DNA of 49,967 nucleotides, taken from a virus. The stretch is from positions 1-49,967 of the IMG/VR virus record IMGVR_UViG_3300038825_001243; one strand, given 5' to 3'. Positions within the stretch are counted from its first letter, which is position 1. Each line of letters opens with the position of its first letter. The notes below the pieces were generated by a model, which saw nothing but the letters and a program-made list of their open reading frames with translations, was not told where the DNA came from and searched no databases. Shown here piece after piece: positions 1 to 49,967 of the stretch. The position numbers were made by a program, and so were the translations under genes.

Positions 1-68
1 GTGGCATCAGCAGGTGTGTACACTGGAGGGATTAATGGACTGGGCTGCTCAATCTTTTTTGTGGGCAT
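1..68 (-). CDS. 5' end of the 94-aa hypothetical gene (second copy, cut by the window edge)
   Basis: This is the same sequence as the start of the gene at 49652-49936, present because of the 99-base end overlap. The ATG is at 66-68 on the minus strand and is preceded by an AGGAGC ribosome binding site. Only about 22 codons lie here; the full gene is read at the other end. On the closed circle it follows the portal stop codon after a run of TAA triplets, so it is the next late gene after portal. Confidence 0.85.
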   Translation of the reverse strand, partial: MPTKKIEQPSPLIPPVYTPADA

Positions 69-99
69 ATATTTTTATGCTCCTATTATTATTATTATT
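1..99. repeat. Direct copy of the window's last 99 bases (circle junction)
   Basis: Positions 1-99 are identical to 49869-49967. An exact repeat of this length at contig ends is typical of an assembler k-mer overlap on a circular or circularly permuted molecule. The junction falls in a TAT/ATT simple repeat between the portal gene and the 94-aa gene. It may not be a physical terminal repeat of the virion DNA. The unique genome is 1-49868. Confidence 0.93.
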
Positions 100-1738
100 A
101 TTGTTCTGGTGCGATCCCGCCTGGTGCCGGTATACTACCTATATTCTTTGCAGCTTCTGATCCGGTTTTCATCTGTTCGAGCATCGCTGCATCCTGTGCC
201 TGTTTAGCTTCGGCTGCCGCCAACTCTGCTGCTTCTCCCGGGCTTCTTATCCACTTAGCGGGCACTCCACTGCCGTGTAATGTGTCTCTTACCCCGGTAG
301 AAGCATCTAATGTGTGTCTAACCGACGGGTCGATCCCGGAGAGGTTTGCAATAAGTGACGCGGATTCGAGTAACCTCTGTCCTTTTTGTCTTTCTAATGC
401 GTCATGTAGCGGTGATTCAAATATGAACTCAATATTACGTTCGGTTAACTCTTCCGGTACCTCGTAGGGGCTACCAAATACTCCATTCTCAAGGAGCATT
501 TCAAACGTGTTCTCACATACTGGGGTATTTGATTCTGTCTCCATAGGCTCGAACAGCGGTAGTGCATTCCGTATGTATTCTTCTACTCGCTTCCCTGTCT
601 CGAAGGCTGTCATCTCTACGTCTTGTGGGGGTAAGGATAACTTATCCAAGAAGAAAGCCTTAACTAATTGATCCTGTAGAGCATCGGCCATCATAAAACC
701 TGTTGGTAACCCTGACTTATCAACCGTTAGTGGTCTTAACACTTCCCCTAACCGCTCATCATACTCACTGTCAACCCAGGTTAGTCCACCTGCCATTAGG
801 TTGACGTCTGATCTTAGTGCTCCCTTCACACCGAGTAGTGGTGGGTTGGTAGCTTTTTCTCCAGCCTCTAGTAATGTTATTGTCATTTCCTGGAGAGTTC
901 GTGCATCTGCTAACGCAACGACTGTTGCTGGGGAATAAGCGTACTGTGAACCGGATACCGTCTGCCATCTCGGTATCATATATTCTTGTCTCTTAGAACC
1001 GACCTCTTCCATGATGTGGTTGTTCTCAGTATCAAAGTACACACTTACGAACGGTGTCTTTATGTCCTTTGAGAAAGGCCCCGACACATCAACTGGCATG
1101 ATTGCATGCCACACTTTTATCTTATCGTTCGCGTGTCCGTTCTTAATCTTAGTATGAACTTCGTCGTGGCAACTTTTTGGAAACAGTCGCACCAACTCTG
1201 CTACAGTAGGCTCCCATTTACGGAACACGGTAGCGATCGCGTTGTTCGTGTCTGTTGTCCAAGCAACATCCCGTAGGTGCCAGCATCTATATAGCAGGCC
1301 ACTAGCACTACTGTTTAAGGATAATTGTATTACGGTCTGTCCAAACGCTGCGAAGTCATGGTCGCCCTGTTTCATAGCTATCACAAACTGGGTGTCCTTG
1401 TGATACATCGCCTTACGCATTCTATCTTCTGCTTTCTCTAGCCATCTGCGGGCTTCCGTGCTTACTGAGTCCCACTCTTCTACCTGTATATGAAACCACT
1501 TCTTGTTCGTCGGTCTCAACATCCCACTAAAAGCGTTACCTAGGTCACGACGAACCATACAGGGGTAACCCGTAGCCAGATCAGAAGCGAAATCTTCTCC
1601 TAAGGTTCTGTTCACAGTAAAATCTGCACGTTCTGGGTAGAAGTTGGCCGCTGTTTCCTGCCAATAATACATCAGACTGCCTCGACTACCGAATAGCTGG
1701 TCTCCCTGTTGCTTTATAAACGCTTCTTTTGATTGCAT
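98..1738 (-). CDS. Portal protein (T7-type head-tail connector)
   Basis: This 546-residue protein matches the podovirus head-to-tail connector family in length and style. An N-terminal helical part opens with a YYWQETAANFYPERADF-like stretch, followed by LRPTNKKWFHIQ, features typical of these portals. A dodecamer would sit at one head vertex, form the DNA channel and dock the terminase and tail tube. It lies downstream of the large terminase and upstream, across the circle junction, of the protease and scaffold genes, the expected neighbourhood. The C-terminus is Ala/Gly/Pro-rich and probably disordered. The stop is followed by several TAA triplets in tandem. The family assignment is by recognition of sequence pattern, not by a search. 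Confidence 0.9.
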   Translation of the reverse strand: MQSKEAFIKQQGDQLFGSRGSLMYYWQETAANFYPERADFTVNRTLGEDFASDLATGYPCMVRRDLGNAFSGMLRPTNKKWFHIQVEEWDSVSTEARRWLEKAEDRMRKAMYHKDTQFVIAMKQGDHDFAAFGQTVIQLSLNSSASGLLYRCWHLRDVAWTTDTNNAIATVFRKWEPTVAELVRLFPKSCHDEVHTKIKNGHANDKIKVWHAIMPVDVSGPFSKDIKTPFVSVYFDTENNHIMEEVGSKRQEYMIPRWQTVSGSQYAYSPATVVALADARTLQEMTITLLEAGEKATNPPLLGVKGALRSDVNLMAGGLTWVDSEYDERLGEVLRPLTVDKSGLPTGFMMADALQDQLVKAFFLDKLSLPPQDVEMTAFETGKRVEEYIRNALPLFEPMETESNTPVCENTFEMLLENGVFGSPYEVPEELTERNIEFIFESPLHDALERQKGQRLLESASLIANLSGIDPSVRHTLDASTGVRDTLHGSGVPAKWIRSPGEAAELAAAEAKQAQDAAMLEQMKTGSEAAKNIGSIPAPGGIAPEQ

Positions 1739-1741
1739 GTA

Positions 1742-2248
1742 TTAATAAGCTCCCAGAGAGTCGCCACCACTGCCAGAGAGCATCGTACTCATACGTCCTC
1801 CCCTCGCTCGTTGCCGAACAACGCTGCGCTTCTTAGCACGTTTTAATTTATCACTGTCCTGTAACGGCAGCGCATCTGGTACGGGCGGGGCCTTCGGCAT
1901 TTTAGTTAGTAGTGATTGTCCTAGACTGCCCGCTGAAGTAGCTAGACTTCCTGCAGCTAAAGCATTAGACGCAAATGTGCTGCTGGCGGCTGGTGCTGCT
2001 ACCGTCCCGAGGGCTCCGGCTCCGGCGACGGTCGCCGTTGTTCCTGCTCCCGCAGTTGCTGCTGCTACTGCTGGGGTAAATCCTAACCCCGTCATTGCCG
2101 CTGATGACATCCCAGCTCCAAACGCACCACCTGCTGCGGTAGCTGCTCCTCCTGACGCCAGACTGGCTAATGCTCCGCCTGCGGTTGTAAGACCCACGGA
2201 GGACAACATACTACCGGCTGCAACCGCTAAAGGTGCCATAAAAGGCAT
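1742..2248 (-). CDS. Ala/Gly-rich virion-region protein with basic GGRMSTMLS tail
   Basis: This 168-residue protein has a very Ala/Gly/Ser/Thr-rich, weakly hydrophobic first 110 residues and a basic C-terminal part (KRAKKRSVVRQRARGGRMST). The tail resembles that of the 56-aa protein encoded just upstream (2250-2420): both have a Pro-rich piece, a charged D/K stretch and an RARGGR.STLLS-like motif. The start is set by an AGGAGG site just before ATG at 2248. It sits between the large terminase and portal genes, so a structural or assembly role is likely, for example a membrane-active minor virion protein. I do not recognise a named family for the full protein. Confidence 0.75.
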   Translation of the reverse strand: MPFMAPLAVAAGSMLSSVGLTTAGGALASLASGGAATAAGGAFGAGMSSAAMTGLGFTPAVAAATAGAGTTATVAGAGALGTVAAPAASSTFASNALAAGSLATSAGSLGQSLLTKMPKAPPVPDALPLQDSDKLKRAKKRSVVRQRARGGRMSTMLSGSGGDSLGAY

Positions 2249-2249
2249 C

Positions 2250-2420
2250 TTAACCGCCTCCTAATTTTTCATCACTTAGTAGGGTACTACCTCTGCCGCC
2301 TGCTCTTGCGCTCTTAGAGGCAGACGCCCGACGGGCTCTCCTGGTCTTCTTTTCGTCTGCTAGTGGAACCGGTGGTGGTGCTGGTTTTACTTTCGGTGGA
2401 CCCTTAAACATTGATGGCAT
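2250..2420 (-). CDS. Small basic protein with GGRGSTLLS motif
   Basis: This 56-residue ORF starts at ATG 2418-2420, with AGGAGG placed correctly upstream, and ends one base before the next gene's ATG. It begins with a Pro/Lys stretch (MPSMFKGPPKVKPAPPPVP), continues through a basic RRARRASASKSARAGGRG section and ends with STLLSDEKLGGG. The last part matches the C-terminal tail of the 168-aa downstream neighbour, so the two look like relatives sharing a small module. Short proteins with a GR.ST.L.. motif are common between terminase and portal in podoviruses. The function is unknown. Confidence 0.7.
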   Translation of the reverse strand: MPSMFKGPPKVKPAPPPVPLADEKKTRRARRASASKSARAGGRGSTLLSDEKLGGG

Positions 2421-2480
2421 ACTACCCTCCTAATAATATTATATTCGTAAAATACCACAGATCCACGCATAGATTAAGTG

Positions 2481-4076
2481 TCAACGACCCCTTCTATTGC
2501 TCTTAACTCTGTGTCTGGCGCCCATGTTTACCTTGGGCTCTCTTCCTCCTGATCCTCCAAACCACCCACCTGCTAGGTTCGCCTGAAGCACCCCGTCGTA
2601 GTAACACATGATTACCGCGTCACCCTCGTCCGTTGATCTTCCCAATCTCTTGCACACATCCTCTTTAGATTCCACCGCCATCGCGGCACCGTGTGTCTTT
2701 CCCTTAACTTTATAGGAGGGTGCACACAGGTCAGCTTTCATGGTCACACTTGGCGGTAACGCGATTAGCGACCCGCCGGGTTGTGAAGGGTCCAAGGCTT
2801 CTCTAAACTTCCAGAACGCTTCCGTCCTAACATTAGTAAATGCGAACTTACCGTCCTTAGACTTACGACTGCTGCCCTTAACTCCCATGTAAGGGACTAC
2901 GTCGATCCCATTCTTCATCAAATGCCCGTAGCAGTCTGCGCCCCAGCCACCACCAACATCCACTATAACTTTCGCGTTATCTCGTCTCTCTGCTACTACC
3001 CGTCCGGCTTGCTTCTTAGCATCTGCTATCTCGTTTCCCGGGATCACAGTAGCTTTATTAAACCACCCGTCGTGCCGTGTTTGTATGACATACTTATCTT
3101 TCGCAATCGCGATGTCTACTCCCATTCCACACATCGGTACCCCTGCTGGTACCTCCGGTTTCCATCTTTTCTGTGCTTCCGTTACCCACTGAGTAGGTAT
3201 TACCTGCCACGGGTTATCCTTTAACGCAGTACCGAAGTCTCCATCTCTGTAAGCGGCTCGTAGTTCCTGTGGCAGCGAATCGAGGTTGGCTTGGTAGTCT
3301 GTAGTGGATACCAGATCCGGATTATCCTGTAGCGAGGCGGGGATATACGTTCTTGAACGTGCGTACACTTCCCGTCCGTCTATCCAATGAGGACCTCGTC
3401 CCTCTACCTCTATCTCCTGATCTTGACTCGTTGTGTACCACCTCAACTCACCCGGTTTTGCTGGGTTAGGGTGTTGTGGGTCAAGCCATGCGGCCCACCT
3501 TTCTACTACCCATAAACCCTCTGGTCTGGTCGGAGGGTTACCCCCGCACACCACTCGACACCGCTGTCCTTTAGTGGTGCTCCTGTTCCACGCAATAATA
3601 AACTCATACTGTGATCGCTCAAAATCTGATACCTCATCGAAGTAGTACAGATCCCGTGGAATGCCCTTATACTTTTGCTTATCCTTCTCTTCATTACAGC
3701 CCCCCATCGCTATTAATTTGCCATAAGGTCGACGCCATACACCTGCTTGTATCCCACCCCAACCATCTCTATTTCCGATGATTGATTCCATCCTATCTAC
3801 TAACTCGTTCACCTCTTTGCTGGTCCTTCTCAGGATCAGCGATCTAGTGTGAGCGGTTAGTGCTAGTCCTATTCCTAAGTCTGTCTTGCCTCCTCCAGCT
3901 TGCCCCCCGTAGAAGAGCTCGTCGGCCTTACAGAAGTAGGCTTCCGTTTGTGGTCCCGCGTTGGGCACCCATATCTGTTCCTTAGCGCTCTCGTTGACGA
4001 TAGCATCGAGTAAATCTTGTTCTTCTTTAGGGACCCCGGCTAAGGCATCAAGTACCTCTTGCATAGTATTCAACAA
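2481..4076 (-). CDS. Terminase large subunit
   Basis: This 531-residue packaging motor has an N-terminal ATPase with Walker A GGQAGGGKT at 57-65 and Walker B LYYFDE at 143-148, followed by a VCGGNPP coupling-type motif. A C-terminal RNase H-like nuclease is indicated by acidic positions in GVDIAIAKDK, VIVDVGGGWGAD and STDEGDAV. It would translocate DNA into the prohead through the portal and cut the concatemer. The gene is complete and close to the usual length. It is separated from the small terminase gene by two virion-like proteins and a 20-residue peptide, which is a less common order. Confidence 0.95.
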   Translation of the reverse strand: MLNTMQEVLDALAGVPKEEQDLLDAIVNESAKEQIWVPNAGPQTEAYFCKADELFYGGQAGGGKTDLGIGLALTAHTRSLILRRTSKEVNELVDRMESIIGNRDGWGGIQAGVWRRPYGKLIAMGGCNEEKDKQKYKGIPRDLYYFDEVSDFERSQYEFIIAWNRSTTKGQRCRVVCGGNPPTRPEGLWVVERWAAWLDPQHPNPAKPGELRWYTTSQDQEIEVEGRGPHWIDGREVYARSRTYIPASLQDNPDLVSTTDYQANLDSLPQELRAAYRDGDFGTALKDNPWQVIPTQWVTEAQKRWKPEVPAGVPMCGMGVDIAIAKDKYVIQTRHDGWFNKATVIPGNEIADAKKQAGRVVAERRDNAKVIVDVGGGWGADCYGHLMKNGIDVVPYMGVKGSSRKSKDGKFAFTNVRTEAFWKFREALDPSQPGGSLIALPPSVTMKADLCAPSYKVKGKTHGAAMAVESKEDVCKRLGRSTDEGDAVIMCYYDGVLQANLAGGWFGGSGGREPKVNMGARHRVKSNRRGR

Positions 4077-4097
4077 CGCTATACTCCCTACTTAGGT

Positions 4098-4442
4098 TTA
4101 TACTGTTGAGTGTTTATATCCAATCAGTACACCAACTGCAGTAGCTGCCGAGAGGGCAACCTCTAGGTTTCCATTTGCCGAGCCCTCAAACCACCCTAGT
4201 TCGTTGTAATCTAATACAAGCGTTCCTTTGTCTGCAAGTGTCCAGGCTGGCGATATCGCTGCCGACTCAGACTTGAAAGTAACCGTATTACTCCCCCCGC
4301 TGGCCACAAGCGCTACCTGACATACCCGTACCTTCACATTAGCAGCCAAGGCCGCTAGTACCTCGTTATCCGCAGCGGATGCGGGGTTTGCCGACAGATA
4401 CACGAGCCCTTCTTTTTGTCTTGCTACTGCGATTCCTGCCAT
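4098..4442 (-). CDS. Small beta-rich virion-type protein
   Basis: This 114-residue protein is dominated by alternating small and hydrophobic residues (VRVCQVALVASGGSNTVTFKS, ending GVLIGYKHSTV) that suggest a compact beta-sandwich. Proteins of this pattern occur among phage head and tail genes and are often considered decoration or fibre-associated, but I cannot name the family securely. ATG at 4440-4442 is preceded by AGGAG. It lies between a strong intergenic hairpin (4469-4499) and the large terminase gene. Confidence 0.65.
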   Translation of the reverse strand: MAGIAVARQKEGLVYLSANPASAADNEVLAALAANVKVRVCQVALVASGGSNTVTFKSESAAISPAWTLADKGTLVLDYNELGWFEGSANGNLEVALSAATAVGVLIGYKHSTV

Positions 4443-4468
4443 AATTATCTCCTGTTATCCCACATACA

Positions 4469-4499
4469 ACATCCCGCGCTATCGATAAGCGCGGGATGT
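4469..4499. other. Perfect 12-bp intergenic hairpin
   Basis: ACATCCCGCGCT (4469-4480) pairs perfectly with AGCGCGGGATGT (4488-4499) around a 7-nt loop. On neither strand is it followed by a clear U-tract, so it is not a typical intrinsic terminator. It lies between the 20-residue peptide gene and the 114-aa gene on the leftward transcript, and could be an RNase processing or mRNA-stabilising element. Confidence 0.7.
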
Positions 4500-4508
4500 G
4501 CTATTAAT

Positions 4509-4571
4509 TTACTTCTTCTTAACCGGTGGTCTTCCTCTTTTCTTTCCGTAAGTGCCTGGTCCTTTTGGCAT
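4509..4571 (-). CDS. 20-residue basic peptide with AT-hook-like core
   Basis: This tiny ORF reads MPKGPGTYGKKRGRPPVKKK and has an excellent ribosome binding site (AGGAGG about 8 bases before ATG). The KRGRPPVKK core is the classic AT-hook, which binds the minor groove of AT-rich DNA. Very short peptides of the form MPKG..TYG.KRGRPP are, to my knowledge, seen in other phage genomes, supporting reality. It is framed by two strong hairpins (4469-4499 and 4603-4626), suggesting a separately stabilised message. A role in DNA condensation or head filling is possible but not shown. Confidence 0.65.
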   Translation of the reverse strand: MPKGPGTYGKKRGRPPVKKK

Positions 4572-4602
4572 TGTCTGTACCTCCTGTTATGTTAGTTTTG
4601 GG

Positions 4603-4626
4603 AGGGGCCCTCGTGAGAAGGCCCCC
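4603..4626. other. GC-rich intergenic hairpin with 4-nt loop
   Basis: On the minus strand GGGGGCCTTC pairs with GAGGGCCCCT around loop TCAC, about 10 bp including G-U pairs, just after the stop of the 270-aa gene. The bases following are CCCAAAACTAAC rather than a U-run, so it is a poor intrinsic terminator. It is probably an attenuating or mRNA-stabilising hairpin before the 20-residue peptide gene. Confidence 0.6.
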
Positions 4627-4644
4627 TTGTAAGTGGCTACTTAA

Positions 4645-5457
4645 TTAAGCAGCGCCTCCAACAGCGGCCCTGTCCATAGACACATGGATATAGTCCACAT
4701 CTAATAGCCGTGAGGTTGTTCCTGACAGATTAGACCAGTATACAATCGGACAGAGGTCAACAGCCGGAGTAACAGCACCTGTCATCGCGGTACCAACACC
4801 AAGACCGTTTCTGTAGAACTTAGCTACACCCGAGCTATCCACTTCTACTCTGAGGGTTTCATAGTCATCAGCTACTGGACTAGCACCTGAGTCTTGAGCA
4901 GTTGCGTCGGTATCTGTATCTACACCGAACATTCTCCAAGTGTCTGTAGTAGCTCCCGTGTCGTACAGCCAACCAACAGCGTCAGTAGCGTTACTGGTGA
5001 AAGTGGTACCTGATAGTGTTACTGGAGCTTCCACACCGGTAGCCACATCAGTGAACCCGACGAAACACATTACGTTAGTAATGGTATCCATCTTGATCCT
5101 TGTTTCAAACACCAAGTTGCCGTTACTAGCTTGCCACTGTAGCGCACCGTTTAACGTGATAGCATCTGCAGCTTCGCCTGTTCCTGCGTTACCTGATGTG
5201 AGTTGACATACTCCACCAATGCCTCCTGCTAATATAGCAGCGGCACTAGTAGATGAGTCAGTACCTTCAGCAGATAGCCACTCGTTAGTGTCTAAGGTAT
5301 CACCTAGGAAGTCATCAAACTTAACAGCGGTGTACGGTGAAGGAACTAGGAACTGATTGCCCTTTGATCCAACTCCTAAACCTTGCTTGGCCAGTACGTT
5401 TTCATTGTGATCAACGCCTAGTTTACGTCCGTATATGTTATGTAGAAATGCAGTCAT
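4645..5457 (-). CDS. LamG/jelly-roll-like virion protein
   Basis: This 270-residue protein has a short N-terminal segment followed by a domain resembling the concanavalin/LamG beta-sandwich. Visible pieces are FDDFLGDTLDTNEW, LVFETRIKMDTITNVMCFVGF, WRMFGVDTD, TLRVEVDSSGVAKFYRNG and a closing LDVDYIHVSMDR, the usual strand pattern of such domains. Phages use these folds in head fibres, decoration proteins and sugar-binding appendages. It is the gene immediately after the small terminase. A virion surface carbohydrate-binding role is inferred and not proven. Confidence 0.65.
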   Translation of the reverse strand: MTAFLHNIYGRKLGVDHNENVLAKQGLGVGSKGNQFLVPSPYTAVKFDDFLGDTLDTNEWLSAEGTDSSTSAAAILAGGIGGVCQLTSGNAGTGEAADAITLNGALQWQASNGNLVFETRIKMDTITNVMCFVGFTDVATGVEAPVTLSGTTFTSNATDAVGWLYDTGATTDTWRMFGVDTDTDATAQDSGASPVADDYETLRVEVDSSGVAKFYRNGLGVGTAMTGAVTPAVDLCPIVYWSNLSGTTSRLLDVDYIHVSMDRAAVGGAA

Positions 5458-5460
5458 TAG

Positions 5461-6111
5461 TTATATCTCCTTGTTTACAATTGTAGAATTCCCTTGTCCT
5501 TCCTCGTATGTTACATCTTCGGCCTTAGCCATCAGCGCACTGTTAAGCACAAACGCTAACCGCCTACCTTTGTCATTGAGCGACATATCTGCCATCTCAA
5601 TCGGTCCGCCTGCTGCTCCTGTCACTTCGTGTTTTACCGTTGGAAAAAGTCCTAAGAACTTGGACAACGATTCGAGTGCAGGTAATTTATTGATAAACTT
5701 ATACTTAAATGTTCTTCGGAAGTTCTTATCTGCCCCTTCTTCCGTATAATCAAATCCAGCGATACAGGCGGCCATGTTATCATCTAGCTCGTGTATCTCT
5801 TTAGCTGATCCGTCTTCCTTGAACAGTTGTCTCGGATCGAAGTATGCGATACGTGCGTACTCCTTCAAGTTGCGGTTCTCAGTGATCTTCAGCTTCCTAG
5901 CGTCCTTCTTCCGTCTTCGCTCTATCTCGACGATAACCGCATGCTCACGAGGTATCGTAAGGTTGCTATACCCCGCAGCTCTCGCCGCCCTGGACGCGTT
6001 CATATCTATCATATACTCGTCAACGTACTTCTGACCTTTCGCACTTATTGGCCGTGTTTCTGGGTCATCGACAGGTATCAGGTCGTCCAGTATTTTATCA
6101 GTATCTGTCAT
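5461..6111 (-). CDS. Terminase small subunit
   Basis: This 216-residue protein has the Terminase_2-type N-terminal DNA-binding signature: SAKGQKYVDEYMIDMNASRA followed by ARAAGYSN (about residues 23-50). A central helical part (KEYARIAYFDPRQLF, with acidic GFDYTEEGADKNFRRTFKYKF) and LESLSKFLGLF near residue 150 follow, as in this family. It recognises packaging sites and recruits the large subunit. Its ATG overlaps the stop of the upstream 121-aa gene by 4 bases (ATGA), so the two are translationally coupled. The C-terminal 50 residues look flexible. Confidence 0.9.
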   Translation of the reverse strand: MTDTDKILDDLIPVDDPETRPISAKGQKYVDEYMIDMNASRAARAAGYSNLTIPREHAVIVEIERRRKKDARKLKITENRNLKEYARIAYFDPRQLFKEDGSAKEIHELDDNMAACIAGFDYTEEGADKNFRRTFKYKFINKLPALESLSKFLGLFPTVKHEVTGAAGGPIEMADMSLNDKGRRLAFVLNSALMAKAEDVTYEEGQGNSTIVNKEI

Positions 6112-6473
6112 CGCCTGAGATTACCCCTCTTTTTCGCATATATCAAGGCTATACTGCTCCTGTCCTGATGGGTGCGTTCTCGAGAACGGCGCACCGATAG
6201 TATGTCCTCTTCCACCCTCGCTAACTCCTCCTCCAAGTGTGCCAACTGTCTGCGATCCGCCGTCGATGACACCCACCCCTCTTTACTTTCGAGATCACGG
6301 AACAGCTCTTCTCGTCGCCCCTCTAATCTAATAAGTAATCGATCATACGCAAACGCCAAATCATTAGGATGCTGACTACGTGCTGGGTCTGGTGTCCCCC
6401 GTGCGGGGCCAAGAAGGTTATCAAAGTAAGTATCCCACTGCACCTCTAACCACTCAATGATCCGAACTAGCAT
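6108..6473 (-). CDS. Coiled-coil hypothetical protein
   Basis: This 121-residue protein is not a family I recognise. After a hydrophobic/aromatic N-terminus (IIEWLEVQWDTYFDNLLG) comes a long charged helix with heptad character (LLIRLEGRREELFRDLESKE, then RQLAHLEEELARVEEDILSV). The C-terminus is basic. It overlaps both neighbours by 4-7 bases, so it belongs to the terminase operon. An oligomeric assembly or packaging accessory role would fit. Confidence 0.65.
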   Translation of the reverse strand: MLVRIIEWLEVQWDTYFDNLLGPARGTPDPARSQHPNDLAFAYDRLLIRLEGRREELFRDLESKEGWVSSTADRRQLAHLEEELARVEEDILSVRRSRERTHQDRSSIALIYAKKRGNLRR

Positions 6474-6685
6474 GGCAGCACTCCTAGGTTATCTTGCGGG
6501 TTCTCGCGATCGGTTGGCAGCATATCCTTTTCATGCAGTATCGACATATTCCCGCGGGGCTTAACATCTCCGTACGTGACCTCCCAAAGTGTGTCGTCTA
6601 TCAGGGATACCACTGACCCTTGGACCGCTGTACTCTCGCCGTCCACCATGAGGAAGGTCATAAATCTATCGCCAACCATTACCAT
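6467..6685 (-). CDS. Hypothetical small protein
   Basis: This 72-residue protein has a beta-rich pattern (VGDRFMTFLMVDGESTAVQG, then LWEVTYGDV) reminiscent of a small SH3-like or OB-like barrel, though this is only an impression. It overlaps the next gene by 7 bases. ATG at 6685 follows an AAGGAGAAAAT site. No function can be assigned from sequence; context is the terminase operon. Confidence 0.6.
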   Translation of the reverse strand: MVMVGDRFMTFLMVDGESTAVQGSVVSLIDDTLWEVTYGDVKPRGNMSILHEKDMLPTDRENPQDNLGVLPC

Positions 6686-6710
6686 ATTATTTTCTCCTTG
6701 TTGTTAGTGT

Positions 6711-7103
6711 TTAAGTTCCTAGTCGCTTGTACTTCTCCCTCCGGGCTATTGGGTCGTAAATACGCGTGCGGTGTCTATTCCTATTGGCTCTAGTTCTCTT
6801 GCCTTCCACCACTGGCCCCTTACGGTTCTTGTAAGCAGCCGCCTGTGTATTGCAAGCGATATGGCTGTACGCGATGTTGTCTAGATCGAAGAACATGGCC
6901 ACCGGGTCCTCGTGGTTCATCCAGTCTTCGATGTGCTCGATACTGAATGTCTCGCGGGTTAGCGGTTCCCCGCAACGATGACAGTGGTGTCCTGATTTGA
7001 CAACTGCGAAGTGGAACAGTAAGTCGCGGGATAGTCGATAGTTGGCATTGCTAAAACTCTCTCCAAGTATTTGGGTCTTGCGGACGTACTTTCGATAGGC
7101 CAT
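6711..7103 (-). CDS. HNH-type endonuclease
   Basis: This 130-residue protein has the zinc-binding frame of an HNH nuclease. CHRCGE (C-x2-C) is followed by FSIEHIEDW, which carries the first catalytic His, then by LDNIAYSHIACN, giving the N and final H plus Cys. Basic N- and C-terminal tails suit DNA binding. HNH proteins near the terminase genes of tailed phages often assist genome cleavage in packaging. Alternatively it could be a homing-type nuclease. It begins 27 bp downstream, on the leftward transcript, of the tmRNA-like RNA gene. Confidence 0.85.
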   Translation of the reverse strand: MAYRKYVRKTQILGESFSNANYRLSRDLLFHFAVVKSGHHCHRCGEPLTRETFSIEHIEDWMNHEDPVAMFFDLDNIAYSHIACNTQAAAYKNRKGPVVEGKRTRANRNRHRTRIYDPIARREKYKRLGT

Positions 7104-7130
7104 CAGTATTCCTTGTTGTTATTATTATTT

Positions 7131-7208
7131 TGGACCTGGTGGGAATTGAACCCACTTCCTGAAGTTTCCAATCAAGGCTTTACATTCAGTCGATACCATG
7201 ACAGGCCC
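7131..7208 (-). ncRNA. tmRNA tRNA-like-domain minigene (78 nt, no tag ORF)
   Basis: The minus-strand RNA starts GGGCCUG and ends CAGGUCC-A, forming a 7-bp acceptor with a G3:U70-type wobble and A discriminator, the alanine-tRNA-synthetase identity signals used by tmRNA. Instead of a D stem it has UCAU-GG-UAUCGAC, matching the tmRNA 5' consensus GG-N-UUCGAC. A second stem CUGAA/UUCAG, extended by GU/AC and CC/GG, replaces the anticodon arm. Three bases (GAA) lead to a perfect T arm GUGGG-UUCAAUU-CCCAC. CCA is not encoded. The messenger part and pseudoknots of tmRNA are absent. No conventional tRNA fold works: an anticodon-like UUGGAAA loop lacks a pairing stem. It may be a decoy or partial tmRNA; function is inference. 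Confidence 0.75.
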
Positions 7209-7213
7209 GATAT

Positions 7214-7435
7214 TCATTGTAACGTGACACGATAAAACATCAAGTTGTAAACGCCGTGGTTGTCATCCCAGTCGAAGCATCTCGCCTGCTCGGCAGTGTC
7301 GTGCTCGCCCAACACTGACAGAACCCGCACCTCCATCCACGGTGGAACTGGCATTGTCCGACCATCCTCCGAGAACTCGAACTCAGTCGGGTCAACAGGC
7401 ATCCAACCCGTCCAAGTGTCGCGTAACTTTTTCAT
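7214..7435 (-). CDS. Small hypothetical phage protein
   Basis: This 73-residue protein contains GWMPVDPTEFEFSEDG, then PVPPWMEVRVLSVLG and FDWDD...NLMFYRVTLQ. The pattern 'small residue-P-V/WMEVRV ... A..FDW ... YRV' is seen in many short phage proteins of unknown function. It is the first protein gene after the putative origin on the leftward late transcript, and its stop lies 5 bp before the 5' end of the tmRNA-like RNA gene. Confidence 0.7.
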   Translation of the reverse strand: MKKLRDTWTGWMPVDPTEFEFSEDGRTMPVPPWMEVRVLSVLGEHDTAEQARCFDWDDNHGVYNLMFYRVTLQ

Positions 7436-7491
7436 ATATTCCCGTCGAGTAGTTATTATTGGCTCACTTCAAACGTCGATCTCACTACGCC

Positions 7492-7533
7492 GCTCACTAC
7501 ACTCTCTCCTATAGAGAGAGAGAGTGAGTGAGC
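7492..7533. repeat. Long inverted repeat (GCTCACT...AGTGAGC)
   Basis: GCTCACT pairs with AGTGAGC, and inside it CACTCTCTC pairs with GAGAGAGTG, giving a stem of about 16 bp with one unpaired base and a short CTATAGAGA loop. The inner arms are CT/GA dinucleotide runs. It lies just upstream of the 73-aa gene. It could separate the primase and late units or form part of the origin. Confidence 0.65.
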
Positions 7534-7578
7534 TGAGTGGGTAAGTGCCTATAAAAGAGCGAAATCAAGAGCTTAACC

Positions 7579-7587
7579 TGTGGATAA
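7579..7587 (-). promoter_or_regulatory. Consensus DnaA box
   Basis: The minus strand reads TTATCCACA, identical to the high-affinity bacterial DnaA box. It sits between two blocks of repeats in the only long gene-free, AT-rich stretch beside the primase-helicase gene. A second relaxed match, TTTTCCACA, lies at 10021-10029 in the divergent promoter region. Confidence 0.6.
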
Positions 7588-7608
7588 CTAGCTCTTTCCC
7601 AAAAACAC

Positions 7609-7702
7609 CCAAGTGAGCCAGCTTTTATGCCATTTATCTCTTTATACTCAATCACTTGGAAAGGTTAGCTAAAATAAATACTTTTTTCCAAGTGAGCCAG
7701 CT
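7609..7702 (+). repeat. Two 15-bp direct repeats flanking an inverted half-copy
   Basis: CCAAGTGAGCCAGCT occurs at 7609-7623 and 7688-7702. The inverted core TCACTTGG lies between them at 7652-7659, and GGCTCACTT lies at 7461-7469. The arrangement fits protein-binding iterons or operators of an origin. Confidence 0.65.
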
Positions 7703-7726
7703 CTTTTAGCTCTTTTAGCTCTTTTA
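7700..7726. repeat. Tandem 9-bp AGCTCTTTT x3
   Basis: Three head-to-tail copies of AGCTCTTTT directly follow the second 15-bp repeat; related AAGAGCT/AGCTCTT words recur at about 7567-7597. This may be an AT-rich unwinding element or part of the binding array. Confidence 0.6.
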
Positions 7727-7732
7727 GAGAAA

Positions 7733-7909
7733 CTAACCTTGTTGCTCTTCGTTATTCTCTTCCCGTTTGTCATAACCGCCATCCGACACCCCTGCCTCCC
7801 AGTCCTCTCTCATCTCTTTCTTTAAAAATGGACACCTCCCCGCGAGTCCGTTATACCCTACGTAATACCCTACTCCATAGGCACTGTCTTCCTTTACAAC
7901 TCTTTTCAT
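7733..7909 (-). CDS. RMF/CrpP-like small protein A
   Basis: This 58-residue ORF starts at ATG 7907-7909 behind AGGAGAGGGA. Its core runs AYGVGYYVGYNGLAGRCPFL and then EDWEAGVSDG. This matches the pattern of ribosome modulation factor and related small phage/plasmid proteins: A..G...G..G....CP[FY].......W..G..D. In bacteria RMF dimerises 70S ribosomes into inactive 100S particles; related small proteins may do other things. It follows the primase-helicase gene and borders the putative origin. The C-terminus is acidic and Gln/Asn-rich. The family link is by motif only. Confidence 0.6.
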   Translation of the reverse strand: MKRVVKEDSAYGVGYYVGYNGLAGRCPFLKKEMREDWEAGVSDGGYDKREENNEEQQG

Positions 7910-7943
7910 TTAAGTCCCTCTCCTTCTCTAGTTAATAACACAG

Positions 7944-9977
7944 TTAGTCTTCTTCCGCTACCTCATGGGGCTGTACGTCAGTTATCAGTCCTTCTAACTC
8001 TCGCACCATGTCCTTTTTCAGAGCACTATCGAGTGCTCTCCGTACGTTTGATTTCTTCAACCCCGCCTCCGTCACCATGTACTCGACGAGACTGTTCCTG
8101 TCCGGATAGAAGTCATCACGCTTGTACATCTTTTTCAAAAACTTGATAACTTTACGCTCTAAGATGCCCACCTTATCTGGCATCTGTAGCGGTATCTCTT
8201 CCGTGTGAGCGATCACACAGCTCTCGACCATCGCCTCATCCTCATCGAAACCAATAGGTATCATTTTCAGGCGGAAACCAAGTTCCTGCGAGTCTCCCCC
8301 ATCCCTTAACTTATTGACCTTGAGCGATCGCAGCTCGCCATTCCTGACGATTTGGATCTGGAAATCGGCAGCCCCAATCAGAGCCGAGGAACCTCGTGCA
8401 CCCCTGTCCTGATCCTTGCCAGTGTGATGTACTAGCAGCACAGTAGCGTTATCGCTAGTCATCTCGTTGATATACCGGCAGTTGGCTAACACTAGTGACA
8501 TGTCCTCCGCAGCGTTCTCATTGGCACCAGGAGTAGCACTGGAAAGAGTATCAATAACAACCACCGCTACCTCTCCTACCTCGTTCACCGATTCGATCAC
8601 GTCCAGCACATCGTCGCGCTTCGATAAGTTGATATGCTGAGGCGTAATGTACACGGGAGGAGAGTTACCCTCATCGATTCCCTTGTCCACCTCATAGGCC
8701 TTGATGCGAGCCTTGATACCGTCCTTACCCTCCACCGCGAAGTACACGACACCACCCTGTTTGGTTTTGAAACCCCTCCAGTTCTCACCACTGGCGATCG
8801 AATAAATGAGATCCAGAACCATGAAAGTTTTCCCGGAACCCGGAGGTCCGATAACCATGCCCACTTGTGACTTAGGGAGAATCCCCTTAATATGCCAAGG
8901 GATGAGGAAACCCGTAGCCGCGAAGTCGTGAGCCCGGGCTAGGTTAAACCGAGACTTCCTACGCGGTGGCACAAGGTCTAACATCAGATCCTCCCCCTCT
9001 ACCGCAACGGGTAGACTAGGAACGAGCGGCTCGAAGTCGTTCTCGACTAGCCCCAACTCCATCAAGTAGTCCTCGGTGTGCCTGTCACTGCAGTGAGCAT
9101 GCAGACAGTAGATGCTGGGACTATCGAAACCGTTGGTGTGCGCTGGAAAATAGGTGGTCGAGGTGATACTACCCTCCGAGCTATGTTCATGCGCGAACGG
9201 GCAGGTGATATGTACTCTGCCGTCACTCTCCGTGGCGAGTGTCATGCCCCTCTCTTCTAGGGTCTGCAGTAATGGGTCGGTGTTATGTATCGCTTCCATC
9301 TTAGTGGCTCGTGGGACCTTCGCGGGCGCTGATGGTTCCGTCGCAAACTCCGCTTCGAGTAAATCCCAAACGGACTCAGCCTGCTCCATACTGAGTGTCG
9401 GGATGTCTATCTCATCACTTGGGTAGGCAGACAGCCACTGGTACCTACTTCCACTCACATGTGTTCCCGCCGCTAACCACTGCTGACCCGTCGCCAGCCA
9501 CTCTATAATTCCATGACTGCACTTGATGATACGCTTACCGTTGCCCGTACTTACTGGTAACCTGAACGGCATTAAAAACTTCGACGAGTCTTCCCGGTAC
9601 CGAACAGGAAGGGCTCCCATCTGCGCTGGCCCTTGCAGGAACTTTTTGACCTTGTCGGACAGATCGTGGTCCTCGATGTCCACGTCGAACGCGTTGCAAC
9701 CGACACCCCGGACACAGATACTATAGTCCGGCTCCCGGGGCCACTTCAAGAGTTCCCCGACAGTCGGTGTCTTGTTAGTCCACTCTTTAAGACCAACCAT
9801 CTGACGACGTGAGTTGTAAATGCTCGGGAGTTTTCCTACGGTTGTTATCTTACTTCCGGGTGATATGGTGGCCTTCGGGTTGCTCACTGCTGGCAGTAAG
9901 TAATCGGAAAGTCCGAGTGTCTTGGAGAACAGCACCCACTCTTCTGGGGTTGCTCCCCAGCGAGTTTTTTCTGACAT
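7944..9977 (-). CDS. Primase-helicase (archaeo-eukaryotic primase domain plus RepA-type ATPase)
   Basis: This 677-residue protein has, in order, a primase-polymerase-like domain (residues about 25-230), a linker and a RecA/AAA ATPase. The primase part has acidic pair D98/D100 in NAFDVDIED and a later GTHVSG segment. A small Cys/His-containing section (about residues 255-310, HITCPFAHEHS and IYCLHAHCSDRH) could bind zinc. Walker A is GPPGSGKT at 377-384, Walker B is VVVIDTLSSA, and VLLVHHTGKD follows. A winged-helix-like tail (about 600-660) ends it. It should prime and unwind phage DNA. It is the first gene of the leftward unit; ATG at 9977 follows AGGAG. Confidence 0.9.
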   Translation of the reverse strand: MSEKTRWGATPEEWVLFSKTLGLSDYLLPAVSNPKATISPGSKITTVGKLPSIYNSRRQMVGLKEWTNKTPTVGELLKWPREPDYSICVRGVGCNAFDVDIEDHDLSDKVKKFLQGPAQMGALPVRYREDSSKFLMPFRLPVSTGNGKRIIKCSHGIIEWLATGQQWLAAGTHVSGSRYQWLSAYPSDEIDIPTLSMEQAESVWDLLEAEFATEPSAPAKVPRATKMEAIHNTDPLLQTLEERGMTLATESDGRVHITCPFAHEHSSEGSITSTTYFPAHTNGFDSPSIYCLHAHCSDRHTEDYLMELGLVENDFEPLVPSLPVAVEGEDLMLDLVPPRRKSRFNLARAHDFAATGFLIPWHIKGILPKSQVGMVIGPPGSGKTFMVLDLIYSIASGENWRGFKTKQGGVVYFAVEGKDGIKARIKAYEVDKGIDEGNSPPVYITPQHINLSKRDDVLDVIESVNEVGEVAVVVIDTLSSATPGANENAAEDMSLVLANCRYINEMTSDNATVLLVHHTGKDQDRGARGSSALIGAADFQIQIVRNGELRSLKVNKLRDGGDSQELGFRLKMIPIGFDEDEAMVESCVIAHTEEIPLQMPDKVGILERKVIKFLKKMYKRDDFYPDRNSLVEYMVTEAGLKKSNVRRALDSALKKDMVRELEGLITDVQPHEVAEED

Positions 9978-10046
9978 TTAATTTTATCTCCTGTTCAGGA
10001 TTTTTAGTTTTGCCACGTAATGTGGAAAAGTCGAATAACTGAACAA

Positions 10047-10075
10047 GGGTAACTCACGGGGCTTTAAAAAGTCAA
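10047..10075 (-). promoter_or_regulatory. Weak candidate promoter for primase unit
   Basis: On the minus strand TTGACT (10070-10075) is followed after 17 bp by TTACCC (10047-10052). The -35 is good but the -10 is poor. It would drive the primase-helicase gene about 70 bp downstream. Confidence 0.3.
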
Positions 10076-10090
10076 CATGTTTTGCAAACA

Positions 10091-10110
10091 CAACGGCAAT
10101 CAACGGCATT
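10091..10110 (+). repeat. Tandem 10-bp repeat in the divergent promoter region
   Basis: CAACGGCAAT is followed directly by CAACGGCATT. The spacing of one helical turn is what a regulator binding one DNA face would use. Confidence 0.55.
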
Positions 10111-10143
10111 GGACAGTCATTTTAAATTATTTTAAAAAATGTC

Positions 10144-10171
10144 TTGACATTTCGAAAACCCGCATGATACC
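10144..10171 (+). promoter_or_regulatory. Sigma70-like early rightward promoter
   Basis: A perfect TTGACA -35 (10144-10149) is followed after 16 bp by GATACC (10166-10171) as -10, with an AT-rich UP-element-like tract just upstream (10122-10139). A start of transcription near 10178 would leave the ATG at 10174 out of the message and supports the ATG at 10219 as the first gene's start. Confidence 0.6.
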
Positions 10172-10218
10172 TTATGTCTGAGGTTAACATTTATGAACTT
10201 ACTTGGAGGAACAGAAAA

Positions 10219-10476
10219 ATGTACAAGGCGCCTAAAACAATTATTAATCATCCAGCAGTACTTGAATGTGATGATGCCCAAGAGAATGGTTTTGATTATG
10301 TGTCATCTGGTAAGTTGGCCACATACGATGTTTTTTTAAAGGCCAACTACCGCTTTGACGTCGACGACAGAGACCGGCGAGAGATGAGGTTTGCCACAGT
10401 CAAAGAGTTCTTAGACGCGGGCGTGATTAAGTTATGGAATGAGGCGGAGTGGGAGGATGAAAATGACGACTTTTGA
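10219..10476 (+). CDS. First early gene, hypothetical
   Basis: This 85-residue protein is predicted from ATG 10219, which has GGAGGA at ideal spacing; an upstream ATG at 10174 lacks such a site and probably precedes the transcript start. The protein is acidic, with a C-terminal EAEWEDENDDF and a central RFDVDDRDRREMRFATVKEF. The end segment 'TVKEFLDAGVIKLW' looks helical. I recognise no family. As the promoter-proximal early gene it is a candidate host-takeover protein. Confidence 0.7.
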   Translation: MYKAPKTIINHPAVLECDDAQENGFDYVSSGKLATYDVFLKANYRFDVDDRDRREMRFATVKEFLDAGVIKLWNEAEWEDENDDF

Positions 10477-10579
10477 GGTGATAGCTTGGAGCTGGCCGAC
10501 ACTACTCTTATTTGGTGTATATACTTTGGCGACAGGGTATGTCATCGTAAAAATAATGAAAGGAGATATTTTAAGTTGA
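10463..10579 (+). CDS. 38-residue single-span membrane peptide
   Basis: The ORF starts at ATG 10463 behind GGGAGG, overlaps the previous gene by 14 bases and encodes one hydrophobic span (about WPTLLLFGVYTLATGYVIV) with a short basic C-terminal end. An in-frame ATG six bases earlier is possible. Small early membrane peptides are common in phages; no function can be assigned. Confidence 0.6.
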   Translation: MTTFEVIAWSWPTLLLFGVYTLATGYVIVKIMKGDILS

Positions 10580-10674
10580 CGAGTTTGGCAGATGAGAGTA
10601 GGATTAATTTTGTAGAAAAAGCCTCGCGCAGATCAGCCGGAACACATACGAGTGGAAGTAGGTTGCAGGCGTGA
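10576..10674 (+). CDS. Possible 32-residue peptide (TTG start)
   Basis: TTG at 10576 overlaps the previous stop (TTGA) and has AGGAG about 11 bases upstream. The peptide is short, polar and rich in Ser/Arg. Coding is uncertain, supported only by coupling and the ribosome binding site. A GC-rich hairpin follows directly. Confidence 0.35.
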   Translation: MTSLADESRINFVEKASRRSAGTHTSGSRLQA

Positions 10675-10692
10675 CCCGGGACGGTAACCGGG
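10675..10692 (+). terminator. Weak terminator-like hairpin
   Basis: CCCGG pairs with CCGGG around an 8-nt loop and is followed by ATTAACTTTTATTT. The stem is short and the T-run interrupted, so it would be at most partial attenuation within the early unit. Confidence 0.35.
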
Positions 10693-10726
10693 ATTAACTT
10701 TTATTTAAAACAACGAGGAGAATCAA

Positions 10727-10936
10727 ATGCATCAAACAGATAAATATAGCACTAACTACGGCAACACCACGGGGGGTCTTCAAGCCCATAGTGTAGGGAG
10801 CATATACCCGCTAATTATGACAGTGGTGGGACCTAACTATGAGTACCAGCTCCTGCATGCAGTAACTGGTAAATACGGTAAGAGATATCCAACTTACAAC
10901 GAAGCACTAGCAGGAGGTGTACCAGATGGAAAATAG
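10727..10936 (+). CDS. Hypothetical small early protein
   Basis: This 69-residue protein has a clear GAGGAG site before ATG 10727. It is rich in Tyr, Gly and Asn (YSTNYGNTTGG, PNYEYQLLHAVTGKYGKRYP). No family is recognised. Its 3' end overlaps the next gene by 11 bases. Confidence 0.65.
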   Translation: MHQTDKYSTNYGNTTGGLQAHSVGSIYPLIMTVVGPNYEYQLLHAVTGKYGKRYPTYNEALAGGVPDGK

Positions 10937-11069
10937 AACAATAAGAGAAGAAGACAACGGAGTGTCCGACGAGTACGAGTATGACATTTACTGTGATGCC
11001 CTGCAAGATCAAGAGGACGCGAGGAGAGAGGTTAAGTTCGACGACAACTGGGAGAGGTACGATGGCTAA
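10926..11069 (+). CDS. Acidic 47-residue early protein
   Basis: ATG at 10926 overlaps the previous gene. The product is strongly acidic (EEDNGVSDEYEYDIYCDALQ, ending DDNWERYDG). Small acidic early phage proteins can mimic DNA or bind host regulators, but nothing specific can be shown. It overlaps the following ATG by 8 bases, so it is part of a compact, coupled array. Confidence 0.6.
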   Translation: MENRTIREEDNGVSDEYEYDIYCDALQDQEDARREVKFDDNWERYDG

Positions 11070-11256
11070 CACTCGGAAAAAGAAAGACTCAGACCCCGCC
11101 AATTTTTTTGGATCAGAGTACGGCGAGGTCGGAGAGTACTCTACGCTGGTGATTGATGGAAATAGCATACACACCGCAGAGGGCGAGCAACTCTTGGACC
11201 CGGACGCGGTCAGGGGTATCAAAGACGAACTTCTTGATAAGGGGGCGGCTGAGTGA
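11062..11256 (+). CDS. Hypothetical 64-residue early protein
   Basis: The start is ATG 11062, behind GGGAGAGG, rather than any earlier in-frame ATG. The protein begins with a basic NTRKKKDSD stretch and continues with a mainly acidic body (YGEVGEYSTLVIDGNSIHTA, LLDPDAVRGIKDELLDKG). Unknown family. Confidence 0.65.
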   Translation: MANTRKKKDSDPANFFGSEYGEVGEYSTLVIDGNSIHTAEGEQLLDPDAVRGIKDELLDKGAAE

Positions 11257-11429
11257 AAAAGTATAGGTTGTTATTGCAGCGCCCCTCTACGCGTGACGTT
11301 ACAGAAGAGAGAACGGTTGAAGTGGAAGCCTTATCACTTAACGCAGCAATCGACAAGGCAGAGTGGAAATTAAATGAAACCACAATTCATAGAACATGGA
11401 TCGCACATTGTGCTGAGGAGATATTGTAA
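11253..11429 (+). CDS. Hypothetical 58-residue early protein (GTG start)
   Basis: GTG at 11253 overlaps the previous TGA (GTGA) and follows AAGGGGG. The pattern KKYRLLLQRPSTRDV and TVEVEALSLNAAIDKAEWKL is like small beta-beta-alpha proteins in which an Ala-rich helix follows two strands. No named family. The stop overlaps the next ATG as TAATG. Confidence 0.6.
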   Translation: MKKYRLLLQRPSTRDVTEERTVEVEALSLNAAIDKAEWKLNETTIHRTWIAHCAEEIL

Positions 11430-11749
11430 TGGTAATAATGGAACTTATAGATGGTGTACCGACAGTAACCGGGGGTCCGGTAACTAGCTTTGACCGGTAC
11501 AAGGTGTCTGAACACTTGGGCACTGGCCTCTGTGGCCCTGGGGTCTTTCAAGGGTCCCCGGTCTGGTGCAGAGACTCCGAAATGGGCGTCATAAAGAACT
11601 GGTACACCGGAAAAGATATAACTGTCAAGGTGGAAAAGAAACGCAAAGAAAAAACCGATCTGGTGGAACATCTCGGTAACCTTGTCATACAAGCTAAAGT
11701 CGCGGAAGAAGTTATCGAGCTACTGCAGAATTATATTGACACGAGATGA
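11429..11749 (+). CDS. Hypothetical 106-residue early protein
   Basis: The protein has a Gly/Pro/Cys-containing first half (LGTGLCGPGVFQGSPVWCRD), then a basic stretch KVEKKRKEKTD and a C-terminal amphipathic helix (LVIQAKVAEEVIELLQNYI). GAGGAG lies upstream and the start is coupled to the previous stop. An in-frame ATG three codons on is an alternative start. Unknown function. Confidence 0.65.
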   Translation: MVIMELIDGVPTVTGGPVTSFDRYKVSEHLGTGLCGPGVFQGSPVWCRDSEMGVIKNWYTGKDITVKVEKKRKEKTDLVEHLGNLVIQAKVAEEVIELLQNYIDTR

Positions 11750-11789
11750 GAAGCTCTGTAAAATGAAAAATTGCCTTGGAGGAGACAAA

Positions 11790-12152
11790 ATGGACGACCA
11801 ATTATATTCCCTGAAATCTGATTTTTATGTAACCCTAGAGACTAACGACAACAACCTTTTTCTATCAGTCTCAGTTGATGCAGTTATATCATCGCTGCTC
11901 GGCAAGTATGGGCTCAAGAATTACTACGTCACTGAACACCGGGAGTTTAGATCCGGAAAGAAAAAGAAGGGACTGAGGGTAACTATTATCCACCCGCATC
12001 AGGGCGGTGAAGAGTCACTAAGGAATGTGACGCAACTGTGCGAGGTGGTCGCGAGAGACTTTCAAACAACCTTCCGCCTCTCGTCCGTTGTTCTTGTGCA
12101 TTCCGAGATCGCTGGAAAGTTAACGACAGAGGAGGAACTACCAGATGCTTAA
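11790..12152 (+). CDS. Hypothetical 120-residue early protein
   Basis: ATG 11790 is chosen because of the strong GGAGGAG just upstream; an earlier in-frame ATG at 11763 lacks one. The protein alternates strands and helices (SLKSDFYVTLETNDNNLFLS, KKKKGLRVTIIHPHQGGEES, FQTTFRLSSVVLVHSEI), suggesting a compact alpha/beta fold. No family is recognised. Confidence 0.65.
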   Translation: MDDQLYSLKSDFYVTLETNDNNLFLSVSVDAVISSLLGKYGLKNYYVTEHREFRSGKKKKGLRVTIIHPHQGGEESLRNVTQLCEVVARDFQTTFRLSSVVLVHSEIAGKLTTEEELPDA

Positions 12153-12366
12153 TCGTTGGTTAGGACCGAGGAAGAGTGAAGAGGAACACCGAGTAGGAGC
12201 GATAGTGTGGCACAACCCGCCGGCCGTGGCAAGAAGACTAGGGGACATGACCCCAGAGGAACTACGGACAGAGTTAGCTCAGATTCATGGGCATCTTAGA
12301 GCGGGGGGCACGATATCGATAAATCCAGAGGATCCACACCAACGAGTGTACTTCTTTGGCGAATAA
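12145..12366 (+). CDS. Hypothetical 73-residue early protein
   Basis: ATG 12145 follows AGAGGAGG and overlaps the previous gene by 8 bases. It has a basic N-terminus (LNRWLGPRKSEEEHR), a helical middle (MTPEELRTELAQIHGHLRAG) and a short beta tail. No family is recognised. Confidence 0.65.
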   Translation: MLNRWLGPRKSEEEHRVGAIVWHNPPAVARRLGDMTPEELRTELAQIHGHLRAGGTISINPEDPHQRVYFFGE

Positions 12367-12412
12367 GAGTACAATGCAGACTTTATAATTTAAAAACATA
12401 GGAGAAATACAA

Positions 12413-12556
12413 ATGCATAGTTTAGGGATAATTATTAAAAACGATCAATCTGCTGTTGACAAACAGCTCGCCGAAGCACTAGCCGCAAATTTAGCGGCAG
12501 GCAAATCACCGTCAACCCTCGCTCAAGAAAAGGCACTCAATGAGCTTAAAGGGTAA
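12413..12556 (+). CDS. Hypothetical 47-residue helical protein
   Basis: ATG 12413 lies behind GGAGAAATACAA. The product is Ala/Leu-rich and helical (DKQLAEALAANLAAGKSPS). It overlaps the next gene by 17 bases in another frame. Unknown function. Confidence 0.6.
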   Translation: MHSLGIIIKNDQSAVDKQLAEALAANLAAGKSPSTLAQEKALNELKG

Positions 12557-12827
12557 ATCTAACGACGAGATTATTTCGCTGGTGGAGGGACTTTCGAGTC
12601 CTACCACCCTCGAAGCGGAATTATTAAGAAGATTCATTGCACTAAAAGAGGAGACCGCCGTTGAAGAAGAGGAAGAAGACGGTTTTTTCATAGAAGTAGA
12701 ACTTGAAGAAGAGGTAGAAAAAGAGGAAGAAGAAGAATCCCAAATGATGCCAATCGCGGTAGCTCAAGTGATTTGTGCAGTCGGGATGTTAGTAACAGGC
12801 ACTAGTATACTATTGGTGGCCTGTTAA
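12540..12827 (+). CDS. Acidic protein with C-terminal membrane anchor
   Basis: This 95-residue protein has a helical start (DEIISLVEGLSSPTTLEAEL), a central run of Glu (EEEEEDGFF and EEEVEKEEEEE) and a C-terminal hydrophobic span (PIAVAQVICAVGMLVTGTSI...). It looks like a tail-anchored inner-membrane protein exposing an acidic domain to the cytoplasm. The GAA/GAG-rich DNA makes a purine tract at about 12656-12740. Function unknown. Confidence 0.6.
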   Translation: MSLKGKSNDEIISLVEGLSSPTTLEAELLRRFIALKEETAVEEEEEDGFFIEVELEEEVEKEEEEESQMMPIAVAQVICAVGMLVTGTSILLVAC

Positions 12828-12855
12828 ATAACAACATAAAGAGGAGTTTTATAAA

Positions 12856-13239
12856 ATGATCGAACAAGATATCAAGGACCTTCAGAAGGCCGTGGGTGAA
12901 CTTACGCTCGCATTCCAGAAATTCAGTAGTAAACCACCAGCAACACCAAGCTGCTGTGATGACTCAAAAGACAGTCCACAGGAGACGCCAGTGGCGACAA
13001 CTCCCAAGAGTCCTACTCCGTCGGGAGGGTCACCCACGAGCCACACTTTCACTCAGATTAGGAGCGCGGTTATTAAGTGGATAGGACCACTTGCCCGTGA
13101 GGATAGGAAGGCCGCGAAGGCAGCCACTAAGAAACTACTGGATAAGTTCACCGGGGGAGAGCCACTTACCCAAGAAAATACACCAGAAGAGAGTTTTGGA
13201 TTAATTCTGGAGTATATCAAAAGTACAGAGGCTAAGTAA
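12856..13239 (+). CDS. Hypothetical protein with Pro/Ser/Thr linker
   Basis: This 127-residue protein has an N-terminal amphipathic helix (DIKDLQKAVGELTLAFQKF), a disordered middle rich in Pro/Ser/Thr (about residues 26-62, including a CCDD) and a C-terminal helical domain (FTQIRSAVIKWIGPLAREDR, ending FGLILEYIKS). It is translated just before the nuclease gene, overlapping its ATG by 1 base. The position suggests a partner of the recombination proteins; unproven. Confidence 0.65.
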   Translation: MIEQDIKDLQKAVGELTLAFQKFSSKPPATPSCCDDSKDSPQETPVATTPKSPTPSGGSPTSHTFTQIRSAVIKWIGPLAREDRKAAKAATKKLLDKFTGGEPLTQENTPEESFGLILEYIKSTEAK

Positions 13240-14498
13240 TGGCACACGCAACTCTTAGTCCCTCGGGTGCAGCTAAGTGGATGAACTGTCCGGGATCAGT
13301 AGCTATGGAGCAGGGGATGCCTAACCCTTCATCTAAGTTTGCTGATGAGGGAACCGCTGCTCACTTTCTCGCGAGCACTTGGCTCGAAGAGAACGGCAAG
13401 GCCCGTTACTACTTAGACAAGAGCATCGTTATCTACACTGACGAGACCGTGGACTTTGCGGATGACAGTGTAGACAAACCTATCCGTAGCACTTGGCCAG
13501 TAACCGAGGAGATGCTACAACACATACAGAACTACGTTGATAATATTCTTCACTACCAAAACGACGGCGAACTTTATGTCGAGCAGAGGCTACCACTGGA
13601 GCAGGTTACCGGCGAGACAGAAGCCTATGGTACTGCTGACGCGGTAGTGGTCAAGGAAAACGAGCTGCAGGTACATGATTTAAAATATGGACGTGGTATT
13701 GACGTTGACGCTAAAGATAATCTGCAACTGATTATCTATGCTCTCGCAGCTATCGTTAAATATGGACCTAAAAATAATATACGGATGGTGATACATCAGC
13801 CGCGCAAGAATAACTTCCCCGAGTTTAGTTTGGGAATTGAGGAAATTTTAAAAAAAGGGGAAGAGATACACGCCGCAGCACGGGACGCTAACGACGAGCT
13901 CGTGTTTGCTAATGAGGACAAGTCTAAGGTTCATACCGAGAAACTAGTACCTGGTTCTCACTGTAGAAATAACTTCTGCCGGGCTAGAGCGATCTGCCCA
14001 GCAATCACCGGGAGGGTTCTAGAAACGGTAGCTCTGAATGATTTTGAAGACATCACCGGCAAGAAAACGGAGCCCACGCTTAGTCAAAAGATGGCGATGA
14101 TTCCGATTATCGAGGACTGGTGCAAAGCGATCCGAGCACAGGTGGAAGCGAAACTCTTCACCGGGGAAGACGTTAAAGGGTGGAAGCTGGTGCAAGGTAA
14201 GAAAGGCAACCGGAAGTGGGCGGACGCTGAGGCTATAGAAAAAGATATGCTGGCAATGAGGATAACTCACCGGTATGTGTATGACTATAAACTTGCCTCC
14301 CCTACCACACTGGAAAAACACGCGAAGGCGGGACATATAAATGGTCCACAGTGGATAAAGATCAAGAAACACATTACCCAATCAGAAGGCGTACCTTCGG
14401 TGGCAGCATCGTCGGACAAGCGCCCAGCGATAAGCGTCAACCCGAAGGATGACTTCGATGACGTGGCAGTAACCGATGCATTGAAGGGATTGATTTAA
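13239..14498 (+). CDS. DUF2800 protein, Cas4/RecB-like nuclease
   Basis: This 419-residue protein opens with the family signature LSPSGAAKWMNCPGS, containing the first Cys. The PD-(D/E)XK nuclease core shows as YGTADAVVV and VHDLKYGRG (about residues 130-150). A late Cys cluster HCRNNFCRARAICPA (about 239-253) completes a Cas4/AddB-type iron-sulfur site. It probably resects DNA ends for phage recombination. It is directly followed by the DUF2815 ssDNA-binding-type gene, the usual pairing in phages with this replication cassette. Assignment by motif and neighbourhood. Confidence 0.85.
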   Translation: MAHATLSPSGAAKWMNCPGSVAMEQGMPNPSSKFADEGTAAHFLASTWLEENGKARYYLDKSIVIYTDETVDFADDSVDKPIRSTWPVTEEMLQHIQNYVDNILHYQNDGELYVEQRLPLEQVTGETEAYGTADAVVVKENELQVHDLKYGRGIDVDAKDNLQLIIYALAAIVKYGPKNNIRMVIHQPRKNNFPEFSLGIEEILKKGEEIHAAARDANDELVFANEDKSKVHTEKLVPGSHCRNNFCRARAICPAITGRVLETVALNDFEDITGKKTEPTLSQKMAMIPIIEDWCKAIRAQVEAKLFTGEDVKGWKLVQGKKGNRKWADAEAIEKDMLAMRITHRYVYDYKLASPTTLEKHAKAGHINGPQWIKIKKHITQSEGVPSVAASSDKRPAISVNPKDDFDDVAVTDALKGLI

Positions 14499-14521
14499 AA
14501 CTTAAACAATAGGAGCAAAAG

Positions 14522-15112
14522 ATGGCAAAAGTAAAATTAAGCAACGTACGATGTGCATTTCTAAGTACCCTCTGGGAGCCCTCAGAGTTTAAAGCAGGGG
14601 ACGGCCGGTTTCGTCGGAGTGTTACGTTTTTAGTAGAGAAAGGAAGCGACAACGACAAAGCGATTCAAAAAGAAATTAAGGCCGTTGCTGCTGCCGCTTG
14701 GGGAACTAAAGCAGAAAAGCAGTTGAAAGATCTAGCACCCCAGTCTAACAAGTTCTGCTACATTTTCGAGAAGTCTAACAAAGATGGAGATGTCTTTGAA
14801 GGGTTCGAGGGGATGATGGCACTTTCAGGCAACCGTGGCGTAGCTAAAGGACCTATCTTGGTTCTTGACCAAGACGCTCGCACAGTGTTGGATGAAAACT
14901 CAGGCAAGTTATACGCCGGGTGCTACGTGAACGCTACTGTTGATATCTGGGCTCAGAAGGGTGAGTTCGCAGGCATCCGCTGTGTACCAATTGGTATCCA
15001 GTATGTGTCAGAAGGTGACGCATTTACAGGGGCGCCACCAGCACGTATGGACGACTTCGATGATCTTACCGAAGGCGCTAGTGCTGAAGAGGTAGAGTTA
15101 GGTTTAGGATAG
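14522..15112 (+). CDS. DUF2815 ssDNA-binding-like protein
   Basis: This 196-residue protein has the DUF2815 pattern: KVKLSNVRCAFLSTLWEPSE, FRRSVTFLVEKGSDN, a middle with MMALSGNRGVAKGPI, YAGCYVNATVDIWAQ and GIRCVPIGIQYVSEGDAF. Its C-terminus is acidic (DDFDDLTEGASAEEVELGLG), as in single-stranded DNA-binding proteins that recruit partners by a tail. It follows the DUF2800 nuclease and precedes DNA polymerase. The stop is TAG, and the same frame stays open for 55 codons beyond it. Confidence 0.85.
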   Translation: MAKVKLSNVRCAFLSTLWEPSEFKAGDGRFRRSVTFLVEKGSDNDKAIQKEIKAVAAAAWGTKAEKQLKDLAPQSNKFCYIFEKSNKDGDVFEGFEGMMALSGNRGVAKGPILVLDQDARTVLDENSGKLYAGCYVNATVDIWAQKGEFAGIRCVPIGIQYVSEGDAFTGAPPARMDDFDDLTEGASAEEVELGLG

Positions 15113-15366
15113 AGTAGTAGTTGTACCAGAGGGGAACATTCCTCACCGTGGTTGGTCGCACGGAAATACCTCGATAGATATTTAGCTGTGGCCTCTGGTA
15201 TATGTTCAGCGGCTAATTCATTGAAGACCTGTGTTCCTGAGATCATTGACAGGTTTCGGGGGGATAGACCACAAGATTAAGGGTACCTGATTTTGTACTG
15301 GGGAGTACAACGTCTGGAGGGGCGAGGAGGTCAGGTATCCACCCAACACATAAGCAAAGGAAAAGC
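15113..15366 (+). other. 254-bp gap with an open frame and a small hairpin
   Basis: No confident gene lies here. The frame of the upstream DUF2815 gene continues open after its TAG for 55 codons, to TAA at 15278-15280, and includes a plausible-looking stretch KYLDRYLAVASGICSAANSL. A TTG at 15152 could start a 42-residue peptide, but its nearest GAGGGG is too distant. A GTACT-GGGG-AGTAC hairpin lies at about 15297-15310 and may affect translation of the polymerase gene. Confidence 0.4.
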
Positions 15367-17430
15367 GTGGACAAGTTATGGTACGACTGTGAGACATTCT
15401 CACCGGTCAACATTAAAGACGGCACCTACAAGTACACGTCTAACTGCGAGGTTATGTTAGTCACGTACGCGCTCAACGAGGGGCCAGTAAAAACATGGGA
15501 CGTTACAGAGAACCCTTCTGTACCAGAGGATCTGAACCGTTTGTTGGCAGACCCAGAGGTAGAGGTGTGGGCTCACAATAGCATGTTTGATCGTACCGTA
15601 CTTGTTCATAATTACCCTGATATGTGTCCTCCGATAGAGCGATGGAGAGACACAATGGTTCAGGCTTATATGTGCAGCTTACCGGGAGCCCTTGACAAAC
15701 TCTGTCAAGCGCTGAATGTAGGCGAGGGCTTATCTAAGATGGATGGTAAGAAGCTAATCCGGCTTTTTTGTATCCCTCAGAAGAACGGCCCCGTTGTACG
15801 AGCTACGCGCCTTACACACCCAGAAGAGTGGGCGAGCTTTGTAGAGTACGCCAAGGGTGACATTAGCGCCATGCGCGAGTGCCATAGATTAATGCCTAGG
15901 TGGAACATGAATGAGACATGGCTCGGGGAATGGTTCCTCGACCAGAAGATTAACGACAGAGGTTTCTTTGTCGATACCGAACTGGCTACCGCCGCTATTG
16001 AATCAGTAAAACGTGAGCAAATAAAATTGAGCAAGAAGACTCAAGATGCCACAAGCGGCGATGTAGCCAGTACTACTCAGCGTGACAAACTGTTAGAGCA
16101 TATCCTTGCACACCACGGGGTGGCGCTACCTGACATGAAGAAGGGTACCCTGCAGCGCAGAGTAGAGGACCCTGATCTTCCTCAGTCAGTGCGGGACCTG
16201 ATCGCGATCAGGTTACAGCAGTCAGCCAGTAGTACTTCTAAATACGCCGCAGTAATTAAAGCAGTACAGCCAGATGGCAGGTGCCGAGGTACCATCCAGT
16301 TCGGTGGCGCCTCTCGTACACTACGAGCAGCGGGGAGAACATTCCAGCCGCATAACTTGCCTAGTCGGGGGCTACTCCCAGCTAATGAGATAGAGGACGG
16401 GATACAGTGCATGAAGGAAGGTACCGAGGGTCTCTTCTACGACAACGTAATGCACTTAGCCTCTTCTGCTATCCGTGGTCTGCTGGTCGCGCCTCCGGGT
16501 AAGAAACTGATCGTCTCTGATCTGTCGAATATCGAAGGAAGATTCGCCGCTTGGATAGCGGATGAACAATGGAAGCTCCAAGCGTTTAAAGAGTACGACG
16601 CCGGCACAGGGCACGATCTGTACAAACTATCCTATGCTAAGTCTTTCCATATTAACCCTGAAGAGGTGTCTAAGTCACAACGAGATATCGGGAAGGTGCA
16701 GGAGTTGATGCTGCAGTACGGAGGAGGGGTGGGCGCGTACGTCACTGGAGCAATGAGTTATCGGTTTGATATCGAGAAGATGGCGCAGAACGCATGGGAC
16801 AAGATACCATCCAAGACGATAACCGAGTCCGAAGGGTTCTACGAGTGGGCGCTGAAAAAAGATATGCCCAGTTTCGGGATCAGTAGGGAGGCCTATATAG
16901 TGTGCGATTCTTTCAAGAGGCTATGGAGGGAGGCTAACTCTAACATCTCCACCTACTGGGACACGTTACACAGTGCAATTATCAGTGCGGTTGGGAGACC
17001 CGGAACTCCGTTCGTAGTAGGCTCGTTGGTCGCCCAGCGGGATGGTAGTTGGTTAAGAATTAGATTACCGTCGGGCAGGTACCTGTGTTACCCTGGGGTT
17101 CGTGTAAACGACGACGGAGAAGTTAGTTACCTCGGGGTTAATCAGTACACCAGAAGATGGGATCGGATAAGATCTTGGAAAGGTAAGTTCTTTGAGAACA
17201 TATGCCAAGCCGGGTCAAGAGATGTTTTGTATCACCCGATGCAGAAGATGGAAGATGAAGGTTATAAGATTGTCTTGCATGTACACGACGAGATTGTAGC
17301 AGAGGCACCGGACACAGCAGAGTATAGCATCGAGAGACTCGATGAACTGTTGTCGACAGGTGCGGACTGGAGTACAGGTTTACCGCTGTCCGCAGCAGGA
17401 TTTGAAACGTACCGATATAGGAAAGGATAA
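15367..17430 (+). CDS. DNA polymerase, family A, with 3'-5' exonuclease
   Basis: This 687-residue polymerase has all core motifs. The exonuclease domain shows D7/E9 in YDCETF, D75 in HNSMFD and D165 in YAKGD. The polymerase domain shows motif A SDLSNIEGR (D385), motif B R439-x3-K443-x7-YG452 and motif C H640-D641-E642. The residue equivalent to E. coli Pol I Phe762 is Leu447, a variant noted in environmental phages. No 5' nuclease domain is present. GTG 15367 follows AAAGGAAAAGC. It replicates the phage genome with the primase-helicase encoded on the other strand. Confidence 0.95.
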   Translation: MDKLWYDCETFSPVNIKDGTYKYTSNCEVMLVTYALNEGPVKTWDVTENPSVPEDLNRLLADPEVEVWAHNSMFDRTVLVHNYPDMCPPIERWRDTMVQAYMCSLPGALDKLCQALNVGEGLSKMDGKKLIRLFCIPQKNGPVVRATRLTHPEEWASFVEYAKGDISAMRECHRLMPRWNMNETWLGEWFLDQKINDRGFFVDTELATAAIESVKREQIKLSKKTQDATSGDVASTTQRDKLLEHILAHHGVALPDMKKGTLQRRVEDPDLPQSVRDLIAIRLQQSASSTSKYAAVIKAVQPDGRCRGTIQFGGASRTLRAAGRTFQPHNLPSRGLLPANEIEDGIQCMKEGTEGLFYDNVMHLASSAIRGLLVAPPGKKLIVSDLSNIEGRFAAWIADEQWKLQAFKEYDAGTGHDLYKLSYAKSFHINPEEVSKSQRDIGKVQELMLQYGGGVGAYVTGAMSYRFDIEKMAQNAWDKIPSKTITESEGFYEWALKKDMPSFGISREAYIVCDSFKRLWREANSNISTYWDTLHSAIISAVGRPGTPFVVGSLVAQRDGSWLRIRLPSGRYLCYPGVRVNDDGEVSYLGVNQYTRRWDRIRSWKGKFFENICQAGSRDVLYHPMQKMEDEGYKIVLHVHDEIVAEAPDTAEYSIERLDELLSTGADWSTGLPLSAAGFETYRYRKG

Positions 17431-17973
17431 ATGATATTAATAGGCATCTGTGGTAGAGCTCGGTCAGGTAAAGACAGTGCAACTGACTATCTAGTTGAGG
17501 ACCGGGGGTTCGCCAGATATTCAATGGCAGATCCAATACGTAAGATGCTGTCCCAGATTGGAGTTTTTTACGACAGTGATAATGAAAAGGAATCTCCACA
17601 CAAAGTACTAGGTAAGTCTCCCCGTCAGATGATGCAAACCCTAGGCACAGAATGGGGTAGGGAGTGTGTGGATAAAGATATCTGGCTGAAGCTCGGGCAA
17701 GAGGCTGTTAGTAAAGCAGAGTTACACTTCTACTCTGGGGTAGTGATACCTGATATCAGGTTCCAGAACGAAGCAAACTGGGTGAAGGAGAATGGTACTC
17801 TGATACAGATCGTACGCCCAGATAATGTGGAGGTATCTCCACACTCATCCGAAAACGGAGTGCAGGGAGCAGAGTACGTGGTACACAACAACGGGAGCCT
17901 AGGGGATTTATACCGGGCAGTCGACATTATTATGGAGAAGGTAAGTGCAAAAGAAAAGGCATTCAGTACTTGA
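17431..17973 (+). CDS. Deoxynucleoside monophosphate kinase
   Basis: This 180-residue P-loop kinase has the loop GICGRARSGKDS at residues 5-16. Features of phage dNMP kinases follow: FARYSMADPIRKML, SPRQMMQTLGTEWGRE with a substrate-type Arg, and VVIPDIRFQNEANWV, where D and R follow the 'DVRF' pattern. It phosphorylates deoxynucleoside monophosphates to supply dNTPs. The gene abuts the polymerase stop. Its 3' end overlaps the next GTG by 29 bases. Confidence 0.85.
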   Translation: MILIGICGRARSGKDSATDYLVEDRGFARYSMADPIRKMLSQIGVFYDSDNEKESPHKVLGKSPRQMMQTLGTEWGRECVDKDIWLKLGQEAVSKAELHFYSGVVIPDIRFQNEANWVKENGTLIQIVRPDNVEVSPHSSENGVQGAEYVVHNNGSLGDLYRAVDIIMEKVSAKEKAFST

Positions 17974-18169
17974 GCAGGTAGTTAACCTGAGTATAGGTTA
18001 TACCGTTGCGGTGTTCACTCAGACAATCATGTTTCCGATGTTCGGGATATACGCTTCGGTAGGAGACAATATGATAATTGCAGGAGTATTTACGGTTATA
18101 TCTTTCTTTCGGGGTTACGCTGTTCGCAGACTCTTTAACTGGTTACAACTGCGAGAGGTTCTGAGATGA
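17945..18169 (+). CDS. DUF7220-like membrane protein
   Basis: This 74-residue protein has two hydrophobic spans (GYTVAVFTQTIMFPMFGIYA and IIAGVFTVISFF) and ends with RGYAVRRLFNWL. The pattern 'E...N...GY..A...Q...FP.FG ... FT..S..R.Y..RR.FN' is a conserved small phage membrane family that I associate with DUF7220. GTG 17945 is the likely start. Its TGA overlaps the next ATG (ATGA). The function is not known. Confidence 0.7.
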   Translation: MQKKRHSVLEQVVNLSIGYTVAVFTQTIMFPMFGIYASVGDNMIIAGVFTVISFFRGYAVRRLFNWLQLREVLR

Positions 18170-18327
18170 ACGCATACCGGGAAGGTAAGGATGCCTGCTT
18201 TCATGGGGACAGGGAAGAGGACAACCCGTATGAAGAAGGTACCGAGGCCAGCGAACATTGGCTTGAAGGATTCTATCACGAAGAGGTAATGGAGAAGACT
18301 CACAAGGGGAGGCAAGAATGGCAGTGA
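18166..18327 (+). CDS. RMF/CrpP-like small protein B
   Basis: This 53-residue protein reads as AYREGKDACFHGDREEDNPY, then a Glu-rich part and HWLEGFYHEE. This is the ribosome-modulation-factor-like frame (A...G......G....NPY.......W..G). Many phages carry similar peptides. It overlaps the upstream stop as ATGA and the downstream gene by 10 bases, so it is tightly coupled in the replication cassette. It differs from the 58-residue protein at 7733-7909 in having N-P-Y rather than C-P-F, so the two are distant relatives at best. Confidence 0.65.
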   Translation: MNAYREGKDACFHGDREEDNPYEEGTEASEHWLEGFYHEEVMEKTHKGRQEWQ

Positions 18328-18644
18328 AGAAGGTACTTGAAAGGGACATTAAAAAGTATTTGCTGCAGGAAGTTAAGAAACACGGGGGGATTGCCCGTAA
18401 ACTTAGCTACGAGAATAGGAAGAACGCCCCAGACTGGATGATCGTTTTAAATGGAATGGTGTTAATAGAGTTGAAGAAACCGGGCGAGTTACCTAGCCCA
18501 GCACAACAACGGGAGATAGACGAGATAATTAATAACGGTGGAAGAGCGGGTTACATTAATTCTCTCAAAGGAGTGGACCAACTAATGTATAGTATGCGTC
18601 CCTCGCTGTTGCCACATATTATATTTAGTCCGAGTACGCGATGA
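18318..18644 (+). CDS. VRR-NUC nuclease
   Basis: This 108-residue single-domain PD-(D/E)XK nuclease has catalytic residues Glu8 in the first helix, Asp39 in APDWM and Glu51-x-Lys53 in LIELKK, followed by PSPAQQREIDEI with the family's Gln. Stand-alone VRR-NUC proteins in phages are thought to resolve Holliday junctions or flaps. It lies between the RMF-like peptide and a Cys-rich protein, followed by a SNF2 helicase; this VRR-NUC plus helicase pair is common in phage replication cassettes. Confidence 0.9.
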   Translation: MAVKKVLERDIKKYLLQEVKKHGGIARKLSYENRKNAPDWMIVLNGMVLIELKKPGELPSPAQQREIDEIINNGGRAGYINSLKGVDQLMYSMRPSLLPHIIFSPSTR

Positions 18645-18943
18645 AAGACGATGATGATGATCACTATAAAAAATTGTTCGAGGATTCCGGGTACGCCGCG
18701 CTTATTGCCCCTCCCAAGGTAGAGGCAGTTACCGGAGAAGCAAAGGTTTGCAGCCACTGTGCCGAGAATCTAAGACACCTGTTAAAGTCAGGAAAATATG
18801 ATGCGTATTGCTCCGAGTGTCGATCGAAGTTTAACAAGGAGTATGGGACACGAAGGAGAGAGCGGATGAACCGGTTTAAGGACAGAGCAGCCCCGGTCAC
18901 CCTGGGCGCAGTATTCCCGAGGAAGAAGTACACAAGACGATGA
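18641..18943 (+). CDS. Zinc-ribbon-like small protein
   Basis: This 100-residue protein has CSHC (C-x2-C) and, after about 18 residues, CSEC, suggesting one zinc site. The rest is highly basic (KEYGTRRRERMNRFKDRAAP, ending RKKYTRR), suited to nucleic-acid binding. ATGA coupling joins it to both neighbours. Similar short Cys-rich proteins are seen in phage replication modules; the target is unknown. An acidic run (KDDDDDHYKK) opens the protein. Confidence 0.7.
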   Translation: MKDDDDDHYKKLFEDSGYAALIAPPKVEAVTGEAKVCSHCAENLRHLLKSGKYDAYCSECRSKFNKEYGTRRRERMNRFKDRAAPVTLGAVFPRKKYTRR

Positions 18944-20343
18944 AACGCGTACCTTTTAAAGCGAGAGAGTATCAGAAGCTGGCGATCGAATTCATCATGG
19001 ACAACCCACGTTGTGGAGTCTGGGCCGAGATGGGTTTGGGTAAGACAGTGTCTGCACTGACAGCCGGAAACCAATTGGAGTCTATAGGTTTCAAAGGACC
19101 CACGTTGATCATTGCTCCGTTGCGGGTTGCCCGTACTGTATGGACAGATGAGTCACGTAAGTGGGAACACCTATCAGGTACCAGTGTCATGCCAATACTC
19201 GGGACTGAGTCCGAGCGAAGACGAGCCCTTAACTATGACGCTCAATACTATACTATTAATTATGAGAACATCCCTTGGTTGGTTGAGTACCTTGGTGATA
19301 GGTGGCACTTCAGGAATGTGATTGCTGATGAGTCTACTAAGCTGAAAGGTTTTCGGACCAGGCAAGGAACGGCGCGAGCAAAGATGTTAGCTCGTGTGAT
19401 ACACACGAAAGTTAAGAGATATGTAGGACTAACAGGTACGCCAGCGCCTAACGGACTGATGGATCTGTGGGGTCAGACATGGATGATTGATCGCGGTCAT
19501 CGACTAGGACTTTCTTATAGTGGGTTCAGGGATAGATGGTTTAACTCTGACTACATGGGTCGCAGCTATACCCCAAGAGAGAACGCACACAAAGAAATAT
19601 ACGCTGCGCTGTCTGACATATGTATCTCGCTACGTGCTAAGGACTGGTTCGATTTAAAAGAACCAATAGTTAACAACATCTACGTTGACCTCCCGGTGAA
19701 GGCGCGAAAGATATATGACAAGATGGAAAAAGAATTTTATATCGAGTTGGAGGGGAAAGGGATCGAGGCGTTCAATGCTGCGGTAGTGTCAGGTAAGCTG
19801 CTGCAGATAGCTAATGGGGCAGCCTATGTTGACCCGGACGCATACACGGACGATCAACCCACAGCTAAAGAATGGAAGCTGGTACACGATGCTAAGATAG
19901 ACGCCTTGGAAGAAGTAATAGAAGAGGCTGCAGGAATGCCCGTGCTAGTGGCGTACAACTTCCGTAGTGATCTCGCAAGACTTATGAAGGCGTTCCCCAA
20001 GGGTAGGCCTTTAGATGACAGCACAGAGACGATAGAGCAGTGGAACAGAGGAGAGATACCAATACTATTCTCTCACCCGGCCAGTGCAGGACATGGATTG
20101 AACCTGCAGTACGGGGGTAATATCATTTGTTTCTTCGGGCACAATTGGAACCTGGAGCATAGGATGCAGATGCTAGAACGTATCGGTCCAGTGCGGCAAC
20201 TGCAAGCGGGGTTTGACAGGAACGTATTTGTACACAACATCGTTGCAAGAGATACGATGGATGAGGTAGTGCTACAAAGGATCGAAGGTAAGAAAGATGT
20301 ACAAGAACTTTTGTTAGAAGCTATGAAGAAGAGGAAGAAATGA
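18940..20343 (+). CDS. SNF2-type superfamily 2 helicase
   Basis: This 467-residue protein carries SF2 helicase motifs: motif I AEMGLGKTVSAL (29-40), motif Ia TLIIAPLRVARTVW, motif II IADEST (about 128-133, DES rather than DEAH), motif III LTGTPAPNG and the C-terminal set SAGHGLNLQYGG with RIGPVRQ. This compact SNF2-like enzyme is the usual companion of DUF2800/DUF2815/Pol A/VRR-NUC cassettes. It probably remodels or unwinds replication forks. Its final ATGA couples it to the next gene. Confidence 0.9.
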   Translation: MKRVPFKAREYQKLAIEFIMDNPRCGVWAEMGLGKTVSALTAGNQLESIGFKGPTLIIAPLRVARTVWTDESRKWEHLSGTSVMPILGTESERRRALNYDAQYYTINYENIPWLVEYLGDRWHFRNVIADESTKLKGFRTRQGTARAKMLARVIHTKVKRYVGLTGTPAPNGLMDLWGQTWMIDRGHRLGLSYSGFRDRWFNSDYMGRSYTPRENAHKEIYAALSDICISLRAKDWFDLKEPIVNNIYVDLPVKARKIYDKMEKEFYIELEGKGIEAFNAAVVSGKLLQIANGAAYVDPDAYTDDQPTAKEWKLVHDAKIDALEEVIEEAAGMPVLVAYNFRSDLARLMKAFPKGRPLDDSTETIEQWNRGEIPILFSHPASAGHGLNLQYGGNIICFFGHNWNLEHRMQMLERIGPVRQLQAGFDRNVFVHNIVARDTMDEVVLQRIEGKKDVQELLLEAMKKRKK

Positions 20344-20495
20344 CAGACGAAGAAGAGCTCATTGCAGCGATGCAGATGGAGGTAACTGAACTGAGAAAGG
20401 CTATTGGGTATCTTGAAACGATGATTCGCTATGCTCAGGGCAACCAAGCGCCGAAGGTTAAATTGACGTTGATCCAAGGAGGAAAAAGAAAATGA
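20340..20495 (+). CDS. Coiled-coil 51-residue protein
   Basis: ATG 20340 overlaps the helicase stop. The peptide is one long helix (EEELIAAMQMEVTELRKAIG, then LETMIRYAQ) with a basic tail (GGKRK). Its stop overlaps the next ATG (ATGA). Function unknown; probably an oligomer or adaptor. Confidence 0.6.
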   Translation: MTDEEELIAAMQMEVTELRKAIGYLETMIRYAQGNQAPKVKLTLIQGGKRK

Positions 20496-20695
20496 GTAAT
20501 CCTGATGCATCCGTAGAAACCGGCAACTACTGGATTTACGACAGACCACCAGCAAACGCCAGTAAGAAAATGTTGCTTCTGACTCAAGGCAAGATAGCTA
20601 TATTAGGTGATTGGAATAACCATAAACATGGGTGCATCGCCTGGCATGGTTTGCCAGATAGAGATAAACAATTAGAACGTAAACTAGGGGTATAA
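20492..20695 (+). CDS. Hypothetical 67-residue protein
   Basis: A good AAGGAGGAAAAAGAAA site precedes ATG 20492. The protein has a beta-like core (KKMLLLTQGKIAILGDW, then CIAWHGLPDRD). The style 'L..L.Q.G...I.G.W..' resembles small phage proteins of unknown role. It is close to the end of the rightward unit. Confidence 0.6.
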   Translation: MSNPDASVETGNYWIYDRPPANASKKMLLLTQGKIAILGDWNNHKHGCIAWHGLPDRDKQLERKLGV

Positions 20696-20696
20696 A

Positions 20697-20957
20697 GTGA
20701 TTCATAAAATGATAAAGAAAAAGAGAGACACGTCTTCACTATCGCCATGCCGGACAGCATACACTACTGAGCATGAACTCAAGTTCATTAATAACTTAGG
20801 TAAGTATTCTAGGAAAGTAAAGAGGGCTCGCGAGCAGTTGCTAATTAACTATATAATTACTTCGATGTCACGACACCGGTGGGGAGAGATAGATTCTAAC
20901 GAAGTACAAAGCGCAGCTATCCTTGCTCTAACGGAGGCTCATAATAATCCGGGTTGA
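20697..20957 (+). CDS. Basic hypothetical protein, last rightward gene
   Basis: This 86-residue protein begins at GTG 20697. The section LGKYSRKVKRAREQLLINYI followed by ITSMSRHRWGEIDSNEVQSA and ILALTEAH resembles the N-terminal helical region of sigma-70-like factors (region 2), where 'A...L...YI' and 'Q.A.LAL.EA' occur. It may be a remnant or small sigma-like regulator; this is tentative. It ends 5 bp before the stop of the convergent Rz gene, and no terminator is visible between them. Confidence 0.55.
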   Translation: MIHKMIKKKRDTSSLSPCRTAYTTEHELKFINNLGKYSRKVKRAREQLLINYIITSMSRHRWGEIDSNEVQSAAILALTEAHNNPG

Positions 20958-20962
20958 CCTTA

Positions 20963-21535
20963 CTACTCGGTTGTCTCCTTAGCTTGAAGAGATTCATACC
21001 TCTCTTTCAACTCTTGCACGACACGTAAGTGATCTTGACACAGAGTTAGTCGGGCGTTTTCACGCTCGGCGGGGGCGAGGATTCGAGTAAGAACTCCTGC
21101 TTCAAGTCGTTCCAGCTTTTCAGATAGCTCCCTTGCTCTCTGGTCGGTTCCAGCAAAGCGCTCGGCGGCTTCTGATAAGGAACTAATTCTATCTTCTGCG
21201 GTACGTATAGTGTTCTTGTCACGCACCCGCTGACTAGCATAACTATCAATAGCAGTGTTAAGTTTATCAATTTGTAAGACATACTCGTTCTCCATTGCGT
21301 TTAGTTCGGCCTCATAGACTCGCGTGAGTGTCTCAAAGTTCTTGTCTGCTGCGGTACTGTTAAGGTGTACCTGGCTCTTGAACTGTTGAAACTCTGTAGA
21401 TATTCTATTGATCTGAGGGATCATAGAGTTTTTACCGGACTTGTATATGAACCATGTGTACGTGCCTACGGAACCGACTACGAGTACCAGTATCGTGGTC
21501 CACTTACTAAAGGTGATCCAAGGGATAGGCAACAT
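20963..21535 (-). CDS. Rz-like inner-membrane spanin
   Basis: This 190-residue protein has one N-terminal transmembrane anchor (WTTILVLVVGSVGTYTWFIY) followed by a long periplasmic coiled coil (about residues 35-170) rich in Glu, Arg, Gln and Leu. That is the layout of Rz (i-spanin). With Rz1 it fuses inner and outer membranes in the last step of lysis. The Rz1 gene is embedded in it in another frame (21046-21282). Its ATG overlaps the preceding stop (TAATG). It is the last gene of the leftward unit. Confidence 0.85.
   Translation of the reverse strand: MLPIPWITFSKWTTILVLVVGSVGTYTWFIYKSGKNSMIPQINRISTEFQQFKSQVHLNSTAADKNFETLTRVYEAELNAMENEYVLQIDKLNTAIDSYASQRVRDKNTIRTAEDRISSLSEAAERFAGTDQRARELSEKLERLEAGVLTRILAPAERENARLTLCQDHLRVVQELKERYESLQAKETTE
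21046..21282 (-). CDS. Rz1-like outer-membrane spanin lipoprotein (nested)
   Basis: This 78-residue ORF lies wholly inside the Rz gene in a shifted frame, as in lambda Rz1. It starts at ATG 21282 with GGAG upstream. A short signal sequence (KLINLTLLLIVMLVSGC) ends in a lipobox LVSGC, predicting lipid-modified Cys20. The mature part is Pro-rich (VPYQKPPSALLEP, then PPPSVKTPD), typical of o-spanins. It would contact Rz through the periplasm. Unusually long for Rz1, but the architecture is convincing. Confidence 0.85.
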   Translation of the reverse strand: MSYKLINLTLLLIVMLVSGCVTRTLYVPQKIELVPYQKPPSALLEPTREQGSYLKSWNDLKQEFLLESSPPPSVKTPD

Positions 21536-21876
21536 TAGATAGGGATCCAGTTACCCGGAGCGGGTTCTTCTGTATCGTGTTCCTTAGAAAGTCTACGCAG
21601 TTCCTTTACCCCGTCCATTGTTAGCTTACGAACCTCGTACTCCATTATTAGTACGTAGTCTGTGCCTTCTTCTTCAATTAGGCATCCGATGTAGTGCCCA
21701 AGCCATTCCCCTTGCACCCCAGTATTTTTAGAAGTCATAGACTCACAACTATACTGGTTATACCCACGGTTGGGGCTGTAACCCGGCATATTTGCGTTGT
21801 GGTCTGCCTCGACTGAGGAGGAAATAAATAGTATTAGTATTACTATAAAACTTATTTTTAAAAAAGTTTCTCTCAC
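21535..21876 (-). CDS. Secreted small protein of the lysis cassette
   Basis: This 113-residue protein has a signal peptide (FLKISFIVILILFISSSVEA, cleavage likely after Ala24) and a mature domain with two Cys (YSCESM and IGCLI) that may form a disulfide. It sits between the M15 peptidase and Rz genes. It could be a periplasmic lysis accessory or an exclusion protein. No family is recognised. Confidence 0.65.
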   Translation of the reverse strand: MRETFLKISFIVILILFISSSVEADHNANMPGYSPNRGYNQYSCESMTSKNTGVQGEWLGHYIGCLIEEEGTDYVLIMEYEVRKLTMDGVKELRRLSKEHDTEEPAPGNWIPI

Positions 21877-21886
21877 TTGGGCCCTC

Positions 21887-22312
21887 CTAGTATGGTCGAT
21901 ACGTTCTCTTACTCGTAGCCCTCGTTTGAAGATGACACCAACCAGGAGTAAACTTTGGAGCCTCCCGGTATAGATCTGTCCGATCTAAGACGCCAGGATT
22001 TTTATCTATCCAAGTATCTAGTCTATTCCCAGCGTCGTACACGTCTACTCCCATACCTTGTTTATGCGAGGATCCTTTGACCCCGGTTCGGGACTGTGCA
22101 AGTCGAAAACCCCCGTCCCCAGATCCGCCTCGACTTCCAGATATCTGAGTACCAGTGTCTAGATCCTTCTCGAGCTTAATCCCTGTCGAAACCTCGTACT
22201 CACACAGTAGGGTGTTGACCCTATTGAGCAGTATGATAGCGTTATCTTTCCGTACGACGGTAGCGTACGGATGATCTATACGGTTACCGAAGTACTGAAA
22301 AAAACTAATCAT
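21887..22312 (-). CDS. M15-type peptidoglycan peptidase (endolysin)
   Basis: This 141-residue zinc peptidase has zinc ligands His83 and Asp90 in SSHKQGMGVD, and His127 in WCHLQ. An upstream SGSRGGSGDGGFR section has the Arg usually near the active site. It should cut peptide cross-links or D-Ala-D-Ala type bonds in the cell wall. It lacks a signal peptide, so a holin is needed for release. Its ATG overlaps the holin-candidate stop (TAATG). Single-domain M15 lysins are common in Gram-negative phages. Confidence 0.8.
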   Translation of the reverse strand: MISFFQYFGNRIDHPYATVVRKDNAIILLNRVNTLLCEYEVSTGIKLEKDLDTGTQISGSRGGSGDGGFRLAQSRTGVKGSSHKQGMGVDVYDAGNRLDTWIDKNPGVLDRTDLYREAPKFTPGWCHLQTRATSKRTYRPY

Positions 22313-22500
22313 TACTTTTTTGGCGCCTCTTTAGTTAAGAACAAGAACAGTGAAGCTAGTACAGCTACCCCGGCGGTGATGATCCCTGTCAAATCTGCAG
22401 GTACCAATATGCCTACTGAAGCTAAACCAGATACCACTACACCTACGAGTCCTGCATAGGAGGTCTTTTCTTTTAGTCTGTCTCTTAGCCATTCAATCAT
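22312..22500 (-). CDS. Holin candidate
   Basis: This 62-residue protein has two hydrophobic segments (YAGLVGVVVSGLASVGILVP and LTGIITAGVAVLASLFLFL) separated by a short turn, an N-terminal amphipathic part with charges (IEWLRDRLKEKTS) and a basic C-terminus (TKEAPKK). That is the layout of class II holins. It is directly upstream of and coupled to the M15 endolysin gene, the usual arrangement, and would control lysis timing by forming inner-membrane lesions. Confidence 0.75.
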   Translation of the reverse strand: MIEWLRDRLKEKTSYAGLVGVVVSGLASVGILVPADLTGIITAGVAVLASLFLFLTKEAPKK

Positions 22501-22503
22501 AAT

Positions 22504-22692
22504 TTATTTCTCCCTTGTGGTTAATAATATTGAATCAATCCTATTATGTGCTTCATCTGCCGTCTTTTTTGCATCCTCAGCTAAACGGATGGCGCGTAAC
22601 AAATCTCCTCGGATCGCGAAGTATGTTCCACCACACATGAAGGCGGTTGTGATCATCCAAGGAACCCAGCCGGTGTTAAAAAATTCATACAT
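22504..22692 (-). CDS. Small membrane protein of lysis cassette
   Basis: This 62-residue protein has one membrane span near the N-terminus (GWVPWMITTAFMCGGTYFAI) and a charged helical tail (AEDAKKTADEAHNRIDSILL). It lies just upstream of the holin candidate. It may be an antiholin or a second holin. A ribosome binding site AGGAGAG precedes ATG 22692. Confidence 0.65.
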   Translation of the reverse strand: MYEFFNTGWVPWMITTAFMCGGTYFAIRGDLLRAIRLAEDAKKTADEAHNRIDSILLTTREK

Positions 22693-22703
22693 CTTTTCTC
22701 TCC

Positions 22704-22940
22704 TTACTCGCGAAAAATGGAGTCCTTTGCTTCTAAGGACGTTACTCGCTCACTCGTTAATAATGACCGAATGGTGTTAGCTGTGATCCTTTCTTTTTGG
22801 TTCTTGTCGATCTCTTCTGACCTACCAATTTCTTCCTGCAGATCCGCTTTTAACTGGGCTACCTCTATGCTTACATATCCGATAACAGATACTAAGGTGG
22901 TTAGAGCGAGTCCTAAGATCTTTTGATTCAAATTTGACAT
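22704..22940 (-). CDS. Membrane-anchored coiled-coil protein
   Basis: The start is ATG 22940, coupled to the upstream stop as TAATG; a longer reading frame lacks support. The 78-residue product has one membrane span (ILGLALTTLVSVIGYVSI) followed by a charged helix (VAQLKADLQEEIGRSEEIDK). It belongs to the lysis cassette and could act with the holin. No family is named. Confidence 0.65.
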   Translation of the reverse strand: MSNLNQKILGLALTTLVSVIGYVSIEVAQLKADLQEEIGRSEEIDKNQKERITANTIRSLLTSERVTSLEAKDSIFRE

Positions 22941-23197
22941 TATCCCGTTACTCGAATCAGTAAGAACGCTAATCCGTACGCACAAACAATGCCGGCATAA
23001 GCAAACCAGAGATCTCTATTCCATAATTTTACCCGGCCATTCCTCTGGTAGTATTCCCGGCTCAAAGGAAATAGTATTACTATCCAAGCAAACCATAGTG
23101 GTTGCCATAATATTAATGCCGCAGGAACAAAAGCTATTGCCCAGTGCGCCGGCTGATTGACAAGCCATTCCATTGCCCAACTTCGATCTTTACTCAT
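22940..23197 (-). CDS. Two- or three-span membrane protein
   Basis: This 85-residue protein has hydrophobic segments (HWAIAFVPAALILWQPLWFA, WIVILFPL, and LWFAYAGIVCAYGLAFLLI) and a cytoplasmic SREYYQRNGRVKLWNRD loop. The 'W...P.HW......... REYYQ' pattern is seen in small phage membrane proteins near lysis genes. It may be a holin or holin partner. It lies between the thioesterase and the coiled-coil membrane gene. Confidence 0.65.
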   Translation of the reverse strand: MSKDRSWAMEWLVNQPAHWAIAFVPAALILWQPLWFAWIVILFPLSREYYQRNGRVKLWNRDLWFAYAGIVCAYGLAFLLIRVTG

Positions 23198-23212
23198 TTA
23201 CGGTCCCTTACT

Positions 23213-23665
23213 TTATTTTACAACAGCCTGTGGTCTACCTTTTTTATCTACTGCCACATAAGTTAATAGAGCTTCTGTTACCTTAATACATATCTCTTCA
23301 TTTCCTTCTCGTGGGCCACGTTGTGCGTACACCTCAACATCTACTTCAATGGAGGTGTGTCCTATCTTAGTAATCTTAGTGTAAAAGCTAACAAGATCAC
23401 CCACAAATACAGGATGCTTAAACACAAAACTATTTACTGCAACAGTAACTACCCTCCCAGTTGTATATCGAATTGCTGCAAGGCTTCCCGCCATGTCAAC
23501 CTGTGACATTATCCAACCGCCAAATACATCTCCTGCATGATTAGTATCTGTTGGCATAGTAACTGTCCTCATCGTTGGGTCACAGTCTTGTGGCAATGCC
23601 GTATGGAACGCATCTGCTAAGTTAGTTTTGGGCTTTGTTCCATTTTCAAAGACATATCCTTCCAC
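23213..23665 (-). CDS. YciA-like acyl-CoA thioesterase (hotdog fold)
   Basis: This 150-residue protein matches YciA-type acyl-CoA hydrolases throughout: TVTMPTDTNHAGDVFGGWIM with NHAGDVFGGW at 42-51 (catalytic-type Asp46), SQVDMAG, GRVVTVAVNSFVFKHPVFVG, and KVTEALLTYVAVDKKGRP. Members hydrolyse acyl-CoA to free acid and CoA, acting on lipid or acid metabolism in the cytoplasm. An extra 28-residue N-terminal extension is present. GTG 23665 overlaps the tail-fibre TAG (TAGTG). This is an unusual metabolic gene for a phage and was probably gained from a bacterium. Confidence 0.85.
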   Translation of the reverse strand: MEGYVFENGTKPKTNLADAFHTALPQDCDPTMRTVTMPTDTNHAGDVFGGWIMSQVDMAGSLAAIRYTTGRVVTVAVNSFVFKHPVFVGDLVSFYTKITKIGHTSIEVDVEVYAQRGPREGNEEICIKVTEALLTYVAVDKKGRPQAVVK

Positions 23666-26600
23666 TATTTATTTTCCTCTAATTTAGCAATTCGTGCCTC
23701 TAATGATTCAATCACAGTTTGTTGCTCTTGGACAGTTTTGACTAGTAAAGGTACGAGTTTAGCTTGGTCAATTCCCTGCAGTACAGGCTCACCATCCTCA
23801 TCTACTTCATCCTTGACACCTGTGACAGATTCAGGCACTACCTCTTGCGCTTCATGTGCTAAGAAACCATCAACTGTAGTGTCAGGGTCAGCGATAAAGT
23901 TGAATCTTGCAGGTTTAAGTTTCTTTAACCTTTCTGTCGCACTCCAGTCATACTTTACATTCTCTTTTAGGCGATAATCTGATGTTGTATTGTAAGACAC
24001 CGCCGTGGTTGTAATGCCTATTGTGCCTTTAATTGTGCCAGTACGGCGTAAATCCACAATCGTGCCATTATTACCAGTTCTATTTAGCGCGAGTGGGTTA
24101 CTTTGATACCTTGTTGCGGCGAGTAATCCCCCATCTCGTATAGCAATACCATTATCTGCGGTTGAGTCCGCAGCATTATCCCACGGGGCGGCATCGGTTG
24201 TGCCAACAAGGAGGTGACCTGCCGTAGTAATACGCATACGCTCTGCAACAGCTACACTTCCAGTTGGATCACCTGTAGCAAAAACCATATCTACTTTATT
24301 ATCTGCCGATTGATTAACACGCGATCCAGTAATACTTGCGTAGTCAATCATACTTCCACCAGAATTTTGTTGGCTAAATAATAGTCCGCCACCGTTACCA
24401 GTAGCAGGATTAGAGCCAGTAGTCTGTATTCTTACTATCCCATTTGTGACAGGTGATGATGTGACTGCGCCAGCAATATCTAGTTTATTACTTGGAGCAG
24501 TGCCTATACCTAAATTCCCACTATCTTTAGTCATTGTAGCCATAACACCAGTAGACTCATCTGCTATTACAAGATTACCACCTTCATTTTTAATACCCCA
24601 TGTTTCCGTGGTGTTCTTTAGTAGTACCTCGGCAATATCAGTTGTGGTAGCTTCTACTTGCAATCCAAGTCTACCTGCATGAGCTACATGAAGCTTTTGA
24701 GCAGGAGCTGCAGTACCTATACCAACATTACCTGCGCTAGTAATCCGTAATTTTTCTGTATTGCCAGCACCATCAGCGCGAGTTGAGAATGCTAAATAGG
24801 AAGCAATATTCGCGCTAGTTGCATTTTCTTTAGCACCTTTAATTACAGCCCACGTAGCATATTTATTATCGGAGTCAGTTGATTTTCCGGCAAAAGCAAT
24901 TTGACCCCCAGTATCGGCTGCCTGTGCTGTATTTGAAATAACATTTAGATTGCCATAACTGCTAGTTAGCGCAATATTTGCACCTTCAATAATAGCTTCT
25001 GCTGCTCCGTCCGAGCCAGAAGCCACAACTGCCGTTCCTGCGCCTAATGTGTGATTTTTAGCTAGAGGAGAAGTAGCACCTATACCAACATTACCTGAAG
25101 CACTAATTGCTGCAGTGGTTAATGTGCCTGTAAGAGTAGGAGATGCACTTAACACAGTATTGCCCGATCCTGTAGAAGATGTTACTCCCGTACCACCACT
25201 AGCTACAGCTAATGTGGCACTTAATCCTGCTGCTGTTCCGCTAGTATTTTGATTTAATGTGGGGAATGAACAGTTGGTTAATGTTCCACTTGCAGGTGTA
25301 CCTAACGCAGGAGTAACTAAAGTGGGCGAAGTCGCAAAAACAGCAGCTCCACTACCTGTTTCATCAGATAAAACACCCCTTAGTTGTGCGCTAGTTGTCG
25401 CAGCGAATTGTGATAAGTTTCCTGATGTTAGGGCATCGCCACCTCCAGCAGGGTTTTCCCATGCAGGTGCGCTTGTTCCTCCAGTACTTGTTAATACTTG
25501 CCCGTCAGAGCCATTAGCTAGTAAGGCTGTAGTATTAGCAGAAGACTGATAAAGAACTGATCCTCCTGCTCCTCCTGCCACGTTGGTAGCAGTAGTAGCT
25601 GTTGTTGCGTTTCCCGTTGTGCTTTGATTTAATGTTGGAAAAGTGCAGTTGGTTAGTGTACCAGAAGCAGGTGTTCCGAGAGCAGGAGTCACAAAAGTTG
25701 GACTTGTAGCAAAAACAGCAGCCCCACTACCTGTTTCATCACTTAATGCTGCTTTGAGATTAGCTGAAGAAAATGAGCCTAATGTGGTTGCATTACCACT
25801 ACTGGTAATATGTCCTGTCAAGTTTGCATTAGTGGTTACATTACCAGAAGTAAGTCCAGCAGCAGTTCCTGTCAGATTAGTTGCTACTCCACTTGCCGGA
25901 GTGCCAAGCGCAGGAGTGACTAATGTAGGACTCTCAGCAAAAACAGCAGCACCAGAACCAGTCTCGTTAGTTAATGCTGCTTTTAGTTGTGCTGAAGTAA
26001 AGCTGCCTAATACTGCTGCATTGCCCGAACTAGTGATATGTCCTGTAAGATTGGCATTAGTACTTACATTTCCTGCGGTAAGCCCTGAAGCTGTGCCTGT
26101 TAAATTTGTTGCAACTCCTGAAGCGGGTGTTCCGAGAGCAGGTGTAACGAGAGTGGGGCTTTCAGCAAACACTAACGCTCCCGATCCTGTTTCATTAGAT
26201 ATTACTCCAGCCAATTGTGCGCTAGTTGTAGCAGCAAATTGCGATAATGGGTTAGCTGTTTTAGCGTCGGCACTGTTTGAGTCAACCCAAGCGCTTCCAT
26301 CCCATACCATCAGTAAGTTTGTTCCTGTGTCCCAGTACAAAGCACCGGTCAACAGCGCCTCTCCATCATTGTCGGTTGCTGGCCCACTCCCTTTAGCCCC
26401 TAGGTACCGATCATCGAATGAATCATAAGAAGCAGCAGCAGCGGCGGCACTAGCACTGGCGTTACTGGCCTGCGTACTTGCAGTGCTTGCACTATTACTA
26501 GCATTACTAGCCTGCGTACTTGCAGTGCTTGCACTAGTACTAGCATTACTAGCGCTCGTGCTTGCCGCACTAGCGCTCGTACTTGCCGCACTAGCGCTCG

Positions 26601-27075
26601 TGCTTGCCGCACTAGCGCTCGTACTTGCCGCACTAGCGCTAGTACTGGCATTGCTTGCTTGCGTAGTGGCAGTGGCTGCGGATGCCGCAGCACTAGTAAC
26701 TGCACCGGTTGTGGTAGCTACGTCAAAAGTGATCGCTGAGGTCCCGATTACAATAGGGTTCGCGGTGGTAACTCGGAATATGCTCCCGAGATTTGTTGAA
26801 CCTAGCGCCGCCGGAACCCAAGTCCCTTGGAGTATGTCTCTGTCGCCATCGAAATCAGGTGCTCTAAGCCAAGTGCTAACCTGACAGATGTATATACCGT
26901 TAGTTGTAGTATCTGTTTGATCCTTGACCAGTACCCGGTCCTCAGCAACAACCGCTACCCCGTCGATCGTCTGTGTGCCTACTAAGGTTATAGCAGCAGT
27001 AGTCGCTACGACAACGGGAGCTTTCACCCCTAGCTGGCCTGTTAGTCCTCTGCCTCTGTCTGTTTGTGTAACCAT
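23665..27075 (-). CDS. Tail fibre 1 with C-terminal S74 chaperone
   Basis: This protein of 1136 residues is predicted from ATG 27075, whose product aligns with the start of fibre 2. In order: an N-terminal attachment domain (1-125), a Ser/Ala/Thr 7-residue repeat stalk (about 125-220, SASAAST), several roughly 75-residue repeats carrying TGSGA.VFAESPTLVTPALGTPASG (about 270-620), receptor-type segments, and a C-terminal peptidase S74 chaperone that starts near SDYRLKENV and ends in a coiled coil. The S74 unit trimerises the fibre and normally cuts itself off before its Ser. It determines host recognition. The 21-bp repeats could shift length between isolates. Confidence 0.85.
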   Translation of the reverse strand: MVTQTDRGRGLTGQLGVKAPVVVATTAAITLVGTQTIDGVAVVAEDRVLVKDQTDTTTNGIYICQVSTWLRAPDFDGDRDILQGTWVPAALGSTNLGSIFRVTTANPIVIGTSAITFDVATTTGAVTSAAASAATATTQASNASTSASAASTSASAASTSASAASTSASAASTSASNASTSASTASTQASNASNSASTASTQASNASASAAAAAASYDSFDDRYLGAKGSGPATDNDGEALLTGALYWDTGTNLLMVWDGSAWVDSNSADAKTANPLSQFAATTSAQLAGVISNETGSGALVFAESPTLVTPALGTPASGVATNLTGTASGLTAGNVSTNANLTGHITSSGNAAVLGSFTSAQLKAALTNETGSGAAVFAESPTLVTPALGTPASGVATNLTGTAAGLTSGNVTTNANLTGHITSSGNATTLGSFSSANLKAALSDETGSGAAVFATSPTFVTPALGTPASGTLTNCTFPTLNQSTTGNATTATTATNVAGGAGGSVLYQSSANTTALLANGSDGQVLTSTGGTSAPAWENPAGGGDALTSGNLSQFAATTSAQLRGVLSDETGSGAAVFATSPTLVTPALGTPASGTLTNCSFPTLNQNTSGTAAGLSATLAVASGGTGVTSSTGSGNTVLSASPTLTGTLTTAAISASGNVGIGATSPLAKNHTLGAGTAVVASGSDGAAEAIIEGANIALTSSYGNLNVISNTAQAADTGGQIAFAGKSTDSDNKYATWAVIKGAKENATSANIASYLAFSTRADGAGNTEKLRITSAGNVGIGTAAPAQKLHVAHAGRLGLQVEATTTDIAEVLLKNTTETWGIKNEGGNLVIADESTGVMATMTKDSGNLGIGTAPSNKLDIAGAVTSSPVTNGIVRIQTTGSNPATGNGGGLLFSQQNSGGSMIDYASITGSRVNQSADNKVDMVFATGDPTGSVAVAERMRITTAGHLLVGTTDAAPWDNAADSTADNGIAIRDGGLLAATRYQSNPLALNRTGNNGTIVDLRRTGTIKGTIGITTTAVSYNTTSDYRLKENVKYDWSATERLKKLKPARFNFIADPDTTVDGFLAHEAQEVVPESVTGVKDEVDEDGEPVLQGIDQAKLVPLLVKTVQEQQTVIESLEARIAKLEENK
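26551..26634. repeat. Tandem 21-bp repeat x4 in fibre stalk
   Basis: Four head-to-tail 21-bp copies of AGCGCTCGT(G/A)CTTGCCGCACT encode the heptad SASAAST of fibre 1. Related degenerate copies extend on both sides. Slippage could vary the stalk length. Confidence 0.8.
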
Positions 27076-27077
27076 GT

Positions 27078-27167
27078 TTATTTCCCTGTTGCCGTCCAAT
27101 TAAAGGTGCGGGCAACATCTTGCCCGTGCCTTATAGTAAACCCTGAGGTTGTAATTTTAATTGTCAT
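27078..27167 (-). CDS. 29-residue peptide between fibre genes
   Basis: ATG 27167 overlaps the upstream stop (TAATG), and the TAA at 27078 is 2 bases before the ATG of fibre 1. The peptide (MTIKITTSGFTIRHGQDV...) is short and beta-like. It may exist chiefly to couple translation of the fibre, or be a small assembly factor. Coding evidence is limited to its perfect fit in the gap. Confidence 0.5.
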   Translation of the reverse strand: MTIKITTSGFTIRHGQDVARTFNWTATGK

Positions 27168-27439
27168 TACTTGCTTCCTTTAGGATATTTGTCTTTAACA
27201 GCTTTAATAGTTGCAGCCATTTCATCAGGAAATGCTCCCGCATGGTACAAAGCATCTAATTGCTCTCTAATTGGCGGATACTCGTTTTTCCTTTTAAACT
27301 TATAACCTTCTGGATCAACCCAAGCATCAACCAGTTTTTGATCTATGGTTACTTTCTTTCCATTTTTATCACTAGCCCCTTCTGTATCATCAATAGTAAC
27401 GACATTTGGATATAGTTTATATATTGCTTTATGAGTCAT
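27167..27439 (-). CDS. Tail fibre assembly-type protein
   Basis: This 90-residue protein has a C-terminal segment NEYPPIREQLDALYHAGAFP and KAVKDKYPK. The 'YP.I..QLDALYH.G..P..M...I..VK..YP' pattern is found in small proteins encoded beside tail fibres in many phages. It could be a chaperone or fibre tip. It lies between the two fibre genes, coupled at both ends. A VDPEGYKFKRK stretch precedes the motif. Confidence 0.75.
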   Translation of the reverse strand: MTHKAIYKLYPNVVTIDDTEGASDKNGKKVTIDQKLVDAWVDPEGYKFKRKNEYPPIREQLDALYHAGAFPDEMAATIKAVKDKYPKGSK

Positions 27440-28632
27440 TATGCTCCTATCTCCATTACTGTTATTGAGGATGCACCTCTTGGATCATAACCTGTTGTAT
27501 CTCTATCTTGCTCAGTTCGGTTAATGTAGCACGTATGACCGCCATCCTTTCTTTGTGATGCTTGAACTTTATATGTAGTAGCACTTGTAGTAGACGGAGA
27601 ATCCAAATAAGTAGCAGAACTTCTCTGCATAATGCCATCCCCACTATCATTTTGTGAAAAGGAAATTGTATCTCTAGGTCTATTACCTGCTGCATTCCCT
27701 TTATATAGTTGTGTTGTACCCCGTAATAATTGGGCATGACTAACAAAATGACTAGAAGATATGAATAAATCCACTGTTACTAATATCTTACTGGATGCAG
27801 ATGTGGGAGTAATAGTGACTGATAGACCACTAACATCTACTAATGATGTTGATGTTGTAGAAAAAGCATCAGACTTTACTGCCTGTAATACCTGTAACAC
27901 CTTGCCAGGACCACTAGTCCTACCAGTACCACCAGATGCTGCTGGTAATGGAGTAGTAAGTGCTAAACCATTAGCTGTAATCCCATCCCCTCCTAACACC
28001 TGAAAGGCTTTACCAGAAGCTAGAGTGTGAACACGCATATTACCATTGTAGTTATCAAGCTGAACATTAGGATTTGATGCCGAGCCCTTTAAAGATATTT
28101 CGCCACCCTCGGCAGCATCGTCTTGTGCATTTACGTCTAAGTAACCACAAGTTAATGTGCCTGTAACAGTACCTCCAGCACTGGCTACCGCGCCTAAAGT
28201 AGTCCTCGCTGCCGATGCGGTTGTGTCATCGAGCAGGGTTGCTATAAACGCAGAAGTAGTAAGAGCCGGGTGTATGGTAAACGTAATGGCAGTAGTACCG
28301 ATCGTAATTATGTTAGCCGTAGCGACATACCAGATGGTTAACCCATTAGTAGTTCCTTGTGCTACTGATACGAGAGTACCTTGCAGTATGTCCTTCTTAC
28401 CGTCCCAGTCCGGGGATCTTACCCAGGCTGTATCCTGCACCGTATAGATCCCGTTCTCAGCTCCTAGAGTCTGGTTCTTGACCAACACGCGATCTTCAGC
28501 AACTACTGATATTCCATCAATAGTTTGTAACCCATACAGGGTAATATCTTCAGTCGTAGCAGCGGCCACTGGTGCCTTGATGCCCAGTGAACCGGTGAGT
28601 CCTTCTGCTCTATTTGTTTGTACGGATATCAT
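27439..28632 (-). CDS. Tail fibre 2 (shares N-terminal domain with fibre 1)
   Basis: This 397-residue protein has a first 120 residues closely related to fibre 1: both have GLTG.LG.KAPV..ATT, QTIDG..VVAEDRVLVK, and D.DG..DILQGT. It then has a short stalk and a receptor-type beta-rich end (SASSKILVTVDLFISSSHFV, YKVQASQRKDGGHTCYINRTE), lacking the S74 chaperone. Two fibres with one anchor type suggest that both attach to the same tail site or that one binds the other. Its ATG at 28632 has only a weak ribosome binding site. Confidence 0.8.
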   Translation of the reverse strand: MISVQTNRAEGLTGSLGIKAPVAAATTEDITLYGLQTIDGISVVAEDRVLVKNQTLGAENGIYTVQDTAWVRSPDWDGKKDILQGTLVSVAQGTTNGLTIWYVATANIITIGTTAITFTIHPALTTSAFIATLLDDTTASAARTTLGAVASAGGTVTGTLTCGYLDVNAQDDAAEGGEISLKGSASNPNVQLDNYNGNMRVHTLASGKAFQVLGGDGITANGLALTTPLPAASGGTGRTSGPGKVLQVLQAVKSDAFSTTSTSLVDVSGLSVTITPTSASSKILVTVDLFISSSHFVSHAQLLRGTTQLYKGNAAGNRPRDTISFSQNDSGDGIMQRSSATYLDSPSTTSATTYKVQASQRKDGGHTCYINRTEQDRDTTGYDPRGASSITVMEIGA

Positions 28633-28667
28633 GTATAAATGTTACCTTAATTCTAAGCATAGATCTA

Positions 28668-31600
28668 TTACCTCTTATATGGTGGTCCTACCAATAGTAC
28701 CGGTACCGCGTCACTAGGGTCTGTATCCCCCGTGTATAGAGACCATATCCCTTCGGCTGTTTCGGAGACCTGTCCTAGAGGTAGGTGTAACGCTATTCCA
28801 GCCACGTTCGCTGCAGCCTTCCAGAAAGCTACGTCTGTTTCTCCCTCGTCCTCGATCGCCTGCCCTAGCTGTTTACCTAACTTCGAGGTATCAGAGAAGA
28901 GCCTCATCCCCGCCGGACCAGACCACTTAAAATAATCAGGTTGATCCGTCGCTTGGTTGTATAAAGAGGTCGCAGATACTGTTAGTTCTCTTACAGGCAC
29001 CGCTTGTCCAAGAATAAATGATATCTGTTCGTTAGCATACTGGTGTTTTAGACAGTCCCACTCCCATTCACACTCCCGGTTCAGAGCCTCTCGTAGCAAC
29101 ACAGTGTAGATAACTGGGAACAGGTTGAGTAACAACACGTTACTAGCAAATTCCATTATCGCAGCAAAGCTCTTGAAGTTTGTCTTCCGGTAGTTTTCCA
29201 CGTTCAGATTATAGGTAGCAGAGAAATAACTATAGAAATTTGTTAGGGTTTTAATAACAGGCCCTAGTCTCTGTACCTTTGCAAGATCTTTTATCTGACC
29301 ACCGGACTGTGAATCTAGTACCGCTTGATCACCTAACGATGCTGCTGTGTCTTCTATCTTTTTCCTTTCTGCTTCGTTATTAGCTTTGTCATACCCTAAT
29401 TGCTCGAGTCCTTTCTCGTAGGCACCGATCCATGTTGGTATATCTACCAGTCTCTGCATCTTAGCGATCATAACGAAAGCACTAGCTTTCACATTGGTTA
29501 GTTGTTTAGCACCCCGTACTTGGTTCATCACCTCGCTTACTTCACGCTGCATGGTACTCGCACGAGTCACCATCATAGGAGACATACTGTTAACGAAGTC
29601 ATTGGCAGCCATCGGGTTAGTCATGAACCTTTTCAGGCCCACGATAGACCACTTGGTGCCTATCCGGGCCATAGACTGGAACATACCACTCGGCTGTAGT
29701 AGAGCAGTAGTAACTCTCCAACCCATGCCTACTACCGTTGACCCTACCCGGATGTGATTGAACGCTGTATCAATTCCGTTCTGCGATCCTACGTCTCCTA
29801 TTGCTATATCGTTTAAGGAGTCCTGCATCTCTTTGTATATCGTTGGCCCATAGTGTCTTCGGATAGCTGGCTCTAACGCCTTCAGCATCCGGTTGGCATC
29901 TGTTAGATACCTTTGCCATGCCAGTCTATGGGTAACCTCACCTACGTGCGATGTGATCACACTAAAAGTCAATTTAATCGGTCGATTGTGAACCTCTTCT
30001 GCTCTCTTCTGTACCGCAGAATCTCTAGTCTGAGCATTGCCGAAGGCTCCTTGCATCGAGGTCCTTGTTGCGTTCAGGGCCTCAAACATCTCGGACCTAA
30101 CAGAGAGTTTAGCATCGTACTTAGCGGGAAAGTAACCACCACGGTAGGTACCGAACTTAGTCTGTATTGGCTCTGCTTCTACCCACGTAGGTGTCATCCC
30201 GGTGAGCTCTTTCTCTAACGCACCCATCGGCTCCCGGTAAGTCTCGAAGTAATCTAGTACTCCCTGTACAAAATCCCACTCCCCTTTCGTGAGGGTATCT
30301 AATATCTTAGCCGCAGTGTCCTCGTCGATTGCCCTGTTGTTGGCTAGTCCACCACTTAGTAATCGCTGCCTGTTACCTAAGTTCCCCCAGTTTAAAGCGA
30401 ACATGATCCGGTTTTCCTGTGACATAGATAGATCAGTTCCAGGTACTATTCCCATCTTATTAAATAAGTTCTCTGGGACTACGTCTAACTCGAACATTTT
30501 AAATAAGTTAGCCATTACTTCGGTTGCCTGTCCTTTCATCTCAGCTTCTTCTGCCCCAGCCTCATTCATACCACGGGAGAAGAACTGTTGCATAGGTCCA
30601 CCATCTTTACCACCATCCATTTCTCTTGCAAGAGAACTAAACTTACGATGCATAGCGATAAGGGCTCGTGCAGCGTCTTTTATCTGGCCCGCTTTCGACT
30701 CATCGGTAGCTTCATCGTTAACTACCCTGTTAGAGTTGTCTACGATAGATTGCATCATCTCGGTTGCTACGATCTCGAACTCTCGCTTATCTCTCGCGTT
30801 GAGTAGTTTCTTCTTCAGTCTTCCTAGATGTTCTATGTGGTCAACGGCTTCCATCAACCCGTCTAGTTGTCCGGTGGTCATTTCTTTATAGCTCATCGTC
30901 TTCACAGAGTCTATCAGCTCTGTATCAAGAACCGGCTGAAACCCAAACTCTAAAACCTGCTCATCCATCCACTCGGCAAGTGTTCTCTTCTTATCGATAG
31001 CTTTAAGGGTCTCTCCTTTCTTGAACCTAAATGGGCTGAGTAGATCAAAGATCTGTTCTAAGTACCCAGCTTCTAAACTCTTGAGAGTACTCTTGCCCTC
31101 TAATTTTTTAACATGGTTGATGTGTTTATCTACATTCTCAATAGCCTCCCGTACTGCTTTCGCCAGGTGGTTATTAAGTAACGCGGCCTGTTGTCTAGCG
31201 GCAGCACCCACTGGATCTTTAGCGGCTAACTTCAATGCTTCTTTGTTAGCTTTAGCTTCTGCCCTGTCATACTGACCTGGACGAAGATCCCTAACTTTCA
31301 TCTTAGCTACCCGTGCGGCGGCGGCCTCCTTAGCAGCTTTATTAATCTGTGACACAGACAGAGGGGACTTGGTAAGCATCTTTAACCCTGTAGCCATCAT
31401 CCGAGCCCTTACTTTATTATGTATCGCCTTATCAACTGCTTTCTTCCTATCCTCTTCTGTAGCTAGATCTGAGTGTTCTTCTACCATTCTCTGGTCGGTA
31501 AGAGCGTCTATCTTTTCTTTCTTGTTAGGCGCGTCTAACAGATGTTGAATGAAAGTACCAGCATGCTGGAAACCAAAGATCTCTCCGACCTGTTGTGGGT

Positions 31601-34600
31601 CTAGTCCCGTAGTACTGGTCATACCGCGTAGTGATAACGGATCTACACCTAGGTCCTTTACCGCCTGAGTATTTAACTTGTGCCCTTCCGTTGCTTCTAT
31701 TTCCTCCCCTGTTTCAGTAGTCATCTTGCCAGTTTTCAAGAACGCTATAGCTCTATAGATGTCTTCCTTCTCTACTGCCTCGGTTACCTGTTCGCGGACC
31801 ACCTTACGCTCTGCGTTAGCCGTAGCCTGTAGCGCTTTCAATGCTTTATCTTGAGCATTAGACAACCATTTCATATCTCGTATGCTACGAGAGGTCAGGT
31901 CCGTAATAGCCTCCTGAGTAGCTTCATTGTGTTGATCAATATACTCTTTGAACTTAGCCTCAGAGGTGCCAGATTCCTCTGCACTAGCAAACATTGGCAT
32001 GTACTCTCGGATCTTTTCAGCCTCCGCGATACTCTCTTCTGAAGCCATCATCCTACCGAACACAGCTCTTACTTCATCGTTTAGTTTACGTGCTCTTGGG
32101 TGTGTCTTTAGGAAGTTCTCTATGTCCTTGTACACACTTAACAGCCACTGACGGAAACGTGTGAACGCTCCCTGCAGCTCTATGTTAGGCGCCTTACCTT
32201 CCAGTGTGAATAGTTCAAACGATTCTGCAAACTGTTCATGGTACTCGGTCTGTTCTTTTACGGTCATTCCATACCATTCATCTGCAGATACTCCGAACCA
32301 GTCCATAATAGTCTGGAAGTCTTCCTTGACTGTCTCGCTGGCATTTTCCTGTGCTGCGATCTGTGACAGAGCATGGAGATAGAAGTGCCCACTCTCATGT
32401 ATGACTGAGGATAGGTTAGCTCCCTTCAACAGATTGATTGTGAAGGTACTAGGATCGTACTGTGCGAGTGGTTCTTCTACTGGTCCGGGTTGAGAGAACA
32501 GTTTGATTTTACTACCGATTACAGCGTCTCTCATGGATTGATCTATCTGGATGCCGGGTTGTTTGTCCCCCGAGAGCTTCTTGAGAATCGCCCTGTTGCG
32601 ATGTTCTTCAGCTTCTTCTCTAGTCGACCAAAAGTATTCCTCGTCTGTCCACTCCCCAGCGTTGTTTAAATACCGCTCTTTGAGGAAGTGTGCGTCGTCA
32701 TGGTGATCGATTACCGATATCTGGCCCGGTGTTAGCTCCGAAAGTCTTATTAAGTTGCGGAAGGACCCTTCGCCCCGCTCGGGAAGTAGCACACCAACCT
32801 CACCAACCTCAGTGGTACTGCCTAATTCTTTTGCGATTCGGTTCATCTGGCTGGCAGCGGTCAGCTCATAGAGTTGTGCGAAACCTGTCTTGGTAACTTT
32901 CAGACTATCACCCTTTATGCTCCCAGACTGTTCAGGGTTCTCCCGGATCTGGTCAGCCATAGCCTTACCGATTGAAGCACTTAATAAGTTTTCTTCTACG
33001 TGGGTGTTGACTACTTCTCTTCCTAAACTTGATCCCAAGTCGGCTTCTATTGCTAAGTACTCGTCTATGTAGATGTCTATCTGCGAAGTATCAAAGTCGC
33101 CATTGATAAGATCAAATCCTATTACCGTCTCTTTCCACCCATCCCTTCCATGTTCGTGAACCTTAGCTATTACCATCTGTAACCCCTGCCCGGCACTTAT
33201 ATTTCCGAGGTCGTTTAAGTCTCTTGACATTTGATGTCTAGCGTTTACAAATATATCCTCCGGCATTCTCTCATTCACTTGGTGGTGTCTTTCAAGTGCA
33301 TCTTCTGCCACGCCTTTAACCCCAACAATATGTACTCCGTTCTTCGTCTTCTCCCAACGTATCTCATCCACCTCCCGACGTACCGCAGAAGACCATAGTT
33401 CAGCTTGCTGGTCACCAGTACTCCAGGCAATCGAATCGTAACCACCCTCTACCGCGTTACGCAGTAAGAGCTTCATGGCTAGTGTTACCCATTCTTTATC
33501 AGACTCAATGAACGGTGCAGATTCTTGTACAATGCCGTGATCTATCGTTACCAACTGTCCCGATATTTTTTCCTGAAGGATTATGGCTTTGTCATATTGC
33601 TCCTGTACAGCAGGGCCAATAGCCGCATCTTCGTCTGGACCGATTACATCCTTCTCTAGACGCTCCTCTAGATCCTTCACTTTCTTGTCTACCTTTATTA
33701 GATCTTTTCTAAGACGTGCTATCTGCTTATCCGTAGGTCTACTACCAATCTGCGATATGCTTCCTTTCTCATCAAACTTCCAAATTACTTTCTTCGCCCA
33801 ATCAGATTGCATCTCGTTGATGAACAGTATCTTCTCACCGTTCGGACCCTCGCGGTCGTCGACCCTAAGATGGAATAATAAGTTCTCACCTAGCTCGCCG
33901 TCGTAGTGACCCCTTGCTGTGAACCTCGCTTCCTCGCCCGACACAGGCATCCTGATTAACATTTCTCTATAGTTTGTATTTTCTCCGGGTACTCGGTACT
34001 CGGACCATTTGGGAAACCCAGTTCGCCGCTCGTCCGCATACTGAGCCTCTATTTTCTCTTCCCACTGGACACGAGCGTCCACCAAAGCGTTCGACTCATT
34101 CTCATAGTAGTTTTGATTACTTGTGCCAACATCAGCTGAGTGCCCACCAAGAGATACTCTGAAGACCGTGCTACCTGGAACTGTCTCAGTGTCTGTGATA
34201 ACCTTATACGGGTTATCATCCTCGTTAGCCATCTCTCTATCTATTCTATCCTCTAGTGTCCCCATCGTGCCTTCCTCACCCAGCACATTCTCTTCTATAC
34301 TCCAGTTCTTATTGTGGATAAAGTTCCGCACCTCGTCGAAAGGGATATGTGTTCTGGGTTTGTGTACTGACTCTGCTGCGTATACGCCCGAGTAGTCGTA
34401 GTCATTTACACTAACTTTGTACGGGAAGGTTGCTCCAACGTCCTCTAACTCATTACGATACCCGCCGGGGTAGCGTTCCATTGTCCCTCGAACCCCTGTA
34501 GGATTGAGGAGAACGGCCAACAGTTTCTCAGGCATACCTGCGTTGAGCAAATCGTTTTCATATCTGCGAGGGAATTTTATAATGTCCGAGACAGTAGTGT

Positions 34601-37600
34601 CGGGTTCATAGGTGAGGTCCTTGTGGGCCTTGGGCGCTGCCTGCGCGAGAGCTTGTTCTGCCTCCAAAGTCATTCCGGCTATCAGTTTATCTATTTGAAT
34701 AGATAACCTGTCTTTCTCTCGAGCAATGGATTCATTGTTCGCGTCTGTCTTAGCCGCTGATGCCTCCCTATCAAATATCCCCTTGAGGGTATAACCAGCT
34801 TTCTCTGTAGCAAGGAAGTTCAACAAACCAGTAGCGTTAAGCTCTGACTTCCTGATGTTCAGATGACGGTATTGAGCATCCTCAGACATCTTCTTCAGCC
34901 ATATCTCGAGGTTATTAATATTGAGCTGTTCATCTTTTCCGCCGGTCTCGTTCTTCACCATCTGTATTACTTTCAAATTCTTAACGCTCGTGAGGTTCTC
35001 TTCTATAAAGGACTCCTCTAGCCCCGAACCGATGCTCCGTAGCTGATTGAAAACAGTAGTCTCTCGGTAGTCATCGTTCTCCGGTTTCTCTTCTATCGCT
35101 TCTCTCTTGTCGACGAACGCCTGTGCTGCTTCCTCGAAGCTGATCAGCTTAGACGGTTGAGCACCTAACTCTCCGTAGAGTTTCTTCTCGTAGTACCAGA
35201 GCAGAGCCTGGATGTCTGCTATCGTTATGGTCTTTCCTTTACGTGCAAGTCTCTGTTGGGCACCTATCGCGGCTCTCATCATCAGGGCTCTGTCGGTAGG
35301 CCCTGTTGGGGCGTCTAAGGTACCCGTTACTTTCTTCCACATACTGTTGGACATTGTTTCCAACTCGGTCATACCTTTAAACCCCTTGGCCTTTGCGGCA
35401 TCCGCGTAAGGCTTGGCCGCAGCGATTACCTCCTCGTTGCTTAGACCTGGCTGGTTAGTCAATTCTTTGAACCTGTCCATAGACTGTTGCGTAGGAGCTG
35501 TAAGTAGTTCACCTCGATACCGGTTAAAGGTACGGGACCACCATCTGTCCATAGTAAGATACTCTGGCTTACCCATTAGGTTAGCGTAGAACACGCCCAC
35601 CTTAGCGCCCACCTCTAGTGCAGCAACCGGGAGTTTAGCCTCTACCCCGTAGTTACCGGCTCCTGACACATCCTTTAAATTAAATTCTTTCTTCAGGGCA
35701 CCTAGCTTACCTTCTCTCATCAGGTACCCTGTCATTCCATCAAGACCACCCTTCTGTTTGAGAAGTTTGTTCATCCTCTTTAAACTCTTGGATATAAACT
35801 CATCTTCTTTTTCTTTCTTGCCAGGAGCTAAACTAAAGGTTCCCTCTGACTCTCCACCTTTTCTAAATCTAGAATATATCCGTGTGGCTATTCCTAAGTT
35901 AACATCTGGTGACGCACCAACAGAGGTGATCCCGATTAACAAAGTGAACGCATCTCGCGCACTCTGGTTAGTAGCCAGCTCAGGGTAAACCTGTGACATT
36001 ATAGAGATCGCGTTCTCATATCTCTCTGTGTACCATCCAGCGCCATTATGTTCGGCATCTAACTCAAACATAACCTCATCAGTCATCATAGAAACAATCG
36101 CGTTGCGGAGTACTGTGTCTGATTCTTTGTCTGTTAGTTCGCGACCTTTTCTCGCAGCCGCAGCCTTCATCTTTTTATCAAGTAACTTGCGATGGTAGCC
36201 CTGTAGTGCGGCAGCCACCTGTCTCACTTTATACTTTTTCTTGCCTGGTAACTTAGGAAGTCCCAGCTTGTCAAGGGATACCTTCCCTGATCGTATGTCT
36301 GTCTGGTATAATAACTGAGTTGTCGTATCGTAAGTTACGTTACGTGCTAGTACCGCAGCCCCTACCTGAATAACTTCTTCTGCCGTTACAACAGGGGATT
36401 GGGTTTCTCTATCATAGAAGAACCCATGACGTTCTGGGTCCATCCCAACCTGTACCCATTCTGATTGTTTGTTGTCGTAGTAATCATTTAACGCGTCAAC
36501 AGCTAACTTCTTTGCTGCTTTAGGTGTACTCTTACGCAGTTTACCTTTCATGGTAGCTATCGTACCCTTGGCAGACCCTTGAGCAATCTTCAATGCTACA
36601 TCAGAACGAAGTCCAAACGACACCTCTTCAAGTACCGCGACAGTGTCATAACCGATTACGGTATCAGCATCGTAAACATTCTTACCCTTCCTATCTTCAT
36701 GCACAGCTAGTACCCACGCACCGTGGTTCGTGTAGCTTGGGATATCTAAACGAACCCCAACTCGATGTTTGTCTTTTAACGTCCGTGGTTTGCCAAACTT
36801 ATCTGCTTTCTTTTTAGACTGCCCCTTACCCTTAGTAAGAGCAGCCTTCGCTGCCTTATCTGTGCTAGGCGGCGCAATGCTAGTGTAGGGGTGTACAGGC
36901 TTAGTCGCGTTGATTGCCTTTTGGTGCGCGGTAAACGTAGCGGTGTCACCCGGTTTAATAAGTGCTGCCGTACCTTGTAACGTGGGTACTCGCTTTGTGG
37001 CCTCTTTAAAACCACCTTTCATCCGTGGGTCAGCATCTATCTTTGCTTGATCTTTCTCTCGTGATCGCTTACCTGGTCCGGTTTCTTCAAATGGGTTTGC
37101 AATTACTTTCCCTTCAGCGTCTCTAAAAACATCTTTACCATTCTTATCTTTCTCGAAGTCCACAGTAAATAAGGCATCAGTCTTGGGGATCTCAGTGTAG
37201 GGATCCTCGGGGTTTATGGATGCTTCCCCTACCCTTACATGTTCCGCTATTTGTCTTACGTCATTGTAGTATATAAACCCTTTCGGTACCTGTACCGAAT
37301 CTTGTTTATACTTATTACCTAGTGCGTGTGCTTCATCCGGTGTTATCCCTAGGATAGTGAAACCAGGCTCTGCTGAGAAGTGCTTATACTTCCCATTGGA
37401 GTTCACATACTCGAATCCTCTAGCGATTAACTCTTCTTCTAGCTCTATATTCGCTTGCTCATTCTTTTCATCCGCTGTTCCAGTCTTGTCTGTTTTATTC
37501 TTGTCTGAGTACGCAGTAATAATAGCCCAACCTGAACTGTCAAGTAGCGTATGGAGGTTCTCTGGCTTGAAATTATCTAAGGTAGCAGCAGGTTTGGTAG

Positions 37601-40454
37601 GTTGACTAAACCCTACATTCTTACCGTCGGCAGAGATCTTGAGAGGGTTTAGTTTATATATCTGTTCAACAGACACTCCCTCTCTCGCTGCCTGTACCAT
37701 GTAGAAATTAGCTAGTGGTACGATACTGCTTTCTACCACGCTATCACTGTACTTGCCTGTAGCTTTTAACTCTCCACGTATCTTCTCACGGAGGCTAACA
37801 ACTTGTGCGTTGAAAGCAGCTACCGGGTCGTTCTCTTCTAGATATTCTTCGTATGTTTGTTTCACTCCCCAACGTCGCTCAATGGAGGGATCCATCCCAG
37901 CGACTACGTCATCTATATACTTAAAAGCCGCTTCAGCATCATAATGCGAACCGGGGTAGAACTGGTGTCTATGCCGGTCAGACCTAGTGTTTGCAGGGGA
38001 ATGGTCCGATACTCGTACTGACGTTTTTTCATTCGAATAGTACTTACTAATTCCGTAATGATCTTGAAATTTGCCAGTGCTTTCATCAACTAGCTTAAAT
38101 CCCTTAGACTCTAAGTAGTCAGGTACCTGATTATCTTCAAAAGGTTTGAACACTGCCTTTCTCGGGACTAGCTTGTCTTTTCGTCGTCTTTCTGCCCTAT
38201 CCTCTAGAAACCTATGATGGCTGTAAAAAGTAGTAGGGTCTCGTTTCTTCTTTTGTTTCCGTAAAGTCTTGATAATCATATTATATCTATCAGGATTAGT
38301 AGACTTCATACCTTTCATAAAGGATAACTTCTCTGACTCTGTTAGTTTCTTAACTTTATTGGTATCCCTTTCCCCTGCTTCGGCAGCCGTCGGCTCTACT
38401 GCTTCGGTAGCAACTTCTTTTTCTGGTTCAGAAACTTCTACCTGTTGTGCATCGAACTCTTCTCTGGTTAGTATTGGAGTGTTCTCAGCAACTACCCTAG
38501 CTATGTCCTGTTCAAATAGTTCTTGCTGTTCTTTGATTACTGTCTTGGATTCTTTGAAAGTCAACCCGTCAGGCCTAACCCGTATGTCATCTATAATAGC
38601 TTCTTCAATAGGAGTCCCCGCGAACAACACTAAGTAGTCCGAAGTTTTGATGCTGACTTCACCTCTAGCAGATAGTGCTGTCTGTAGTTCATCAAACAGT
38701 TCAGGAGCTTTAGCTTTAAGTTCTTCTGGGGTTACTCCGTTCTGATTGAATGCCTCCTGTAACACCCCTCCATCTATTAGCAGACTCTCAGGAGCTCCCT
38801 CCTCTCCTAGTACCTGAACGAACTCTTTAAACTTCTCATCTGATCTTTTACGAAGAGGATTGTCCGGTGTTAATTCTGATAGCTTCCCAAGTATAGCTCT
38901 GTCTGCTTTCGCTCTCGCAGCCTTGGCTGTCGCAGCGTTGGCTGTCGCGTATAAATCATTCAGCCATTCCTCTTCTTCTTTTACCCGTTTTTTCTCGCGC
39001 GCTTGAGCGACTCTGTTAACGCCTACCGCTCCCGCGCTTATTCCAGCGCCGCCCATTGCACCCATCGCACCGCCGAACAATGTCTCTTGTACATTCTCCT
39101 CGGTTAACGGGTCCTGATAGGAAGCGAGTTGTTCTATCGGGTTTTGTATTATTTCCTCTATCCCTTCGATTATGGTGTTTCTTGATACCGTTTTAATCAC
39201 ACCGTCTGAGGAAAGCATATCCCTCAGCGACTTCCACCCTTCTTTAGTTCCGAGTTTTGTCGCCCACTGTTGGGGACCGAAGCTCTTTTCTATCGCGCCT
39301 ACTATGGTTGCACCAAGCAGAGCGATAAGTTTTGACCCCATATCATTTAAATTATCTGGATCTCCGTGGATCTGTTCACGACGAATCCCTTCATAGGAAG
39401 GAGCCCCGACGGCTACAACAGGGCCACCATATTTTAAAGCATACCCCAAGGCCCTCATCATGCCCTTTGCGAATGGGTGTGGCGCAAACGCAGAAGCACG
39501 AATCAAACCGTCCCCGGCGGCAACAGATGTTCCTATTGATACCATCGAGGGTGCCGCGTTACCTATTGCTTCCCTGAACGCTAACAAAGGATCTTTCGCG
39601 ATGTCCCCCAAACTATGTATCCCGAGAGGGTTGTCTTTCATCAACTGTCTGCCGAACTCAGCGACGACGTTGTCCTGATCTGCTCCAAGGAAATCCGCAG
39701 CTTCACGACCAAGACCTGCTATCGTCTGACCCGTCATACTCAGAACAGAAGCTCCAAACCCACCTACCTCTTCTGGAGGTGTTTTATTAAAGCTGACCAT
39801 CATCTCTTCAAACTCTTTCATGTCCTCTAAATCTTTTCCAACTATCTCTGCGTTACCTTCTCGCTGTATAAACTTAGAGGTACCGGGATAGTTTAAGCGT
39901 AACCCCTCCCCTGAATTTCTTTTTATAATTGCTTGAGACTCAGCATCTTCAGGAAGTAATCCCGGTGGTGCATCTAGTTCCCTAGCTAACTTTGCATTTT
40001 TAGCTACCTGATCCCCGTCAGAATAACTAGCACGAATAACAGCGCGCCTGGTATCTTCTCTAAGGTTTTGATTTTCACTGTATTGCTGTCCCGCTGCAGT
40101 TGCTTCTTCTCGAGTAGGATACTGTCCTAAGTGCTGACCAGTTTTATGATAATATTTTATAGCATCTTCATCCGACATAACTTCCCCAGTTTCTGGATGA
40201 ACTGTAGGAATTAGTGTCTCTTTACCATCTATCTCAAAGGATCTGGATACAAGAGATCTTTCTGATCCATCCTCGTTTGGAAAGCGAGTTCTTGTAGTAG
40301 GGTCGAAGTTCGCCGGCTCCAATGGTTCACTCAAGGCATCTGACACGACTGTCGCTGGCGTCACTTTCTCTGGTAGTATTGGTTCCGGGGTGTTGGGATC
40401 TACAACAGCGCCTTCGTAGAACGGTGGAAACTCTGAGTTATTTTCTGGCTCCAT
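28668..40454 (-). CDS. Giant (3928-residue) polyvalent ejection protein
   Basis: This protein resembles 'large polyvalent proteins' of phages. Near the N-terminus (about 45-130) is a known phage motif, SFEIDGKETLIPTVHPETG with EDAIKYYHKTGQHLG. A DUF3293-like segment lies around 965-1065 (SSGWAIITAYS). A 'LDIPSYTNHGAWV...LKIAQGSAKGTIA' type domain follows. At about 2050-2400 lies a segment with FINEMQSDW and GYDSIAWSTGDQQAELW. A zinc metallopeptidase motif HESGH occupies 2686-2690. The end (about 3500-3928) is helical with hydrophobic parts. It is probably carried in the virion core and injected with DNA, with protective or host-modifying domains. It equals about a quarter of the coding capacity. 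Domain names are by pattern. Confidence 0.8.
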   Translation of the reverse strand: MEPENNSEFPPFYEGAVVDPNTPEPILPEKVTPATVVSDALSEPLEPANFDPTTRTRFPNEDGSERSLVSRSFEIDGKETLIPTVHPETGEVMSDEDAIKYYHKTGQHLGQYPTREEATAAGQQYSENQNLREDTRRAVIRASYSDGDQVAKNAKLARELDAPPGLLPEDAESQAIIKRNSGEGLRLNYPGTSKFIQREGNAEIVGKDLEDMKEFEEMMVSFNKTPPEEVGGFGASVLSMTGQTIAGLGREAADFLGADQDNVVAEFGRQLMKDNPLGIHSLGDIAKDPLLAFREAIGNAAPSMVSIGTSVAAGDGLIRASAFAPHPFAKGMMRALGYALKYGGPVVAVGAPSYEGIRREQIHGDPDNLNDMGSKLIALLGATIVGAIEKSFGPQQWATKLGTKEGWKSLRDMLSSDGVIKTVSRNTIIEGIEEIIQNPIEQLASYQDPLTEENVQETLFGGAMGAMGGAGISAGAVGVNRVAQAREKKRVKEEEEWLNDLYATANAATAKAARAKADRAILGKLSELTPDNPLRKRSDEKFKEFVQVLGEEGAPESLLIDGGVLQEAFNQNGVTPEELKAKAPELFDELQTALSARGEVSIKTSDYLVLFAGTPIEEAIIDDIRVRPDGLTFKESKTVIKEQQELFEQDIARVVAENTPILTREEFDAQQVEVSEPEKEVATEAVEPTAAEAGERDTNKVKKLTESEKLSFMKGMKSTNPDRYNMIIKTLRKQKKKRDPTTFYSHHRFLEDRAERRRKDKLVPRKAVFKPFEDNQVPDYLESKGFKLVDESTGKFQDHYGISKYYSNEKTSVRVSDHSPANTRSDRHRHQFYPGSHYDAEAAFKYIDDVVAGMDPSIERRWGVKQTYEEYLEENDPVAAFNAQVVSLREKIRGELKATGKYSDSVVESSIVPLANFYMVQAAREGVSVEQIYKLNPLKISADGKNVGFSQPTKPAATLDNFKPENLHTLLDSSGWAIITAYSDKNKTDKTGTADEKNEQANIELEEELIARGFEYVNSNGKYKHFSAEPGFTILGITPDEAHALGNKYKQDSVQVPKGFIYYNDVRQIAEHVRVGEASINPEDPYTEIPKTDALFTVDFEKDKNGKDVFRDAEGKVIANPFEETGPGKRSREKDQAKIDADPRMKGGFKEATKRVPTLQGTAALIKPGDTATFTAHQKAINATKPVHPYTSIAPPSTDKAAKAALTKGKGQSKKKADKFGKPRTLKDKHRVGVRLDIPSYTNHGAWVLAVHEDRKGKNVYDADTVIGYDTVAVLEEVSFGLRSDVALKIAQGSAKGTIATMKGKLRKSTPKAAKKLAVDALNDYYDNKQSEWVQVGMDPERHGFFYDRETQSPVVTAEEVIQVGAAVLARNVTYDTTTQLLYQTDIRSGKVSLDKLGLPKLPGKKKYKVRQVAAALQGYHRKLLDKKMKAAAARKGRELTDKESDTVLRNAIVSMMTDEVMFELDAEHNGAGWYTERYENAISIMSQVYPELATNQSARDAFTLLIGITSVGASPDVNLGIATRIYSRFRKGGESEGTFSLAPGKKEKEDEFISKSLKRMNKLLKQKGGLDGMTGYLMREGKLGALKKEFNLKDVSGAGNYGVEAKLPVAALEVGAKVGVFYANLMGKPEYLTMDRWWSRTFNRYRGELLTAPTQQSMDRFKELTNQPGLSNEEVIAAAKPYADAAKAKGFKGMTELETMSNSMWKKVTGTLDAPTGPTDRALMMRAAIGAQQRLARKGKTITIADIQALLWYYEKKLYGELGAQPSKLISFEEAAQAFVDKREAIEEKPENDDYRETTVFNQLRSIGSGLEESFIEENLTSVKNLKVIQMVKNETGGKDEQLNINNLEIWLKKMSEDAQYRHLNIRKSELNATGLLNFLATEKAGYTLKGIFDREASAAKTDANNESIAREKDRLSIQIDKLIAGMTLEAEQALAQAAPKAHKDLTYEPDTTVSDIIKFPRRYENDLLNAGMPEKLLAVLLNPTGVRGTMERYPGGYRNELEDVGATFPYKVSVNDYDYSGVYAAESVHKPRTHIPFDEVRNFIHNKNWSIEENVLGEEGTMGTLEDRIDREMANEDDNPYKVITDTETVPGSTVFRVSLGGHSADVGTSNQNYYENESNALVDARVQWEEKIEAQYADERRTGFPKWSEYRVPGENTNYREMLIRMPVSGEEARFTARGHYDGELGENLLFHLRVDDREGPNGEKILFINEMQSDWAKKVIWKFDEKGSISQIGSRPTDKQIARLRKDLIKVDKKVKDLEERLEKDVIGPDEDAAIGPAVQEQYDKAIILQEKISGQLVTIDHGIVQESAPFIESDKEWVTLAMKLLLRNAVEGGYDSIAWSTGDQQAELWSSAVRREVDEIRWEKTKNGVHIVGVKGVAEDALERHHQVNERMPEDIFVNARHQMSRDLNDLGNISAGQGLQMVIAKVHEHGRDGWKETVIGFDLINGDFDTSQIDIYIDEYLAIEADLGSSLGREVVNTHVEENLLSASIGKAMADQIRENPEQSGSIKGDSLKVTKTGFAQLYELTAASQMNRIAKELGSTTEVGEVGVLLPERGEGSFRNLIRLSELTPGQISVIDHHDDAHFLKERYLNNAGEWTDEEYFWSTREEAEEHRNRAILKKLSGDKQPGIQIDQSMRDAVIGSKIKLFSQPGPVEEPLAQYDPSTFTINLLKGANLSSVIHESGHFYLHALSQIAAQENASETVKEDFQTIMDWFGVSADEWYGMTVKEQTEYHEQFAESFELFTLEGKAPNIELQGAFTRFRQWLLSVYKDIENFLKTHPRARKLNDEVRAVFGRMMASEESIAEAEKIREYMPMFASAEESGTSEAKFKEYIDQHNEATQEAITDLTSRSIRDMKWLSNAQDKALKALQATANAERKVVREQVTEAVEKEDIYRAIAFLKTGKMTTETGEEIEATEGHKLNTQAVKDLGVDPLSLRGMTSTTGLDPQQVGEIFGFQHAGTFIQHLLDAPNKKEKIDALTDQRMVEEHSDLATEEDRKKAVDKAIHNKVRARMMATGLKMLTKSPLSVSQINKAAKEAAAARVAKMKVRDLRPGQYDRAEAKANKEALKLAAKDPVGAAARQQAALLNNHLAKAVREAIENVDKHINHVKKLEGKSTLKSLEAGYLEQIFDLLSPFRFKKGETLKAIDKKRTLAEWMDEQVLEFGFQPVLDTELIDSVKTMSYKEMTTGQLDGLMEAVDHIEHLGRLKKKLLNARDKREFEIVATEMMQSIVDNSNRVVNDEATDESKAGQIKDAARALIAMHRKFSSLAREMDGGKDGGPMQQFFSRGMNEAGAEEAEMKGQATEVMANLFKMFELDVVPENLFNKMGIVPGTDLSMSQENRIMFALNWGNLGNRQRLLSGGLANNRAIDEDTAAKILDTLTKGEWDFVQGVLDYFETYREPMGALEKELTGMTPTWVEAEPIQTKFGTYRGGYFPAKYDAKLSVRSEMFEALNATRTSMQGAFGNAQTRDSAVQKRAEEVHNRPIKLTFSVITSHVGEVTHRLAWQRYLTDANRMLKALEPAIRRHYGPTIYKEMQDSLNDIAIGDVGSQNGIDTAFNHIRVGSTVVGMGWRVTTALLQPSGMFQSMARIGTKWSIVGLKRFMTNPMAANDFVNSMSPMMVTRASTMQREVSEVMNQVRGAKQLTNVKASAFVMIAKMQRLVDIPTWIGAYEKGLEQLGYDKANNEAERKKIEDTAASLGDQAVLDSQSGGQIKDLAKVQRLGPVIKTLTNFYSYFSATYNLNVENYRKTNFKSFAAIMEFASNVLLLNLFPVIYTVLLREALNRECEWEWDCLKHQYANEQISFILGQAVPVRELTVSATSLYNQATDQPDYFKWSGPAGMRLFSDTSKLGKQLGQAIEDEGETDVAFWKAAANVAGIALHLPLGQVSETAEGIWSLYTGDTDPSDAVPVLLVGPPYKR

Positions 40455-40469
40455 TCAGTGGGTTCCTTA

Positions 40470-42245
40470 TTAATAGGTGTCCTGTTCTTGTTTCTTGAGT
40501 TTCCTCTCTTGCCATTCCTCTTTTGCTTTGTAGTACCTCTTTAACCCTTCAATGTCTGTGATTGTGCTGGCGGCCGGGTTATTTCGTTCTTTTTTTATCC
40601 AGCGCCACGCGTAATCTTTTTCACGAGCCTCGGTGTCGGGAGCAAAGAAGTCATCTAAGTCAGCAGGCCATGCGTAGACCTTGTTTCCTTCTTCCTTACT
40701 CTTAATCTCAAAGTGGTGCATCTCGCGCGTACGGAAAGCGTACTCCGTATCCTCAACCAGAAACTTTTTACTCGCAGACAGTATTAGTCTCCTCTCTTCT
40801 TTCGGGTCGGGTACCCTCTTGTGGTTCGTTATAAAGTCTACAACAGCGTCTCTTACCTCCCCGTCTATGATTCTCCTGTCGTCCGCGCTGCTATCCGCTG
40901 GGTACCCTAGCTTCTTCCGATCGCTATCTATCTTATAATTATATATATCTTTAACCTTCACATCGTGTTCAGCGAGACTTCTATTCGCTATTTCCTCGTG
41001 CCCTTTAGCGTGGAGGGTTACCCCTATCTCTGACAGCGCACGGTCTAAACCTTCAGGAGTGAACTCTCCGTTGGGTCCTGTCGCCTTGAGCGCATAATAC
41101 GCAAGTTTCTGCGATCGATTAGGTTCAGGAAATTGGTTCTTACGCCTCGCGGAATCTATCGCGTTTAGTGACAGCATCGTTGCCGAGTATGTCACCGGAT
41201 CAATTCTCTTCATGTCTACCAGCCTAGGATCTCCCCTACCTCGGCCTGTTCCGTCGCGGGCACCCCCTACAATCTCAGCGGCTATCTTTTTACGGGCTGC
41301 CTCTATCATTAGCTTCTGCCTTGTGAATAAGGAGAATCCAGACTCTGTCGCCTCTTTAGTACTGGTATTATTTCTTAGGTATGCATCCACCTCGTCCAGG
41401 GAGCCTCCTTCTCTAAAGATTTTTGTTGCTCCGTCTGCTGCTATCTGTGCTTCCTTATAATCCACCTCTGGTTTTACTACCTTCATCATGGCTAGGCTTT
41501 GTTCTCCGGTTATTTCTCCAGCTTTCTGTTTAGTCTGTATGTATGCGACAGCTCCCCCGGAGTCTCCGTTCGCTAGTAGTCTATCCACTATCCCCCCGTG
41601 AACATTACCCTTAAACGTCAACACAGCATGGTCAACTATCGCCGGGTCTGTGATTCCCTGTCTCTTGAATTCCGCGATTATCTCGAGTTCTCCTTGTGTT
41701 ATCTTAGTCGCGGTGACGTTAGCATTGTCTGCTGTTGTCGCTTCGTTTACAGTTACTTCCAGTCCTTTACTGAACAAGATAGCCTTATGCTTATCTTCCT
41801 GGGTCATCGAGTGTTGGTACCTCTTTGCCCTGAAATTTAAGGCTGACGTTTTTGCCGCCTCGTTAAACTTTATCAAACCGTTCTCAGACAAGTTATTTGC
41901 TGCGGCTATCCTATCCTGTAGTGCTTTAAATTCAGAATCATACTGCGCGTTGTACCCGTTCGGTCCTTGTGTATAAGCATCCTTACCCTGTACCGCCATT
42001 GCTTTCTTAGATAGTTCTAACACCCCTTCGCGTAGCTGTAACTCTGCGGCCTTCGCTTGCTGAGTATCCATCTGGTCTGCGTGGTACAAAGCCATACGAG
42101 TAACCCTGCCGGCTCCCGTTCCGGCGGCGACACCGAGTTTAGCCGCGGCTAACCCTTCCGCGCCGCTATTCTCTAGTGAGACTACACTCTTGTTGGGCTT
42201 TACCCCTGATCTTTTAAGCCCCGCTGGGTCTGGTATAATAGCCAT
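40470..42245 (-). CDS. Middle-sized internal virion (ejection) protein
   Basis: This 591-residue protein is almost entirely helical and charged (LQLREGVLELSKKAMAVQGK, EAQIAADGATKIFREGGSLD) with a Gly/Arg-rich break at about 345 (GTGRGRGDPR). It lies between the gp14-like and the giant protein genes, the place of the second core protein in T7-type virions. It would be ejected to form the channel across the cell envelope. Its ATG overlaps the upstream stop (TAATG). Confidence 0.75.
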   Translation of the reverse strand: MAIIPDPAGLKRSGVKPNKSVVSLENSGAEGLAAAKLGVAAGTGAGRVTRMALYHADQMDTQQAKAAELQLREGVLELSKKAMAVQGKDAYTQGPNGYNAQYDSEFKALQDRIAAANNLSENGLIKFNEAAKTSALNFRAKRYQHSMTQEDKHKAILFSKGLEVTVNEATTADNANVTATKITQGELEIIAEFKRQGITDPAIVDHAVLTFKGNVHGGIVDRLLANGDSGGAVAYIQTKQKAGEITGEQSLAMMKVVKPEVDYKEAQIAADGATKIFREGGSLDEVDAYLRNNTSTKEATESGFSLFTRQKLMIEAARKKIAAEIVGGARDGTGRGRGDPRLVDMKRIDPVTYSATMLSLNAIDSARRKNQFPEPNRSQKLAYYALKATGPNGEFTPEGLDRALSEIGVTLHAKGHEEIANRSLAEHDVKVKDIYNYKIDSDRKKLGYPADSSADDRRIIDGEVRDAVVDFITNHKRVPDPKEERRLILSASKKFLVEDTEYAFRTREMHHFEIKSKEEGNKVYAWPADLDDFFAPDTEAREKDYAWRWIKKERNNPAASTITDIEGLKRYYKAKEEWQERKLKKQEQDTY

Positions 42246-42739
42246 TAAATAAATGCTCCTGTAGAGTCTCTAAGAAACCTACCTGCCCCGAACCAATTAG
42301 TAGCTCCCGTTGCTGCTCCTGACAGCACCGTGGAAGCTGCAGCGAGCCTACTGGCCTTTAGTCCTCTCTTACCGGATATTTTTTTAGCCATTGCTGCTTG
42401 CTCGTATTTACTAGACTCTTCCTGGGCACCGTATAATATTCTGTTCTTCTCTATCGCCCCTTCGCCTACGATGTCAGACAGTAACTTCTCTATTGCAGGG
42501 TCTGATACGCTACCGCCACCGTGACCGGCGACAGCTAATGCCCTAGAAGCTAGGAATTCAAACTCCCTGTCCTTGTTTTCAATGTCAACACTACCCTGGA
42601 CCATCGCCTTCTTAGCATTCTCCCTAAGCTGGTGAGCCTCGTAAATAGCATCGCTGTACTGTTGTTTGCCGGCATCAATCTGGCCTCCTGCTCCAAGTAA
42701 CCCTCCGACCATTGGTGCTACGCCCGCGATCATTTGCAT
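42245..42739 (-). CDS. gp14-like small internal virion protein
   Basis: The start is ATG 42739, behind AGGAGAGAA; a longer in-frame ATG at 42754 is less well placed. The 164-residue product has a hydrophobic Gly-rich N-terminus (MIAGVAPMVGGLLGAGGQID), helices rich in Ala, and a GHGGGSVSDPAIEKLLSDIV segment typical of T7 gp14-like core proteins. A second hydrophobic stretch lies near residue 145. It is expected to insert in the outer membrane on ejection. Confidence 0.8.
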   Translation of the reverse strand: MQMIAGVAPMVGGLLGAGGQIDAGKQQYSDAIYEAHQLRENAKKAMVQGSVDIENKDREFEFLASRALAVAGHGGGSVSDPAIEKLLSDIVGEGAIEKNRILYGAQEESSKYEQAAMAKKISGKRGLKASRLAAASTVLSGAATGATNWFGAGRFLRDSTGAFI

Positions 42740-43107
42740 TGTTCTCTCCTCCATATATAGACACCAGGTCTTCCGGGTATCTCTTTAAATCCGTAGTGCG
42801 TTATAAAACTATGCGACGTTGGTCTTCCCGTTTCTGGTGTCACTACAACATAAACTTCTCGGTATAAATCTAACAACTTTACTGCTAAGTTTGTTGCTTT
42901 TATAATCTCCCTCTTATGCTTGAGGGCTCCCTCTTTAAAATCAGAGAAGGCTATTATCTTTTCTTTATCCCGATACATGCCACCTATCGCAATTACGTCA
43001 TCTCCATCTACTACTACCGCGCCCCTGAAAGTCATAATGGGGTCGTTACCTCCGTAGAAGGCCCTGCCATCAGCCTGTGTAGCGTACCTAACCTCCAGTG
43101 TTCCCAC
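42730..43107 (-). CDS. GNAT-like virion assembly protein (gp13 type)
   Basis: This 125-residue protein is predicted from GTG 43107, which has GGAAGGA six bases upstream; ATG 43122 and TTG 43149 are alternatives. The fold looks like an N-acetyltransferase: YATQADGRAF, a strand pair AVVVDGDDVIAIGGMYRDK, then helix and EVYVVVTPETGRPTSHSFIT, with HYGFKEIPGRPGVYIWRRE. Podoviruses encode such a GNAT-like protein just before the core proteins. The acetyl-CoA loop is not obvious, so catalysis is uncertain. Confidence 0.75.
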   Translation of the reverse strand: MGTLEVRYATQADGRAFYGGNDPIMTFRGAVVVDGDDVIAIGGMYRDKEKIIAFSDFKEGALKHKREIIKATNLAVKLLDLYREVYVVVTPETGRPTSHSFITHYGFKEIPGRPGVYIWRREQCK

Positions 43108-45769
43108 TCTTAGTCCTTCCATCTTCAATAAATACGGTAACTGTAGCAACCGTACATGGGAGAGGGGACACTGCTTTCAGCACGAGTCTGCTATCTACGT
43201 CATACACTCCGTTTACAGACACCGCGTCTTCATCATAAAAAGCAAACACCTCGTTCGCTGTTACCGCCTTTCCCTTTTTCATTTTTGGCAGCACATTCAA
43301 ATGAGTTTCATCTGTTCCATAGTGTAACGCTCGGTTGTGAGAGTCTGTCAAAGTAAACCCTAGCTGAGTAACTCTCCGGGGGTTAGACATAGATTTGGGA
43401 CCTAGTGTCGAGTACCCAATTTTAGTACTCTTAAATAGTGCCTCATACCTTAACCCGATAATCGCGTGGGTCGTCGCGGTACCTAAAGTTATTGCTCCAC
43501 TAGACACCGTATAAGGACCGCTATCAACTCCATTGGCCCAAACGTACACTGCCTCGCCCTCTAGGTGAGTTAGTCCCGTCATGGAGGTAGTAGACCCGCC
43601 ACTGTAGATTAAAAATGAATCTAGCATCTTGTTGTCAGTAGTGCCGCCTGTCGTTTCACTTTGTAGTGCCCACTTCTCGATGTACCTTTTAGTAGCGCCG
43701 TTGATTGTTCTGTTTACCACATAGTACACACTATCCTCAATAGTACCAGGTATCACTACCACGTCCTCTACTAGGCCATCTGTCTCGTAGGTTACAAAAG
43801 CCTTGACCTCTTCTGCTCTGTCAAACACTAGTAACACTGCGACTCCATCGCTCCGTACTAAATGAACCGTAGTCTCCGGTCTGCGTTGTACTGCTATTCT
43901 AACTATTCCGGGTTTGCATATGTCGTGTGAGAGTACAGTCAGTTCGCCTGTCTCCATCGCAGCGGCGTCTGTTACAACTTCCATTACCCGGGTAGCGGTT
44001 CGATCTACGAACACCGCGCTTGCATCGATCTTTACTGCGGCTACGTTATTTGAACCGTAGGTAGTGGACTCTCGTAAGTTAAAATTGGTAGGTGTAAGTG
44101 GTTCTTCTAGGCTAGAGGATCTACACAGGAACTCGGCACCTTGTCCTCCTGCTACCAGTTGTTGTAGCTGTATCAACCAGTTAATTTTATCCACCGGACC
44201 CGTACCAATACTTCTATCAATCGGCCCTGCATCTCCTACGTAATCCTGATCGTGGTTACTAAAATCATCTACCACAGATCCTATTGTCCTGTCTTTACCT
44301 GCCAGCCATAGTCGTGCGCCAAAAAACTCAACCGCTGAAGGGAAACCCCTTCGATCTGACCACCGTCCTTCTTTCCAATTGTCAGTGGCGTCTGTCTTAC
44401 CAAAATGGGTTAGTACTATCGCGTCCACTACTGTCGCACTAGTAAAGCCTACTACCCGTGCGTGACCTGTCGTAGTACCCCCAGCGTAGGTTAAACTACA
44501 CACTGCGGTACCTGAAGTGTACTCCCCTGTCTTAATACCTATCCGGTAGTATATAATTTGATTATCAAAAGTATCATCGTAGTTCTTGTTCTGGTTAGTC
44601 GTATGACTCTCTACATCCGTCCAGGCTCCTACCGCCCCTACAGATCTCTGTAGTGTTACGGTGCCTGCCCAGGTTCCTGTTATCGTGAGGTTAAACACTC
44701 GTCCCGAGGTAACCCCCGACACCCTTATCGGATTTGTAAAGGTATTCTGAGCACTTAAAGATGAAGCTACGTCTTGACCTACTGAAGTAAGAGAGTATAA
44801 GCTACCTACGTTAGTACTCTTGAACAGTGCTTTGGAAGCGGTTAGGGTAACCGTACCCTTTAAAGCACTCGGAGTTATCGTTGTTGGGCTAATATTAGGT
44901 GCACGGTACGGGCCATTCGAGTTGACGTAATCTACTATTGACCACGAGTTAGTTCCCCTACGCTCTATTCTCATAGTCCTATGAGTCAGACCACAAGGCA
45001 TGAATATCACATCCCCTGACTGACTATGGCGGATATCATTTAATATCGCGGCCGTGATTGTCGTCGTTAGGGTCATCGCTCCGGAACTGGCAACCACACA
45101 GGAATCTACCAGCGCTGCGTAGTCCCCCCGGTTGAACAGTTCTATGAACACACTAGCTCCGGTTGGAGTAAACGCTAGGGAGTGCTGCCCCACAGCCAAT
45201 GTAGTTTCAGATATGTAGTTATCATCCCCGTCTGTACTACCCACTCTGAGGGTAACAAATCCTCTCGTAACAACGATGTTCAGGGCATGCTCTACGTCTT
45301 GGTCACTCCCGGATACGGTAAGTGTTTGTTTGCGCGAAGCGCTCAGAGTACCATCGCCTAACAACGATAGATACCCACCACTTAGCCACGAGGAGACTGC
45401 GGTCCCCGAGTCTGTGTCTGTCCACCCGGAGAGGTCACTCGTGAAAAGGCCGTTAGTTACTGCGGTGGATACAGAGGCTCTAGTAATGACGGTGTCATTA
45501 ACTAAGACTCTCATACTTAGATTGGTTAACTCTATGAGTGCAGTGTCACCTAAAGCGAACACGAAAGGTATCATCCGTGTTGCGGCGTCCCCTTGGCTGC
45601 TCGTTATATATTTAGTCCCCGGACGTAACGACATCGGTCCCATCGCTCGTGGCAACCAATTCTTTTGAGTTTCTGCAGACAACGCGAGCCTCTTAATGTC
45701 AGCTCTGCCGAAGGCTATCTTATCAACGACCCCTCGATTAAACGCGAGTTTAAAATCTTCTGAGCCCAT
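43088..45769 (-). CDS. gp12-like tail nozzle protein
   Basis: This 893-residue protein has the family start FNRGVVDKIAFGRADIKRLA, ETQKNWLPRAMGPMSLRPGT and ALGDTALIELTNLSMRVLVN. Its bulk is beta-rich, with many Thr/Ser/Gly repeats and inserted immunoglobulin-like parts (about 130-420). Later GGQGAEFLCRSS and RPETTVHLVRSDGVAVLLVF are seen in nozzle proteins of many phages. It would form the distal tail tube below the gp11-like ring. It is preceded by the gp11-like gene and overlaps the GNAT gene by about 20 bases. Confidence 0.85.
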   Translation of the reverse strand: MGSEDFKLAFNRGVVDKIAFGRADIKRLALSAETQKNWLPRAMGPMSLRPGTKYITSSQGDAATRMIPFVFALGDTALIELTNLSMRVLVNDTVITRASVSTAVTNGLFTSDLSGWTDTDSGTAVSSWLSGGYLSLLGDGTLSASRKQTLTVSGSDQDVEHALNIVVTRGFVTLRVGSTDGDDNYISETTLAVGQHSLAFTPTGASVFIELFNRGDYAALVDSCVVASSGAMTLTTTITAAILNDIRHSQSGDVIFMPCGLTHRTMRIERRGTNSWSIVDYVNSNGPYRAPNISPTTITPSALKGTVTLTASKALFKSTNVGSLYSLTSVGQDVASSLSAQNTFTNPIRVSGVTSGRVFNLTITGTWAGTVTLQRSVGAVGAWTDVESHTTNQNKNYDDTFDNQIIYYRIGIKTGEYTSGTAVCSLTYAGGTTTGHARVVGFTSATVVDAIVLTHFGKTDATDNWKEGRWSDRRGFPSAVEFFGARLWLAGKDRTIGSVVDDFSNHDQDYVGDAGPIDRSIGTGPVDKINWLIQLQQLVAGGQGAEFLCRSSSLEEPLTPTNFNLRESTTYGSNNVAAVKIDASAVFVDRTATRVMEVVTDAAAMETGELTVLSHDICKPGIVRIAVQRRPETTVHLVRSDGVAVLLVFDRAEEVKAFVTYETDGLVEDVVVIPGTIEDSVYYVVNRTINGATKRYIEKWALQSETTGGTTDNKMLDSFLIYSGGSTTSMTGLTHLEGEAVYVWANGVDSGPYTVSSGAITLGTATTHAIIGLRYEALFKSTKIGYSTLGPKSMSNPRRVTQLGFTLTDSHNRALHYGTDETHLNVLPKMKKGKAVTANEVFAFYDEDAVSVNGVYDVDSRLVLKAVSPLPCTVATVTVFIEDGRTKSGNTGG

Positions 45770-45772
45770 GAC

Positions 45773-46408
45773 TTATATTCCCCTGGTCGTGCGGTCATAG
45801 TAACTCTTACGTCTTCCCCCATGTCTTGCGTTCACCCACTTTCCTACGGGTAGTTGTTGGGTAGGCCCTTCCACAGCATCTTTAGCGAGTGCGTTGTCCT
45901 TGGCCATCCTAAGTTCCTCGGCAATCTCTCTCGCGTCCATTGAGGGCATGATACGCCTACGAATACGGAACGCGAGATAAGCAGCCACAAAGTAACTAAA
46001 AGTTTCAGGCCAGGCTGAGTAATCATACCCATAATTTGTATCGTTCGATACATATTGAATGTACAGGGAGTCCATCTCTGAGTACCACCACCCTTGTTCC
46101 TCAACATACTGGTCGAAGGGAGAATTAAAGAACTCATCGGAGCATACTCTACTCGTTCTAATAAAGTCAGTTGGTTTCTCTACCGCTCTACTATATCCGA
46201 ATGCTGGTGTAACAGAAGGGCTGTAATCAAACTTAGAACTACGTAACGCGAATTTCCAGTGCCCCTGTTGTAAACAGTAGTCTCTAGATTTCGTCCACAC
46301 TTGATCTAATACGTGGCGAGGCTCTGTGTCTTCATCTACTGCAGACAGTTCACGCTCTCCCAATATAAAGAGAGCATCATTATATAAGTCTAATTGAGTA
46401 ACAGCCAT
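45773..46408 (-). CDS. gp11-like tail tube (adaptor) protein
   Basis: This 211-residue protein matches tail tubular protein A: it opens with MAVTQLDLYNDALFILGERE, continues LDQVWTKSRDYCLQQGHWKF and SYFVAAYLAFRIRRRIMPS, then a C-terminal RMAKDNALAKDA. It forms the ring between portal and nozzle. It is directly upstream of the gp12-like gene, as expected. Confidence 0.9.
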   Translation of the reverse strand: MAVTQLDLYNDALFILGERELSAVDEDTEPRHVLDQVWTKSRDYCLQQGHWKFALRSSKFDYSPSVTPAFGYSRAVEKPTDFIRTSRVCSDEFFNSPFDQYVEEQGWWYSEMDSLYIQYVSNDTNYGYDYSAWPETFSYFVAAYLAFRIRRRIMPSMDAREIAEELRMAKDNALAKDAVEGPTQQLPVGKWVNARHGGRRKSYYDRTTRGI

Positions 46409-46418
46409 CAGTTAACTC

Positions 46419-46832
46419 CTATTCGCTAAAATTCTCCATCCAAGAGGTGGCTTCATCAGAAGTGTCAAACCCATCACCCATTACCTCGTGGTCACTGTTC
46501 CGTATAACGGCCCATCCTGAATCACTACCTAGATGCTTGACAGTGTATATAGCATTGTCAGCGGGCGCTTTAAAGTTGTCTAGTTCTACAAAGTCTCTCA
46601 AACATACGTTCGCCCAGTTCTTACCGGAAGCAGTTACGATTAACTCCGCGAAGAATTTACCATCCCGTGGTAGTACTTCAATCCGTGTCATCGGGGCTAG
46701 TGACTGTGCTACGTTTGTCCAGTATTCCCTTTTAAGCATGTCTTCTATCGTCACACCAGGTGGTGGTGTAATCGCGAACACATTACGTACAAATTCTGCA
46801 GCCTTGAATTTATTACTTGCGAGTGGCTTCAT
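46419..46832 (-). CDS. Hypothetical virion-region protein
   Basis: This 137-residue protein has an alpha/beta pattern and a C-terminal 'GWAVIRNSDHEVMGDGFDTS..EA..W' motif, like small domains that sense or bind with beta-hairpins. It lies between the capsid module and the tail module, immediately after a strong terminator. No family name can be given. ATG 46832 has an AGGAG site upstream. Confidence 0.65.
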   Translation of the reverse strand: MKPLASNKFKAAEFVRNVFAITPPPGVTIEDMLKREYWTNVAQSLAPMTRIEVLPRDGKFFAELIVTASGKNWANVCLRDFVELDNFKAPADNAIYTVKHLGSDSGWAVIRNSDHEVMGDGFDTSDEATSWMENFSE

Positions 46833-46857
46833 CTGTGGTAACTCCTATTGTTATTAT

Positions 46858-46888
46858 AAAAAGGCGGGCACCCCGAAGGATACCCGCC
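46858..46888 (-). terminator. Strong intrinsic terminator with UUCG loop
   Basis: The minus-strand RNA forms an 11-bp stem (GGCGGGTATCC with GGGTGCCCGCC, with two G-U pairs) closed by a UUCG tetraloop, followed by UUUUU. It lies after the 96-aa gene and before the 137-aa gene, and would cap transcripts of the capsid module. Confidence 0.85.
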
Positions 46889-46927
46889 AAAGATACCACC
46901 ACCACAGTAAAACATCTATAGTCTATC

Positions 46928-47218
46928 TTAGTCTGAGTTAGTACCTGATCCTATAACAGTACCGTCACTCAAATCAACAGCGGTAGTCGGTGCACTTGTG
47001 CTCGCAAGCACGTAGTGTGATGTCACTACATTTGTAGCTGTATCTTTGTGCCAGAGTAGATCTCCTACCTTTATCCCTCTTGCGAGAGCATCAGTAATGA
47101 AACCATCCGCATCTGCTGCTGCTGTTGCATCAGCTGATTCGTGATACCAAAGGCGTGGCCCGGAACCTAAAGAGGCTGGGGTCAAGAGGTTAAGTGTGTC
47201 AGTCGTTGCATATGCCAT
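46928..47218 (-). CDS. Capsid decoration-like small protein
   Basis: This 96-residue protein has the pattern 'Y.....ADA......GFI.DA...GIKVGDLLWHKDTATNVVTSHYV' ending with DLSDGTVIGSGTNSD. Such small beta-barrel proteins follow major capsid genes in many podoviruses and may act as head decoration or completion proteins. It is flanked on both sides by UUCG terminators, so its expression is separated from the tail genes. Confidence 0.7.
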   Translation of the reverse strand: MAYATTDTLNLLTPASLGSGPRLWYHESADATAAADADGFITDALARGIKVGDLLWHKDTATNVVTSHYVLASTSAPTTAVDLSDGTVIGSGTNSD

Positions 47219-47231
47219 AATAAAGTTCTCC

Positions 47232-47264
47232 TAAAAAATTAATAACGCAGCCCCGAAGGGCTAC
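47232..47264 (-). terminator. Intrinsic terminator after the major capsid gene
   Basis: GTAGCCC-TTCG-GGGCTGC forms a 7-bp stem (one G-U pair) with a UUCG loop, followed after a short spacer by ATTTTTT on the minus strand. It lies 14 bases after the capsid gene stop and probably lets part of the transcripts end here, giving the capsid gene a higher dose. Confidence 0.75.
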
Positions 47265-47277
47265 GATCTACCTGCTA

Positions 47278-48111
47278 TTAGGCTCCGGCTGCAAATCCAG
47301 ATCCGTCGTGGTTAACCACGATGATACCTTCGTTTTGCAAAACTTTAGAACCCATGTAAACAGTACAACGAGCGAATGAATAATCATTTTCTTCGTTGTA
47401 TCCAACTTGTGTTTGAATACCGCCACTGTTGATCGCGTGACCAATAGCTGATTTATGGTATATGAAACACTTCTCTGCGTTCGTTGCTGCACCTGGTAAA
47501 CCAGAATGAACAATGAAGTTAACACCAGCCCAGCGGAAGAACATATTCTTGCCAGAGAAAGGTTTGTTATCAACAAAGTCAGCACTACCAAACTCAGTAG
47601 TCTGCATCAAGTACGAGTAGAAAGCTGGAGTAATTAATGCGGAGACGTTTCCATCAAATGGTACATCAGCATTGCCCAGTAACGTGGTAGCATGCATAAC
47701 CAGATCCAAACTAGCTTGAGCACTGGCGCCGGTGTTAACCGTTCCTGTGTTTAGCTCAGTAATGATGTCATCATCAATTTTACGATTGATAACATGCATT
47801 GAGGTTTCTTGCATGATCCGGCGTTGATCACCTTGTGAAGCAAAGATGTTGAAGCCGGTTTTCTTTGGTACATCATGCCACTCAACTAGTGTGGCATTTG
47901 CTTGGGTTAGTGCATCAGCACGACCCGGAATAAGACCATTAAGACCACGAGTAACTGCAGCAGCATCACCGGAATCAGCGACTAAAAAGCTAGCTGTATT
48001 GCCTTTGATTTCTACTTCAGTTGTTACGGTGTCACGAGCGTGTGATTGTAGGCGCTCGAAGCCTTGAATAAATTCTTGTCGGTATTGCGTTTGAAATGCG
48101 GATTCAGCCAT
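47278..48111 (-). CDS. Major capsid protein
   Basis: This 277-residue protein is the expected size and position: after the scaffold gene and before the decoration-like gene. Pieces typical of HK97-fold capsid proteins are HARDTVTTEVEIKGNTASFL, WHDVPKKTGFNIFASQGDQR, HVINRKIDDDIITELNTG and FSGKNMFFRWAGVNFIVHSG with IYHKSAIGHAINSGGI. About 400 copies would form the icosahedral head. GGGGAGG precedes ATG 48111 as a strong ribosome binding site. Two intrinsic terminators follow downstream. Confidence 0.88.
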   Translation of the reverse strand: MAESAFQTQYRQEFIQGFERLQSHARDTVTTEVEIKGNTASFLVADSGDAAAVTRGLNGLIPGRADALTQANATLVEWHDVPKKTGFNIFASQGDQRRIMQETSMHVINRKIDDDIITELNTGTVNTGASAQASLDLVMHATTLLGNADVPFDGNVSALITPAFYSYLMQTTEFGSADFVDNKPFSGKNMFFRWAGVNFIVHSGLPGAATNAEKCFIYHKSAIGHAINSGGIQTQVGYNEENDYSFARCTVYMGSKVLQNEGIIVVNHDGSGFAAGA

Positions 48112-48294
48112 TTGGGCCTCCCCTATAAAAGTTGAAAATAGATTCTTTCCCTATTAGCAAAGTTTCAGGGGTGCCTTTTATTTGGTGCTCCCGGGTGTCT
48201 TCTTGAGATCGGGAACCAACAAATTACTTGGGCCTTACGCTTACTAGGTTACATACTTTTCAAATAGTAGCTCATAGAAACGCATAGATCAACA
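48112..48294 (-). promoter_or_regulatory. Capsid leader region
   Basis: This 183-bp gene-free stretch between scaffold stop and capsid ATG contains a candidate promoter (48264-48292), a CCCGGG palindrome and a strong capsid ribosome binding site. No ORF with a good site is seen. It probably boosts capsid expression. Confidence 0.5.
48264..48292 (-). promoter_or_regulatory. Candidate capsid gene promoter
   Basis: On the minus strand TTGATC (48287-48292) is separated by 17 bp from TACTAT (48264-48269), a sigma70-like arrangement. It lies about 150 bp before the capsid ATG, just after the scaffold stop codon. Confidence 0.45.
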
Positions 48295-49203
48295 CTATCG
48301 GCCAATTTTTTTATGCTTTTCCTGCATCTCAAGCAACTCTCTATACCTTTCCTGTGTTTTGAGAGCATTTGGTCCTTTGTAGTATGACCCTTTAGGTCCT
48401 TCCGCCATCATCTTATTAATGGACGCTATCTCGTTCTCAACCGTATCTATGGCTGAAGCTCCGGCCTGCGGAACTACCGTGCCTAGCGGGTTTAACTGTC
48501 TGGCTACATTGTTAAGCCATCTCAACATAGTTGGATTACTAGCTACTGGGCTGCCGTCTTCTAGCCTAGCTCCCCAGATCCCCTCTTTAACCCCTGGAGG
48601 TGCTGTGTCTAAAAATGAGTTAATCATATTAAGATTCTTTTTCAGTTCCCCACCCCAGGCGTCCTCCCTAGACAGTTCCTCCTGAGCGCTCAACTCGGCC
48701 TCTGCGTCGTCTATCCCCTGTTGGGCTATCATCTCTTCCTTCATTCTCATCTGGGAGTTAACTATTGCACTAACCTCTTTATTAGAAAGGTTCAACTCGT
48801 GAGCTACTTTCTGGAACTCATCAACGATACTCTGATCCGACTCTCCAATTACCAGCCCCGTGTCCATTTCCAGCTTATACCCGTCTGCGCTTTTCGGTAC
48901 GTCATTAGCTGCACGATAGTCTAAGATGTCTCCCTCTGTGGAGTCCTTGTCGGGCTTTCCTTTCGCCTTCACACTGCCGATTTTATTCTGTGCTTCTATC
49001 CCAGCTTTGAGTGCCTCGTCCCGTGTGCCGTATCGCTCTAATCTCTTGAGGAGCTTTGCATCTCCGTCGGCGATCTTTATCCGTTCGGCTTCCCAACCGG
49101 AGACCTCTACCTTCTCTTCTGCAACGTCCTCTACAACGTCCTCTACAACGTCCTCTACAACGTCGTCCTTCACAACCTCTTCTACTACCTTATCTTCAGC
49201 CAT
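48295..49203 (-). CDS. Scaffolding protein
   Basis: The true start is ATG 49203 with AGGAGATATAAG upstream; the frame stays open for 52 more codons but lacks a ribosome binding site there. The 302-residue product is acidic and helical, with an N-terminal VEDVVEDVVEDV repeat, a middle DYRAANDVPKSADGYKL, and C-terminal basic helices (LKTQERYRELLEMQEKHKKI) suited to capsid binding. This fits T7-type scaffolds directly before the capsid gene. It should guide head assembly and then exit. Confidence 0.85.
   Translation of the reverse strand: MAEDKVVEEVVKDDVVEDVVEDVVEDVAEEKVEVSGWEAERIKIADGDAKLLKRLERYGTRDEALKAGIEAQNKIGSVKAKGKPDKDSTEGDILDYRAANDVPKSADGYKLEMDTGLVIGESDQSIVDEFQKVAHELNLSNKEVSAIVNSQMRMKEEMIAQQGIDDAEAELSAQEELSREDAWGGELKKNLNMINSFLDTAPPGVKEGIWGARLEDGSPVASNPTMLRWLNNVARQLNPLGTVVPQAGASAIDTVENEIASINKMMAEGPKGSYYKGPNALKTQERYRELLEMQEKHKKIGR
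49128..49169. repeat. 12-bp tandem repeat in scaffold gene
   Basis: A 12-bp unit close to AACGTCCTCTAC repeats at least three times and encodes acidic VEDV repeats at the scaffold N-terminus. Such a tract can change copy number by slippage in steps of four residues. Confidence 0.7.
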
Positions 49204-49226
49204 CTTATATCTCCTGTGTGGTGTTT

Positions 49227-49649
49227 TTAGAACTTTACTGTGTCTATCCCTAACCCTGAGTTTACATCTAACTCTATACCAATCGCTACTGCCTCCTCTG
49301 CTGTTGCCCCTGCCATCATCGCACCCAAAGCATAGTCGCCTCCGCTGCCTATTCCCCAAGGACTCTCGTTCATTGGGGAGAGGGTGCCATCTTCTTCATA
49401 TGACCAGGCTCCATCTTTTCCTATTATTAGCACCGAAGTATCCCTAATCTCAGGGAGCCTACTGAACCCGTTCTTCTTAAAGTGTTCTATAAACTTGAGA
49501 GCTGCTCCATACCCACCACAACAGCCTAACAAGTATACCTTGCCCTTTACCTTGATCCTCCAGATCTTGGTTCCCACCATTGGTCTACCGTTATCTGTGA
49601 TCTGTCGGTCTGAAGCTAAAGTAACTCCGCTCCACGCTATCGTCGTCAT
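49227..49649 (-). CDS. HslV-like Ntn-hydrolase protease
   Basis: This 140-residue protein looks like a proteasome-fold peptidase: MTTIAWSGVTLASD begins with Met followed by Thr2, the predicted N-terminal nucleophile after Met removal; Asp14 and Lys28 fit catalytic positions. The section WGIGSGGDYALGAMMAGATA (98-117) is very like the HslV 'AIGSGG.YA...A' segment. It is shorter than HslV and has no ATPase partner here. It sits just upstream of the scaffold gene and could process or remove the scaffold in prohead maturation. That role is inference. Confidence 0.8.
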   Translation of the reverse strand: MTTIAWSGVTLASDRQITDNGRPMVGTKIWRIKVKGKVYLLGCCGGYGAALKFIEHFKKNGFSRLPEIRDTSVLIIGKDGAWSYEEDGTLSPMNESPWGIGSGGDYALGAMMAGATAEEAVAIGIELDVNSGLGIDTVKF

Positions 49650-49651
49650 CT

Positions 49652-49936
49652 CTATTCCTTCTGTGTTTTTAGTAACGCTCCTACGTTTAGACTCATTAAC
49701 TTCACGACCTGTAGACCAGCGAATCTCCTACCAGATAAAAAGGCATGGTCTCTGTCGTTAGTCCGGTATTCTATGTTCTGGTAGTCTGCTGCTTTATGAA
49801 GTATCCAGTTTAGTGCTCGGATTTGTTGTTTGTCATCAGCCTCACCCGCAGCTAATGCCTGTATAGCGGTGGCATCAGCAGGTGTGTACACTGGAGGGAT
49901 TAATGGACTGGGCTGCTCAATCTTTTTTGTGGGCAT
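49652..49936 (-). CDS. Hypothetical 94-residue protein upstream of HslV-like gene
   Basis: The protein begins with a Pro-rich stretch (QPSPLIPPVYTPADAT) and continues as a helical domain with DKQQIRALNWILHKAADYQN, then DRDHAFLSGRRFAG. On the closed circle it follows the portal gene. AGGAGC precedes ATG 49936. Short proteins of this pattern lie between portal and scaffold in several podoviruses; function unknown. Its 5' end is duplicated at 1-68. Confidence 0.65.
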   Translation of the reverse strand: MPTKKIEQPSPLIPPVYTPADATAIQALAAGEADDKQQIRALNWILHKAADYQNIEYRTNDRDHAFLSGRRFAGLQVVKLMSLNVGALLKTQKE

Positions 49937-49967
49937 ATATTTTTATGCTCCTATTATTATTATTATT

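Follow-up and report, generated by a model that had tools for sequence, protein, structure and literature searches.

The window, by which the whole analysed stretch of viral DNA (49,967 nucleotides) is meant, carries a 78-nt RNA gene on the minus strand, in a leftward block that runs on to the small and large terminase genes. The phage is podovirus-like in its genes (those for tail proteins, an internal virion protein and a very large protein of 3928 amino acids), and its BPP-1/Rauchvirus-like terminase is ~40% identical to those of named phages; BLAST with the first 25 kb of the window found no near phage, and no integrase was found among the 40 window proteins tested. The very large protein, encoded by a single ORF (28668-40454), contains DUF3293 and a sub-threshold LPD22 match and is a large polyvalent-type protein. 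The intergenic region at 7440-7730 contains repeats such as TCTCTCTC/GAGAGAGA and AGCTCTTTTAGCTCTTTTAG, and a similar region occupies the same place in the related contig L002. The features at the locus are as follows.

7214..7435, minus strand: ORF of 73 amino acids with no assigned function, directly upstream; 5 nt separate its stop from the RNA
7131..7208, minus strand, 5' end at 7208: tmRNA consisting of the tRNA-like domain (TLD) only ('mini-tmRNA'), 78 nt; 51.7 bits with RF00023 and 62.5 bits with R1
7202..7208, minus strand: acceptor stem 5' strand GGGCCUG, with G3 paired to U70; from the sequence and family covariation at pairs 4-7
7189..7197, minus strand: GGUAUCGAC, the tmRNA D-loop-like motif (GGNNUCGAC) in place of a D arm; from the sequence, the RF00023 alignment and 42 of 52 members not selected for the motif
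7185..7189, minus strand: P2 5' strand CUGAA; from the MFE fold and family covariation
7164..7184, minus strand: P2 cap, an A-rich internal loop (UGUAAAG/AAAC) enclosing a small hairpin; from conserved A columns and a covarying CCG/CGG stem in the family
7168-7177, minus strand: the small hairpin CC-UUGAUU-GG within the P2 cap
7159..7163, minus strand: P2 3' strand UUCAG; from the MFE fold and family covariation
7139..7155, minus strand: T arm GUGGG-UUCAAUU-CCCAC; from the RF00023 alignment, the fold and R1
7131..7138, minus strand: acceptor stem 3' strand CAGGUCC and discriminator A; from the sequence
6711..7103, minus strand: HNH endonuclease gene, directly downstream, its ATG 27 nt from the RNA; phrog_23251, E 6e-25, 72% identical in L002

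Read from 7208 to 7131, the full RNA is GGGCCUG-UCAU-GG-UAUCGAC-UGAA-UGUAAAG-CC-UUGAUU-GG-AAAC-UUCAG-GAA-GUGGG-UUCAAUU-CCCAC-CAGGUCC-A, and its layout is GGGCCUG-UCAU-GG-UAUCGAC-UGAAUGUAAAGCCUUGAUUGGAAACUUCAG-GAA-GUGGGUUCAAUUCCCAC-CAGGUCC-A, the sequence and the coordinates being those of the original prediction. The first C of the P2 5' strand doubles as the last base of the GGUAUCGAC motif. CCA is not encoded (the end reads ..GGUCCA-AAA). The alanine identity elements G3:U70 and A73 are both present; these are recognised by AlaRS, and the tmRNA elbow is the binding site of SmpB.

A search of the whole window with the Rfam tmRNA model RF00023 matched the RNA at 51.7 bits (E 1.4e-17; curated cut-off 47) and gave no second tmRNA match anywhere in the 49,967 nt. 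The match spans model positions 1-374 with both ends aligned, and about 310 of the 374 positions, corresponding to the tag ORF and the pseudoknots, are deleted. The tmRNA family is the best match of its clan, which includes tRNA, weaker matches of the same clan being displaced, while ARAGORN calls neither a tRNA nor a tmRNA at 7131..7208. The isolated fold is mildly better than that of shuffled sequences (z -1.5), so a single-sequence fold cannot carry the case, which rests on comparative evidence. A covariance model (R1) trained on 40 viral sequences, the window not among them, scores the window RNA at 62.5 bits (E 3e-15); real tRNAs score 14-25 bits in the same searches. Scoring of this kind had been proposed with the original prediction of a tmRNA tRNA-like domain without its message, and it confirms that the window RNA is such a domain, lacking the messenger part, in a phage. 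Since the tag reading frame and the pseudoknots are absent, the RNA is not a functionally complete tmRNA. An ordinary tRNA was considered and rejected: there is neither a D arm nor a 7-nt anticodon loop, a 21-nt region lies inside P2, ARAGORN finds none and the tmRNA model outscores its clan. The RNA is thus a TLD-only phage tmRNA, having a tRNA-like domain without a CDS in a phage genome, and its R1 score well above those of tRNAs, together with its length within the 74-80 nt range, places it in a P2-capped mini-tmRNA family. Membership of so large and uniform a family, with its hairpin-capped P2 arm, had not been foreseen in the original prediction.

The breadth of this family was examined by pattern scans of IMG/VR. 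Exact 20-mers of the window RNA found no match there, and BLAST of a 141-nt region against phages was discarded as a source of homologues, having returned only T-arm matches to tRNAs. The first scan fixed U70-C-C-A, the T loop and GGNNUCGAC and left a gap of 17-47 free, a pattern that preselects parts of the TLD and leaves pairing and size unconstrained; it identified at least 119 matching stretches, so that more than 100 viral contigs carry the same kind of RNA. Among the 120 matches listed, window included, the 7-bp acceptor is perfect in 118 and G3 stands opposite U70 in 119, only U70 having been fixed by the pattern. The lengths of the matches listed form two classes (59-65 and 74-80 nt), most being 74-80 nt and few lying outside; L092 and L122 are doubtful, as are L014, L066 and L102, which overlap ARAGORN tmRNA calls. 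ARAGORN calls a tmRNA at 3 of 118 IMG/VR loci among the matches listed, a rarity that may explain why the family is unannotated. The second scan used the T arm, GGAC and the cap CCGCAYGCGG only, leaving the 5' half unused, and yielded 79 loci, 56 of them absent from the first. All 52 distinct sequences from it have a 7-bp acceptor with G3:U70 (the chance of a 7-bp stem being ~0.02 each), and exact GGNNUCGAC occurs in 42 of them, the remaining ten carrying close variants. G3:U70 and the tmRNA motif instead of a D arm, both read from the window in the original prediction, are thus kept in members that were not selected for them. About 20 phage-type matches were found across 257 Gb of bacterial and archaeal genomes. 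BLAST matches in Alcaligenes, Gordonia and mycobacteriophages were weak (no more than 30 bits with R1) and were rejected as members, being degenerate, tRNAs or attP.

Conservation and covariation, the comparison suggested along with the original prediction, were examined in alignments of the members. Linker length ranges over 3-6 nt in the family, which misregisters the acceptor in the MAFFT alignment of all members (A1), and a subset of constant linker (A2) and an alignment fitted to the model (A5) were used. The 40 sequences without the window support 22 pairs, in which 95% of cells are paired and 225 show double changes, the shuffles giving 60. For 86 distinct members fitted to the model, 95.8% of cells are paired and 512 are double-change cells against 148 shuffled; as this alignment leans to its own structure, a slid control was included, in which moving the 3' partners by 1-3 columns leaves only 70-119 double-change cells. 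The common plan is a tmRNA tRNA-like domain together with a P2 that ends in a conserved A-rich loop and small hairpin. P2 is ~7 bp long in the family, and 5 bp plus 2 in the window; the A-rich 5' loop inside it has A in 98%, 85% and 71% of sequences at its family columns, and the 3-bp hairpin has covarying pairs (CG to GC, GC to CG/AU) and usually a CNNG or GNRA loop. The window counterpart of this cap is UAAAG-CC-UUGAUU-GG. In the 59-65 nt class (L008, L010, L027, L030, L032, L052, L065, L075, L099, L103 and L112), P2 ends in a simple small loop; L010 and L030 are RF00023-positive, with 60.9 and 72.7 bits, respectively.

These comparisons also bear on the suggestion that the RNA resembles an E. 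coli ssrA from which the tag ORF and pseudoknots had been deleted. The shared stretch GAAUGUAAAG is indeed present in E. coli ssrA, but it is not a deletion scar and the common decamer is coincidental: in the family, GAAUG belongs to the variable P2 5' strand and UAAAG to a loop that unrelated members also conserve. Derivation from an E. coli-like ssrA by loss of its central part was accordingly rejected.

The nearest relatives of the window, contigs L002-L004, have terminases 89% identical to that of the window and carry a syntenic element (L002:6926-6990, also in L003 and L004), likewise 5 nt past the stop of the ORF. The acceptor strands are identical to those of the window, GGUAUCGA is replaced by GGUAACGA and CCUUGAUUGG by CCUUGAAUGG; P2 differs in sequence yet still pairs, and the cap is kept. 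The whole T arm has been lost, which leaves an RNA with a rod-like fold, and the element is either a product of decay or a T-armless derivative. The interior resemblance to the window exceeds that of 992 of 1000 shuffles. The RNA is probably ancestral to both lineages and has decayed or changed in L002-L004.

Unannotated copies are present in isolated phages with named hosts, namely the Streptomyces phages pSt2308, LuckySocke, BRock, Riptide and Shaeky (R1 scores of 64-93 bits for the Streptomyces phages) and the Pontimonas phage phiPsal1 (76.6 bits); GiJojo and Alone3 match by BLAST only. When the six named phages were searched whole with RF00023, five had the mini form only and Riptide alone added a full tmRNA. 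In Riptide (L242), the mini form (2477-2553) has a degenerate UUAGAU for UUCGAC, and the full tmRNA lies at 94862-95130 of the record. The mini-tmRNA is set in a tRNA array in Shaeky and the larger Streptomyces phages, and between the head-protease and major-capsid genes in phiPsal1 and L011; a tRNA lies within 300 bp at 23 of 118 IMG/VR loci among the matches listed.

Two further kinds of element were observed. An 83-nt TLD-only tmRNA-like RNA with the P2 hairpin GAAAGC..GCUUUC occurs in L129, L134, L154, L156, L172, L189, L205 and L208, mostly Poribacteria MAGs, and the L129 genome additionally has a full tmRNA of 355 nt. A 72-nt tRNA-like element (GGGGCGUUUCGAUGGUGUCGAC..) occurs in L132, L139, L141, L143, L144, L155, L160, L165, L174, L180, L184, L190, L214, L223 and others, for the most part Eremiobacterota/WPS-2. 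This element appears to have a D stem, carries G3:U70 and lacks a normal anticodon loop, and some loci contain two copies. In L141 it falls below the cut-off for both Rfam tRNA and tmRNA, and two genomes carrying this type also have a full tmRNA.

As regards function, the 78-nt gene would give rise to a phage tmRNA reduced to the tRNA-like domain with a hairpin-capped P2, which after processing and CCA addition would be charged with alanine by the host AlaRS through G3:U70 and A73. The charged RNA would bind EF-Tu and SmpB via its tmRNA-type elbow and compete with the host ssrA tmRNA for SmpB, EF-Tu or stalled ribosomes. Lacking a template, it could neither tag nor terminate and would act as a dominant inhibitor of trans-translation during infection, to the presumed benefit of the window phage. 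There is a precedent in Mycobacterium phage DS6A, for which two accounts that cite Mao et al. 2009 (PMC4131195, PMC11915505) report a TLD-only tmRNA (tmRNA Website tmID 11587); a molecule similar to it is reported there to be a strong inhibitor of tmRNA in E. coli whether or not it can be charged, with titration of SmpB as a possible cause. Competition of this kind, inhibiting trans-translation, is the reading to which we lean by analogy, because the AlaRS and SmpB elements are kept, the template is gone and the DS6A-like molecule is reported to inhibit tmRNA. The decoy of ribosome rescue put forward in the original prediction is the best-supported function. The RF00023 and R1 scores, the covariation, the retention of elements that were not selected for, the narrow sizes, the occurrence in many unrelated phages, the placement in tRNA arrays or capsid operons and the mini-only state of five of the six isolates favour it. 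Against it count the dispensable or changing state of the RNA in L002-L004 and its absence, by R1, from all 80 more distant terminase relatives examined, although the latter is as expected of a gene passed around sporadically.

The retention of every element for charging and elbow binding would also suit a working tmRNA that adds alanine to the stalled peptide, another factor then releasing it, or that adds alanine serially as an Ala tail, and CDS-less tmRNAs are indeed retained by mitochondria, where they co-occur with SmpB, and by some plastids (PMC11915505). However, nothing is known that would release the ribosome without a template, and according to PMC4131195 the similar molecule inhibited tmRNA even if not chargeable, which makes such template-less rescue unlikely. 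The frequent location in phage tRNA arrays, which are able to counter tRNA loss, would fit a decoy outside trans-translation, for instance for a tRNA-targeting nuclease or an RNA-sensing defence protein; as the conserved parts are the tmRNA-specific elements GGNNUCGAC and G3:U70 and there is no anticodon arm to offer anticodon nucleases, this is quite unlikely.

A remnant with no RNA function, either of an integration site (attP in the host ssrA) or of a captured ssrA gene, deserves mention because ssrA is a common attB and the attP of cluster K mycobacteriophages holds the tmRNA 3' end by the integrase (PMC10865867). It is nevertheless very improbable, as the attP control L245 has no R1 match, both TLD halves and not the 3' part alone are contiguous in the window, the covariation is strong and the size fixed, and the window proteins tested include no integrase; the integration site of DS6A, moreover, is a tRNA-Lys gene (PMC10865867) and therefore not its TLD. 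Two-piece tmRNAs occur in marine phages (PMC9004378), but that the RNA is the acceptor piece of one, with the coding piece elsewhere in the phage, is hardly credible, since its P2 strands are joined by a short conserved cap in one RNA and lie on separate pieces in two-piece tmRNAs, and the window has no other tmRNA match.

Many phages, including that of the window, carry a stripped-down tmRNA of ~78 bases, which probably jams bacterial ribosome rescue; the same architecture is present, unannotated, in more than 100 viral contigs and six isolates with named hosts. This points to interference with trans-translation as a common phage strategy, or else to a template-less tmRNA with a job of its own. 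More tentatively, the family might be a widespread phage RNA class, overlooked because tRNA/tmRNA gene finders miss it, that serves as an RNA-only antagonist of ribosome rescue, the hairpin-capped A-rich P2 being a new functional element in place of the messenger part. Phage isolates in laboratory Streptomyces strains open the family to direct testing, and the new covariance model allows it to be annotated.

Among known systems, the ssrA-targeting attP of cluster K is also a phage-borne tmRNA 3'-end sequence, but it comprises the 3' half only, is integrase-adjacent and has no R1 match. The CDS-less organellar tmRNAs, in plastids of Mallomonadaceae (~65 bp) and in mitochondria, likewise have a tRNA-like domain without a tag ORF (PMC11915505); however, the mitochondrial ones are mostly permuted, and the plastid size fits the 59-65 nt class rather than the 78-nt class of the window. 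A 2025 database of 97,179 tmRNAs includes nine standard-form sequences without a CDS. With the standard one-piece tmRNA (RF00023) the window RNA shares the acceptor with G3:U70, the GGNNUCGAC elbow motif, the T arm and P2, scoring above the Rfam cut-off, whereas the standard molecule is ~350 nt long with a tag frame and pseudoknots and the window RNA is 78 nt, its P2 closed by an A-rich loop and a hairpin. The closest counterpart is the TLD-only tmRNA of DS6A, which, as described, is like the window RNA a tRNA-like domain without a CDS in a phage. The original prediction knew of no described system of this type, which the DS6A record, and the tmRNA inhibition by a similar molecule in the same accounts (PMC4131195, PMC11915505), contradict: on those accounts the TLD-only phage tmRNA is an already described kind with one phage example. 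No description of a family of such RNAs was found in the literature searched; the breadth of the family, its uniform size and its conserved capped P2 arm are new here, the DS6A type being recorded from a single phage and the present family spanning many unrelated ones.
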